Shown here: piece after piece, positions 1 through 36,253 of the stretch | Position numbering within the stretch: position 1 is the first letter of the stretch | How the letters are laid out: every line of letters begins with the position of its first letter | DNA from: a virus | Strand: one strand, 5' to 3' | IMG/VR virus record: IMGVR_UViG_3300009165_000014 | Span: 1-36,253 of that record | Length of the DNA stretch: 36,253 nt | Program-made: the position numbers and the translations under genes | Notes under the pieces: model-generated | What the model saw: only the letters and a program-made list of their open reading frames with translations | Databases searched by the model: none | Told to the model about the DNA's origin: nothing

Positions 1-162
1 AAACCTGAAGCACTTCCTAAGGCAACTAAGTCTGCTGAACCTGCGGGCGCATTGGTTCGTACCAAGGCACCTAAACCAACTTTTAAACCAGAGGCACTTC
101 CTAAGGCAACTAAGTCTGCTGAACCAGCGGGCGCATTGGTTCGTACCAAGGCACCTAAACCA
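1..162 (+). repeat. 84-bp tandem repeat (two visible copies)
   Basis: Bases 1-78 and 85-162 are nearly identical, differing at a few third codon positions (for example cct/cca and gaa/gag). The period is 84 bases, or 28 codons, so the reading frame is kept. The first copy is at the window edge, so more copies may lie upstream. Confidence 0.85.
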
Positions 163-804
163 ACCTCAAAGACATCTACTTCTGGAGGTGGGAAACCATC
201 TAAAGGTAGTGGTTTGACACAAACTGTTCGTGCTACTTTATCACCTGCAGAAAAAACTGGAAATATGAAGTATCCAGGTTTGGAAAAATATGCAACAGGA
301 TCATCTTCTTCTGGTGGTCCGTCAAAATCTCCAATTTCTGCTTTATCTAGAAATCTAAAAACTGCAGGAATTGTTGGTGCAGCAGCTGCTGGAACCGCAG
401 CAGTTGATCAAGGATTGAAGGGTGAAAAGCGTAAACGTGATGCTGAATTGAGAAAGAACATAAAAACTAATGTTTATAATACTATGGATAAACCATCTAT
501 GGATAAACCAACAGGACAAATTCGCAGTCGTTTAAAAGTTGGTTCTCGTAAGATTGGTTCTACTTTTGATGATGCTTTCAGAGAGGCAAGAAGAAAAGAA
601 AAGGAAGCAAAGAGAATTGGGGATCCAGTTCAAACAACATTTACTTATGCTGGTAAAAAATATACTACGCAAATGGCAAAGGAGCAATTTGTTTGCAATT
701 ATCTCCTTGATGAAGGATTTGCATCAGATGAAAAATCTGCAGAAGGTATCATGAATGCTATGAGTGAACAGTGGATTCAAAACATTATTGAACAAGAGGT
801 TTGA
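1..804 (+). CDS. Ala/Lys/Pro-rich virion-type protein, 5'-truncated
   Basis: The reading frame is open from base 1, so the true start lies outside the window and the TTG at 52 need not be used. The visible part begins with two copies of a 28-residue Lys/Pro/Ala repeat, followed by Ser/Gly-rich linker, a short Ala/Gly hydrophobic stretch (GIVGAAAAGTAAV) and a charged region. It ends with a module that starts near AKEQFVCNYLLDEG and finishes MSEQWIQNIIEQEV. Related modules (DEG-a/h-...-IM..MSE.W...I.E) end the protein at 27396 and occur in the protein at 29853, so this is probably another member of that virion-type set. The function is unknown. A structural or internal head role is inferred from composition and the shared module only. 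Confidence 0.75.
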   Translation, partial: KPEALPKATKSAEPAGALVRTKAPKPTFKPEALPKATKSAEPAGALVRTKAPKPTSKTSTSGGGKPSKGSGLTQTVRATLSPAEKTGNMKYPGLEKYATGSSSSGGPSKSPISALSRNLKTAGIVGAAAAGTAAVDQGLKGEKRKRDAELRKNIKTNVYNTMDKPSMDKPTGQIRSRLKVGSRKIGSTFDDAFREARRKEKEAKRIGDPVQTTFTYAGKKYTTQMAKEQFVCNYLLDEGFASDEKSAEGIMNAMSEQWIQNIIEQEV

Positions 805-806
805 GT

Positions 807-827
807 CCACTTTCCAAACTGGCACAC
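807..827 (+). promoter_or_regulatory. Dyad element copy 1, between stop codon and terminator
   Basis: CCACTTTCCAAACTGGCACAC begins three bases after the stop codon and ends just before a terminator hairpin. It is an imperfect inverted repeat (CCA.TTT-CC-AAA.TGG). A second copy at 3201-3221 matches at 19 of 21 bases and occupies the same position relative to a stop codon and a terminator. It could be a protein-binding site or part of an RNA fold that assists termination. The function is inferred. Confidence 0.5.
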
Positions 828-828
828 T

Positions 829-854
829 AGAGGGTCTCAGCACCCTCTTTTTTT
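829..854 (+). terminator. Rho-independent terminator
   Basis: The stem AGAGGGT (829-835) pairs with ACCCTCT (842-848) around a 6-base loop, followed by a run of seven T (848-854). It closes the upstream gene. The next bases contain TATACT (856-861), a possible -10 box for the gene at 885, but no clear -35 box is visible. Confidence 0.85.
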
Positions 855-884
855 GTATACTAGTGGTGTCTCAAAACAAAACCC

Positions 885-3032
885 ATGACTGTCTCTCACG
901 AAATCAAATCCCAACTTGCCAAACTGCTTGCTACCGAAGACCTTGTGGTTGAGCACAAGAAGGTAGAGACTGCTCAGTTTAACGTTCACACCCGTGTGCT
1001 TACCCTGCCGATGTGGGAGAAGGCAAGCAACACCGTGTATGACCTGCTGGTGGGGCATGAGGTGGGACACGCCCTTTATACACCAGATGAGGATTGGACC
1101 GTAAACGTAAAGGTTCCTCCTCAGTTTGTGAATATTGTGGAAGACGCTCGCATTGAAAAACTGATGAAGCGTCGTTATCCTGGTCTTGCCAAAACCTTTT
1201 TCAATGGGTACAAGGAACTTGCCGATCAGGATTTCTTTCAACTTGCTGATGAGAAAATTGATGAGATGAATCTTGCCGATCGTACAAACCTTTGGTTTAA
1301 GATTGGTAATTTTACTAATATTTTTATTGACCGTGGTGAAGAGACTGAAATCATTAATATGATTGCAGAAACTGAGACCTTTGCCGATGTTTTGATTGCT
1401 TCTGAGGCATTGTACAAATATTGCAAGCAAAAGCAACACGAAGAAACTAATATCCAACTGGATAATCTCCAGTCCCAAGATTCTGGCGCTAATCAACAAC
1501 CTGCTTCTGACTTTTTTGACCAACAAGAAGGTGAGAATGGTCAATCCGAAACTGATGGTTCAGATGGTGCGCCTTCCAGTGAAACTTCTCAGCAACAGCA
1601 AACTAAGTCTCCCACTGGTGGAGAAAAGGATAATGAACCAGAAGTTAAGACAATGGACTCTTTAGAGGAGGCGCTGAAAGATCTTGTTAATAATGATGGT
1701 TATGAGAATGTATATATTGAATTGCCCCAATTGGACTTGAAAAAAATTATTGTTCCAAATGGTGAGATTCATACTCGTTGTCAGAATGAGTGGAACAATT
1801 GGATGAGTTGTAGGGATTATACTCAAGAATTTGTATTCGGCAATGTTGATTTGCAATTTAATCAGTTTAAGCGTTCTGCTCAAAAAGAAGTTAACTATCT
1901 GGTAAAAGAGTTTGAGTGTCGTAAGGCAGCAGATTCTTATTCCCGTGCTTCTACTGCTCGCACTGGTGTTTTGGATTGTACTAAACTCCATACTTACAAA
2001 TATAATGAAGATCTTTTTCGTAAGGTAACTACTCTTGCTGACGGTAAGAATCATGGTCTTGTCTTTGTTCTAGATTGGTCTGGTTCAATGGGAGATGTGA
2101 TGTTGGATACAGTCAAGCAACTTTTCAATTTGGTTTGGTTCTGCAAGAAAGTTTCCATTCCTTTTGAAGTTTATGCTTTTACTTGTGATTATCCTTTGGT
2201 GACTTATAATGAGAATGGTAAAGCAAATCTTCGTGAACTTGCTTATAAGAAAAAAGATGGTTTGGTTCAGGTTGGCGAATGGTTTTCTATGATGAATCTT
2301 CTTACTAGTAAGGTAAATGCTAAGACATTGGATGACCAAATGAAGAATGTTTTCCGTCTTGCTACTTCGTTTGGTCGGTGGTCTAATTGCTCATATCCTA
2401 CTCCTACTGGTTTGAGTTTGTCTGGAACTCCTTTGAATGAATCTCTTATTTCACTGCATCAAATTCTTCCTAAGTTCCAAAAAGAAAACAAACTTCAAAA
2501 AGTTCAATGTATTATTTTGACAGATGGTGAAGCATGTATGATTAAATATCATCGTGAAGTTCAGCGTCGGTGGGAAGATGAACCTTATATTGGGGTTGCT
2601 CACATTGGTCCTAATTCTTTTCTTCGTGATCGGAAGACAGGTAACACCTATTCTTGTGATGTAGAATTGAGTGAATTTACCGATATTCTTCTTCATAATC
2701 TTCGTGACCGATTTATCGATATTAATTTCATTGGTATTCGTGTCCTAGAAAGTCGTGATGCTGGACATTTTATTCGTCGTTATTGTGGATATTACGGTGA
2801 TGAATATGATAAAGTAATGAACTCTTGGAAAAAAGAAAAAGCATTTACGATTAAAAAATCTGGATATCATTCTTACTTTGGTCTCTCTGCTGCCGCATTG
2901 GCACAAGAAACCGAGTTTGATGTTCATGAATGTGCAACCAAATCGCAAATCAAATCTGCATTTGTTAAGAGTTTAAAGTCTAAAAAAATGAATAAAAAGA
3001 TTCTTGGTGAATTTGTGGAACTAATTGCTTGA
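885..3032 (+). CDS. CobT-like protein: HExxH motif plus C-terminal VWA domain
   Basis: 715 residues. Near the N-terminus are HEVGH (residues 58-62) and IVEDARIEKLMKRRYPG (about 84-100), which resembles the EDARVE segment of the cobaltochelatase CobT family. Residues about 200-255 are an acidic, Gln/Ser-rich linker. A von Willebrand A domain follows, with the metal-binding DWSGS motif at 397-401 and a later TDGEA. An AAA+ protein of the CobS type lies shortly downstream. CobS and CobT act with CobN to insert cobalt into a corrin ring, whereas MoxR/VWA pairs act as chaperones. The HExxH motif could make this a zinc peptidase. Family placement is firm, but the substrate is not known. It likely works with the gene at 3289. 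Confidence 0.8.
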   Translation: MTVSHEIKSQLAKLLATEDLVVEHKKVETAQFNVHTRVLTLPMWEKASNTVYDLLVGHEVGHALYTPDEDWTVNVKVPPQFVNIVEDARIEKLMKRRYPGLAKTFFNGYKELADQDFFQLADEKIDEMNLADRTNLWFKIGNFTNIFIDRGEETEIINMIAETETFADVLIASEALYKYCKQKQHEETNIQLDNLQSQDSGANQQPASDFFDQQEGENGQSETDGSDGAPSSETSQQQQTKSPTGGEKDNEPEVKTMDSLEEALKDLVNNDGYENVYIELPQLDLKKIIVPNGEIHTRCQNEWNNWMSCRDYTQEFVFGNVDLQFNQFKRSAQKEVNYLVKEFECRKAADSYSRASTARTGVLDCTKLHTYKYNEDLFRKVTTLADGKNHGLVFVLDWSGSMGDVMLDTVKQLFNLVWFCKKVSIPFEVYAFTCDYPLVTYNENGKANLRELAYKKKDGLVQVGEWFSMMNLLTSKVNAKTLDDQMKNVFRLATSFGRWSNCSYPTPTGLSLSGTPLNESLISLHQILPKFQKENKLQKVQCIILTDGEACMIKYHREVQRRWEDEPYIGVAHIGPNSFLRDRKTGNTYSCDVELSEFTDILLHNLRDRFIDINFIGIRVLESRDAGHFIRRYCGYYGDEYDKVMNSWKKEKAFTIKKSGYHSYFGLSAAALAQETEFDVHECATKSQIKSAFVKSLKSKKMNKKILGEFVELIA

Positions 3033-3038
3033 TAAATA
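3031..3038 (+). promoter_or_regulatory. Possible late promoter (GATAAATA)
   Basis: GATAAATA overlaps the TGA stop of the preceding gene and lies 26 bases upstream of the small gene at 3064. It differs by one base from the T4 late -10 box TATAAATA. The same variant precedes the late-type genes at 18313 and 31468. Confidence 0.4.
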
Positions 3039-3063
3039 ATTTTAAGGAATTCTAACTAAAAAG

Positions 3064-3195
3064 ATGAGCAGATTTTCGGACCTATTTCAAGAGACAGTAC
3101 CATCTCCAGAACCAGTATCAGAGTTAGTGAAGACTGAAGAAGTTGTTGCTGAAAAACCAGCACCAACTCCAAAGGTTTCTAAGAAAAGGAATTGA
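3064..3195 (+). CDS. 43-aa Pro/Glu/Lys-rich peptide
   Basis: Encodes MSRFSDLFQE followed by a Pro/Glu/Val-rich segment and a basic end (KVSKKRN). AAGGAA lies upstream of the ATG and a possible late promoter is at 3031. The start resembles the short N-terminal tags MSRIS and MKSFSQFLEE of the virion-type proteins at 29853 and 28448. A Leu-x-x-Glu pattern (LFQE) at residues 7-10 loosely recalls a T4 prohead-protease site. The function is unknown. Separate terminator and dyad elements directly downstream support it as a real transcribed gene. Confidence 0.6.
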   Translation: MSRFSDLFQETVPSPEPVSELVKTEEVVAEKPAPTPKVSKKRN

Positions 3196-3200
3196 CTGTA

Positions 3201-3221
3201 CCAGTTTCCAAACTGTCACAC
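3201..3221 (+). promoter_or_regulatory. Dyad element copy 2
   Basis: CCAGTTTCCAAACTGTCACAC starts five bases after a stop codon. It contains the perfect palindrome CAGTTT-CC-AAACTG and matches the element at 807-827 at 19 of 21 positions. A terminator follows immediately, as in the first copy. Confidence 0.5.
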
Positions 3222-3245
3222 GGGGCACTTGGATGCCCCTTTTTT
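3222..3245 (+). terminator. Rho-independent terminator
   Basis: The stem GGGGCA (3222-3227) pairs with TGCCCC (3234-3239), followed by six T (3240-3245). Its loop and the first base of the right arm contain the candidate -35 box of the next promoter. Confidence 0.85.
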
Positions 3246-3256
3246 GTCTGTATAAT
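3229..3256 (+). promoter_or_regulatory. Sigma70-type promoter overlapping a terminator
   Basis: TTGGAT (3229-3234), a 16-base spacer, then TATAAT (3251-3256), located 33 bases before the ATG of the CobS-like gene. The -35 box sits in the terminator loop and the spacer contains the T-tract. The -10 box is a perfect consensus; the -35 box is a partial match. Confidence 0.55.
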
Positions 3257-3288
3257 ATGAGAGTTCAAATGAAACACCCAATTACGTC

Positions 3289-4425
3289 ATGCCTCGCAAG
3301 TCTTCTGTGAACAACCAACAACTGATTGAAAGCATCAAAGAACTCTATGGTTCCGAAATTATCTCTGGAGATCTTCGTGGATTTTGTGCTTCTCGCGGTT
3401 TGAATTATCAAACCGTGACCCGTCACCTTGAACCGTTCAAGACTGATCGTGGACGTTGGAATCTGGAAGTTACTCAAGAACGTGTTGAAGAAATTGAGCG
3501 TTCTTATCAAGCACCTGCAGTTCTTCCCTCTGTCGAACAAAACCTCATTCCTGATAAAGATGATACCTTCGTCAAGTTTGGTAACTTTGGTGATATTAAA
3601 AAAATTATTCAGTCCCGTATCTTTTACCCTGCGTTTATCACGGGTCTGTCGGGTAACGGTAAAACGTTCTCGGTGGAGCAAGCGTGTGCTCAACTCGGTC
3701 GGGAACTGATCCGTGTCAACATCACAATCGAAACTGATGAGGATGATTTGATTGGTGGTTTTCGTCTTGTGAATGGAGAAACTGTCTGGCACAATGGTCC
3801 TGTAGTAGAAGCACTTGAGCGTGGTGCTGTATTGCTCTTGGACGAAATTGACCTTGCCTCCAACAAAATCCTCTGCCTGCAGTCTGTACTTGAAGGAAAG
3901 GGTGTCTTTCTTAAGAAGATTGGTAAGTATGTCAAACCTTCCTTGGGTTTTAACGTCATTGCAACTGCCAATACAAAAGGTAAGGGTTCTGATGACGGAC
4001 GTTTCATTGGCACCAACGTTCTTAACGAAGCATTCCTTGAGCGTTTCCCTGTAACCTTTGAACAGTCCTATCCCGCTCCCAGCACCGAGCAGAAGATCCT
4101 TGAAGGCATCGCTCTGGATCTTGGTGTGGAAGACCGCGACTTCTGTAAGCGCCTTGTAGACTGGGCAGACATCATTCGCAAGACCTTCTATGATGGTGGT
4201 ATTGAGGAAATCATCAGCACCCGTCGTTTGGTCCACATTGTCCGTGCTTACAGTATCTTCCAAGATAAGGCAAAGGCAATCCAAGTGTGTGTGAATCGTT
4301 TTGACGACGAAACCAAGCAAGCATTCCTTGAACTGTATGATAAGGTTGATGCTGATTTTGTGATGCCAAGCATGACTCAAGAGAATGGTTCTCCTATTCC
4401 TGTTGACCTGAACACCCAATCCTGA
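3289..4425 (+). CDS. cobS: CobS-like AAA+ ATPase
   Basis: 378 residues. Residues 1-60 form an N-terminal segment of unknown role. The AAA+ core has a Walker A motif GLSGNGKT (119-126), a Walker B motif VLLLDEID (181-188) and an ATANTKGKG sensor-type segment, as in CobS/MoxR ATPases. The cobS gene is a recognised cyanomyovirus gene, named after the small ATPase subunit of aerobic cobaltochelatase. No CobN is visible here, so any chelatase would depend on a host subunit. A role as MoxR-type chaperone for the VWA protein at 885 is the alternative. No Shine-Dalgarno is obvious before the ATG; the promoter at 3229 probably drives it. Confidence 0.85.
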   Translation: MPRKSSVNNQQLIESIKELYGSEIISGDLRGFCASRGLNYQTVTRHLEPFKTDRGRWNLEVTQERVEEIERSYQAPAVLPSVEQNLIPDKDDTFVKFGNFGDIKKIIQSRIFYPAFITGLSGNGKTFSVEQACAQLGRELIRVNITIETDEDDLIGGFRLVNGETVWHNGPVVEALERGAVLLLDEIDLASNKILCLQSVLEGKGVFLKKIGKYVKPSLGFNVIATANTKGKGSDDGRFIGTNVLNEAFLERFPVTFEQSYPAPSTEQKILEGIALDLGVEDRDFCKRLVDWADIIRKTFYDGGIEEIISTRRLVHIVRAYSIFQDKAKAIQVCVNRFDDETKQAFLELYDKVDADFVMPSMTQENGSPIPVDLNTQS

Positions 4426-4431
4426 TATAAT
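4403..4431 (+). promoter_or_regulatory. Sigma70 promoter nested in the end of cobS
   Basis: TTGACC (4403-4408), a 17-base spacer, then TATAAT (4426-4431). The TGA stop codon of cobS (4423-4425) supplies the TG of an extended -10 box. The predicted start is about 4438, inside the left arm of the next hairpin. The promoter at 18057 has the same -35, spacer, TGA and -10. Confidence 0.75.
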
Positions 4432-4432
4432 T

Positions 4433-4466
4433 GGGAAAGGTAAATAATAACCCTTTCCCCTTTTTT
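4433..4466 (+). terminator. Terminator hairpin bypassed by the overlapping promoter
   Basis: GGGAAAGG (4433-4440) pairs with CCTTTCCC (4452-4459), followed by a T run at 4461-4466 and then the ATG at 4470. Transcripts that begin at about 4438 from the overlapping promoter would lack most of the left arm. The hairpin should therefore stop cobS read-through but not the new transcript. Confidence 0.65.
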
Positions 4467-4469
4467 ATT

Positions 4470-4946
4470 ATGGACGAGCATCCTTATCCAGAAAATCGAT
4501 TTGAATATAGTATGTCCGTTAACAATAACGGAATGCTTAATCTTGAAAAAACTCCCATTGATGACGGTATGCGTCCTTGGGGGCACAGTGACCTTGAATT
4601 TTTGATTAACAACCCTAAAATGAAAGAATCTAAAAATCATCTTTGGAAATATAACGAAGATAAGATCCTCAAAGAAGTTGAGGATTATGTAACCAGTACC
4701 TATCATGGACATTATTGTGGTGATCACGATGGTTATGCTGACATTCAGACTATTGATCTTATGGCAGCCAAGAAACTTGCCGCAGGTTTCTGTCAAGCAA
4801 ACATCTTGAAATATGGTTCGCGCTATGGTGATAAAGATGGACGTAACAAGCGTGATCTGATGAAAGTCATTCATTACGCTATGCTTCTGCTTCATTTCGA
4901 TGGTCATTATTCCCGTAAGGATAATGGTCTTTCCGAATTTCGTTGA
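4470..4946 (+). CDS. DUF3310-like (SaV) phage protein
   Basis: 158 residues starting MDEHPYPENRF. The upstream in-frame TTG at 4431 is rejected because it lies before the expected transcript start. The C-terminal part, KYGSRYGDKDGRNKRDLMK plus a helix HYAMLLL, resembles the pattern of DUF3310 proteins found in many phages. A His/Asp-rich patch (HGHYCGDHDGYAD) lies in the middle. DUF3310 members have been loosely described as nucleotide-kinase-like, but no P-loop is visible here. The gene heads the clamp region and has its own promoter at 4403. Biochemical function is unknown. Confidence 0.65.
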   Translation: MDEHPYPENRFEYSMSVNNNGMLNLEKTPIDDGMRPWGHSDLEFLINNPKMKESKNHLWKYNEDKILKEVEDYVTSTYHGHYCGDHDGYADIQTIDLMAAKKLAAGFCQANILKYGSRYGDKDGRNKRDLMKVIHYAMLLLHFDGHYSRKDNGLSEFR

Positions 4947-4969
4947 TTGTGAAACTTCAAAACAAAATT

Positions 4970-5635
4970 ATGAAACTTTCTGATAACACTCTTGCTCTTC
5001 TGAAGAACTTTGCAGGTATTAATAACTCTATTCTTGTGAAGAGTGGTAGTCAACTCCGCACAATTTCTGTAGCAAAGAATATCCTTGCTGAAGCAGATAT
5101 TTCTGAAGAGTTTCCCCGCAACTTTGCTATCTATGATCTCAACCAATTTCTTAATGGTCTGAGTCTTCATCAGGATCCTGATCTTGACTTTACTGAAGAG
5201 TCGTACCTCAGTATCAAAGAGGGTAAGCGTCGAGTGAAGTATTTCTATGCTGACCCCAACGTGATTATCTCACCCCCAGACAAGGAGATTCAACTTCCCT
5301 CTCAGGATGTTTGCTTCCAACTAGATAGTACTTCTCTAGAGAAACTGGTTAAAGCAGCAGCAGTATATCAACTGCCCGATTTGTCTGCAGTTGGTGAGCA
5401 TGGTGTAATCAAACTGGTGGTTCGGGATAAAAAGAACGACACCTCTAATGAATATGCCATTGTGGTTGGTGAGACTGATGCTGAATTCACTTTCAACTTC
5501 AAAGTAGAGAATATCAAGATTATTCCTGGTGCCTATGATGTGGTTGTGTCAAAAAAACTTCTGTCACAGTTCACGAATACGAAGTACAATCTGAAGTATT
5601 ATATTGCATTGGAACCTGACTCCTCATTCGACTGA
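4970..5635 (+). CDS. 45: Sliding clamp, gp45
   Basis: 221 residues. The start MKLSDNTLALLKNFAGIN aligns with T4 gp45 (MKLSKDTTALLKNFATIN), which fixes the ATG at 4970 rather than an upstream in-frame start. IYDLNQFL and the end YYIALEPDSSFD match the T4 pattern YDLNGFL and YVVALEADSTHD. The trimeric clamp tethers DNA polymerase gp43 to DNA and, in T4, also activates late transcription. gp44 and gp62, the loader, are downstream, interrupted by inserted genes. Confidence 0.95.
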   Translation: MKLSDNTLALLKNFAGINNSILVKSGSQLRTISVAKNILAEADISEEFPRNFAIYDLNQFLNGLSLHQDPDLDFTEESYLSIKEGKRRVKYFYADPNVIISPPDKEIQLPSQDVCFQLDSTSLEKLVKAAAVYQLPDLSAVGEHGVIKLVVRDKKNDTSNEYAIVVGETDAEFTFNFKVENIKIIPGAYDVVVSKKLLSQFTNTKYNLKYYIALEPDSSFD

Positions 5636-6063
5636 TGCAATTTCTTCTTTATCTTTCTACCCAAACAATGGATATCTATAATTTGGTATCCAAAAAGGTT
5701 AGGGTAGTTGAAAATCCACCTATCTGTAGACAATACGATTTTTTTGGATTCTATGATTCAAAACAAAAAGTGTTGAGTATTTGTACTTCTAGGATAAAGA
5801 GTCATGGAAATATTGAAAATTATGTGAGTGAAACTTTACTTCACGAATCTGTCCATGTTGCACAATCCTGTAAAACAAATTTTAAATATTTGACACCTTT
5901 TGGAATTAATCAATCAAGCATGGATCTTAATTATCAAAGAGAAAATGATCTAAAAAAAGTGATTGCTTTTAATCCAAACCTGAGAGAAATTGATAGAGAA
6001 GCATTTTGGATGGAAGATAAACCAAATCAAGTGAAGTATGTTCTTAAAAAGTATTGTTTCTAA
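5635..6063 (+). CDS. Small HExxH putative metallopeptidase
   Basis: 142 residues if started at the ATG that overlaps the gp45 stop (ATGA); an internal ATG at residue 12 (MDIYNLV) is also possible. LLHESVHVAQ gives an HExxH motif at residues 70-74. EIDREAFWME downstream could supply a third Glu ligand, as in gluzincin-type proteins. The fold around the motif (ETLLHESVH) is typical of small zincins, but the substrate cannot be told. Similar HExxH proteins without obvious overall identity lie at 17681 and 34283. Confidence 0.65.
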   Translation: MQFLLYLSTQTMDIYNLVSKKVRVVENPPICRQYDFFGFYDSKQKVLSICTSRIKSHGNIENYVSETLLHESVHVAQSCKTNFKYLTPFGINQSSMDLNYQRENDLKKVIAFNPNLREIDREAFWMEDKPNQVKYVLKKYCF

Positions 6064-6578
6064 TGAACATCTTCGTAACTTCTCCTTGGCCTGCTGAAAG
6101 TGCCGTATGCCTCCCCGATAAACACATTGTCAAGATGCCTTTGGAGTGTTGTCAAATGCTCTCCATTGTTGCCTCTGAAAAGTGGGGTCATAACTACGGC
6201 ACTCTGCCTAAGACTGACGGCACACCCTACCGAACTGAAAGGGGTGCATTTCGTAATCATCCCTGTACTAAATGGGCAATGGATAGCATCCACAATGCCT
6301 ATTGGTTAATTAAGTGGGGAATGAACTTGTGTGATGAGTATCATTTGCGATATAGCAAGGTCCATTCGTGTTATAGTCCTCTTGTACATGCATATTATAT
6401 CTTCCCGAAAGGAAAGATTACTGATGTGACTCCATTTGCTCGTGCGATGCCCGAAGAATGGAAGTTTGACGACACTATTGATACATTTGAAGCATACAAG
6501 AAATATATCGCATCCAAACCTTGGGTTGCTGAAAACTATCTTCGTATGCCTGAACGCAAACCTTCGTGGATAAATTAA
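6063..6578 (+). CDS. Conserved phage protein of unknown function
   Basis: 171 residues starting MNIFVTSPWP at an ATG that overlaps the preceding stop (TAATG). The sequence has the pattern DKHIVKMPLECCQML, then NHPCTKWAMDS, then NAYWL and a YSKVHSC segment. I recognise this as a widespread phage family (DKHVVKM...HPC..WA...N..WL), but I cannot assign an activity. The conserved Asp, His and Cys residues suggest an enzyme or metal site. It lies between gp45 and gp44 and probably is co-transcribed with them. Confidence 0.6.
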   Translation: MNIFVTSPWPAESAVCLPDKHIVKMPLECCQMLSIVASEKWGHNYGTLPKTDGTPYRTERGAFRNHPCTKWAMDSIHNAYWLIKWGMNLCDEYHLRYSKVHSCYSPLVHAYYIFPKGKITDVTPFARAMPEEWKFDDTIDTFEAYKKYIASKPWVAENYLRMPERKPSWIN

Positions 6579-6581
6579 ATT

Positions 6582-7541
6582 ATGGAACTGACTGATAACA
6601 AACCATTTCTCTGGGTTGAAAAATGGGCACCAGAATCTGTTGAAGATTTGATTCTTACTAAAAGTGTAAAAGAGTTTTTTACTAATGTAGTAAATGAGGG
6701 ACAACTGAATCAAAATCTTATTCTTCAAGGTTCTCAAGGATGTGGAAAAACTCAAACAATCAAAACTCTCTGTAAGATTACCAAACAAGATGTTTTGTTT
6801 TTGAATGGTTCATCTGAGGGTAGGTATTTGGATACTATTCGCAATCAAGTCATTAACTTTGGAACAACTGTTTCTATGTTTAATGATAAGAAAAAGGTGG
6901 TATTTTTTGACGAGTTTGATGGAACAACTAATGATGTGATGCTCTGTCTTCGTGGTGTAATTGAGCAACTTCACAATAATGTTTGTTTTATTTTTACTTG
7001 TAATAATCTAAACAAGATTATTGAACCAATTCAATCAAGGTGTGTTGTTCTTAAATATACACCTATTCCAAAGAACGAAAAATCCCAGTTGATGGTTTCT
7101 ATTTTTAATAGAATGTCCCATATACTTGATGAGGAAAAAGTTGAATATGATAAAAAAGTTGTAGCAGAACTAATTAAAAATTATTTCCCAGATACAAGAC
7201 AACTTCTTAATAGTCTTCAAAGGTATTCTACTGGTGGTAAAATTGATTCTGGCATTCTTGCATCTTTCTCCGACATCTCTGTAAATGAACTCATTAAGAA
7301 TCTCAAAGACAAAAACTTTTCAGAAGTCCGCAAATGGGTGGTCTCCAACTTGGACAACGATGCTTCTAGTCTTCTTCGCAGGGTTTATGACGCCTGTTAT
7401 GATTGCCTACTTCCCCAATCTATCCCTGCTGCCGTTCTTGTTATTGCTAAGTATCAATACCAATGTGCGTTCGTGGCTGATCAGGAAATTAACCTCCTAG
7501 CAGCATTAACTGAAATCATGGTGGAATGTGAATTCAAATGA
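6582..7541 (+). CDS. 44: Clamp loader ATPase subunit, gp44
   Basis: 319 residues, the same length as T4 gp44. Walker A is GSQGCGKT (50-57), Walker B is VVFFDEFD (106-113), and the arginine-finger motif SRC is at 152-154. It starts PFLWVEKWAPESVEDLIL, the usual opening of clamp-loader AAA+ proteins. Four gp44 with one gp62 load the gp45 clamp at primer ends using ATP. The following gene overlaps by ATGA at 7538. In T4, gp62 follows directly; here four other genes intervene. Confidence 0.95.
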   Translation: MELTDNKPFLWVEKWAPESVEDLILTKSVKEFFTNVVNEGQLNQNLILQGSQGCGKTQTIKTLCKITKQDVLFLNGSSEGRYLDTIRNQVINFGTTVSMFNDKKKVVFFDEFDGTTNDVMLCLRGVIEQLHNNVCFIFTCNNLNKIIEPIQSRCVVLKYTPIPKNEKSQLMVSIFNRMSHILDEEKVEYDKKVVAELIKNYFPDTRQLLNSLQRYSTGGKIDSGILASFSDISVNELIKNLKDKNFSEVRKWVVSNLDNDASSLLRRVYDACYDCLLPQSIPAAVLVIAKYQYQCAFVADQEINLLAALTEIMVECEFK

Positions 7542-7903
7542 AAAAAACAAAGTACTATTATGAGCATAAGTACTCGTCTATTGTATCTTCTTCTGAAATT
7601 CGAGAATTTTATGATGTTAGTAATGTAAAACTTCATGTGGAAGGTAACAAGTTCTATACCTATGAATTTGTTGGAAATGATGTTTCTTGGTTTAGTTTTC
7701 TTAAATCTGAGGAAGTTGAAATTGAAGAAGGAGTAACTAAACTTCCTATTGATAACAAATATGAGAATGGATATAATTGGAAAGCAAAAGGACCAAATGC
7801 TAGGTTAAAAAAATCTAATCCAAATTATAATCCTTATGATAAATTAAATGGGGGAAAACTTCCAATTAATCCAAAAACAGGTCGTCGTGATGGTGGAGTG
7901 TGA
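7538..7903 (+). CDS. Hypothetical protein, 121 aa
   Basis: The ATG overlaps the gp44 stop codon. The N-terminal two thirds are mixed beta-like sequence rich in Tyr, Glu and Val, with no recognised motif. The C-terminal third is a basic Asn/Pro/Lys/Gly-rich tail (for example NPNYNPYDKLNGGKLP). I do not recognise a family. It is the first of four genes inserted between the two clamp-loader subunits and is translationally coupled to gp44. Confidence 0.6.
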   Translation: MKKTKYYYEHKYSSIVSSSEIREFYDVSNVKLHVEGNKFYTYEFVGNDVSWFSFLKSEEVEIEEGVTKLPIDNKYENGYNWKAKGPNARLKKSNPNYNPYDKLNGGKLPINPKTGRRDGGV

Positions 7904-7909
7904 GTTCAA

Positions 7910-8119
7910 ATGAATCCATATAAGATCGATATTAAATCATTAAAGGAATATCCTGTAAAGACTACTCCTGAAAATGTAAAGGAGGCAAATGAAGCACTCT
8001 TTTACTCCAAAATGAATCTTCCGCAGGCAGCAAAGCATTGTGGAATGACTCAGAAAGAAATGAAATTAACCTTTTGGGAATATTTGAAGTATAACAAACC
8101 TAATTATGATCAATCCTGA
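7910..8119 (+). CDS. Small protein with possible helix-turn-helix, 69 aa
   Basis: Residues about 33-60 contain MNLPQAAKHCGMTQKEMK followed by FWEYLKYN, which reads like a helix-turn-helix with a trailing helix. The stop overlaps the start of the nuclease candidate at 8106 by 14 bases. I recall similar small proteins in cyanomyoviruses but cannot name a function. A DNA-binding or regulatory role is inferred from the helix pattern only. Confidence 0.6.
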   Translation: MNPYKIDIKSLKEYPVKTTPENVKEANEALFYSKMNLPQAAKHCGMTQKEMKLTFWEYLKYNKPNYDQS

Positions 8120-8624
8120 ACTTTTTAATTTTGCTGAGATCTTTGGTGTAATTGAATCTACTAATGGTCTCAAAAGAAATCAAACTCGCCCATTGAGAGC
8201 AGAAGTACAAGAAATTGCTATTGCCAAATATAGTGGTGGGCAACTTCAATATGTTGGTGATACTCAAAATGGCAGAGATTTTATTGGAATTTTAGATAAT
8301 CTTTCCTACGAATCTAAAGGTATGGATGGAATTTTTCAGAAAACCGTTCCATACACGAAGGAGATTACTTTGAAAAATTTTCAAGGAAAGAATCTTGGTA
8401 TGCCAGAAAAAACATTTGATTATATGTTTCTTTGGGATACTGTAAAATATAGTGTTGGAATTTGTTCTTGGGAAAGTTGTATTAAAAATGCAACTATTAA
8501 AGATGCCAACGTTGCTTTTAGAGTTAATTATAGTGATATTACTTTTCTGGCAAAAAATGTAACACCAGTAAATAAAGGTGATTTTGCTTATAAACTTTAT
8601 CAATTAATTCAGGAATCTGTATGA
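8106..8624 (+). CDS. Candidate PD-(D/E)xK nuclease, overlapping Dam methylase
   Basis: 172 residues. A predicted helix (RAEVQEIAIAKYSGG) is followed by NGRDFIGILDNLSYESKGM, which places D58 eleven residues before E69-x-K71. This is the D...ExK arrangement of PD-(D/E)xK nucleases, in a protein close in size to small type II restriction enzymes; PvuII (157 residues) uses D58, E68 and K70. Its last four bases (ATGA) overlap the start of an adenine methylase. The motif and the context make a restriction endonuclease plausible, but overall similarity is untested. A DNA-repair nuclease or a non-enzymatic protein are alternatives. Confidence 0.45.
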   Translation: MINPELFNFAEIFGVIESTNGLKRNQTRPLRAEVQEIAIAKYSGGQLQYVGDTQNGRDFIGILDNLSYESKGMDGIFQKTVPYTKEITLKNFQGKNLGMPEKTFDYMFLWDTVKYSVGICSWESCIKNATIKDANVAFRVNYSDITFLAKNVTPVNKGDFAYKLYQLIQESV

Positions 8625-9511
8625 AAATCACACAAAAACAACTAAAAACTTGCTTAAGGTATCCTGGCGGTAAATCCCGTGCTTGCGTTAAGATGGACCC
8701 TTACTTTCCAGATCTTCGCAACTATGATGAGTTCCGTGAACCATTTCTTGGTGGTGGAAGTGTTTCGATTTATATCACAAAGAAGTATCCTAACCTAGAT
8801 ATTTGGGTGAATGATCTTTATGAACCTTTGGTGAACTTCTGGCAGCAACTCCAGATGTTTGGTACTGACCTATCTAATGCTCTTTCTACTCTTAAAAGTA
8901 CTTGCAATACTCCTGATAAGGCAAGACAACTTTTTCTAGTTTCTAAGGAGAAGATCAATGACCAAAGTTTGCCAAGCATTGATCGTGCTGTGGCTTTCTA
9001 TGTTGTCAATAAGTGCAGTTTCAGTGGTCTCACAGAGAGTTCATCATTTTCAGAACAGGCATCGAATTCCAACTTCTCTATGCGCGGGATCGATAAACTG
9101 CCTGCATATTCTTCGTTAATTAAGAACTGGCGTATAACTAATTACTCATACGACTATCTAATGGATGGAAACATGGGTGCTTTTATGTATCTCGATCCTC
9201 CTTATGATATTAAGGATAATCTCTATGGGAACAAGGGATCAATGCATAAAAGATTTGATCACGATAAGTTTGCTTCTGATTGTGATACCAATAATATGGA
9301 TCAGTTGGTGAGTTATAATTCTGATCAACTTGTAAAAAATCGTTTTCTTGGTGGAAAATGGAACGCCGTTGAGTTTGATCTCACTTATACAATGCGTTCT
9401 GTTGGTGAATATATGCGTGAGCAAAAACAACGTAAAGAACTCTTGCTTTTTAATTATGGAATTGAAGGACTGGTTAAACTCGATCAATCAAACGAAGAAA
9501 CACCTAATTGA
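8621..9511 (+). CDS. dam: DNA adenine methylase (Dam/D12 class)
   Basis: 296 residues. LRYPGGKSR (12-20) and FREPFLGGGSVSIY (38-51) are the AdoMet-binding motifs of D12-class N6-adenine methylases. The catalytic motif DPPYD begins at residue 192. Dam homologues usually modify GATC, and GATC is common in this window (for example at 409 and 621), but the target here is unproven. The start overlaps the upstream gene by four bases (ATGA), and the 3' end overlaps gp62 by 56 bases. In a phage, methylation could block host restriction or protect from the adjacent nuclease candidate. Confidence 0.9.
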   Translation: MKITQKQLKTCLRYPGGKSRACVKMDPYFPDLRNYDEFREPFLGGGSVSIYITKKYPNLDIWVNDLYEPLVNFWQQLQMFGTDLSNALSTLKSTCNTPDKARQLFLVSKEKINDQSLPSIDRAVAFYVVNKCSFSGLTESSSFSEQASNSNFSMRGIDKLPAYSSLIKNWRITNYSYDYLMDGNMGAFMYLDPPYDIKDNLYGNKGSMHKRFDHDKFASDCDTNNMDQLVSYNSDQLVKNRFLGGKWNAVEFDLTYTMRSVGEYMREQKQRKELLLFNYGIEGLVKLDQSNEETPN

Positions 9512-9836
9512 TGAAGATCCTTCACTTGAGAAGGAATATACACCATATATCATCAATAGGTGTTTTTCTGGGCACGTTGATTGCTTGATGTTTGCAAACG
9601 AAATGAATCAATATCATTTCCTCCCAAAGAAGATGCAATATGACTTTTATATAAATAGTCTGAGGAAAAAGAAGAGATTTTCTCCCTGGCTCCGACAAGA
9701 TAAAATCAAAGACCTTGATTATGTTAAACGTTACTATGGTTATAGTAATGAAAAGGCAAAGCAATCTTTGAGGATTCTTACCAAAGAACAACTAACATTT
9801 ATTAAATCGAAATTTGAAACTGGAGGAACAAAATGA
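9456..9836 (+). CDS. 62: Clamp loader small subunit, gp62
   Basis: 126 residues starting MELKDWLNSINQTKK. The start is placed at the ATG inside the dam 3' end because the sequence preceding it in frame is not gp62-like. LPKKMQYDFYINSLRKKKRF, then SPWLR and the end segment RILTKEQLTFIKSKF fit the short cyanophage version of gp62, which is smaller than T4 gp62 (187 residues). It forms the loader with gp44. RegA follows with an ATGA overlap, as in the T4 order 62-regA-43. No Shine-Dalgarno is seen, so coupling to dam translation is likely. Confidence 0.8.
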   Translation: MELKDWLNSINQTKKHLIDEDPSLEKEYTPYIINRCFSGHVDCLMFANEMNQYHFLPKKMQYDFYINSLRKKKRFSPWLRQDKIKDLDYVKRYYGYSNEKAKQSLRILTKEQLTFIKSKFETGGTK

Positions 9837-10273
9837 GTGTCGTTCAAGAACCTGAAGTGAAGTGGACGCCCGATCAAATGGTTGAAGTGGTTCTTAATGA
9901 ACCTGACGACTTTTTGAAAGTACGCGAAACTTTGACTCGTATCGGAGTCGCATCACGAAAGGAAAAGAAAATCTACCAGTCTTGCCATATTTTACACAAG
10001 CAAGGTAGATATTATCTCGTTCATTTTAAGGAACTATTTGCTTTAGATGGCAAACATGCTAACCTTACTGTGAATGATGTTCAGCGTCGTAATCGTATTG
10101 CCCAACTTCTTGCTGATTGGGGTCTGATTAGTATTGTTGACCTTAAAAAAATCCAAGACATTGCTCCCCTCAATCAAATTAAAGTCCTTGCTTATAAGGA
10201 TAAGGGAGATTGGATTTTGGAAACCAAATATAATATTGGTTCCAAAAAGAAAAAGGTTGAAGAAACCGAATAA
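9833..10273 (+). CDS. regA: RegA translational repressor
   Basis: 146 residues. EPDDFLKVRETLTRIGVASR, IYQSCHILHKQGRYYLVHFK and LLADWGLI match T4 RegA (EDFLKVKETLTRMGIA, YQSCHILQKKGLYYIVHFKE, LLEDWGLI). An N-terminal extension of about 17 residues is absent from T4 RegA (122 residues). RegA binds the initiation regions of early phage mRNAs and blocks their translation. Its gene ends the clamp-loader operon and a strong terminator follows. Confidence 0.95.
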   Translation: MSVVQEPEVKWTPDQMVEVVLNEPDDFLKVRETLTRIGVASRKEKKIYQSCHILHKQGRYYLVHFKELFALDGKHANLTVNDVQRRNRIAQLLADWGLISIVDLKKIQDIAPLNQIKVLAYKDKGDWILETKYNIGSKKKKVEETE

Positions 10274-10280
10274 TTTTGTA

Positions 10281-10304
10281 GGGGGTTCAACACCCCCTTT
10301 TTTT
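10281..10304 (+). terminator. Rho-independent terminator after regA
   Basis: GGGGGT (10281-10286) pairs with ACCCCC (10292-10297) around a 5-base loop, followed by seven T (10298-10304). It separates the clamp-loader operon from hsp20. Confidence 0.9.
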
Positions 10305-10311
10305 ATGGAAG

Positions 10312-10320
10312 TGATATAAT
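10312..10320 (+). promoter_or_regulatory. Extended -10 promoter for hsp20
   Basis: TGATATAAT is a full extended -10 (TGn plus TATAAT) eight bases after the terminator T-tract. No -35 box is recognisable at 16-18 bases upstream, where the terminator arm lies. It precedes the hsp20 start by 62 bases. Confidence 0.55.
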
Positions 10321-10381
10321 TATATACGAACGCCGCAAGGGTTCACAAAACACAAACTCGCTTTAAAAAGGAGCTACCATA

Positions 10382-10822
10382 ATGACTAATCTTGCAACTT
10401 CAAGATTTACATCTGCAGATATTCCTGCATTGATGGATAGGATCTCACGCAATAGCATTGGAATGGATGAATACTTTGACCGTCTTTTCCATCTACATGA
10501 AACAACTTCTAATTATCCACCATACAATCTTGTTCAAATTAGTAACGTAGAATCAAGACTAGAACTTGCACTTGCTGGATTTAAGAGGGAGGAGGTAAAT
10601 GTATACACAGAATATGGAAAACTTTTTATCGAAGGACAAAAGGAGGATAAAGAGTCTGATACCAATTACGTCCATAAGGGACTGGCTCAACGGTCTTTCA
10701 AAAGAGCATGGACACTATCAGACGACACGGAAGTGCGCGAAGTCGTATTTGAGGATGGATTGTTAACTGTGAAACTTGGAAAGATTGTTCCAGAACATCA
10801 TAATCGCAGAGACTACCTATAA
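10382..10822 (+). CDS. hsp20: Small heat-shock protein Hsp20
   Basis: 146 residues. The alpha-crystallin domain covers roughly 47-135, with SNVESRLELALAGFKREEVN, then YTEYGKLFIEGQKEDK, and RSFKRAWTLSDDTEVREVVF followed by EDGLLTVKLGKIVPE. The C-terminal I-x-I/V anchor common in oligomeric Hsp20s is not evident. Hsp20 is a shared gene of cyanomyoviruses and probably holds unfolding host or phage proteins during infection or assembly. AGGAG lies about nine bases before the ATG, one of the better ribosome-binding sites in this window. It has its own promoter and terminator, so it is monocistronic. Confidence 0.95.
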   Translation: MTNLATSRFTSADIPALMDRISRNSIGMDEYFDRLFHLHETTSNYPPYNLVQISNVESRLELALAGFKREEVNVYTEYGKLFIEGQKEDKESDTNYVHKGLAQRSFKRAWTLSDDTEVREVVFEDGLLTVKLGKIVPEHHNRRDYL

Positions 10823-10825
10823 ATA
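10818..10825 (+). promoter_or_regulatory. TATAAATA over the hsp20 stop codon
   Basis: A perfect T4-type late -10 sequence spans the last codons and TAA of hsp20. A start near 10832 would hit the terminator at 10847-10890 almost at once and give an RNA of roughly 60 bases. It could be fortuitous. Confidence 0.3.
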
Positions 10826-10846
10826 GAATTGAATATCGTCGGCGCA

Positions 10847-10890
10847 GGGAGGCAACTGGCAAAAACCAGTTGACGCCTCCCATTTTTTTT
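10847..10890 (+). terminator. Rho-independent terminator after hsp20
   Basis: GGGAGGC (10847-10853) pairs with GCCTCCC (10875-10881), extended by an inner stem AACTGG/CCAGTT. An eight-T run follows (10883-10890). The right arm contains the -35 box of the next promoter. Confidence 0.9.
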
Positions 10891-10898
10891 GGTATAAT
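10870..10898 (+). promoter_or_regulatory. Sigma70 promoter built into the hsp20 terminator
   Basis: TTGACG (10870-10875), a 17-base spacer, then TATAAT (10893-10898), 22 bases before the ATG at 10920. The -35 box lies in the hairpin's right side and the spacer contains the T-tract. It should drive the DNA polymerase operon. Confidence 0.8.
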
Positions 10899-10919
10899 CA
10901 GTGGAGGGATAATAGGAAA

Positions 10920-11252
10920 ATGTCAATCAAACTAGCACTACTCAAATCTGGCGAAACCGTTATTTCTGATGCTAAAGAACTTATTTCTGAAGAAAAAGTT
11001 TGTGGGTATTTGTTTACAAAACCCCATAAAATAGAAGTCAGAAAGACAATGCTTCTAGTTGAAGAAAATCAAAACCCGAAAGGGGATTTGGAGATTTCTC
11101 TATCTCCATGGATTATTCTTACCAGCGATACTCAAATTCCAGTTCCACCAGATTGGATTGTAAGTATTGTTGAACCAATTCAAACTATTAAAGAAATGTA
11201 TGAGGAGAAAATAAATGGAGAAGACAATAAAGTGTCTTTTACTGAAGACTGA
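10920..11252 (+). CDS. Small conserved protein, 110 aa, paralogue of the next gene
   Basis: First gene after the promoter at 10870; GGAGG lies 12 bases before the ATG. It begins IKLALLKSGETVISDAKELI, has TKPHKIEV in the middle, then LSPWIILTSDTQIPVP and IVSIVEPIQTIKEMYEEK. The pattern LLK-start, x-KI, L.PW, T..T, IVEP.Q.I...Y recurs in the next gene, so the two look like tandem paralogues with a small beta-rich fold. The function is unknown. The position before DNA polymerase suggests an early-expressed role. Confidence 0.75.
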   Translation: MSIKLALLKSGETVISDAKELISEEKVCGYLFTKPHKIEVRKTMLLVEENQNPKGDLEISLSPWIILTSDTQIPVPPDWIVSIVEPIQTIKEMYEEKINGEDNKVSFTED

Positions 11253-11475
11253 TTCTGTAAGTGTAATAGTTACTGAAATTATCGAAGTTGGATCTGAACT
11301 TGGAGAACCAGATTGTAAACTGATTAATCCTTATAAGATAGATCCAGAGGGTAATTTGACTCCATGGCCTGAAGTTACGGATCAAACAGAACTGATGATT
11401 CATTCTGATAGTATTCTTACTATTGTAGATCCTAAACAACAAATCGTTGATGATTATCTTAAATTAACTACCTAA
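11215..11475 (+). CDS. Small conserved protein, 86 aa, paralogue of the previous gene
   Basis: Overlaps the previous gene by 38 bases in another frame and its stop overlaps the polymerase ATG (TAATG). It reads MEKTIKCLLLKTDSVSVIVT, then INPYKIDPEGNLTPWPEVTD, then SILTIVDPKQQIVDDYLK. The order of motifs (LLK, PYKI, L.PW, IVDP..QI...Y) matches the protein at 10920. Neither has an assigned activity. Tight coupling to gp43 suggests co-regulation with DNA replication. Confidence 0.75.
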   Translation: MEKTIKCLLLKTDSVSVIVTEIIEVGSELGEPDCKLINPYKIDPEGNLTPWPEVTDQTELMIHSDSILTIVDPKQQIVDDYLKLTT

Positions 11476-13976
11476 TGCGATTTTATACAAACGTTCAAAT
11501 GGTCGGGGATCACTTCTTGGTCCGTGGTTATGAAGATGGAAAACACTTCATGACTCGTGAGAAGTTTAACCCGACTCTTTTTGTCCCCTCTAATAAAAAA
11601 ACTAAATATCAAACTTTGAATGGGGAATATGTAGAATCAGTTCAACCTGGTTCGGTTCGTGACTGTCGTGAGTTTATCAAGCGTTATGATGGCGTAGAAA
11701 ACTTCAAAATCTTTGGAAATAGTCAATACATTTATCAGTACATTTCTGATATGTATTCTGAAGATGAAATTAAATTTGATATTAGTAAAATTAAAGTAAC
11801 AACGATTGATATTGAGGTTGCTTCTGAAAATGGATTCCCTGATGTAGAATCTGCTGCTGAAGAAGTTCTTTTGATTACCGTTCAAGATTATTCTTCAAAA
11901 CAAATTCACACTTGGGGAAAGGGTCCCTTTCAAAACAAACAGAAGAATGTAAACTATCGTTCATTCTCAAGCGAGTATGATCTTCTGAATGATTTCATTA
12001 ATTGGTGGATGATTGAATCCAACACACCAGAAGTTGTGACTGGATGGAATAGTAAGTTGTATGATATTCCTTATCTTGTTCGTAGAATTGATAGGGTTCT
12101 TGGTGAAAAACTGATGAAGCGTTTGTCTCCTTGGGGACTTGTTACTGAAGATGAGACTTATATCTCTGGACGTAAGCACCTTTGTTATGATATTGGAGGA
12201 ATCTCACAGTTAGACTATCTTGATCTTTATAAGAAATTTACTTATAAGGCACAGGAATCTTATCGTCTGGATTATATTGCTGAAGTTGAACTGAAGCAAA
12301 AGAAACTAGATCACTCCGAGTTTGATACATTTAAAGATTTCTACACCAAAGGTTGGCAGAAGTTTGTAGAGTACAACATCAAAGACGTGGAACTTGTTGA
12401 CCGTTTGGAAGACAAGATGAAACTGATTGAACTCGCACTTACCATGGCATATGATGCTAAGGCAAACTATGAAGATGTATTTTCTCAAGTTCGCATGTGG
12501 GATACAATCATCTACAACTATCTGAAGAAACGGAATATTGTTATTCCTCCTAAAGAGCGTTCTGATAAAGACACCAAGTATGAGGGTGCTTATGTGAAAG
12601 AACCTATTCCTGGAATGTATGAATGGGTAGTGAGTTTTGACCTTAACTCTCTATACCCACACTTGATTATGCAATACAATATATCTCCAGAAACTCTTAT
12701 GGATGAAAGGCATCCATCTGTAACTGTGGATAAGATTCTCAATAAAGATCTTACCTTTGAACTTTATAAAGACTATGCAGTATGTGCTAATGGTGCAATG
12801 TACCGTAAGGACATTCGTGGATTCCTTCCAGAGTTGATGGAGAAGATCTATAATGAACGTGTGATCTTTAAAAAGAAAATGCTTGCGGCAGAGCAAGAAT
12901 ACGAAAAGACCAAGAACAAGGAGTTAGTTAAAGAGATTGCTCGTTGTAATAACATTCAGATGGCACGAAAGATTCAATTGAACTCTGCCTATGGTGCGAT
13001 TGGTAATCAGTATTTTCGTTATTTTAAACTTGCAAATGCTGAAGCAATTACTTTATCTGGTCAAGTTTCAATTAACTGGATTATGAATAAGGTAAATGCT
13101 TACTTAAACAAAATTCTTAAGAGTGCAGATGTTGATTACGTTATTGCTTCGGATACTGATTCTCTTTACGTTAATATGGGTCCTTTGGTTGAGAGTGTAT
13201 ACAAAGGAAGAGAGAAAACTACTCAAAGCGTTGTTTCGTTCCTTGATAAGGTCTGTCAGGTGGAATTTGAAAAGTATATTGAAAATTCTTACAAAGAACT
13301 GGCGGAATACGTGAATGCTTATGAGCAGAAAATGATCATGAAGCGTGAGTGTATTGCTGAACGTGGTATTTGGACTGCAAAGAAGCGATACATTTTAAGT
13401 GTGTGGGATAGTGAAGGTGTTCGCTATGAGGAATCTAAACTTAAGATTAAAGGTATTGAAGCAATCAAATCTTCTACACCTGCTCCGTGCCGTAAGATGT
13501 TGAAAGAATCTTTTAATATTTTAATGAGTGGTACTGAAGATGATATGATTAAGTTTATTGATCAGTGTCGTGAAGAATTTAAAAAACTTCCACCAGAACA
13601 GATTGCCTTTCCGAGGACTGCTTCCGATGTTCGTAAGTATCATTCATCGGCAACAATTTACGCACATAAAACTCCCATTCACATTCGGGGAGCACTTCTC
13701 TTTAACCATTATGTGAAGGAAAAGAAATTGACTAATAAGTATTCTCTTATTTCTAATGGTGAGAAGATTAAGTTTGTTTATCTAAAAAAACCAAATATCA
13801 TTCGAGAGAACATTATCTCTTTTATTCAAGATTTTCCTAAAGAACTTGGTCTTGACAAATACATCGACTATGAACTACAATTTGAGAAAAGTTTTGTAGA
13901 ACCATTGAAATCCATTCTTGATGCGATTGGGTGGAATGTCGAAAAAACTGTAAACCTTGAACTATTTTTTGCCTGA
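11475..13976 (+). CDS. 43: DNA polymerase, gp43 (family B)
   Basis: 833 residues. The 3'-5' exonuclease has TIDIE (D112, E114) and VTGWNSKLYDIPYL. The polymerase domain has motif A FDLNSLYPHL (D389), motif B KIQLNSAYG (499-507), motif C ASDTDSLY (D560, D562) and a KKRY motif. All catalytic residues are present and no intein is seen. T4 gp43 is 898 residues, so this is a shorter cyanophage form. It works with the gp45 clamp and gp44/62 loader encoded upstream. The ATG overlaps the preceding stop and the next gene starts by ATGA overlap. Confidence 0.97.
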   Translation: MRFYTNVQMVGDHFLVRGYEDGKHFMTREKFNPTLFVPSNKKTKYQTLNGEYVESVQPGSVRDCREFIKRYDGVENFKIFGNSQYIYQYISDMYSEDEIKFDISKIKVTTIDIEVASENGFPDVESAAEEVLLITVQDYSSKQIHTWGKGPFQNKQKNVNYRSFSSEYDLLNDFINWWMIESNTPEVVTGWNSKLYDIPYLVRRIDRVLGEKLMKRLSPWGLVTEDETYISGRKHLCYDIGGISQLDYLDLYKKFTYKAQESYRLDYIAEVELKQKKLDHSEFDTFKDFYTKGWQKFVEYNIKDVELVDRLEDKMKLIELALTMAYDAKANYEDVFSQVRMWDTIIYNYLKKRNIVIPPKERSDKDTKYEGAYVKEPIPGMYEWVVSFDLNSLYPHLIMQYNISPETLMDERHPSVTVDKILNKDLTFELYKDYAVCANGAMYRKDIRGFLPELMEKIYNERVIFKKKMLAAEQEYEKTKNKELVKEIARCNNIQMARKIQLNSAYGAIGNQYFRYFKLANAEAITLSGQVSINWIMNKVNAYLNKILKSADVDYVIASDTDSLYVNMGPLVESVYKGREKTTQSVVSFLDKVCQVEFEKYIENSYKELAEYVNAYEQKMIMKRECIAERGIWTAKKRYILSVWDSEGVRYEESKLKIKGIEAIKSSTPAPCRKMLKESFNILMSGTEDDMIKFIDQCREEFKKLPPEQIAFPRTASDVRKYHSSATIYAHKTPIHIRGALLFNHYVKEKKLTNKYSLISNGEKIKFVYLKKPNIIRENIISFIQDFPKELGLDKYIDYELQFEKSFVEPLKSILDAIGWNVEKTVNLELFFA

Positions 13977-14140
13977 TGGATCTGCCTATTAATGATCAAG
14001 AACTGAATACAATTGTAAAAGCACTTGGATTTGGGGGAGATGCTGCTCTTTATCATAAATTAAAACTTGTTAAAGAACTCAAAGAACAAGGTTTGCCTTA
14101 TAAAAAAATACTTCGTGAAGAATACGGGATGGTTTGCTAA
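13976..14140 (+). CDS. Small protein between gp43 and uvsX, 54 aa
   Basis: Reads [20 protein letters not shown] then [20 protein letters not shown] and [11 protein letters not shown]. The start overlaps the gp43 stop (ATGA) and the stop overlaps the uvsX start (TAATG), so it is translationally coupled on both sides, which supports it as real. It is probably helical. I recognise no family. Confidence 0.7.
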
Positions 14141-15141
14141 TGGATTTTCTTAAAGATATTGTAAAAGAAATTGGTGGCGAGTATACACAACTTGCTTCCG
14201 ATATTGATGAGACTGAAAAGTATGTTGACACAGGTTCGTACATTTTTAATGCACTGGTTTCAGGTAGCATATTTGGCGGCGTATCTGGGAATAAGATTAC
14301 TGCTATTGCTGGAGAGTCTAGTACTGGAAAGACTTTCTTCTCTCTCGCTGTGGTTAAGAATTTTCTCGATACTAACCCCGATGGTTATTGCCTCTACTTT
14401 GATACTGAGGCCGCTATCACTAAATCACTTGTAGAATCGCGTGGAATTGATACTTCTCGTCTTGTTGTTGTTAACGTTGTTACAATTGAAGAGTTTCGTA
14501 CAAAAGCACTCAAAGCGGTAGATCTATATTTAAAAAAACCTGCAGAGGAACGCAAACCTTGCATGTTTGTGCTAGACTCTTTGGGGATGCTTTCCACAGA
14601 AAAAGAAATTACTGATGCACTTAACGACAAACAAGTTCGTGACATGACTAAATCACAACTTGTCAAAGGTGCATTCCGTATGCTTACTTTAAAACTTGGT
14701 CAAGCAAATATTCCTATGATAGTAACCAATCACACTTATGACGTTATCGGAGCTTACGTACCAACTAAGGAAATGGGTGGAGGTAGTGGACTCAAATACG
14801 CAGCCTCTACGATCATCTATCTCAGCAAAAAGAAGGAGAAAGATGGAACAGAAGTGGTCGGCAATATTATCAAAGCTAAGACTGCTAAGTCGCGTTTGAG
14901 CAAGGAGAATAAAGATGTTGAAGTCCGTTTGTATTATGATGAGCGCGGTTTGGATCGATATTATGGACTACTTGAACTCGGTGAGATTGGTGGACTCTGG
15001 AAGAATGTAGCAGGTCGTTATGAGATTGATGGTAAGAAGATTTACGCTAAACAGATTCTAAAAGAACCTGAAGTATATTTCACTGAAGAAGTAATGCAAC
15101 AACTTGATTCCATTGCCAAAGAAGAATTCAGTTATGGATGA
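14140..15141 (+). CDS. uvsX: RecA-like recombinase UvsX
   Basis: 333 residues from the ATG overlapping the previous stop ([15 protein letters not shown]). Walker A is GESSTGKT (58-65), Walker B is CMFVLDSLG, and a TNHTYD segment follows as in phage RecA proteins. UvsX forms filaments on single-stranded DNA and drives strand exchange for recombination-dependent replication and repair. T4 UvsX is about 390 residues; the cyanophage form is shorter. The next gene overlaps it by 8 bases. Confidence 0.95.
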
Positions 15142-15691
15142 ATTAAATGACTTTATTCACATTCATGAAAACTCTCTGGAGGAAAATATTTGTGATTTTT
15201 TAATTTCTCTTTTTGAGCAAGTTCCTGATAAGCATGAAAGATATGATAATTCGGGAGCACCAAATTTTACTCAGTTCAATTTAACTGAACATAGAGATCT
15301 TTCTGCTGAAGTAAGTCAAGTTCATAATCATATCATCAAAAAAATATTCAAACATCGTGATGAGTATTATGAATTTGTTGATGCTAGAGTTTTTCCTCAA
15401 ACACATTCTCTAGAGCAATTTCGAATAAAGAAATATAATACAGGTGGAGAAGATCGTTTTGATACTCATATCGATGTAAATGACTATTCATCGGCACGAA
15501 GATTTTTATCTTTTATGTGGTATTTGAATGACGTTGAATCTGGTGGTGAAACAATCTTTAAAGATTTAACAATTCAACCTAAAAAGGGAACAGTGTTGAT
15601 ATTCCCTCCTCTTTGGATGTTTCCTCATAGAGGAAATCCTCCAATCAGTGGACCAAAGTATATTATGAGTGCCTATTTGCATTATAAATGA
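15134..15691 (+). CDS. 2OG-Fe(II) oxygenase (prolyl-4-hydroxylase type)
   Basis: 185 residues from the ATG within the uvsX end. The iron triad is H112-x-D114 (DTHIDVND) and H165 (MFPHRG). K175 (GPKYIMSAY) is in the place of the basic 2-oxoglutarate ligand. [15 protein letters not shown] is the typical core strand before the distal His. Such oxygenases recur in cyanomyovirus genomes and have been suggested to hydroxylate proteins or modify nucleic acids; the substrate is unknown. It is coupled to the helicase by an ATGA overlap, placing it firmly in the replication operon. Confidence 0.88.
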
Positions 15692-17067
15692 TGGAAAGAC
15701 TTGAACTTACAATTTTACGCAACTTAGTTTACAATGAAGATTATTCCCGAAAAGTCATACCTTTTATTCAACCAGATTATTTTGAGAAAAAATCCGAAAA
15801 AATCACGTTTGAGGAAATTGTTAAGTTCATTGTTAAGTATGGTTCAGCAATCACAATTGAAGCACTTGGCATTGAAGTAGAAAATCGTCTAGATTTAACT
15901 GATACTGAAGCAAAAGAAATTAGAGAACTCATATCTCAGTTCAATGATAATCTGGTTGATAAGCAATGGTTGCTTGATACGACTGAAAAGTGGTGTCGTG
16001 ATCGTGCAATCTATCTTGCTCTTATGGAGTCGATCCATATTGCTGATGGTAATGATGGGAAGAAAAATCGTGATGCAATTCCATCTATTTTATCGGATGC
16101 TCTTGCTGTAAGTTTTGATAATAATATCGGACACGATTATCTTCAAAACTATGAGGAGAGATATGAATTTTATCATCGTAAAGAAGATAAAATTGAATTT
16201 GATTTGGAATATTTCAACAAAATCACAAAAGGTGGTCTCCCTAATAAGACTCTCAATATTGCTCTCGCTGGAACGGGTGTTGGGAAATCGTTGTTCATGT
16301 GCCATATTGCTAGTTCCGCGTTGTTACAGGGTAGGAACGTTCTCTACATCACTCTTGAAATGGCGGAAGAGCGAATTGCAGAAAGAATTGACGCAAACCT
16401 TCTCAATGTCCCGATTCAACAATTGGTTGATCTCCCACGTTCAACATTTGAGAATAAAGTAAATAGCATTGCAAAGAAGACGCAGGGTTCTTTGGTAATC
16501 AAAGAGTATCCTACTGCTTCTGCACATTCGGGACATTTCAAGGCACTTCTCAATGAACTTGCTCTTAAGAAATCATTCCGACCTGATATTATTTTCATTG
16601 ATTACCTCAATATTTGTGCTTCCTCTAGGCATAAGGCAAATAGCTCTGTCAATTCTTATTCGTACATTAAATCAATTGCAGAAGAACTTCGCGGTTTGGC
16701 GGTGGAATTCAATGTTCCCATTGTCTCTGCTACCCAGACTACTCGCGGTGGTTATGGCAACTCTGATGTTGAACTTACTGATACTAGTGAGTCCTTTGGT
16801 CTCCCTGCTACTGCTGATCTTATGTTTGCCCTTATTAGCACTGAAGAGTTGGAGGGGTTGGGACAGATCATGGTGAAACAACTGAAGAACCGTTATAATG
16901 ACCCTACTATCTACAAACGTTTCATTGTGGGTATTGATAGGGCAAAAATGAGACTGTATGATTGTGAACAGTCTGCTCAAAAAGACATACTTGACTCTGG
17001 ACAAGATGACGAGTATAATGATGAAGACAAGAAACCTAAAAAGTCGTTCGAAGGATTTAAATTTTAA
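15688..17067 (+). CDS. 41: Replicative DNA helicase, gp41
   Basis: 459 residues (two tandem ATGs at 15688 and 15691). The RecA-like core has Walker A AGTGVGKS (194-201), LYITLEMAEERIAERID (motif 1a region), IIFIDYLNI (Walker B) and VSATQTTRGG, as in DnaB/gp41 helicases. The N-terminal 150 residues would be the hexamerisation and primase-contact domain. It unwinds DNA at the fork with primase gp61, encoded at 22788. The acidic tail ends in KKSFEGFKF. The next gene overlaps by TAATG. Confidence 0.95.
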   Translation: MMERLELTILRNLVYNEDYSRKVIPFIQPDYFEKKSEKITFEEIVKFIVKYGSAITIEALGIEVENRLDLTDTEAKEIRELISQFNDNLVDKQWLLDTTEKWCRDRAIYLALMESIHIADGNDGKKNRDAIPSILSDALAVSFDNNIGHDYLQNYEERYEFYHRKEDKIEFDLEYFNKITKGGLPNKTLNIALAGTGVGKSLFMCHIASSALLQGRNVLYITLEMAEERIAERIDANLLNVPIQQLVDLPRSTFENKVNSIAKKTQGSLVIKEYPTASAHSGHFKALLNELALKKSFRPDIIFIDYLNICASSRHKANSSVNSYSYIKSIAEELRGLAVEFNVPIVSATQTTRGGYGNSDVELTDTSESFGLPATADLMFALISTEELEGLGQIMVKQLKNRYNDPTIYKRFIVGIDRAKMRLYDCEQSAQKDILDSGQDDEYNDEDKKPKKSFEGFKF

Positions 17068-17483
17068 TGGAAACTGCTAAACACGTAGATTTTGATAAGT
17101 ATGCTGAGTTTGTGGATGCCGTAACTTCTGATGCATCCAAAGACTTCCTTGCTCTGTCTGACCGCTTGGTTGCCCTTGATGAAAAAGGTGCAAACATTGA
17201 GCGACTCCTGACTGCTTCTGTAGGTATCAATGCTGAAGGTGGTGAGTTTATGGAAATCGTCAAAAAGATGGTGTTCCAAGGCAAACCCTATAATGAGGAT
17301 AATCGTGAGCATCTGATTATTGAACTGGGTGATATCATGTGGTATGTTGCTCAAGCTTGTATGGCACTTGATACTACACTTGATGATGTGGTTGCTCGTA
17401 ACGTACAAAAACTTCTCAAGCGTTATCCTGAAGGTGCGTTTGATGTTTATTTCTCCGAAAATCGTGCTGCTGACGATCGATGA
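17067..17483 (+). CDS. mazG: MazG-like nucleotide pyrophosphohydrolase
   Basis: 138 residues. NAEGGEFMEIVKK (E57, E60) and IIELGDIMWYVA (E86, D89) form the two helices of the MazG metal site. The family hydrolyses (d)NTPs or ppGpp-like nucleotides to monophosphates. MazG-like genes are common in cyanophages and have been proposed to alter host nucleotide pools; the true substrate is not evident from sequence. It is coupled to gp41 upstream and the 61-aa gene downstream. Confidence 0.85.
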   Translation: METAKHVDFDKYAEFVDAVTSDASKDFLALSDRLVALDEKGANIERLLTASVGINAEGGEFMEIVKKMVFQGKPYNEDNREHLIIELGDIMWYVAQACMALDTTLDDVVARNVQKLLKRYPEGAFDVYFSENRAADDR

Positions 17484-17665
17484 CTAAAGAAAAAAAAGTA
17501 ACTCTTAAAATGGATGTTCGTGCTGCCGCTGCAGTTCGTCAAATTCTTTTTGATTCTCAGAAAGGATATACTTATGATGAAGTGAGTGTACCTCCTCGTA
17601 TTACCGATATTCGTAATGTAATTCGGGATATTGATGATAATATTGGTGCTGTCCTCGGTGTATAA
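17480..17665 (+). CDS. Hypothetical protein, 61 aa
   Basis: Starts by ATGA overlap with the MazG-like gene. MTKEKKVTLKMDVRAAAAVR, then QILFDSQKGYTYDEVSVPP, then a C-terminal helix RNVIRDIDDNIGAVL. A short strand followed by helices is conceivable for a small regulator, but no family is recognised. Its tight coupling suggests it is the last gene of the replication operon. Confidence 0.65.
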   Translation: MTKEKKVTLKMDVRAAAAVRQILFDSQKGYTYDEVSVPPRITDIRNVIRDIDDNIGAVLGV

Positions 17666-17680
17666 TAAATATTTTAAAAA

Positions 17681-18079
17681 ATGTCTTTGATTGGCAAAAG
17701 AAAAGGAAGACCAACCACAAGAATGCAGTTTGATGCTATTCTTAAAAGATTTATTGTCTTCCTTAAAAGAGAACTTCGTTTAAGTTATGATATTCCATAT
17801 GTACTCATAGATGACTCTGATTTTGCCAAAACAAATATGACGTTTGGTATAATGAATAGAGAAACACTTTATATTAGTGTTGTAAATCGCCATCCTATGG
17901 ATATTTTGAGAACGGTATCTCATGAATTTGTTCATTACAAACAAGTTGCAGATGGCAAAAGAATCTCACCAAATCCTGCAAGTCCTGCTGAAAATGAAGC
18001 AAATGCAAAAGCAGGTGAGATTGTAAGGAAGTACGGAAGACTTCACCCAGAATTATTTGACCTGATGCCGATTAGGTGA
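17681..18079 (+). CDS. Small HExxH putative metallopeptidase
   Basis: 132 residues. SHEFVHYKQ gives HExxH at 81-85, and ENEANAKAGEI (E104, E106) could provide the third zinc ligand, as in SprT/IrrE-type zincins. The N-terminus is basic (GKRKGRPTTR). The stop TGA forms the TG of the extended -10 of the tRNA promoter. No signal peptide is seen, so it should act in the cytoplasm or within virions. The substrate is unknown. Confidence 0.75.
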   Translation: MSLIGKRKGRPTTRMQFDAILKRFIVFLKRELRLSYDIPYVLIDDSDFAKTNMTFGIMNRETLYISVVNRHPMDILRTVSHEFVHYKQVADGKRISPNPASPAENEANAKAGEIVRKYGRLHPELFDLMPIR

Positions 18080-18085
18080 TATAAT
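18057..18085 (+). promoter_or_regulatory. Sigma70 promoter for the tRNA genes, nested in a gene end
   Basis: TTGACC (18057-18062), a 17-base spacer, then TATAAT (18080-18085). The spacer ends with the TGA stop codon of the upstream gene (18077-18079), giving an extended -10. Nine bases separate TATAAT from the first base of tRNA-Ala. The same layout is seen at 4403-4431. Confidence 0.8.
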
Positions 18086-18094
18086 TCTTTTACT

Positions 18095-18167
18095 GGGGAA
18101 TTAGCACAGTTGGTAGTGCGCCTGATTTGCATTCAGGAGGTCAGGAGTTCGAATCTCCTATTCTCCA
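18095..18167 (+). tRNA. tRNA-Ala (anticodon UGC)
   Basis: 73 bases. Acceptor GGGGAAT pairs with ATTCTCC (one G-T). D stem is GCAC/GTGC, anticodon stem CCTGA/TCAGG with loop TTTGCAT (anticodon TGC), and T stem AGGAG/CTCCT with loop TTCGAAT. The discriminator is A and CCA is not encoded. It reads GCA codons, which are frequent in the Ala-rich late proteins of this window. Confidence 0.95.
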
Positions 18168-18172
18168 TTTAC

Positions 18173-18245
18173 GCCCGTGTACTCCAACGGTAGAGAGGGT
18201 GGACTTAGAATCCATACAGTGGAAGTTCGAATCTTCTCACGGGCA
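18173..18245 (+). tRNA. tRNA with anticodon UAG (Leu by anticodon), class I shape
   Basis: 73 bases, five bases after tRNA-Ala. Acceptor GCCCGTG/CACGGGC is perfect. Anticodon stem is GTGGA/TCCAT with loop CTTAGAA, anticodon TAG, which reads CUA Leu. T stem is GGAAG/CTTCT with loop TTCGAAT. The variable loop is only five bases (ACAGT), unlike bacterial tRNA-Leu, which has a long variable arm. The D stem is weak (about 3 pairs). The amino acid identity is therefore less sure than the fold. Confidence 0.85.
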
Positions 18246-18253
18246 TTGAATAA

Positions 18254-18261
18254 GATAAATA
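18254..18261 (+). promoter_or_regulatory. Possible late promoter (GATAAATA)
   Basis: GATAAATA starts nine bases after the second tRNA and 59 bases before the ATG at 18313. It is a one-base variant of the T4 late box, and the gene it precedes is of virion type. Confidence 0.45.
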
Positions 18262-18312
18262 TATACTAGAATGATTAGTATGTTACTGTTTCGTAGTAAT
18301 AATAAGTAAAGA

Positions 18313-19653
18313 ATGAAAACATTTCCTCAATTTATAAATGAAGCAACCTCAGCTTCGGTTCAAGCAAAACGTCTTGGACTTGTTGGCGATGGGCATGGGG
18401 GGTGGTATAATAGGGCGACAGGCGAATTTGAAGCCAAGACCATGGGACAAGAATTGAAGTATTTCAACAAAAGACAGGTTATTGGGGGCAGGGATCCAAA
18501 GCAGAGTGAATTTGAGAAGAATATTCCTTTAGGATCTTCGGCACCGGCACCTGTCGCTCCTGCTGTTGCTCCTCCTCCCCAAGAATCTATCCCTGTAGAT
18601 CAGCAAGCAATGGGTCAAGAACCTGTTGCTCAGGAACCAGTAGTAACTCCGCCTCCCGTGCCTAAAACCAAGGGAACTATTACAATTGCTTTTGGTCGTT
18701 TTAATCCACCAACTATTGGACATCAACAATTGATGGACACTGCCGCTATGGCAGCAATGGAAGACGGTGGTGATTATATTATCGTGCCTTCACGTAGTCA
18801 GGATAAAAAGAAAAATCCCTTGGATCCTGATACTAAAATCTCATTTATGAGAAAAATGTTTCCAGATCATAGTGAAAGAATTGTTAATGATGTAAATTAT
18901 AGAACTATTTTTGATGTCCTCAAAAAAGCGCATAATGATGGATACACTAATGTAAGAATTATTGGTGGTGCTGACAGGGTTAAAGAATTTGAAAAACTTT
19001 CAAATAATTACAATGGGCAGTTATATCAATTTGATGTAATCGAAGTATTATCATCTGGAGATCGAGATCCTGATGGAAATGGTGTTGAAGGAGTATCTGC
19101 ATCTAGACTTAGACTTGCTGCAGCAGAAGGAGACTTCATGACTTTCCGTGCCTCTCTACCAAAAGGAGTTAGAAATAAGCAGGCACTCGAACTTTTTGAT
19201 TTAGTTCGTCAGGGAATGGGTATACAAGAAATACAGCAGGAAGGATATAACCTTTGGGAAATTGCTCCTAAGTTTGATCAGCAATCTTTAAGAGAAAATT
19301 ATATTGATGAAAATATTTTTAAAGTTGGAAGTTTTGTTGAAAATTTAAATACTGGATTAAATGGCAGAATTATTCGTAGAGGTACTAATTACTTAATTTG
19401 TGTAACTGAAAATGGGATGATGTTCAAGTCTTGGATTAAAGATGTTAGGGAGTCTTACTCTGAAAAAACGATGTCAAGGATTTCAAGACTTCCTGGAAAA
19501 CCAAATACTTTAATAGGAACTCTTGGTTATTTTAAGTATGCTGCAAAAATGACTCCTGGAGCAGTTGGAACTGGATCTGAAAATCTTCAAGTCGGTGGAA
19601 TACCATATGGTATTAATTTGATAAATAAAAATAGGAAAAAAGTAAAACGTTAA
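18313..19653 (+). CDS. Nucleotidyltransferase with a capsid-targeting-like N-terminus
   Basis: 446 residues. The start MKTFPQFINEA closely resembles the T4 capsid-targeting sequence MKTYQEFIAEA of internal proteins, and INE-A fits the T4 prohead-protease consensus (L/I-x-E, then A/G). Residues about 75-118 are a Pro/Gln-rich linker. A cytidylyltransferase-like fold begins at 120: ITIAFGRFNPPTIGH (HxGH-like, TIGH at 134-137), RIIGGADRVKEFEKL, and VSASRLR (261-267, the ISxxxxR-like motif). Residues about 330-380 look like a small SH3/KOW-type domain (GLNGRIIRRGTNYLI). Likely an adenylyl- or cytidylyltransferase packaged in the head and injected; the packaging is inferred. Confidence 0.8.
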   Translation: MKTFPQFINEATSASVQAKRLGLVGDGHGGWYNRATGEFEAKTMGQELKYFNKRQVIGGRDPKQSEFEKNIPLGSSAPAPVAPAVAPPPQESIPVDQQAMGQEPVAQEPVVTPPPVPKTKGTITIAFGRFNPPTIGHQQLMDTAAMAAMEDGGDYIIVPSRSQDKKKNPLDPDTKISFMRKMFPDHSERIVNDVNYRTIFDVLKKAHNDGYTNVRIIGGADRVKEFEKLSNNYNGQLYQFDVIEVLSSGDRDPDGNGVEGVSASRLRLAAAEGDFMTFRASLPKGVRNKQALELFDLVRQGMGIQEIQQEGYNLWEIAPKFDQQSLRENYIDENIFKVGSFVENLNTGLNGRIIRRGTNYLICVTENGMMFKSWIKDVRESYSEKTMSRISRLPGKPNTLIGTLGYFKYAAKMTPGAVGTGSENLQVGGIPYGINLINKNRKKVKR

Positions 19654-19662
19654 ATTCTTCTC

Positions 19663-20952
19663 ATGAAAAAACATATTGCTGAGGATCTTCCTGCAAGAAA
19701 GCATCCGCAGGCACAAATGTCTGCTCAATCAAAAAAACCAGAAGGACCTGAAAGGGGATCTGGTAAGGATGAAGACAAGGGGGAAAAAACTCCAGAGCAA
19801 AAAGTAAGGCAGGCAGTGTATGATATTCGCTATCGTGCAAGAAGAGAAAATTTACCTATCCGCTCAGCATATTCTCAATATATGCAAAATAGTTCAATGG
19901 GTGAGGCAGAAAAATCGGAAGTGAGATCCAGACTTTTTGGAAAAGGCGGAATGCAAGCAGAAGATTTTAATATTGATATGAAGCAAAGTGCTTCAAATTC
20001 AATGGCAAAAGCACTTTATAAGGTATTCGTTGACAATAAACCAGAAGTTGTTGATGAAGAGAAGTTAAAGGAAGCACTCGAAAAAAGAACTGCTTCATCT
20101 GGAGATAGAAAATATAAAGTCAGAGTGACGGATAAACAAAGTAGCGTTACTTACACAAGATTTGCAACTCGTGATAAGATTAGTCAACTTAGAGCAAAAG
20201 GTCTTGAAGTTGAAATGACTGAGTATGGTGATCCATATGAGGGCGAAAGAACTAAAGGTGAAAAAACATCTGAAGTATTGAGTAAGAAAGCAAGAAGAGA
20301 TTATGATGGTGATGGTAAAGTAGAAAGTGGTGCTAAGGAATATCGTGGTGCTGTTCATAATGCCATTCAGCGCAAAAAAGGTGGAGCACCTGATGGAAAG
20401 GACACTTCTAATGTGAGAGAAGAGTTTATTAGGGAAGTATCAAGAATGGCAAATTTGCCACAAACTGATGCTCCTGAATATGCTAATCCTGATGCAAATG
20501 CTGCACAAATAGATATTCTCCCAGCAAATAAAAAGAATAAAATAGTTGTAAATCCATCAAATACTGTATTAGCACATACTGAACTTAAAGGTGAAGTAAT
20601 TTCTGAAACTGGATACTCAAAGTTTCTTGGAATGCTCCAAGAAAAAAAGATGGGTAAAAAAGAAAAGACAAAAGAAAAAAAATTAAAAGCGAAGTATGAT
20701 CCTTCTGGTATGAAGGCAAGTATGAAAGATCAATATGGTGAGGAGCAAGGTAAAAAAGTTTATTTTGCAACCATTCGTAAGCAGGCAATGAAAGAAGGGT
20801 CTGATTGTGGATCTGATGATGGGGATAAAATGAATATTAAAAAAGATGAAAAGATGGATCCTCGTTCAATTCCAACTGCAGTGAATCTTGCAAAAACCTC
20901 CGCTAGATACAGAGGAGCAAAAAATCCCATTTTAATGGTGTCTCCTGAATAA
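19663..20952 (+). CDS. Basic virion-type protein, 429 aa
   Basis: Begins MKKHIAEDLPARK, where HIAE-D loosely fits a prohead-protease site. It has a highly charged, Lys-rich sequence; a segment KVRQAVYDIRYRARRENLP then SAYSQYMQNSS; an EF-hand-like DYDGDGKVESGAKEYRG (from about residue 213); and near the end YGEEQGKKVYFATIRKQAMK. I recall these segments in cyanomyovirus proteins of unknown function. The DxDxDG pattern could bind calcium. It follows the nucleotidyltransferase by nine bases and is probably co-expressed late. The function is unknown. Confidence 0.75.
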   Translation: MKKHIAEDLPARKHPQAQMSAQSKKPEGPERGSGKDEDKGEKTPEQKVRQAVYDIRYRARRENLPIRSAYSQYMQNSSMGEAEKSEVRSRLFGKGGMQAEDFNIDMKQSASNSMAKALYKVFVDNKPEVVDEEKLKEALEKRTASSGDRKYKVRVTDKQSSVTYTRFATRDKISQLRAKGLEVEMTEYGDPYEGERTKGEKTSEVLSKKARRDYDGDGKVESGAKEYRGAVHNAIQRKKGGAPDGKDTSNVREEFIREVSRMANLPQTDAPEYANPDANAAQIDILPANKKNKIVVNPSNTVLAHTELKGEVISETGYSKFLGMLQEKKMGKKEKTKEKKLKAKYDPSGMKASMKDQYGEEQGKKVYFATIRKQAMKEGSDCGSDDGDKMNIKKDEKMDPRSIPTAVNLAKTSARYRGAKNPILMVSPE

Positions 20953-20985
20953 ATAAAACAGGATACTCTTTATACGGAGGCCATT

Positions 20986-21165
20986 ATGTCCGCTCTAGTA
21001 GCATGGGCTCTCGCTAATCAAGCACTTATCGCAACTGTACTTTTTGCAGTTTCAGAAGCACTTGGAGCAAACCCAAAAGTTAAATCAAATGGTATTGTCT
21101 CACTTATTCTTATTCAAGCTCAGGCAGCACTGAAAAAGAAGGGTGCTCAAGATCTTACTCCTTGA
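20986..21165 (+). CDS. Small hydrophobic protein, 59 aa
   Basis: MSALVAWALANQALIATVLF then AVSEALGANPKVKSNGIVSL and ILIQAQAALKKKGAQDLTP. A near-perfect ribosome-binding site GGAGG lies five bases before the ATG. Residues 3-25 are hydrophobic enough for one membrane segment and 36-45 are also hydrophobic. I recall similar short proteins in cyanomyoviruses. A holin-like or virion role is possible but not shown. A terminator follows. Confidence 0.75.
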   Translation: MSALVAWALANQALIATVLFAVSEALGANPKVKSNGIVSLILIQAQAALKKKGAQDLTP

Positions 21166-21185
21166 TTTTTACCTTATAAATTATT

Positions 21186-21211
21186 AGGAGACCGTTAGGT
21201 CTCCTTTTTTT
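21186..21211 (+). terminator. Rho-independent terminator fused to a late promoter
   Basis: AGGAGACC (21186-21193) pairs with GGTCTCCT (21198-21205) around GTTA, followed by a run of seven T (21205-21211). The last T is the first base of TATAAATA. Confidence 0.92.
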
Positions 21212-21218
21212 ATAAATA
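21211..21218 (+). promoter_or_regulatory. T4-type late promoter
   Basis: TATAAATA, the T4 late -10 consensus, 31 bases before the structural gene at 21250 and directly continuous with the terminator T-tract. Confidence 0.8.
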
Positions 21219-21249
21219 TCTGTATACAAAGAATTATAGGTAAGGAAAC

Positions 21250-21804
21250 ATGGCTCTTTGGGGCAATAAAGATTCTTTAAGCACGGGTCTTACTGGAACT
21301 ATAACGATCAATCTTGCTACTGAAACCGTAGATGGTAGTGGTACAGCATTTGTAACTGCTGGAATTTCAACAGGAGATATTCTTGTAGTTGGTGTTGGCG
21401 CTACTTATGGTCAGGCAGTAATTACAGGAGTAACTTCTGCTACTCAACTTTCCATTGGTTCAACTCAATTCTTGATTCCTTTAAATGGTGCGATTGCTGG
21501 TGCTGCATATACAGTAACTCAGAAACCAAAGTATACTCTTGAAGATGGGCAATACTTTGCACCTGATGTAAAGTCAAATAGATTTTCTACTGTTGTTGGT
21601 GTAGATACTACTGAAGTTGGTATTGCTCGCACAACTACCGTTGGTGGAAAAGCGGGTGCTTATGGTGTTACTCATGCTGGATGGGTTGGTATTACTACCT
21701 ATGTTGATAACCATGGCAATTTTAGAGTTAAAACAGAAACTTTAGTTGCAGGAAGCATGATTACTGGTGATGCAAACGATGACACTAGATATCCAGATAG
21801 CTGA
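21250..21804 (+). CDS. Virion structural protein, beta-rich, 184 aa
   Basis: Starts MALWGNKDSLSTG after AAGGAA. The sequence is rich in Gly, Thr, Val and Ala with alternating beta-like pattern (GTITINLATETVDGSGTAF), and it ends with THAGWVGITTYVDNHGNFR and a METLV-like segment ETLVAGSMITGDANDD. I recognise this opening and ending as typical of cyanophage virion proteins (MALWG..., THAGW...ETLVA). The preceding perfect late promoter supports a structural role. The exact position in the particle is unknown. Confidence 0.82.
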   Translation: MALWGNKDSLSTGLTGTITINLATETVDGSGTAFVTAGISTGDILVVGVGATYGQAVITGVTSATQLSIGSTQFLIPLNGAIAGAAYTVTQKPKYTLEDGQYFAPDVKSNRFSTVVGVDTTEVGIARTTTVGGKAGAYGVTHAGWVGITTYVDNHGNFRVKTETLVAGSMITGDANDDTRYPDS

Positions 21805-21813
21805 TAGTATCTT

Positions 21814-22185
21814 ATGAAATTTGATGAATTGAATGAAAATAATTATTTGTTATTTGCTATAAAATTTTATGATAATCCTCAATCTTTAACTAGAGAGGAT
21901 TTTGAAGATGACTTGAAAAGAATCAAATATATTAAAAGATTATTGAAACGTTATAAAAATACTGGTGTTTTGAAAACTAATTTGATATTGAATCATCTTA
22001 CGGTTCTTTTTAATGTTTTTAATGATGCAGCAATCCCTTTACTCTTTTATAATTTGGATGGGGATCTTTGGCCTTATATAAAAAGTTTTCTTTTATTTTT
22101 GAATAGACTCCCTGAGTATCCAGTAACTCAAATTCACGAAATAAAAGAAGATACTGATTGTCTTTTACAATTGCAATCAATCTAA
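21814..22185 (+). CDS. Conserved late hypothetical protein, 123 aa
   Basis: MKFDELNENNYLLFAIKFYD then a basic helical part DDLKRIKYIKRLLKRYKNTG and LKTNLILNHLTVLFNVFNDA, so it is mostly helical. It follows the structural gene by nine bases and is overlapped by the next ATG (TAATG). I recall related proteins in cyanophage late clusters, but no function. It may be a small assembly factor. Confidence 0.7.
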   Translation: MKFDELNENNYLLFAIKFYDNPQSLTREDFEDDLKRIKYIKRLLKRYKNTGVLKTNLILNHLTVLFNVFNDAAIPLLFYNLDGDLWPYIKSFLLFLNRLPEYPVTQIHEIKEDTDCLLQLQSI

Positions 22186-22412
22186 TGGATATAGATAAAA
22201 TTATTTCTATTGTTCGAACTCTTAAAGAAGAAGGTGCGATTGCTAATGTTGTTGGTACTGGAGGATTAACTAGTTCATCAACTCCTCCCGGAAGAATGGA
22301 TGGTTATGATAAAGTTATGGGATTTGTAAGAAGAAAACCCCCAACAATTATAGGAAAAGGTAAATATCCTGGTGCTAGAAAACGTTGGTCAAAAAATAAA
22401 CCATCGCAATAG
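22185..22412 (+). CDS. Small basic protein, 75 aa
   Basis: The ATG overlaps the previous stop codon, favouring this start over an in-frame one 27 bases upstream. MDIDKIISIVRTLKEEGAIA is a helix. It is followed by a Gly/Ser/Pro linker with GRMDGYDKVMGF and a basic Lys/Arg/Pro tail (RRKPPTIIGKGKYPGARK). The tail suggests binding to nucleic acid or to an acidic surface. The family is not recognised, though it looks like a conserved late gene. Confidence 0.68.
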   Translation: MDIDKIISIVRTLKEEGAIANVVGTGGLTSSSTPPGRMDGYDKVMGFVRRKPPTIIGKGKYPGARKRWSKNKPSQ

Positions 22413-22416
22413 TGTA

Positions 22417-22770
22417 ATGTTTAACAACGACTCAAAAGTTCAAATAGCGGTTCTTCAAGAAAGATTTAAAGCTCATGAACAAATTATTGAGAAAGTTGAT
22501 ACCGCAATACAGACATTAAGTGAGACGAATCAAAATATATGTAAAATGCTTGCCGTTCACGATGAACGTTTAAGTCAATGTAATAGGGATGATATTGAAC
22601 TATGTAAAAAAGTTGATGATATTGAAACTAAAATAGACAGTCTTTATAAATTTAGATGGCAAATTGGTGGTGTTCTTGCTGTGGTAGCTATCGTTATTGG
22701 AATTCTCCCATCCATCATGCCAACGTTGACGGCAGTTCCAATGTCTGATAGAATGGAGCACAAGAAGTAA
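22417..22770 (+). CDS. Coiled-coil membrane protein, XhlA/holin-like, 117 aa
   Basis: Starts MFNNDSKVQIAVLQER. Residues 7-75 form a long amphipathic coiled coil, then about 81-103 is one membrane segment (WQIGGVLAVVAIVIGILPSI), with a short tail. This is the layout of XhlA-type holin-associated proteins, but also of some virion or tail-associated membrane proteins. It is distant from the endolysin at 32831, so a lysis role is uncertain. The start is the first ATG after the previous stop; an earlier in-frame start would overlap it by about 40 bases. Confidence 0.65.
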   Translation: MFNNDSKVQIAVLQERFKAHEQIIEKVDTAIQTLSETNQNICKMLAVHDERLSQCNRDDIELCKKVDDIETKIDSLYKFRWQIGGVLAVVAIVIGILPSIMPTLTAVPMSDRMEHKK

Positions 22771-22772
22771 TT

Positions 22773-22782
22773 CCCCCCCCCC
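22773..22782 (+). repeat. Poly-C tract (10 C)
   Basis: Ten consecutive C between the stop at 22768-22770 and the primase ATG at 22788. It is the longest single-base run seen in the window outside terminator T-tracts and lies in non-coding sequence. Confidence 0.9.
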
Positions 22783-22787
22783 TCATA

Positions 22788-23759
22788 ATGGATTTGGTTG
22801 ATTCCAAGTATATTGGACTAGTCTCATCACGCTTGCAGAAATTTAAAAAGGTCAAAGCGGATCTCTACAACTTCCGCTGCCCTATCTGTGGGGACTCCCA
22901 GAAGAATAAAAACAAAACGAGGGGATATCTATATCCCGTAAAGAATAACACTAACTTTAAGTGCCATAATTGTGGCACGAGTATGTCTTTCAACAACTTT
23001 CTTAAAGAACTTGATGTGGTTCTCCACAAACAGTACACAATGGAGAAATTTAAGGAAGGTCATACTGGTAAAGGTTTTGTTGTAGAAGAACCTAAGTTTG
23101 AGTTTGCTAAACCAACATTCAAGAAAAAGTTGGATTTGCCCAAAGCATCAGAAGTACAAATCTCCAGAGAATATCTAGAAAAAAGACAACTTAATCCTGA
23201 AAAGTTTTATTTTGCTCACAAATTCAAAGAGTGGACAAACTCTCAAAAAGTTACTTTTAACACTATTGGTAGGGATGAAAGTCGCATTATTATACCAATG
23301 TATGATACTGAAAGTAACTTGATTGGTTTTCAGGGAAGAGCACTCGGTCCCAACTCTGTTAAATATATCACTGTGATGCTTTCTGATGATGCACCAAAGA
23401 TTTATGGTCTTGAAAAAGTGGATTCTTCGAAACCCATTTACATTGTTGAAGGACCCTTCGACTCCACGTTTGTACAAAATGCTGTTGCTATGTGTGGGTC
23501 CGACGTTGATATTGGGTCGTTTGGTTGGAGCGATTATATTTACGTTTTTGATAACGAACCTCGCAATCGAGAAATCGTCAACCGAATCGAAAAAACCATC
23601 GACCGAGGAGATAAGGTGATTATTTGGCCAACATCCATTGAGCAAAAAGATATCAATGATATGGTGCTCTCTGGACTTAATGTTATGGATGTGTTAGAAT
23701 CAAATACCTACTCAGGTTTAGAAGCAAAAATTAAGTTTAACAACTGGAAGAAAATATGA
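22788..23759 (+). CDS. 61: DNA primase, gp61
   Basis: 323 residues. The zinc ribbon has C31-x2-C34 (CPICGD) and C59-x2-C62 (CHNCGT). The TOPRIM core has YIVEGPFDS (E221) and YVFDNEP (D255, E257). It makes RNA primers at the fork together with helicase gp41. In T4, 61 and 41 are close; here gp61 sits apart, next to the ribonucleotide reductase genes. The end overlaps nrdA by ATGA. Confidence 0.94.
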   Translation: MDLVDSKYIGLVSSRLQKFKKVKADLYNFRCPICGDSQKNKNKTRGYLYPVKNNTNFKCHNCGTSMSFNNFLKELDVVLHKQYTMEKFKEGHTGKGFVVEEPKFEFAKPTFKKKLDLPKASEVQISREYLEKRQLNPEKFYFAHKFKEWTNSQKVTFNTIGRDESRIIIPMYDTESNLIGFQGRALGPNSVKYITVMLSDDAPKIYGLEKVDSSKPIYIVEGPFDSTFVQNAVAMCGSDVDIGSFGWSDYIYVFDNEPRNREIVNRIEKTIDRGDKVIIWPTSIEQKDINDMVLSGLNVMDVLESNTYSGLEAKIKFNNWKKI

Positions 23760-26053
23760 GCAACGGAACGAAAGTCGTCAAAAGAAATGGTAAAACTGAA
23801 CCCCTTGATTTGAATAAACTTCATATCATGGTAGAAGAGGCATGTAAAGACCTCGCAAATGTATCTGCATCACAAGTTGAGATGCAGTCTGGTATTCAAT
23901 TTTATGATGGTATTACAACTGCAGAGATTCAGGAAATTCTGATTCGTTCTGCTTCTGACCTGATCGATCTAGATCATCCTAATTATCAATTTGTTGCTGC
24001 TCGTTTGCTATTGTTTGCTATTCGTAAGCAGTTGTTTGGTCGGATGCATGAGTGTCCTACTGTTAAGCAACATGTTGAGCGTTGTGTTGACAAGGGCGTA
24101 TATGATCCTGAAATTCTTTCGCTATATTCTGATGAAGATTTTGAAAAACTTCAGTCGTTCATTGATCATAGTCGTGACTATTTGTTCACTTATGCAGGTC
24201 TACGTCAAGTCGTTGATAAGTACCTCGTGCAAGATAGGAGCACTGGGGCACTTTACGAAACGCCACAATTTATGTACCTTTTGATTGCGGCAACTATCTT
24301 TTCCAAGTATCCTAAGGAAACACGTTTAGATTACGTTAGGAAGTATTACGATGCCATCTCCAGACACCGAATCAACATCCCAACCCCAATCATGGCGGGA
24401 GTGCGAACACCTCTTAGACAATATGCTAGTTGTGTCCTTGTTGATGTTGATGACACCCTCGATAGTATCTTTACTAGCGATATGGCTATTGGCAGGTATG
24501 TTGCACAAAGGGCGGGTATCGGTATCAACGCAGGTAGAATCCGTGGCATCAACGCTAAAATCAGAGGCGGAGAAGTACAGCATACGGGCGTTGTTCCATT
24601 TCTCAAGAAGTTTGAAGCAACTGTCCGATGCTGCACTCAAAATGGCATCAGAGGCGGGAGCGCAACCGTACACTTCCCCATCTGGCACCAAGAAATAGAA
24701 GATATCCTAGTATTGAAAAATAATAAAGGAACTGAAGATAATCGTGTTCGTAAGTTAGACTATAGTATTCAAATCTCTAAAATCTTCTATGAACGATTCA
24801 TCCGCAATGAAGAGATTTCTCTCTTCTCTCCCCACTCCGTTCCTGGCTTGTATGATGCTTTTGGCACTGATGGATTTGACGAGTTATATGTTCGTTATGA
24901 ACGAGATGAGTCTATTCCAAGAAAAACTATCAGTGCTCAAGAACTCTTTCTGGATCTCCTGAAAGAACGTGCAGAAACTGGTCGTATTTACATTATGAAT
25001 ATCGATCATTGTAACTCTCACTCATCTTTCATTGATAAGGTTGAAATGAGTAATCTATGCCAAGAAATTACTCTCCCAACAAAACCACTTCAGCATATTG
25101 ATGATACTGATGGTGAAATCGCTCTCTGCATTCTTAGTGCAATTAATGTTGGAAAAATCCGCGACCTTGAAGACCTTGACGTACTCTGTGATCTTTCTGT
25201 GCGCTCTCTGGATGAACTTATCGATTTCCAAGGATATCCCGTCAGAGCAGCAGAAATCGCTACCAGAGCACGTCGTTCTTTGGGTATAGGGTTTATTGGT
25301 CTTGCTCACTATCTTGCAAAACATGGTGAGCATTATGATGATCCAAAAGCGTGGCAACTTGTTCATGATCTCACTGAGGCATTCCAGTATTACCTTATTC
25401 AGGCAACAGTTAACCTTGCAAAAGAAAAAGGTGCTTGTGAATACTCACATCGTACTAAGTATGGACAAGGAATTCTACCGATTGATACATACAAAAAAGA
25501 TGTAGATGAAATCGTTGCAAACGAATTGAAGTATGATTGGGATAGTCTTAGGGAACAAGTCAAGCAATATGGTGTACGGAACTCAACATTGTCCGCACAG
25601 ATGCCATCGGAGAGCAGTTCCGTTGTGTCAAATGCAACTAATGGAATTGAACCACCTCGCGGATACTTGTCCATTAAGAAGTCGAAGAAGGGTCCACTCA
25701 AGCAGATTGTTCCACAGTATCAAACACTTAAGAACAATTATACGCTTCTGTGGGATATGCCTAGCAATCGCGGTTATATTCATATTGTTGCTGTTATGCA
25801 AAAGTTCTTCGATCAAGCGATTTCTGGAAACTGGTCCTATAATCCAGAAAATTACCCAGATAATGAAGTTCCTACTTCAGTAATGGCGCAGGACCTTCTG
25901 ACTACATATAAGTACGGCTGGAAAACCAGCTACTATCAAAACACCTATGATCATAAGACTGATGAGGTTGAAGAAACCAAACAGTCTCTTGAAAATTTAA
26001 TTTCCGATATTCTAGAATCAGAGGAGGAAGATTGTGAGTCTTGTAAGATTTAA
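23756..26053 (+). CDS. nrdA: Ribonucleotide reductase alpha subunit (class Ia)
   Basis: 765 residues. Residues about 5-95 form an ATP-cone. Catalytic residues are present: C226 and C458 as the redox pair, N433/C435/E437 (NLCQE) for the thiyl-radical centre, and the tyrosine pair in KTSYYQNT. The tail has C760/C763 (CESC) for re-reduction. It converts ribonucleoside diphosphates to deoxy forms with NrdB, supplying DNA precursors. The nrdB start lies 20 bases inside its end. Confidence 0.97.
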   Translation: MSNGTKVVKRNGKTEPLDLNKLHIMVEEACKDLANVSASQVEMQSGIQFYDGITTAEIQEILIRSASDLIDLDHPNYQFVAARLLLFAIRKQLFGRMHECPTVKQHVERCVDKGVYDPEILSLYSDEDFEKLQSFIDHSRDYLFTYAGLRQVVDKYLVQDRSTGALYETPQFMYLLIAATIFSKYPKETRLDYVRKYYDAISRHRINIPTPIMAGVRTPLRQYASCVLVDVDDTLDSIFTSDMAIGRYVAQRAGIGINAGRIRGINAKIRGGEVQHTGVVPFLKKFEATVRCCTQNGIRGGSATVHFPIWHQEIEDILVLKNNKGTEDNRVRKLDYSIQISKIFYERFIRNEEISLFSPHSVPGLYDAFGTDGFDELYVRYERDESIPRKTISAQELFLDLLKERAETGRIYIMNIDHCNSHSSFIDKVEMSNLCQEITLPTKPLQHIDDTDGEIALCILSAINVGKIRDLEDLDVLCDLSVRSLDELIDFQGYPVRAAEIATRARRSLGIGFIGLAHYLAKHGEHYDDPKAWQLVHDLTEAFQYYLIQATVNLAKEKGACEYSHRTKYGQGILPIDTYKKDVDEIVANELKYDWDSLREQVKQYGVRNSTLSAQMPSESSSVVSNATNGIEPPRGYLSIKKSKKGPLKQIVPQYQTLKNNYTLLWDMPSNRGYIHIVAVMQKFFDQAISGNWSYNPENYPDNEVPTSVMAQDLLTTYKYGWKTSYYQNTYDHKTDEVEETKQSLENLISDILESEEEDCESCKI

Positions 26054-27218
26054 AACAGGTTTGGAGGGTAAACCAATGGTCGAGTCAATGACCGTTTTCA
26101 ATCCAAATGAAGTAGATACCAAGAAACAACCAATGTTTTTTGGACAACCATTAGGAATACAAAGATACGATTCTTACAAGTATCCAATTTTCGACAAACT
26201 AACAACACAACAACTGGGTTACTTTTGGAGACCAGAAGAGGTCTCCTTACAGAAAGATCGTGGAGATTATCAATCTCTTCGCCCAGAACAAAAACATATC
26301 TTCACCAGTAACCTAAAATATCAGGTAATGCTGGATTCAGTTCAGGGTCGTGGTCCTGGTATGGCGTTCGCGCCTTACTGTTCCCTTCCTGAACTGGAAG
26401 CATGTATGAAAGTATGGGAGTTTATGGAGATGATTCATTCTCGCTCATACACTTATATCATCAAGAATGTTTATTCGGATCCATCTGAAGTTTTCGATAC
26501 AATTCTAAAAGAAGATCGTATTATGGAACGTGCCGTCAGTGTTACTGAGGCATATAATGATTTTATTAATAGTGCTCAACATTATGGAACATCTAATGAA
26601 TGGATTCATGCATTAGAACAAGTCCCATACGCACGAGAGGCAAGATATGAACTCAAACGCAAACTGTTCCGAGCAGTTGCAAACGTTAATATTCTTGAAG
26701 GTATTCGCTTTTACGTCAGTTTCGCTTGCAGTTTTGCATTTGGCGAACTCAAACTTATGGAAGGAAGTGCAAAAATCATCTCACTGATTGCTCGTGATGA
26801 GAATCAGCACCTTGTTATCACTCAAAACATTTTGAATAAGTGGAAGGAGGGTGATGACCCAGAAATGGCAACTATCGCTAAAGAAGAAGAACAATGGTTC
26901 TACAAGACCTTTGAGAACGCTGTAAATCAAGAAAAACTCTGGGCAGAGTATTTGTTTAAAGATGGTTCTATGATCGGTCTGAATGACAAACTGTTACAGC
27001 AGTATGTCGAATGGATTGCGAACCGTAGAATGAAAGCAGTTGGTCTTCGTCCACTTTATGATATTCCTGCAAAGAACAATCCACTTCCTTGGACTTCCCA
27101 TTGGATTGAATCCAAAGGATTGCAAGTAGCTCCCCAAGAAACTGAAGTTGAATCATACATAGTAGGTGGGATTAAACAAGATGTTACCAAAGATACTTTT
27201 TCAGGATTCCAATTATGA
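26034..27218 (+). CDS. nrdB: Ribonucleotide reductase beta subunit (class Ia)
   Basis: 394 residues from a GTG with a strong Shine-Dalgarno (GAGGAGG) just upstream; an ATG at 26076 with GGAGG upstream is an alternative. Iron ligands D101, E132, H135 (EMIHSRSY), the later NILEGIRF Glu and DENQH are present, and the radical tyrosine is Y139. The end FSGFQL fits the NrdB tail that docks on NrdA. It makes the tyrosyl radical for NrdA. Confidence 0.96.
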   Translation: MSLVRFKTGLEGKPMVESMTVFNPNEVDTKKQPMFFGQPLGIQRYDSYKYPIFDKLTTQQLGYFWRPEEVSLQKDRGDYQSLRPEQKHIFTSNLKYQVMLDSVQGRGPGMAFAPYCSLPELEACMKVWEFMEMIHSRSYTYIIKNVYSDPSEVFDTILKEDRIMERAVSVTEAYNDFINSAQHYGTSNEWIHALEQVPYAREARYELKRKLFRAVANVNILEGIRFYVSFACSFAFGELKLMEGSAKIISLIARDENQHLVITQNILNKWKEGDDPEMATIAKEEEQWFYKTFENAVNQEKLWAEYLFKDGSMIGLNDKLLQQYVEWIANRRMKAVGLRPLYDIPAKNNPLPWTSHWIESKGLQVAPQETEVESYIVGGIKQDVTKDTFSGFQL

Positions 27219-27342
27219 TGAATGGGTGGAACAAGAAATCGTAAAATCTTATAAAGAAGCAGCAGAAGCAGATGAGTTTCTGTTTGGTGATTATGATTAT
27301 GAAAAGGAATGGTTAGGTAAAAAAACTGATGATGTAAAGTGA
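27181..27342 (+). CDS. Small acidic protein, 53 aa
   Basis: Starts at an ATG inside nrdB (38-base overlap in another frame). It reads MLPKILFQDSNYDEWVEQEI then VKSYKEAAEADEFLFGDYDY and EKEWLGKKTDDVK, and ends right at a terminator. It is rich in Asp, Glu and Tyr, and probably helical. No family is recognised. The stop falling immediately before the terminator hairpin supports it as a translated gene. Confidence 0.5.
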   Translation: MLPKILFQDSNYDEWVEQEIVKSYKEAAEADEFLFGDYDYEKEWLGKKTDDVK

Positions 27343-27364
27343 GGGTCTTTGAACCCTCTTTTTT
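27341..27364 (+). terminator. Rho-independent terminator fused to a late promoter
   Basis: GAGGGT (27341-27346) pairs with ACCCTC (27353-27358), followed by six T (27359-27364). It ends the nrd operon; the final T starts TATAAATA. Confidence 0.9.
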
Positions 27365-27371
27365 ATAAATA
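27364..27371 (+). promoter_or_regulatory. T4-type late promoter
   Basis: TATAAATA, 24 bases before the ATG at 27396, sharing its first T with the terminator T-tract. Confidence 0.8.
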
Positions 27372-27395
27372 AAATTATAAAAACATAAAGAAACA

Positions 27396-28370
27396 ATGTC
27401 TAGAATTACGGGAACTGATGCTTTCAATATGATGGAAGCATATAACGCTGTTTATGCTCCACAAGAACTTACAGAAGAGCAAGTTCAAGAAGACTTTGAA
27501 AACTGGGTAGATTCCCTTGTAGAAGAGGGTCATGACCTGAGTGAGTATACTTGGGAAGATATGTATGAAGAGTATCTTAATGAGATGGGGCAGAGAGCAA
27601 CCACTGGGCAAATGACTGCGCCCCGTAATGCTCCACAAACATCAGCAAAACCAGCACCGTCACAAGCAACTCGTCCTGCCGGTGGTGGTATGGGAGGATT
27701 GCGAGGTAGTGGAAGAGATAGAACTTCATATCAAACTAGTTCTTCTCCTGGAGCACTCAGAGTAAATCCATCTTCTGCACCATATCAATCTCGTTTTGCA
27801 GGTGCTCGTGATGCTGCTTTTAATAGAGCAAGACAAATTCAAGGTTCTCCCGTAGTTGGACCAAGAGTTGCAGCACCAGCAGCAAGACCTGCAGCGCAAG
27901 CACCAGCAGCAGCACCTACAAGACCTGTTGCACCAACTTCACCAAAACCATCTCCAACAACTACAACTGCTCCCGCAACCGCTCCCGCAACCGCTCCAGC
28001 AGCACCTGCGAGAACTTTTAATCCTTTAATGCAGAGAACCTTTGGTTATCAGAGTGGATATGCTCCAAGTCAAGTTAAGCAAGATCCTAAAAAGATGGCA
28101 CAAATGGGATCATTGAGAAGTATTAGTTCTTCATTTGACCCATTTGATATTGTTCAAGGATATCTGATTGATGAAGGTTATGCTGATACTGAAGAGGCAG
28201 CAGCAGTTATCATGGCAAACATGAGTGAAGAATGGAAAACGCAGATTCTTGAGTCTGGTTACTTTCCAACGAAAGAATCTCAAAAAGAAGATGAAAAAAA
28301 GTATAAAATGGGTGGTTCATCTGTAAAGCACAGAAATATTGCAACCCAATCACCAAAACCATCTAGATAA
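27396..28370 (+). CDS. Virion-type modular protein, 324 aa
   Basis: Residues 27-64 hold module B (EEQ...NWVDSLVEEGHDLSEYTWEDMY), also found at the C-terminus of the protein at 29853. Residues about 65-240 are low-complexity Ala/Pro/Thr/Gly sequence with a 12-base ACC/GCT/CCC/GCA repeat. Residues 247-286 hold module A (FDIVQGYLIDEGYADTEEAA...MANMSEEWKTQILE), related to the C-termini at 804 and to 419-460 of the protein at 29853. The preceding perfect late promoter argues for a virion or internal head protein. The function of the modules is unknown. Confidence 0.75.
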   Translation: MSRITGTDAFNMMEAYNAVYAPQELTEEQVQEDFENWVDSLVEEGHDLSEYTWEDMYEEYLNEMGQRATTGQMTAPRNAPQTSAKPAPSQATRPAGGGMGGLRGSGRDRTSYQTSSSPGALRVNPSSAPYQSRFAGARDAAFNRARQIQGSPVVGPRVAAPAARPAAQAPAAAPTRPVAPTSPKPSPTTTTAPATAPATAPAAPARTFNPLMQRTFGYQSGYAPSQVKQDPKKMAQMGSLRSISSSFDPFDIVQGYLIDEGYADTEEAAAVIMANMSEEWKTQILESGYFPTKESQKEDEKKYKMGGSSVKHRNIATQSPKPSR

Positions 28371-28394
28371 TTAATAAAAATAAACTTTTTAAAG

Positions 28395-28420
28395 GAGGGT
28401 CTAACCAACCCTCTTTTTTT
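28395..28420 (+). terminator. Rho-independent terminator fused to a late promoter
   Basis: GAGGGT (28395-28400) pairs with ACCCTC (28408-28413), followed by seven T (28414-28420). The last T is the first base of TATAAATA. Confidence 0.9.
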
Positions 28421-28427
28421 ATAAATA
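28420..28427 (+). promoter_or_regulatory. T4-type late promoter
   Basis: TATAAATA, 20 bases before the ATG at 28448, continuous with the terminator T-tract. Confidence 0.8.
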
Positions 28428-28447
28428 ACTAAAAAAGTAGAAAGAAG

Positions 28448-29809
28448 ATGAAGTCTTTTAGTCAATTTTTGGAAGAATCATATTTGAATGAAGGTGTAGC
28501 ACCTAGTGAAAGGAGACCAGCAAGAAAAAGAAGAAGTGGTGGACCTACTCCAGAAGAAGTGAAGGCAGGTATTGATAAAAGAGAAGCAGAACAAGCAGCA
28601 AAAAAAGCACAAAGAAAACCATCCGGTGCTGCTGCTAGATCAGATCTTCAATTTAAATCAACGAAAGTTCAGAGTCCAACAACTCCAAAAAAACCATCTG
28701 GTGCTGCTCGTGATGTCTGGAAGCAATTTCCCGGAAAAGCACAGAAACAATATGGTCTTCCAAAAGAAGGACCATCAACTCGTCTTCCCGGAAGAACACT
28801 AGAACCTGCAGGCGGAACAACTCCAAAACCTTCTTTACCTGGATCTGGACAAACGCAAAGAGGCGGTCAATTAGCAATAAGACCAACAACATCAAGTCAA
28901 TTGGCAACAAGACCAACATCAACTTCAACAATTACTAAACCACAAAAACCTGTTGAAGTTAAAGATGTAACTAATCAAAGAAGGGCGGCCGCCGATATTA
29001 AAGCAAGAAGAGCAGCTGCTGGAACTGGACCAAGTGGAAAATCAATTGTAACTCCTCCACCAGCGTCTTCTGGAGCAAAACAGTTACCTGCAGGTACTTC
29101 TGGAGGAAAACCACCTTCTGGACCAAAAATCAAAGTACCATCAGGACTTGCAAAAGCAGGCAAAGTTGCTGGTAAAATTCTTGGACCTGCTGCCGCTGCA
29201 CTTGACGTTGCAGATGAAAAGGCAAAAGGATCTGGGTGGGCAAGATCGCTCGCTAAGGGTGCTGCAGTCGCTGCTGGTGGTGCTTTAGGTGGTGCTGCAG
29301 GTAGTATTGCTGGTCCAGTTGGATCAATTGGTGGAGCAACAGTAGGATCGATGGCAGCATCTAAAGCATTTGATGTTGCTGCTGGTGCTAATGCTAAAGA
29401 AAGAAAAGCGATGGCAACAGCAAATCGTCAAAAGCAATCGGGAACTGCTATTAAAGGTATTGGTGGTCCTACCAGTTTTGACACCAAAAAGAATACAATG
29501 ACTACTGGTTCTGGATCACAAAGAAAAACAGTTGCTCTTGCCAAAACTGGTGTTGTTCAGCGTGGTGGACAATCTGTTGCAGGTAATCTTGCATATAAGG
29601 GTGGTAAAGCAGTCTATAAAGCAGGTCCAAGTGCTCAATCCCTTGCCAAAACTTCTTCTAACCCATTAGAAAGAATTGGTAGATCTTTATTTGCCGGCGC
29701 ATACAAACAGCATGATGCCGCTAAAGCAAAACAGGCACTATCAAAAGCAAGACAATCTGATGCTGCTCGCAATAAAGCACTTGGAGTAAAAGCACTTCCT
29801 GGTAAGTGA
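28448..29809 (+). CDS. Capsid-targeted-like glycine-zipper protein, 453 aa
   Basis: Starts MKSFSQFLEESYLNEG, similar to the T4 capsid-targeting sequence MKTYQEFIAE and with two prohead-protease-like sites, LEE-S and LNE-G. It is then Lys/Pro/Ser/Ala-rich (residues about 20-255) with many basic residues. Residues about 260-315 are a Gly/Ala hydrophobic stretch with G-x3-G spacing (AAVAAGGALGGAAGSIAG), a glycine zipper that can insert in membranes. The end is basic. It could be an injected head protein that helps DNA cross the cell envelope; that is inference. It has its own late promoter. Confidence 0.72.
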   Translation: MKSFSQFLEESYLNEGVAPSERRPARKRRSGGPTPEEVKAGIDKREAEQAAKKAQRKPSGAAARSDLQFKSTKVQSPTTPKKPSGAARDVWKQFPGKAQKQYGLPKEGPSTRLPGRTLEPAGGTTPKPSLPGSGQTQRGGQLAIRPTTSSQLATRPTSTSTITKPQKPVEVKDVTNQRRAAADIKARRAAAGTGPSGKSIVTPPPASSGAKQLPAGTSGGKPPSGPKIKVPSGLAKAGKVAGKILGPAAAALDVADEKAKGSGWARSLAKGAAVAAGGALGGAAGSIAGPVGSIGGATVGSMAASKAFDVAAGANAKERKAMATANRQKQSGTAIKGIGGPTSFDTKKNTMTTGSGSQRKTVALAKTGVVQRGGQSVAGNLAYKGGKAVYKAGPSAQSLAKTSSNPLERIGRSLFAGAYKQHDAAKAKQALSKARQSDAARNKALGVKALPGK

Positions 29810-29814
29810 TTTTT

Positions 29815-29822
29815 TATAAATA
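29815..29822 (+). promoter_or_regulatory. T4-type late promoter
   Basis: TATAAATA, 30 bases before the ATG at 29853, starting six bases after the previous stop. No hairpin precedes it here, so read-through from the gene before is expected. Confidence 0.7.
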
Positions 29823-29852
29823 TCTTTATATAAAGGTATTTAATTTATAACC

Positions 29853-31361
29853 ATGTCTAGAATTTCGCAAGACTTCATTAATAATATTGGATATTTGTAT
29901 GAAGAAATTAATATTCAGCAAAATGATTTTTTAAATGAAGACTCTCAATATTATGATGCGGAAGCAGCAGAAATAGTAGAGGATATTCTTTCTACTATTT
30001 CTGCATCGATGGTTTGTGAAGGATATAGTGCAGAAGGCATTATTGGATTTCTTGCAGATTCATCAGAAGAAACAATTATTGAGAAGTATTTAAGTTTTGA
30101 TGAAAATATTCTGTTGGAAGGTAAAGTATCTGATGAATATGTTGTAGAACAATTAGATATTTTTGATGCTGCAATTAATGAGGGTTTGGGATCATTAGTT
30201 GGAAAAGTTGCTAAAGGTGCAGTTGGATTAGCAAGTAGAGTTGCATCAAAACCTGCAAGAGCAAAGATTGCTCAAAAATTAGTAACTTCTAAAAATCCAG
30301 AAAAAACAAGACAAGCAGCACAAAGACTTGCTCAAAGAGAAGCAAGAAAAGGAGGTGCTGGTGGTTATAGTAAGACCAGTTCACCAATTGATGGTGGAAA
30401 ACCAATGACTGGTAAGCAGTCTGGAGAATTATTAACTAAAGGAAAATTGGGTCAAGCAACACAAAAAGTAAAAGATGTTGCTAATAAAGCAAAAGCAGCA
30501 CTTCCTAAAGTTGCTAAAGGTGCTGGTATATTTGGATTAGGTGCTGCTGGTGGATTTGTAGGAGCAAAACTTGCAGGAGCAGGTTCTGGAGCAAAACCAA
30601 CAGAATCACCAAAACCATCTGCAACAACTACTACTGCTCCTCCTAGTGCCCCCTCTGCACCTAGTTCTTCTGCACCATCAGGTGGTGGAGGATCTGCATC
30701 ATCAGGTGGTGGTGGAGGATCTGCACCATCAGGTGCTCCTGCAGCAGCAAAACCAAAAGCATCTGTAAAAAACGCCAATCAACAATATAAAGATTTGATC
30801 AAAGCGGGTAAAACAAAAGAAGCAGAAAAACTAGGATTAGAAACTTGGGCAAAAGCAAATCCAAAACTTGCTGCTAAATTGAATGCAGATAGTGCTCAAA
30901 AGGGTACTGGTCAAAGTCAGATGGAAAAAGATGCTGAAGAACTTCGTCAAATGTCAAATAGGTCTAAGCAGCGTCAAGGTGAATTGATGGGTGGTCCAGA
31001 AGGTCCTGGATCAATTAATAAGAAGGATGTTGAAGATTCAATGAAGGCAGAACAGGAAAGACAGAAGAAAAAACTAGAGCAAGAAAAATCTAAGGTTACT
31101 ACTAAAGAATCATATGAACCATATGAAGTTCTTCTGGAGTATCTTCTGAGTAATGGTCATGCAGATAGTATTGAAGAAGCACATTATATTATGTTAGAAA
31201 TGGATGCATCTTCTGTTCAAGCAGTTATGGAAGAGTATGAGGATTATCTACTTGCTGAAGAGGTTTCTGAGTGGGTTGATGGTCTTTTACATGAAGGATA
31301 TGATCTCTCGCAATATACATGGGATGATGTTGTTGCACATTATGTAACTGAATTCCGTTGA
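29853..31361 (+). CDS. Virion-type modular protein, 502 aa
   Basis: Starts MSRISQDFINNIGYLYEEIN. The N-terminal 120 residues are acidic and include LLEG and INEG, which fit the prohead-protease consensus. A Gly zipper (GAGIFGLGAAGGFVGAKLAG, about 223-242) leads to a Ser/Pro/Gly low-complexity tract (about 247-300). A Lys/Gln/Glu-rich region follows. Residues 419-460 form module A (LLEYLLSNGHADSIEEA...IMLEM) and 468-502 form module B (SEWVDGLLHEGYDLSQYTW). Modules A and B are each shared with the protein at 27396, in a different order. Likely an internal or head-associated protein; the function is unknown. Confidence 0.75.
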   Translation: MSRISQDFINNIGYLYEEINIQQNDFLNEDSQYYDAEAAEIVEDILSTISASMVCEGYSAEGIIGFLADSSEETIIEKYLSFDENILLEGKVSDEYVVEQLDIFDAAINEGLGSLVGKVAKGAVGLASRVASKPARAKIAQKLVTSKNPEKTRQAAQRLAQREARKGGAGGYSKTSSPIDGGKPMTGKQSGELLTKGKLGQATQKVKDVANKAKAALPKVAKGAGIFGLGAAGGFVGAKLAGAGSGAKPTESPKPSATTTTAPPSAPSAPSSSAPSGGGGSASSGGGGGSAPSGAPAAAKPKASVKNANQQYKDLIKAGKTKEAEKLGLETWAKANPKLAAKLNADSAQKGTGQSQMEKDAEELRQMSNRSKQRQGELMGGPEGPGSINKKDVEDSMKAEQERQKKKLEQEKSKVTTKESYEPYEVLLEYLLSNGHADSIEEAHYIMLEMDASSVQAVMEEYEDYLLAEEVSEWVDGLLHEGYDLSQYTWDDVVAHYVTEFR

Positions 31362-31383
31362 TCTTATTATAGCATAATTCTCA

Positions 31384-31407
31384 GGGGGTTGACATACCCC
31401 CTTTTTT
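31384..31407 (+). terminator. Rho-independent terminator
   Basis: GGGGGT (31384-31389) pairs with ACCCCC (31396-31401) around the loop TGACAT, followed by six T (31402-31407). It closes the run of three large virion-type genes; the loop contains part of a -35 box. Confidence 0.92.
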
Positions 31408-31418
31408 ATTGCTAGACT
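31389..31418 (+). promoter_or_regulatory. Possible sigma70 promoter in the terminator loop
   Basis: TTGACA (31389-31394), a perfect -35 box, sits in the terminator loop. An 18-base spacer leads to TAGACT (31413-31418), which matches four of six -10 positions. It would drive the nuclease and cell-wall enzyme genes. Confidence 0.45.
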
Positions 31419-31436
31419 AGGTTTGTCTCCGTTGAA

Positions 31437-31444
31437 GATAAATA
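31437..31444 (+). promoter_or_regulatory. Possible late promoter (GATAAATA)
   Basis: GATAAATA, 24 bases before the ATG at 31468. Together with the sigma70-like boxes at 31389 it could allow the operon to be read both early and late. Confidence 0.45.
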
Positions 31445-31467
31445 ATAGCTCATAAAGATTCTATAGT

Positions 31468-31917
31468 ATGAGTTATGAAAATCCTTGGAGATTCAATGGG
31501 GAAATTTTTGAGTCTTCTGATATTCAAGATAATTTTGGTTTTGTTTATCATATACACTGCAATAAAACTGGTCGTAGTTACATTGGTAGGAAATATTTCT
31601 GGTCTTTCCGCACACCAAAGGGAAAATCTAGAAAAGTTAAATCAGAGTCCGATTGGAAAAATTATTATGGATCATGTCCCGAACTCAAAACCGATCTTAA
31701 ACTTTGGGGCAAAGCATCCTGCGACAGAACGATACTTAGCCTCCATAGAACAAAAGGACATTGTAACTACGAAGAAACAAAACAACTTTTCCTAAATAAT
31801 GTGTTGATCGAGTCTCTTGACGATGGCACACCAGCGTACTACAATAGCAATATCCTAGGTCGCTACATGCGAAAAGATTATGGAAACTTTGGAAAAGACT
31901 CTAAAACAATCACATGA
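31468..31917 (+). CDS. GIY-YIG family endonuclease
   Basis: 149 residues. GFVYHI (24-29) and SYIGRKYF (37-44) correspond to the GIY and YIG strands, with R41 as the catalytic Arg candidate. YYGSCPEL (66-73) and E102 (YEETKQLF), the likely metal-binding Glu, follow. The family includes homing endonucleases (Seg type), T4 endonuclease II and repair nucleases. No intron or intein lies next to it, so it is either a free-standing homing enzyme or a phage DNA-processing nuclease. Confidence 0.82.
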   Translation: MSYENPWRFNGEIFESSDIQDNFGFVYHIHCNKTGRSYIGRKYFWSFRTPKGKSRKVKSESDWKNYYGSCPELKTDLKLWGKASCDRTILSLHRTKGHCNYEETKQLFLNNVLIESLDDGTPAYYNSNILGRYMRKDYGNFGKDSKTIT

Positions 31918-32071
31918 CTGGGCAATTGATCGGATGCATTTCCTATGTGAAAATAAAAATATCGAAGATGCCCATGCGATTCAATCTGAATTCAGTGAAT
32001 GGTTGGATCCGAATATTCTAGAGCATGACGTATTTTCATTACAATACATAGGAGAAGAATATGACTCTTGA
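31880..32071 (+). CDS. Small acidic protein, 63 aa
   Basis: Starts inside the nuclease gene (38-base overlap, other frame) and overlaps the next gene by 11 bases. It reads METLEKTLKQSHDWAIDRMH, then CENKNIEDAHAIQSEFSEWL and a Tyr/Glu-rich end. It is mostly helical, with no family recognised. The reading frame and coupling on both sides support it as real. Confidence 0.6.
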   Translation: METLEKTLKQSHDWAIDRMHFLCENKNIEDAHAIQSEFSEWLDPNILEHDVFSLQYIGEEYDS

Positions 32072-32732
32072 TCTTCATAACTTTTTTAAATTTTATGATG
32101 AGAAAAATGAGAACCATGTAGCAGCAGTTCAATGGTTAGAAGACAATCTGCCTGCTGAATTTTTAGACGACTCTGAGACTGAATGGATTGGTATTTACAG
32201 AACAAAACCACCAACTCCAGCAGTACTCGAAGTTCCATACTTCAATCAAGTAGACAACTACAGAGACGCACAAAGAACTTGTAACAGTTCGTCGTGTGCT
32301 ATGTGCCTTGCTTTCCTCAAGCCAGGTAGCATTAAAGGCGATGACGAATACGTTAAAAAAGTATTTGCTATCGGTGATACTACTGACCATGCGGTACAGA
32401 CGAAAGTTCTGTCAGGTTATGGGATTAAATCCCATTTCAGTTATAATCTCAGTTTTAGCGATATAGATAAAAGTCTTGATAGGGGTAAACCAGTTGTTAT
32501 TGGTATCCTTCATAGGGGTTCTTTATCTGCACCTACTGGTGGACACATGTGTGTAGTCATCGGTAAGACACCAGATGGTAAAGGATACTATGTCAACGAT
32601 CCATATGGATCATTAAATGATAATTATACTGGTCCTGTGACTAACGGTAAAAAGACAATTTATACCAAAGCAGTTCTTAAGCACCGTTGGTGTCCAGGAG
32701 GAAGTGATGGATGGGGAAGAATTTTCGACTAA
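32061..32732 (+). CDS. C39-like cysteine peptidase with N-terminal shared domain
   Basis: 223 residues; GGAG precedes the ATG. Residues 1-48 (DLHNFFKFYDE...AVQWLEDNLP...W.GIYR) form a domain shared with the endolysin at 32831. The catalytic part is of C39-like/papain type: Q-x..TCNSSSCAM (C74), GGHMCVVIG (H163) and VNDPYG (N180 or D181). Peptidases with this fold act on peptides or cell-wall peptide crosslinks. The shared domain suggests that both proteins bind the same target or go to the same place. No signal peptide is visible. Confidence 0.78.
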   Translation: MTLDLHNFFKFYDEKNENHVAAVQWLEDNLPAEFLDDSETEWIGIYRTKPPTPAVLEVPYFNQVDNYRDAQRTCNSSSCAMCLAFLKPGSIKGDDEYVKKVFAIGDTTDHAVQTKVLSGYGIKSHFSYNLSFSDIDKSLDRGKPVVIGILHRGSLSAPTGGHMCVVIGKTPDGKGYYVNDPYGSLNDNYTGPVTNGKKTIYTKAVLKHRWCPGGSDGWGRIFD

Positions 32733-32844
32733 TTTCAAAAGAAAGATCTTACAACGCATTAAAGATCTGACCAATAATGGTAGACATGTAGAAGCACATC
32801 AACTTTATCAAAAATACTTCGGAGGTAACAATGGCAAGAGTTGA
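32707..32844 (+). CDS. Small basic protein, 45 aa, nested between two enzymes
   Basis: Starts inside the C39-like gene (26-base overlap) and ends inside the endolysin (14-base overlap). It reads MDGEEFSTNFKRKILQRIKD then LTNNGRHVEAHQLYQKYFGG and NNGKS, so it is helical and basic. The GGAGG that serves the endolysin start lies within it. No family is recognised; moderate confidence that it is translated. Confidence 0.5.
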   Translation: MDGEEFSTNFKRKILQRIKDLTNNGRHVEAHQLYQKYFGGNNGKS

Positions 32845-33505
32845 CCTACACAATTTCTTTCAATTCTATGATGAAAGAAACCCTAATCACGTTAAATCAG
32901 TTCAGTGGTTGGAAGACAATCTTCCTGTTAAGTTCCTTGAAGACAATGTAGACTGGGCAGAAATTTATCGCGGAAAAAAGACTAGTGCTGCAACAGTAAG
33001 TACACCTGCTGCAGCTGCGCCTACAGTAACAGGTGGAGATGATCTGCCAATGATTGGTTTGAAATTAATCAAAGAGTTTGAAGGGTGCCATTTAAAAGCA
33101 TATCCCGATCCTCTTACTGGTGGACTTCCGATCACAATTGGTTGGGGTTCAACTCGTAAGAAGGATGGATCTCATTTTAAACTAGGAGATACTTTAACTC
33201 AAGCGGAAGCAGATGCACTTCTCATCGAGCAGTGTAAGAATGAGTTTCTGCCTTCTCTTCGTAAAATCCCACACTGGAATGAAATGTCTGATGGAAAAAG
33301 AGGCGCTCTGCTCAGCTTTGCTTATAATCTTGGTGCCGGTTTTTACGGTGGTGATAACTTTAATACTATTACTAAACGCTTGAAGAATAAAGAATGGGAC
33401 ATGGTTCCCGATGCGCTTTATCTTTACAGAAATCCTGGTTCTAATGTAGAAGCAGGACTAGCACGTAGAAGAAAGGCAGAAGGTGAAGCTTGGAAAAAAA
33501 GTTAA
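32831..33505 (+). CDS. Endolysin, GH24 lysozyme, with shared N-terminal domain
   Basis: 224 residues, with GGAGG seven bases upstream of the ATG. Residues 1-48 match the N-terminal domain of the C39-like peptidase (DLHNFFQFYDERN...VQWLEDNLP). An Ala/Thr/Pro linker (50-68) is followed by a T4-lysozyme-type domain: LIKEFEGCHLKAYPDP with E84 and D93 as catalytic candidates, then TIGWG and the ALLSFAYNLG motif. It cleaves peptidoglycan glycan strands. No signal peptide is seen, so release would need a holin. Confidence 0.9.
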   Translation: MARVDLHNFFQFYDERNPNHVKSVQWLEDNLPVKFLEDNVDWAEIYRGKKTSAATVSTPAAAAPTVTGGDDLPMIGLKLIKEFEGCHLKAYPDPLTGGLPITIGWGSTRKKDGSHFKLGDTLTQAEADALLIEQCKNEFLPSLRKIPHWNEMSDGKRGALLSFAYNLGAGFYGGDNFNTITKRLKNKEWDMVPDALYLYRNPGSNVEAGLARRRKAEGEAWKKS

Positions 33506-33524
33506 CTTCACACTAAAGTAAAAA

Positions 33525-33866
33525 ATGACTAACAAGAAAAACGAAAATGCTATGGGACAACTAATTCGTATATGTATTTTGGGTTGGTCTGCTGCTCTTC
33601 TTACTGCAAGCTATGCAGGTACTCTTTCTAAGATGGATCCTACATTCATTGCAACTGTCTTCACTGCATCTGCCGCTACTTTTGGCATCAACACTATGAA
33701 GAAAGGTGGAGATGAAGATGATGAAAAGAAAGAAGAACCAAAAAGAGGAGAAGTGGTAGAAGCACCACCAGAACCACCTACTCCTGAAGTTGCTTTGGTA
33801 GAACCATCTCTTGAAGAAAGAGTTGAGGTTCTGGAAGGTCAAGTTCAACCACGCACAGGAGCATAA
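33525..33866 (+). CDS. Two-segment membrane protein, holin candidate
   Basis: 113 residues, 19 bases after the endolysin. Two hydrophobic segments (about 12-31, IRICILGWSAALLTASYAG, and about 40-57, FIATVFTASAATFGINTM) are joined by a short loop. A charged Asp/Glu/Lys/Pro-rich tail of about 50 residues follows. This is the layout of a class II holin, and the place after the endolysin fits. Holin action is inferred, not shown. Confidence 0.65.
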   Translation: MTNKKNENAMGQLIRICILGWSAALLTASYAGTLSKMDPTFIATVFTASAATFGINTMKKGGDEDDEKKEEPKRGEVVEAPPEPPTPEVALVEPSLEERVEVLEGQVQPRTGA

Positions 33867-33982
33867 TGTCAAAGTCAGCAAACAAATCCAAGAAAGGTGG
33901 AGCAGGTTCTGCTAACAATAAAAAGCAGAACTCTGGAAATGCTAATGCTAATAAAGCAAAGAATGGTGGCAAGAAAAAATGA
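33866..33982 (+). CDS. Lys/Asn-rich small basic protein, 38 aa
   Basis: Starts with TAATG overlap of the previous stop. The whole product is Lys, Asn, Ser, Gly and Ala (MSKSANKSKKGGAGSANNKK and so on), ending GGKKK. It is probably disordered and may bind nucleic acid. The next gene starts by ATGA overlap at 33979, which supports both as translated. Confidence 0.5.
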   Translation: MSKSANKSKKGGAGSANNKKQNSGNANANKAKNGGKKK

Positions 33983-34149
33983 TTGAGTTTGTGACTTTGA
34001 CTATCGTTGGGCATACGTTAGTTGGACCAGATTTATGTCAAACTGAATTTCTAAGTGATAATCAAATTTACACATTTACATACCAATGCCAAGAGAATGG
34101 AACACTCCTAAACGAGAGTGTTGGAATGCTCCCATCCATCAAATATTGA
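33979..34149 (+). CDS. Small hypothetical protein, 56 aa
   Basis: MIEFVTLTIVGHTLVGPDLC then QTEFLSDNQIYTFTYQCQEN and GTLLNESVGMLPSIKY. The N-terminus has a short hydrophobic segment followed by polar sequence with two Cys, so it might be membrane-linked or secreted. It starts by ATGA overlap and overlaps the next gene by 64 bases in a different frame. No family is assigned. Confidence 0.55.
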   Translation: MIEFVTLTIVGHTLVGPDLCQTEFLSDNQIYTFTYQCQENGTLLNESVGMLPSIKY

Positions 34150-34277
34150 AAGCAATAGATAATCACACCCGTCTTCACATGGAGACGGGTGACATTTGGC
34201 ATGAAGAACAGGCCCAGATCTTGAGAAAGTATGTAAAAGATTTGAAAGTCTGGATACACAAAGAAGAAGGTTGGTGA
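34086..34277 (+). CDS. Small conserved protein, 63 aa
   Basis: MPREWNTPKRECWNAPIHQI then LKAIDNHTRLHMETGDIWHE and a helix QAQILRKYVKDLKVWI. It is Trp- and His-rich. I recall this pattern (WNTP...CWNAPIHQI...TGD.WH.EQA..LR.YV.DLK.WIH) in cyanomyoviruses, but no activity is known. It overlaps the preceding 56-aa gene by 64 bases, an unusually long overlap even in this compact region. Confidence 0.65.
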   Translation: MPREWNTPKRECWNAPIHQILKAIDNHTRLHMETGDIWHEEQAQILRKYVKDLKVWIHKEEGW

Positions 34278-34282
34278 AAAGA

Positions 34283-35029
34283 ATGAAAAAGTTACTCACC
34301 TCAGTTGGTCTAATTTTATCATTATCATTTCCCGCAATAGCATCATCTTTAGCACCAACGCAACCAACTGTAAAACCATACAGTGCTGCTGCAATGGGTT
34401 GTATGATACTTCTAGAATGTACTGAGGGTGTAGAAAAACTCACAGTAGATTCTGAGTTATTAAAAGATCCAGACTTTGACCCATTCAGGGAAGAATTAAA
34501 AAGAATTATTATTGCTCTTAATGCAGTAAATGTTCCTGTATATGTTGCACCAGAAAGATATTTTACTCCGAGAACTGTAGGATTATATAAACCAAATTAC
34601 AATCGTTTCTTTGTAAATGAAACTCTTCTCAAGGACCCAAGAGAGTTTCTGGGAACGATGAGGCACGAGGGATGGCACGTAGTTCAAGATTGTATGGGTG
34701 GCGGATTGCAAACTTCATTTATGGCACAGGTACATCAAGACAGTGAAATTCCTGCTTGGATAATGAAGAATACTAGACTGACTTATGAATCGATGATGCA
34801 AAGTCGCGCAGTTCCTTGGGAAGCAGATGCTAACTGGGCAGAGGAGCAATCTAATGTAACTGCAGAAAAGTTAGAGATGTGCTCCAAAGGTCCTCTGTGG
34901 GATCAAATTCGTCCTACACCAATGACTATGGATTGGTTGATTGGATGTGGATGGATGAAACCACAAGAAGGAAAATATCCTTATTACCCAAATAAGAAAG
35001 TTGAGTATTGTACTGAAGGTAAGTATTAA
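34283..35029 (+). CDS. Secreted HExxH putative metallopeptidase
   Basis: 248 residues from the ATG at 34283; a GTG at 34274 would overlap the previous stop but adds only three residues. MKKLLTSVGLILSLSFPAIA is a classical signal peptide with likely cleavage after ASS or near it. RHEGWHVVQD gives HExxH (128-132). PWEADANWAEE (E180) is a possible third ligand. Several Cys (40, 46, 137 and later) could form disulfides in the periplasm. A target in the cell envelope is plausible but unproven. Confidence 0.78.
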   Translation: MKKLLTSVGLILSLSFPAIASSLAPTQPTVKPYSAAAMGCMILLECTEGVEKLTVDSELLKDPDFDPFREELKRIIIALNAVNVPVYVAPERYFTPRTVGLYKPNYNRFFVNETLLKDPREFLGTMRHEGWHVVQDCMGGGLQTSFMAQVHQDSEIPAWIMKNTRLTYESMMQSRAVPWEADANWAEEQSNVTAEKLEMCSKGPLWDQIRPTPMTMDWLIGCGWMKPQEGKYPYYPNKKVEYCTEGKY

Positions 35030-35178
35030 TGGAATTACCTTGGGGAGTGATTACAATATTAGGTTGTAGTCTTATCTTTACTTTATATGTAATTTACTAC
35101 ATATTACGATTAGCACACGAGGAAATGAAAGATGAAAAATCTAGCAATCATTCTGTCAGCGACAAGTCTGGCAATTAG
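35029..35178 (+). CDS. Small membrane protein, 49 aa
   Basis: TAATG overlap with the secreted peptidase gene. MELPWGVITILGCSLIFTLY then VIYYILRLAHEEMKDEK gives one membrane segment (about 6-26) and a charged end. It overlaps the next gene by 47 bases in another frame. Its position in the lysis-type region suggests an envelope role, but no family is recognised. Confidence 0.55.
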   Translation: MELPWGVITILGCSLIFTLYVIYYILRLAHEEMKDEKSSNHSVSDKSGN

Positions 35179-35341
35179 TGGAGCACTTTGTTATGGTGCT
35201 TATATCACCTATCAGAAAGCACAAAAAATTCTAGATAATCCAGAAGAGTTTGTAGGTGCTGTGGTGGAGAAGCAAGTATCAAAAGCATTTGAAAAACTGC
35301 CTATCCCCAAACTAAATACTGAGAAGTTTAAATTATTTTGA
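35132..35341 (+). CDS. Small membrane-anchored protein, 69 aa
   Basis: MKNLAIILSATSLAISGALC then YGAYITYQKAQKILDNPEEF and VGAVVEKQVSKAFEKLPIPK, ending KFKLF. It has an N-terminal hydrophobic anchor (about 4-25) and a helical soluble part. Nested overlap with another small membrane-protein gene recalls spanin pairs, but there is no convincing lipobox in either, so a spanin call is not made. Similar short proteins are known to me from cyanomyoviruses. Confidence 0.65.
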   Translation: MKNLAIILSATSLAISGALCYGAYITYQKAQKILDNPEEFVGAVVEKQVSKAFEKLPIPKLNTEKFKLF

Positions 35342-35344
35342 AGA

Positions 35345-35758
35345 ATGTCCGACAAAGATCCTTACGTCTATAGAATACGTTCAGTTCACAAGGTTGTAGA
35401 TGGTGACACTATTGACGCTGACATTGATTTGGGTTTTGATATCTCCCTTACTAAGCGAATTCGTCTTGCTGGTATCGATACCCCAGAAAGTCGTACAACA
35501 GATGCAAACGAAAAGAAATACGGACTTGAATCAAAAGATTGGTTGAAGCATCGCTGTGAATTTGCTAAAAATATTCTAATCAAGACCGAACTTCCAGACT
35601 CCACAGAGAAGTATGGAAGAATTATTGGTCATTTGTTTATTAATGATGAACCAATCTCACTCAATGAGCAGATGATTATTTCCGGTTACGCCTGGGAATA
35701 TGATGGAGGTACAAAAGTTAAGAACTTTGCTGAACTGGATGCGAAGCGTAAGAAGTAA
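35345..35758 (+). CDS. Thermonuclease (staphylococcal nuclease family)
   Basis: 137 residues. Active-site residues match staphylococcal nuclease: DGDT (19-22, D21 metal ligand), RIRLAGIDTPESR with R40, D45, T46 and E48, and EKYGRIIG with R92. It cuts DNA and RNA with calcium. In a phage it may degrade host DNA or recycle nucleotides. No signal peptide is visible, so it should act in the cytoplasm. Its stop codon directly abuts the stop of the minus-strand gene. Confidence 0.9.
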   Translation: MSDKDPYVYRIRSVHKVVDGDTIDADIDLGFDISLTKRIRLAGIDTPESRTTDANEKKYGLESKDWLKHRCEFAKNILIKTELPDSTEKYGRIIGHLFINDEPISLNEQMIISGYAWEYDGGTKVKNFAELDAKRKK

Positions 35759-36253
35759 TCACTTTGAGTGAAACTTCTTATATTGTTGTTTCTTCTCTAC
35801 CTTCTGTTCTTTCTTGAGTAACTTATTGACTTTCTTGAGTGAAACGGACTTTTCAAAAGCAAAATATACTTGAGTTTCATATGGGGTAAGGTCTTTATTT
35901 AAAATCTTTTTACCTCTTACAAATATTTGTTCAAGTGCAGGTTTCATTTTCTTTACCATCCATTCCACCAAAGACTTGCCAACAAGAGCCGCAGCAACAG
36001 AAGCAGTAGCAGTGGTGCCAGCAAGAATAACTTGCTCTTTAGGTGGAACGGGGATTTCTCCGACAATTGGTACTTCAATTACAGGTACTCCTAAATTCGT
36101 ATTTGCAGTAGGTTGATCGGAAATAATCCGAGTATCCTGGGGGGGTTGAACAACTTGAGGAAGTTGGGGTGGAGGGGTAGTGTCAGGAAGCCCTCTAGAC
36201 TTTTCTTCTTGTGGTTCTTCTTGCTTTTTTCGTTCTGCTCTAACTGCTGCATC
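35759..36253 (-). CDS. Minus-strand membrane-type protein, 5'-truncated
   Basis: Open from the window edge down to its TGA at 35759; an internal TTG near 35971 is not the real start. The visible N-terminal part is charged and Pro/Gln-rich (about 60 residues). A hydrophobic stretch EQVILAGTTATASVAAALVG follows, then basic sequence (VEWMVKKMKPALEQIFVRGK) and a Lys-rich end. I recall proteins of this shape in cyanophages. It is the only minus-strand gene, converging on the thermonuclease with no base between the two stops. Confidence 0.75.
   Translation of the reverse strand, partial: DAAVRAERKKQEEPQEEKSRGLPDTTPPPQLPQVVQPPQDTRIISDQPTANTNLGVPVIEVPIVGEIPVPPKEQVILAGTTATASVAAALVGKSLVEWMVKKMKPALEQIFVRGKKILNKDLTPYETQVYFAFEKSVSLKKVNKLLKKEQKVEKKQQYKKFHSK

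Follow-up and report, generated by a model that had tools for sequence, protein, structure and literature searches.

Introduction

Bacteriophage T4 packages Alt and its internal proteins by means of N-terminal leaders, and Alt is an ADP-ribosyltransferase that is ejected. T4 IPII and IPIII start with MKTYQEFIAEA and IPI with MKTFKEF, as read from NC_000866. Within the T4 leader, residues 4 and 7 matter for targeting, and residues 8 and 10 for processing (PMC9026906).

Puzzling enzymes have been reported repeatedly in cyanophage virions, always with a caveat of contamination. One is a nucleotidyltransferase whose presence in virions is already known from published work. It was detected by mass spectrometry (MS) in CsCl-purified virions of S-SCSM1 (ORF91; PMC9602691), S-CREM2 (ORF154, gp154; PMC10665884), and S-SZBM1 (S-SZBM1_140; PMC9146016). 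Coverage is low, at 2 to 3 peptides per ortholog in S-SZBM1 and S-CREM2 (PMC9146016, PMC10665884), and carry-over in CsCl preparations was raised as possible by the authors (PMC9602691, PMC10665884). A putative counterpart in S-CBWM1 is also cited as virion-detected. A role in NAD metabolism early in infection has already been proposed (PMC9602691). The papers we found that report the S-SCSM1, S-SZBM1, and S-CREM2 enzymes do not mention a capsid-targeting sequence (CTS), and our search of the open-licence literature returned no paper linking a CTS to cyanophages.

Results

A T4-like leader starts a cyanophage nucleotidyltransferase gene

The window is the whole stretch of viral DNA that was analyzed, 36,253 nucleotides (IMG/VR record IMGVR_UViG_3300009165_000014). 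It is part of a T4-like cyanophage genome (Kyanoviridae) that, by synteny and protein identity, lies closest to the freshwater phage S-SRM01. The nucleotidyltransferase gene sits among replication genes, and its product is 83% identical to the S-SRM01 counterpart. Genes for tRNA-Ala(tgc) and tRNA-Leu(tag) lie directly 5' of it (18094-18245, + strand). The features of the locus are as follows, with a slash marking a predicted or known cleavage position.

18254..18261, +, T4-type late-promoter-like GATAAATA, with ATAAATA at 18255, 5' of the tagged gene
18313-19653, +, tagged nucleotidyltransferase ORF, 446 codons, whose ATG start encodes MKTFPQFINEA
18313..18345, +, T4-like capsid-targeting sequence MKTFPQFINE/A, residues 1-11, from T4 tag match and conservation; prohead protease cut predicted after E10
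18346..18495, +, DGHG module, ~residues 12-61, with small beta element AKRLGLVGDGHGGWYNRATGEFEAKT..GxLKF, from HMM; pLDDT about 87-90 to residue 50
18496..18657, +, Pro/Ala/Gln-rich linker, ~residues 62-115; pLDDT mostly 44-62
18658..19212, +, nucleotidyltransferase core, residues 116-300, from Pfam, PHROG, NCBIfam, AlphaFold2, and Foldseek
19294..19560, +, C-terminal beta domain, around residues 328-416, from model and profile search

An earlier note, made from this DNA alone, had pointed to the likeness of the first 11 residues to the T4 tag. This likeness is real. MKTFPQFINEA is identical to the IPII/IPIII leader at 7 of 11 positions, with F for Y at another, and it has aromatic residues at positions 4 and 7, as do the T4 tag proteins (IPI-III, Alt). 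Among the 2,543 start codons of the window, that at 18313 gives the best match to the T4 tag (BLOSUM score 31), followed by ORF 28448 (24) and a third start at 13. The residue-shuffle p value for the 18313 leader is 2e-5. In 56 of 56 distinct relatives, retrieved via the catalytic domain only and with no use of the tag in the search, both the tag and the DGHG module are present. Across these relatives F4, F7, and E10 are invariant or nearly so, along with M1, K2, and A11.

The leader ends in a prohead-protease-like site

The same note had read INE-A as a prohead-protease-like site, and the context of the major capsid protein propeptide agrees with this. As a motif match, the leader end FINE/A has the form expected of a gp21-type site, [LI]xE followed by a small residue. 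The gp23 propeptides end at the same kind of site, SFLSE/A in S-SRM01 and SFLTE/A in T4. By sequence reading, equivalent gp23 sites are LLTE/A in S-CREM2, ILTE/A in S-SZBM1, and FLAE/A in S-SCSM1. The pattern [FLIM][ILMFV]xE[ASGT] occurs once in the whole protein, at the leader end. Head genes are absent from the window; homologs of gp21, gp22, and gp23, constituting a T4-type prohead core and protease, were read from S-SRM01, the closest complete relative. Cleavage between E10 and A11 is predicted from the motif.

A late-promoter motif and a putative virion-gene island

The upstream regions of the relatives carry TAAATA in 50 of 50 cases and ATAAATA in 44 of 50, where 5 would be expected from mononucleotide shuffles. 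In the window, ATAAATA also lies 20-40 bp 5' of ORFs 20986, 21250, 27396, 28448, 29853, and 31468. Its window-wide count is unremarkable (12 against 10.2 expected), so the motif counts only by position and conservation. Two of the genes behind it are the following.

21250..21804, +, 184-aa protein, similar to and positioned like virion proteins S-SZBM1_136 and S-SCSM1_95, from N-termini and synteny; ATAAATA at 21212
28448..29809, +, second tagged ORF, MKSFSQFLEE/SY (MKSFSQFLEESY), 453 aa, pI 10.9, from tag match and S-SRM01 ortholog; ATAAATA at 28421

S-SZBM1_136 is listed by MS in virions (PMC9146016), and the 184-aa protein may belong, with the tagged enzyme, to one group of late virion genes. 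The placement of the motifs fits such an island, set within the replication block. In S-SCSM1, ORFs 89-97 occupy the matching position, and most of these are marked as virion proteins. The second tagged ORF encodes 78 K+R against 25 D+E and resembles a basic internal protein of the phage head. It was overlooked in the earlier reading, as were the module behind the tag and the published virion detection of the orthologs.

Two further ORFs of this region, 27396-28370 and 29853-31361 (both +), share a short acidic DFENWVDSLVEEGHDLSEYTWEDMYEEYL-like segment (phrog_3708/27516), each behind ATAAATA. The start of ORF 27396 resembles that of virion protein S-SCSM1_89 (SEAYAAVY / MEAYNAVY).

The enzyme resembles NMN adenylyltransferases

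The catalytic core carries GRFNPPTIGH (residues 128-137), KKNPL (166-170), GGADR (218-222), and VSASRLR (261-267), which include the NMN adenylyltransferase (NMNAT) signatures GxFxPx(H/T)xGH and (I/V)SxSxxR. Pfam PF01467 (CTP_transf_like) matches residues 125-228 (E 1.4e-6), and phrog_395 cytidyltransferase, a name that is an annotation and not a tested activity, matches residues 116-424 (E 2.1e-99). Structure prediction, which had been proposed for residues 120-300, was run with AlphaFold2. The model (mean pLDDT 81, core >90) has a nucleotidyltransferase Rossmann fold of the NadD/CoaD/NMNAT-like adenylyltransferase kind. Foldseek against the PDB matches it to NadD (E 1.1e-5, TMt 0.57), CoaD, and human NMNAT. 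Searching the PDB by sequence with this protein alone yielded no useful match, and a search with the profile gave weak NadM/NadR matches only. The best-scoring curated NCBIfam profiles are NMN adenylyltransferases, at scores far below the equivalog cut-offs (TIGR01526, 20.6 against 341 bits; TIGR00482, 18.4 against 112). Because of these cut-offs, the protein is called NMNAT-like and is not filed as a member of the NMNAT family.

The description of the enzyme as cytidylyltransferase-like therefore stands at the level of the superfamily (PF01467, phrog_395). As an activity, cytidylyl transfer has support that stops at the superfamily name; Foldseek and NCBIfam favor adenylyltransferases, and the fold is more in line with adenylyl transfer to NMN/NaMN or to phosphopantetheine. 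Between these, on fold and motifs, we lean modestly toward an NMNAT-like enzyme. There is a lesser, still sizeable chance that the protein is packaged by its tag and is a phosphopantetheine adenylyltransferase, an FAD-synthetase-like enzyme, or another nucleotidyltransferase, or acts on a macromolecule. NadD and CoaD score about equally in Foldseek with FAD synthetases lower, the PHROG name is cytidyltransferase, and the NCBIfam scores are low. Against this, the motif set GRFNPP..GH, NPL, and VSASRLR is of the NadM/NadR kind, and the NMNAT profiles are the top curated scores.

Some tagged enzymes elsewhere are fused to a kinase (L112, L118, L160). A NadR-type reading of these fusions was rejected; the kinase half fits zeta-toxin/AAA_33 better. 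In S-SRM01, a minus-strand gene that the record annotates as NAD synthetase (L081:33969-34400) lies ~13 kb from the NMNAT-like gene.

The DGHG module recurs in other cargo

The module, ~40 residues long, follows the tag. A profile built solely from nucleotidyltransferases finds it in the kinases of S-CREM2, MA01, and S-CRM01, with two copies each in the S-CREM2 (L085:10579-12846) and MA01 (L300:2669-4693) kinases. The same profile finds it in large phrog_3561 proteins of S-CREM2 and MA01 and in the related S-CRM01 g128. In these kinases and phrog_3561 proteins the module comes after a tag, either intact or degenerate; in the phrog_3561 group the tag-like leader lies ~15 residues in. By sequence comparison, a module common to nucleotidyltransferases, kinases, and the large phrog_3561 protein appears to be new here. 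It is probably an element that contacts the core or DNA.

The S-CREM2 member of the phrog_3561 group, gp12 (L085:7704-10313), is a virion protein with a tag-like leader and the module. Its label as 'Cas9' cargo was rejected, as it has no Pfam support and matches phrog_3561 of unknown function.

Proteins of 214-215 aa (L077-L080) consist of tag, module, and C-terminal domain with no enzyme. Such enzyme-free versions would suit a protein targeted to the head mainly as a structural or core component, with its catalysis used later or never. We consider this unlikely for the tagged enzyme, since an alignment of 51 sequences shows almost no variation in its active-site motifs.

The tag recurs on unrelated proteins and is associated with virions

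The strict motif occurs eight times in three complete cyanophage genomes, against ~0.2 expected from permuted N-termini, and all eight coincide with annotated gene starts. We also scanned IMG/VR viral contigs with a degenerate DNA pattern for the tag, using the same codons in scrambled order as a control. The tag pattern gave at least 120 matches and the control 11. Of the 126 tag matches listed, 122 open ORFs of at least 50 aa, and the median distance back to an in-frame stop is 6 codons; most control matches are unlike gene starts. The tagged proteins match CTP_transf_like, DUF6267, AAA_33/zeta-toxin-type kinases, GNAT, DPBB, DUF192, and others. S-CRM01 has an island of five adjacent genes with tag-like leaders, a kinase included. 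Two small tagged proteins (L111:3736-4149, L136:1211-1858) look ADP-ribosyltransferase-like by eye (YHGT..., AHYTS...) and have no Pfam match.

All three virion-detected orthologs (S-SCSM1, S-CREM2, S-SZBM1) carry the tag. In S-CREM2, whose MS list holds 52 of 219 proteins, every one of the four strictly tagged proteins is listed (p 0.003): SAM lyase gp6, gp13, protein kinase gp14, and nucleotidyltransferase gp154. The SAM lyase and kinase identities are borne out by Pfam. When the three phages are pooled, virion proteins make up 7 of the 10 tagged proteins (p 4e-4), or 4 of 7 when the nucleotidyltransferases are left out (p 0.02); the pooled set mixes the strict and a looser motif, and its p value is indicative. 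The three misses, S-SZBM1_191, S-SZBM1_192, and S-SCSM1_30, are small, strictly tagged proteins absent from the published virion lists.

The low peptide numbers and the authors' own caution would fit abundant cytoplasmic proteins carried over in the CsCl preparations. This is very unlikely to account for the virion detections, as the S-CREM2 list lacks NrdA/NrdB, DNA polymerase, PhoH, and ssDNA-binding protein while containing all four strictly tagged proteins. That the motif is a conserved helix which these enzymes require to fold or assemble, unrelated to packaging, is highly implausible: the model does place residues 4-20 in a single helix and the tag is kept within the family, but the 11-mer also stands at the start of unrelated proteins (GNAT, DPBB, AAA_33 kinase, DUF6267, SAM lyase, protein kinase), the leader matches T4 tags that were defined by experiment, and tagged proteins occur among virion proteins more often than expected. 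The packaging suggested by the earlier note thus gains support from conservation, unrelated tagged cargo, association with virion proteins, and published MS of orthologs.

Discussion

Taken as a whole, we think it likely that the gene at 18313-19653 encodes a virion nucleotidyltransferase that is packaged through its tag, cut at the predicted site, ejected, and used in an NMN/NaMN-type role. The 11-residue leader would act as a T4-type CTS and bring the enzyme into the prohead core. Cleavage there by the prohead protease, a gp21 homolog, is predicted to follow E10, in the sequence context of its gp23 site. The mature protein, starting at A11, would stay in the head and then be ejected along with the DNA. 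The DGHG module behind the leader would be common to other packaged cargo. Fold and motifs make an NMN/NaMN-type adenylyltransferase the likeliest identity of the enzyme, which may support NAD synthesis at the start of infection and so affect host NAD.

More broadly, it seems fairly probable that a general loading code operates in cyanophages and their marine T4-like relatives: a CTS, in many cases with the DGHG module behind it, would direct a large and varied set of enzymes into the head (NMNAT-like enzymes, a protein kinase, a SAM lyase, an acetyltransferase, nucleotide kinases, and others), and the N-terminus alone would predict injected proteins. A tag that can be read from the sequence, together with its protease site, offers a mechanism, a way to tell true cargo from carry-over, and a pattern for genome-wide searches. 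It may help to identify the proteins that such viruses deliver to host cells, and it makes the injected cargo of T4-like marine phages directly testable.

Among the closest counterparts are S-SCSM1 ORF91, S-CREM2 ORF154, and S-SZBM1 140, where the enzyme is orthologous and the tag is present in all three genomes. The papers found on these phages propose NAD effects without naming the tag, module, or protease site. In the literature searched we found no account of the targeting tag, the cleavage-site match, the recurrence of the tag on other virion enzymes, or the DGHG module.

Like NadM, NadR, and NadD, the enzyme has a Rossmann nucleotidyltransferase fold and the GRF.P..GH, NP, and S.S..R motifs. 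Unlike them, it scores below the family cut-offs, has T for the first His of HxGH, and bears extra N- and C-terminal phage domains.

As in T4 IPI-IPIII and Alt, an N-terminal leader of 10-11 residues, MK.[FY]..F[IL].E/A, ends in a gp23-propeptide-type site, varied cargo stands behind a conserved tag, and, as with Alt, the protein that would be packaged is an enzyme. The locus differs from T4 in having a nucleotidyltransferase as cargo and a DGHG module behind the tag, and in that cleavage and ejection are predicted here. In cyanophages, kinases, a SAM lyase, and other enzymes bear the same tag.

Follow-up and report, generated by a model that had tools for sequence, protein, structure and literature searches.

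Exchangeable acidic modules on basic late proteins of cyanomyoviruses suggest removable tags for import into the virus head

Known head-packaged proteins and the locus under study

The internal proteins IPI-IPIII of phage T4 are late, basic and non-conserved; their N-terminal targeting peptide is removable, and they have an L/I-x-E site for gp21, the prohead protease, which cleaves after this triad (PMC9026906). In the capsid-targeting sequence (CTS) of IPIII, targeting is governed by positions 4 and 7, and processing by positions 8 and 10 (PMC9026906). Propeptides at both termini, also removed by gp21, are known from T4 Alt (PMC9026906). In a different phage group, the giant phage SPN3US packages many proteins in its head, and a prohead protease cuts their propeptides. 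In a literature search, the terms “capsid targeting sequence” and “cyanophage” occurred together only in a T4 review.

We analysed a stretch of 36,253 bases (the window), which is the whole IMG/VR virus record IMGVR_UViG_3300009165_000014 and is collinear with the Synechococcus phage S-SRM01, a member of the Kyanoviridae, at ~145-183 kb of the latter. In the window, a peptidase and a MoxR/CobS-like region are followed by replication genes, a cytidyltransferase, nrdA and nrdB, then by the genes starting at 27396, 28448 and 29853, and after these by lysis-type genes. The proteins at 27396 and 29853, together with the first gene of the window, contain one or both of two short modules, A and B (Table 1), and proteins of this kind are called carriers hereafter. 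Our results suggest that A and B are removable tags, which bring DNA-binding-like proteins into the virus head during assembly. The carriers would be like IPI-IPIII in the features given above; unlike them, they have folded modules of 30-40 residues, which vary in order and in many cases lie internally or at the C-terminus, and another N-terminal tag (N-tag), while 28448 and 18313 in the window fit the CTS register of IPI-IPIII. Carriers with modules at both ends would, by analogy, be processed like Alt, which is however an enzyme. The propeptides of SPN3US would be used as proposed here, but no A/B-like module is found in phage records outside cyanophages. At the start of the window (1-160), the record edge truncates the first gene, which contains a ~28-residue tandem repeat (KPEALPKATKSAEPAGALVRTKAPKPT), and two apparent tRNA genes (18095-18250, by eye) lie immediately 5' of the cytidyltransferase.

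Table 1. Positions of the window features (numbering of the 36,253-base record)
Feature	Position	Strand	Remarks
Module A, first gene (267 residues, ending at 804)	residues 230-264, 688..792	+	FVCNYLLDEGFASDEKSAEGIMNAMSEQWIQNIIE; C-terminal, ends I-I-E; HMM 1.7e-14
Capsid-targeting-like start of cytidyltransferase	18313..18342	+	MKTFPQFINE
Late promoter TATAAATA of 27396	27364..27371	+	24 nt 5' of ATG at 27396
Carrier 1	27396..28370	+	N-tag, module B, basic region (+19, residues 67-245), module A, basic tail
N-terminal tag of carrier 1	27396..27470	+	MSRITGTDAFNMMEAYNAVYAPQEL
Module B, carrier 1	residues 26-63, 27471..27584	+	ends L-N-E; HMM 8.4e-21
Module A, carrier 1	residues 246-286, 28131..28253	+	ends I-L-E; HMM 1.7e-23
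Late promoter TATAAATA of 28448	28420..28427	+	20 nt 5' of ATG at 28448
Companion basic protein, 453 aa	28448..29809	+	without A or B; T4-like capsid-targeting N-terminus
Capsid-targeting-like start of 28448	28448..28477	+	MKSFSQFLEE
Late promoter TATAAATA of 29853	29815..29822	+	30 nt 5' of ATG at 29853
Carrier 2	29853..31361	+	N-tag, acidic module C, gp21-like site, basic glycine-rich region (+30), A-B tandem (-20)
Module C, carrier 2	~residues 36-80, 29958..30092	+	contains SMVCEGYSAEGIIGFLADSSEETIIEKYL; three helices predicted, block pLDDT ~80-89; from alignment
Putative gp21 site, carrier 2	30174..30182	+	I108-N-E110/G111-LGSLVGK (slash, cut), at acidic-to-basic junction
Module A, carrier 2	residues 420-460, 31110..31232	+	HMM 2.7e-18; three confident helices predicted
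Module B, carrier 2	residues 463-500, 31239..31352	+	ends V-T-E, immediately follows A; HMM 1.2e-17

Modules A and B, their spread and predicted fold

When the 27396 copy of A is used as a single-sequence query against the 36-kb record, the A copies of the first gene and of 29853 are recovered at E=5e-7 and 8e-5, respectively. Profiles built from the window copies alone (three of A and two of B) and run over 7,766 ORFs converged immediately, with 98 A and 82 B matches and no reversed-sequence decoy at E<1. The first-pass annotation, whose module positions agree to a few residues with the HMM boundaries, had named chance similarity of acidic helices as the explanation that would undo the modules; since profiles seeded in the window connect the copies in this way and the decoys are clean, that explanation falls. 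Order and position differ between the copies, as had been noticed: B precedes A in 27396, an A-B tandem closes 29853, and A stands alone in the first gene. Two features had gone unmentioned, namely the T4 capsid-targeting-like peptide opening the gene in between (28448) and the N-terminal acidic domain of 29853, with the three-helix module C. The hhalign probability is 28 over 11 columns between A and B, which were thus rejected as copies of one module, 11 between A and C, and 56 between B and C; on these values, the three are treated as separate modules.

Four IMG/VR scans, taken with the other genomes analysed, gave 268 carrier ORFs on cyanomyovirus (Kyanoviridae) contigs, in six architectures: A (117), BA (72), AB (63), AA (10), B (4) and BAA (2). 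Once the modules are masked, the carriers fall into 37 groups without a match to one another, one of them large and joined via low-complexity sequence, the others small and in some cases fragments. Because the groups are mutually unmatched, we conclude that the modules move between unrelated proteins. The earlier idea of shuffled docking or targeting domains on several proteins is therefore well supported as to shuffling; docking or targeting would be the best-supported function of the modules, as judged from sequence. Co-occurrence singles out no common partner, the carriers being confined to cyanomyoviruses with shared T4-like head genes.

In S-SRM01, four proteins have one A copy each, and S-CRM01 has four A carriers, arranged as two gene pairs. 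Matches among annotated phage records are found only in Synechococcus and Prochlorococcus phages and in marine single-virus genomes. A cellular origin of the modules was rejected, a pattern-based scan of 84,980 cellular species (one genome each), which distant relatives could escape, having found no relative. The four window proteins have no match in Pfam, and pieces of the window carriers match the PHROG families 3708, 27516 and 22522 (function unknown), which are whole-protein clusters where the mobile modules are not separated. The S-SRM01 homologue of 29853 (L001:32711-34309) has a strongly basic tail after module B (KYGTAKGRKKLAKKV...KKGAGFEAIVDKASGKYGKKRATKIAAAAMWKN), which the window copy lacks.

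Structure prediction, which the first-pass annotation had proposed, returned a helical A-B tandem (helices at 9-19, 26-35, 38-66 and 76-87 of the model; mean pLDDT 87) and, in the N-terminal domain of 29853, the third three-helix module, C. PDB sequence and fold searches gave weak matches only, none of them convincing (Foldseek best E 4.1; VIA Z up to 4.2 against one RNA polymerase beta' region; all weak and tied), and the repeated RNA polymerase beta' match, with Z ~4, was set aside as chance helix packing. The good matches among predicted viral structures are cyanophage proteins. A and B are predicted to be folded micro-domains, and they are conserved above the needs of a propeptide, as would be expected if the modules were interaction domains that ejected or virion proteins keep permanently, acting after injection by, for example, binding host targets or holding carriers together. 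The glycine-rich stretches may also be likened to membrane-active segments of ejection proteins. Nevertheless, the module ends are protease-type triads, the junction sites are conserved (see below), and the modules are placed at either end or internally, as a removable or generic tag would be; we consider permanent domains unlikely.

Carrier anatomy, protease-type sites and late promoters

The A/B carriers make up one class, with a near-constant N-tag, acidic modules and a basic remainder. The N-tag is of the type L-x-E-A-Y-x-x-V-Y (examples are SRITGxDAxxLMEAYxAVYAPQE, DIxxLYESIY and DFINNxGYLYEEIN), and a strict regular expression finds it in 103/235 carriers versus 2/1078 other ORFs; carriers without the standard tag exist, e.g. 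S-SRM01 943 and S-SZBM1_194. The mean charge is -0.25 per residue in the modules and +0.083 in the remainder, which is rich in Ala, Gly, Pro and Lys. Negative modules with a positive remainder are found in 152/152 de-duplicated carriers, while 31% of the controls are positive. In the window, the net charges of successive segments are -17/+19/-9/+5 in 27396, -23/+30/-20 in 29853 and +28/-7 in the first gene. The linkers had earlier been described as low-complexity, which undersold them: the remainder is consistently basic and often starts at a prohead-protease-like site.

This charge pattern bears on the idea that the carriers are scaffold or core components, substituting for T4 gp67 and gp68 and largely degraded in maturation. 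Cyanophages reportedly lack both proteins (PMC2984593), acidic helices that carry L/I-x-E sites are like those of core proteins, and degradation would account for the absence of carriers, e.g. S-SZBM1_194, from mass spectrometry (MS) tables. However, the carriers are mostly basic and have few cleavage sites, unlike an acidic scaffold, and their copy number and order vary freely among phages, with none in S-CREM2, which would be odd for an essential core. The T4 core scaffold type (gp22/gp67/gp68) was rejected on the uniformly basic remainder and on the lack of enrichment of the bare L/I-x-E triad there, and we regard the scaffold or core role in general as distinctly unlikely.

Module A ends in I-x-E (I in 54/58 copies, E in 40/58) and module B in [LV]-[TN]-E (E in 21/24). 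Among E-A and E-G dipeptides outside modules and N-termini, 23/35 of those with L or I two residues before lie at an acidic-to-basic switch versus 11/157 of those without (p=3e-13; carriers are related, and the site counts are not independent). In 18 homologues of 29853, E110 of INE/GLGS is invariant, while the preceding spacing varies by up to 4 residues. With modules and N-termini masked, the bare L/I-x-E triad shows no enrichment, with 123 occurrences versus 119.6 expected, and a general excess was accordingly dismissed; L/I-x-E-[AG] shows a modest excess under stricter masking (31 versus 20.5), control motifs outside modules (D for E, other spacings) show no enrichment, and only the junction-linked form with A or G after E stands out. 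By these motifs, the carriers appear to have L/I-x-E at the end of a propeptide, as gp21-processed head proteins do.

The resemblance to gp21 sites can also be read as incidental to acidic helices whose last residue is E, with the modules being late regulatory or host-takeover domains that are not connected with the virion. L/I-x-E is indeed common in acidic helices and unenriched outside the modules, and no carrier has been directly detected in virions in the published S-CREM2 and S-SZBM1 tables. On the other hand, L/I-x-E-[AG] is enriched when the control motifs are not, the charge switch goes together with L/I at -2, and carriers have late promoters and neighbours with capsid-targeting-type starts. 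This role outside the virion is, in our judgement, very improbable.

The T4 late promoter in S-PM2 is NATAAATA (PMC2984593). In our set, the T4-type late promoter sequence TATAAATA lies at most 70 nt upstream of 142/189 carriers, mostly 19-31 nt before the start, versus 68/364 control ORFs, many of the positive controls being themselves capsid-targeting-type proteins; promoter and site counts alike are inflated by homology between carrier loci, as they are not independent.

On balance, we lean towards A, B and C being propeptide-type docking or sorting modules of late internal head proteins, cut off by gp21. From the sharing of modules, the anatomy, the site and promoter statistics and the predicted fold, we infer packaging, cleavage, a docking partner and a role for the released protein as follows. 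Carriers would be synthesized late in infection, and their N-tag and acidic modules would dock on the prohead core or on the inner prohead surface, so that the carrier is drawn inside. Then, gp21 would cleave the L/I-x-E sites at module ends and acidic-to-basic junctions, and the released basic, low-complexity or glycine-rich protein would stay by or on the packaged DNA, and may be injected. The logic would be that of the T4 internal proteins, but with interchangeable folded modules, terminal or internal, and the neighbouring gene 28448 would use a classical 10-residue capsid-targeting peptide in parallel.

Capsid-targeting-type starts and virion proteomes

The start of 28448 has aromatic residues at positions 4 and 7, L at 8 and E at 10, and fits the four key T4 positions, pointing to a CTS-type N-terminus as in T4 internal head proteins. 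Its predicted mature protein is basic (net charge +55 over residues 17-453) and, by its promoter (Table 1), probably expressed late. Relatives of the cytidyltransferase, whose start is similar, have been found in cyanophage virions (PMC10665884, PMC9146016). In S-CREM2, all five proteins annotated with a capsid-targeting-type start (gp6 SAM hydrolase, gp13, gp14 kinase, gp136 and gp154 cytidylyltransferase) are virion-detected (5/5; P=6e-4, with 52 of 219 proteins detected), and in S-SZBM1 1/3 is in the MS table; the regular expression for these starts was drawn up after some examples were known. T4-type targeting peptides on the virion-borne SAM hydrolase, kinase and cytidylyltransferase, with a comparable peptide inside a Cas9-like protein, would give a direct reason for the presence of these enzymes in purified virions, which the proteome papers left open.

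A/B carriers and CTS proteins are nearly disjoint sets. Only two carriers match the CTS pattern, both with an MSNLSHYIIED start that resembles the carriers' own N-tag, and carriers were thus rejected as classical CTS proteins. Without the classical 10-residue CTS, they would work like the T4 internal proteins but are strictly outside that family.

No A/B carrier is listed in the published virion MS tables; the richest proteome is that of S-CREM2, which encodes no A or B, and S-SZBM1 has one B carrier only, S-SZBM1_194, which is absent from the S-SZBM1 table. Among virion-detected proteins, only S-CREM2 gp111 (8 unique peptides) is related to a carrier; it has a 32-residue segment 94% identical to an A-type carrier, a similar N-tag (NRFD...EA start) and a KPDxLDxDxDG segment; gp111 has neither A nor B, and the segments it has in common with carriers are other ones.

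We tentatively propose, at somewhat less than even chances, that cyanomyoviruses possess a second, modular head-import system, in which exchangeable folded acidic A/B/C modules, at either end of the cargo or inside it and clipped by gp21, act in parallel to the short T4-type peptide and load a large, fast-changing set of basic proteins. If true, this would give a role to a large number of hypothetical proteins in a virus family of very high abundance and provide cyanophage counterparts of the missing T4 internal and core proteins. Cargo that is probably injected into cyanobacteria could then also be searched for by its signature, which combines the N-tag, A/B/C, L/I-x-E with A or G after it, and TATAAATA.

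Several other shared segments were observed. Cytidyltransferases, kinases and a Cas9-like protein (window 18313-19653; S-CREM2 gp12 and gp14; S-CRM01 L099:1511-3976 and L099:704-1276) have in common, after their capsid-targeting-like peptide, a second module, A-x-RLGL-xx-DGHGGWY...TG...A.T or a variant with GFGYW, which suggests that peptide and module form a two-part portable tag on virion-borne enzymes. S-SZBM1_194 (L095:23255-25387) is a 707-residue basic protein encoded between two terminase subunits; besides module B, it has an internal near-perfect T4 targeting peptide, ITYREFIAEG, then a domain also found after the targeting peptide of the S-CREM2 SAM hydrolase, and resembles several cargo units fused together. 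In the virion-detected S-CREM2 gp160 (L091:28342-29235), GATGFTGAAAPEGPVAGYDPLM closely resembles GADGFTGAAAPGGPNAGFDPVM, which in the major capsid protein comes after the likely gp21 site. Finally, in the window, the C39-type peptidase (32061-32732) and the adjoining lysis-type protein (32831-33505) have in common an N-terminal domain of ~57 residues with 58% identity (DLHNFF.FYDE.N.NHV..VQWLEDNLP), a further case of neighbouring genes with a shared module.
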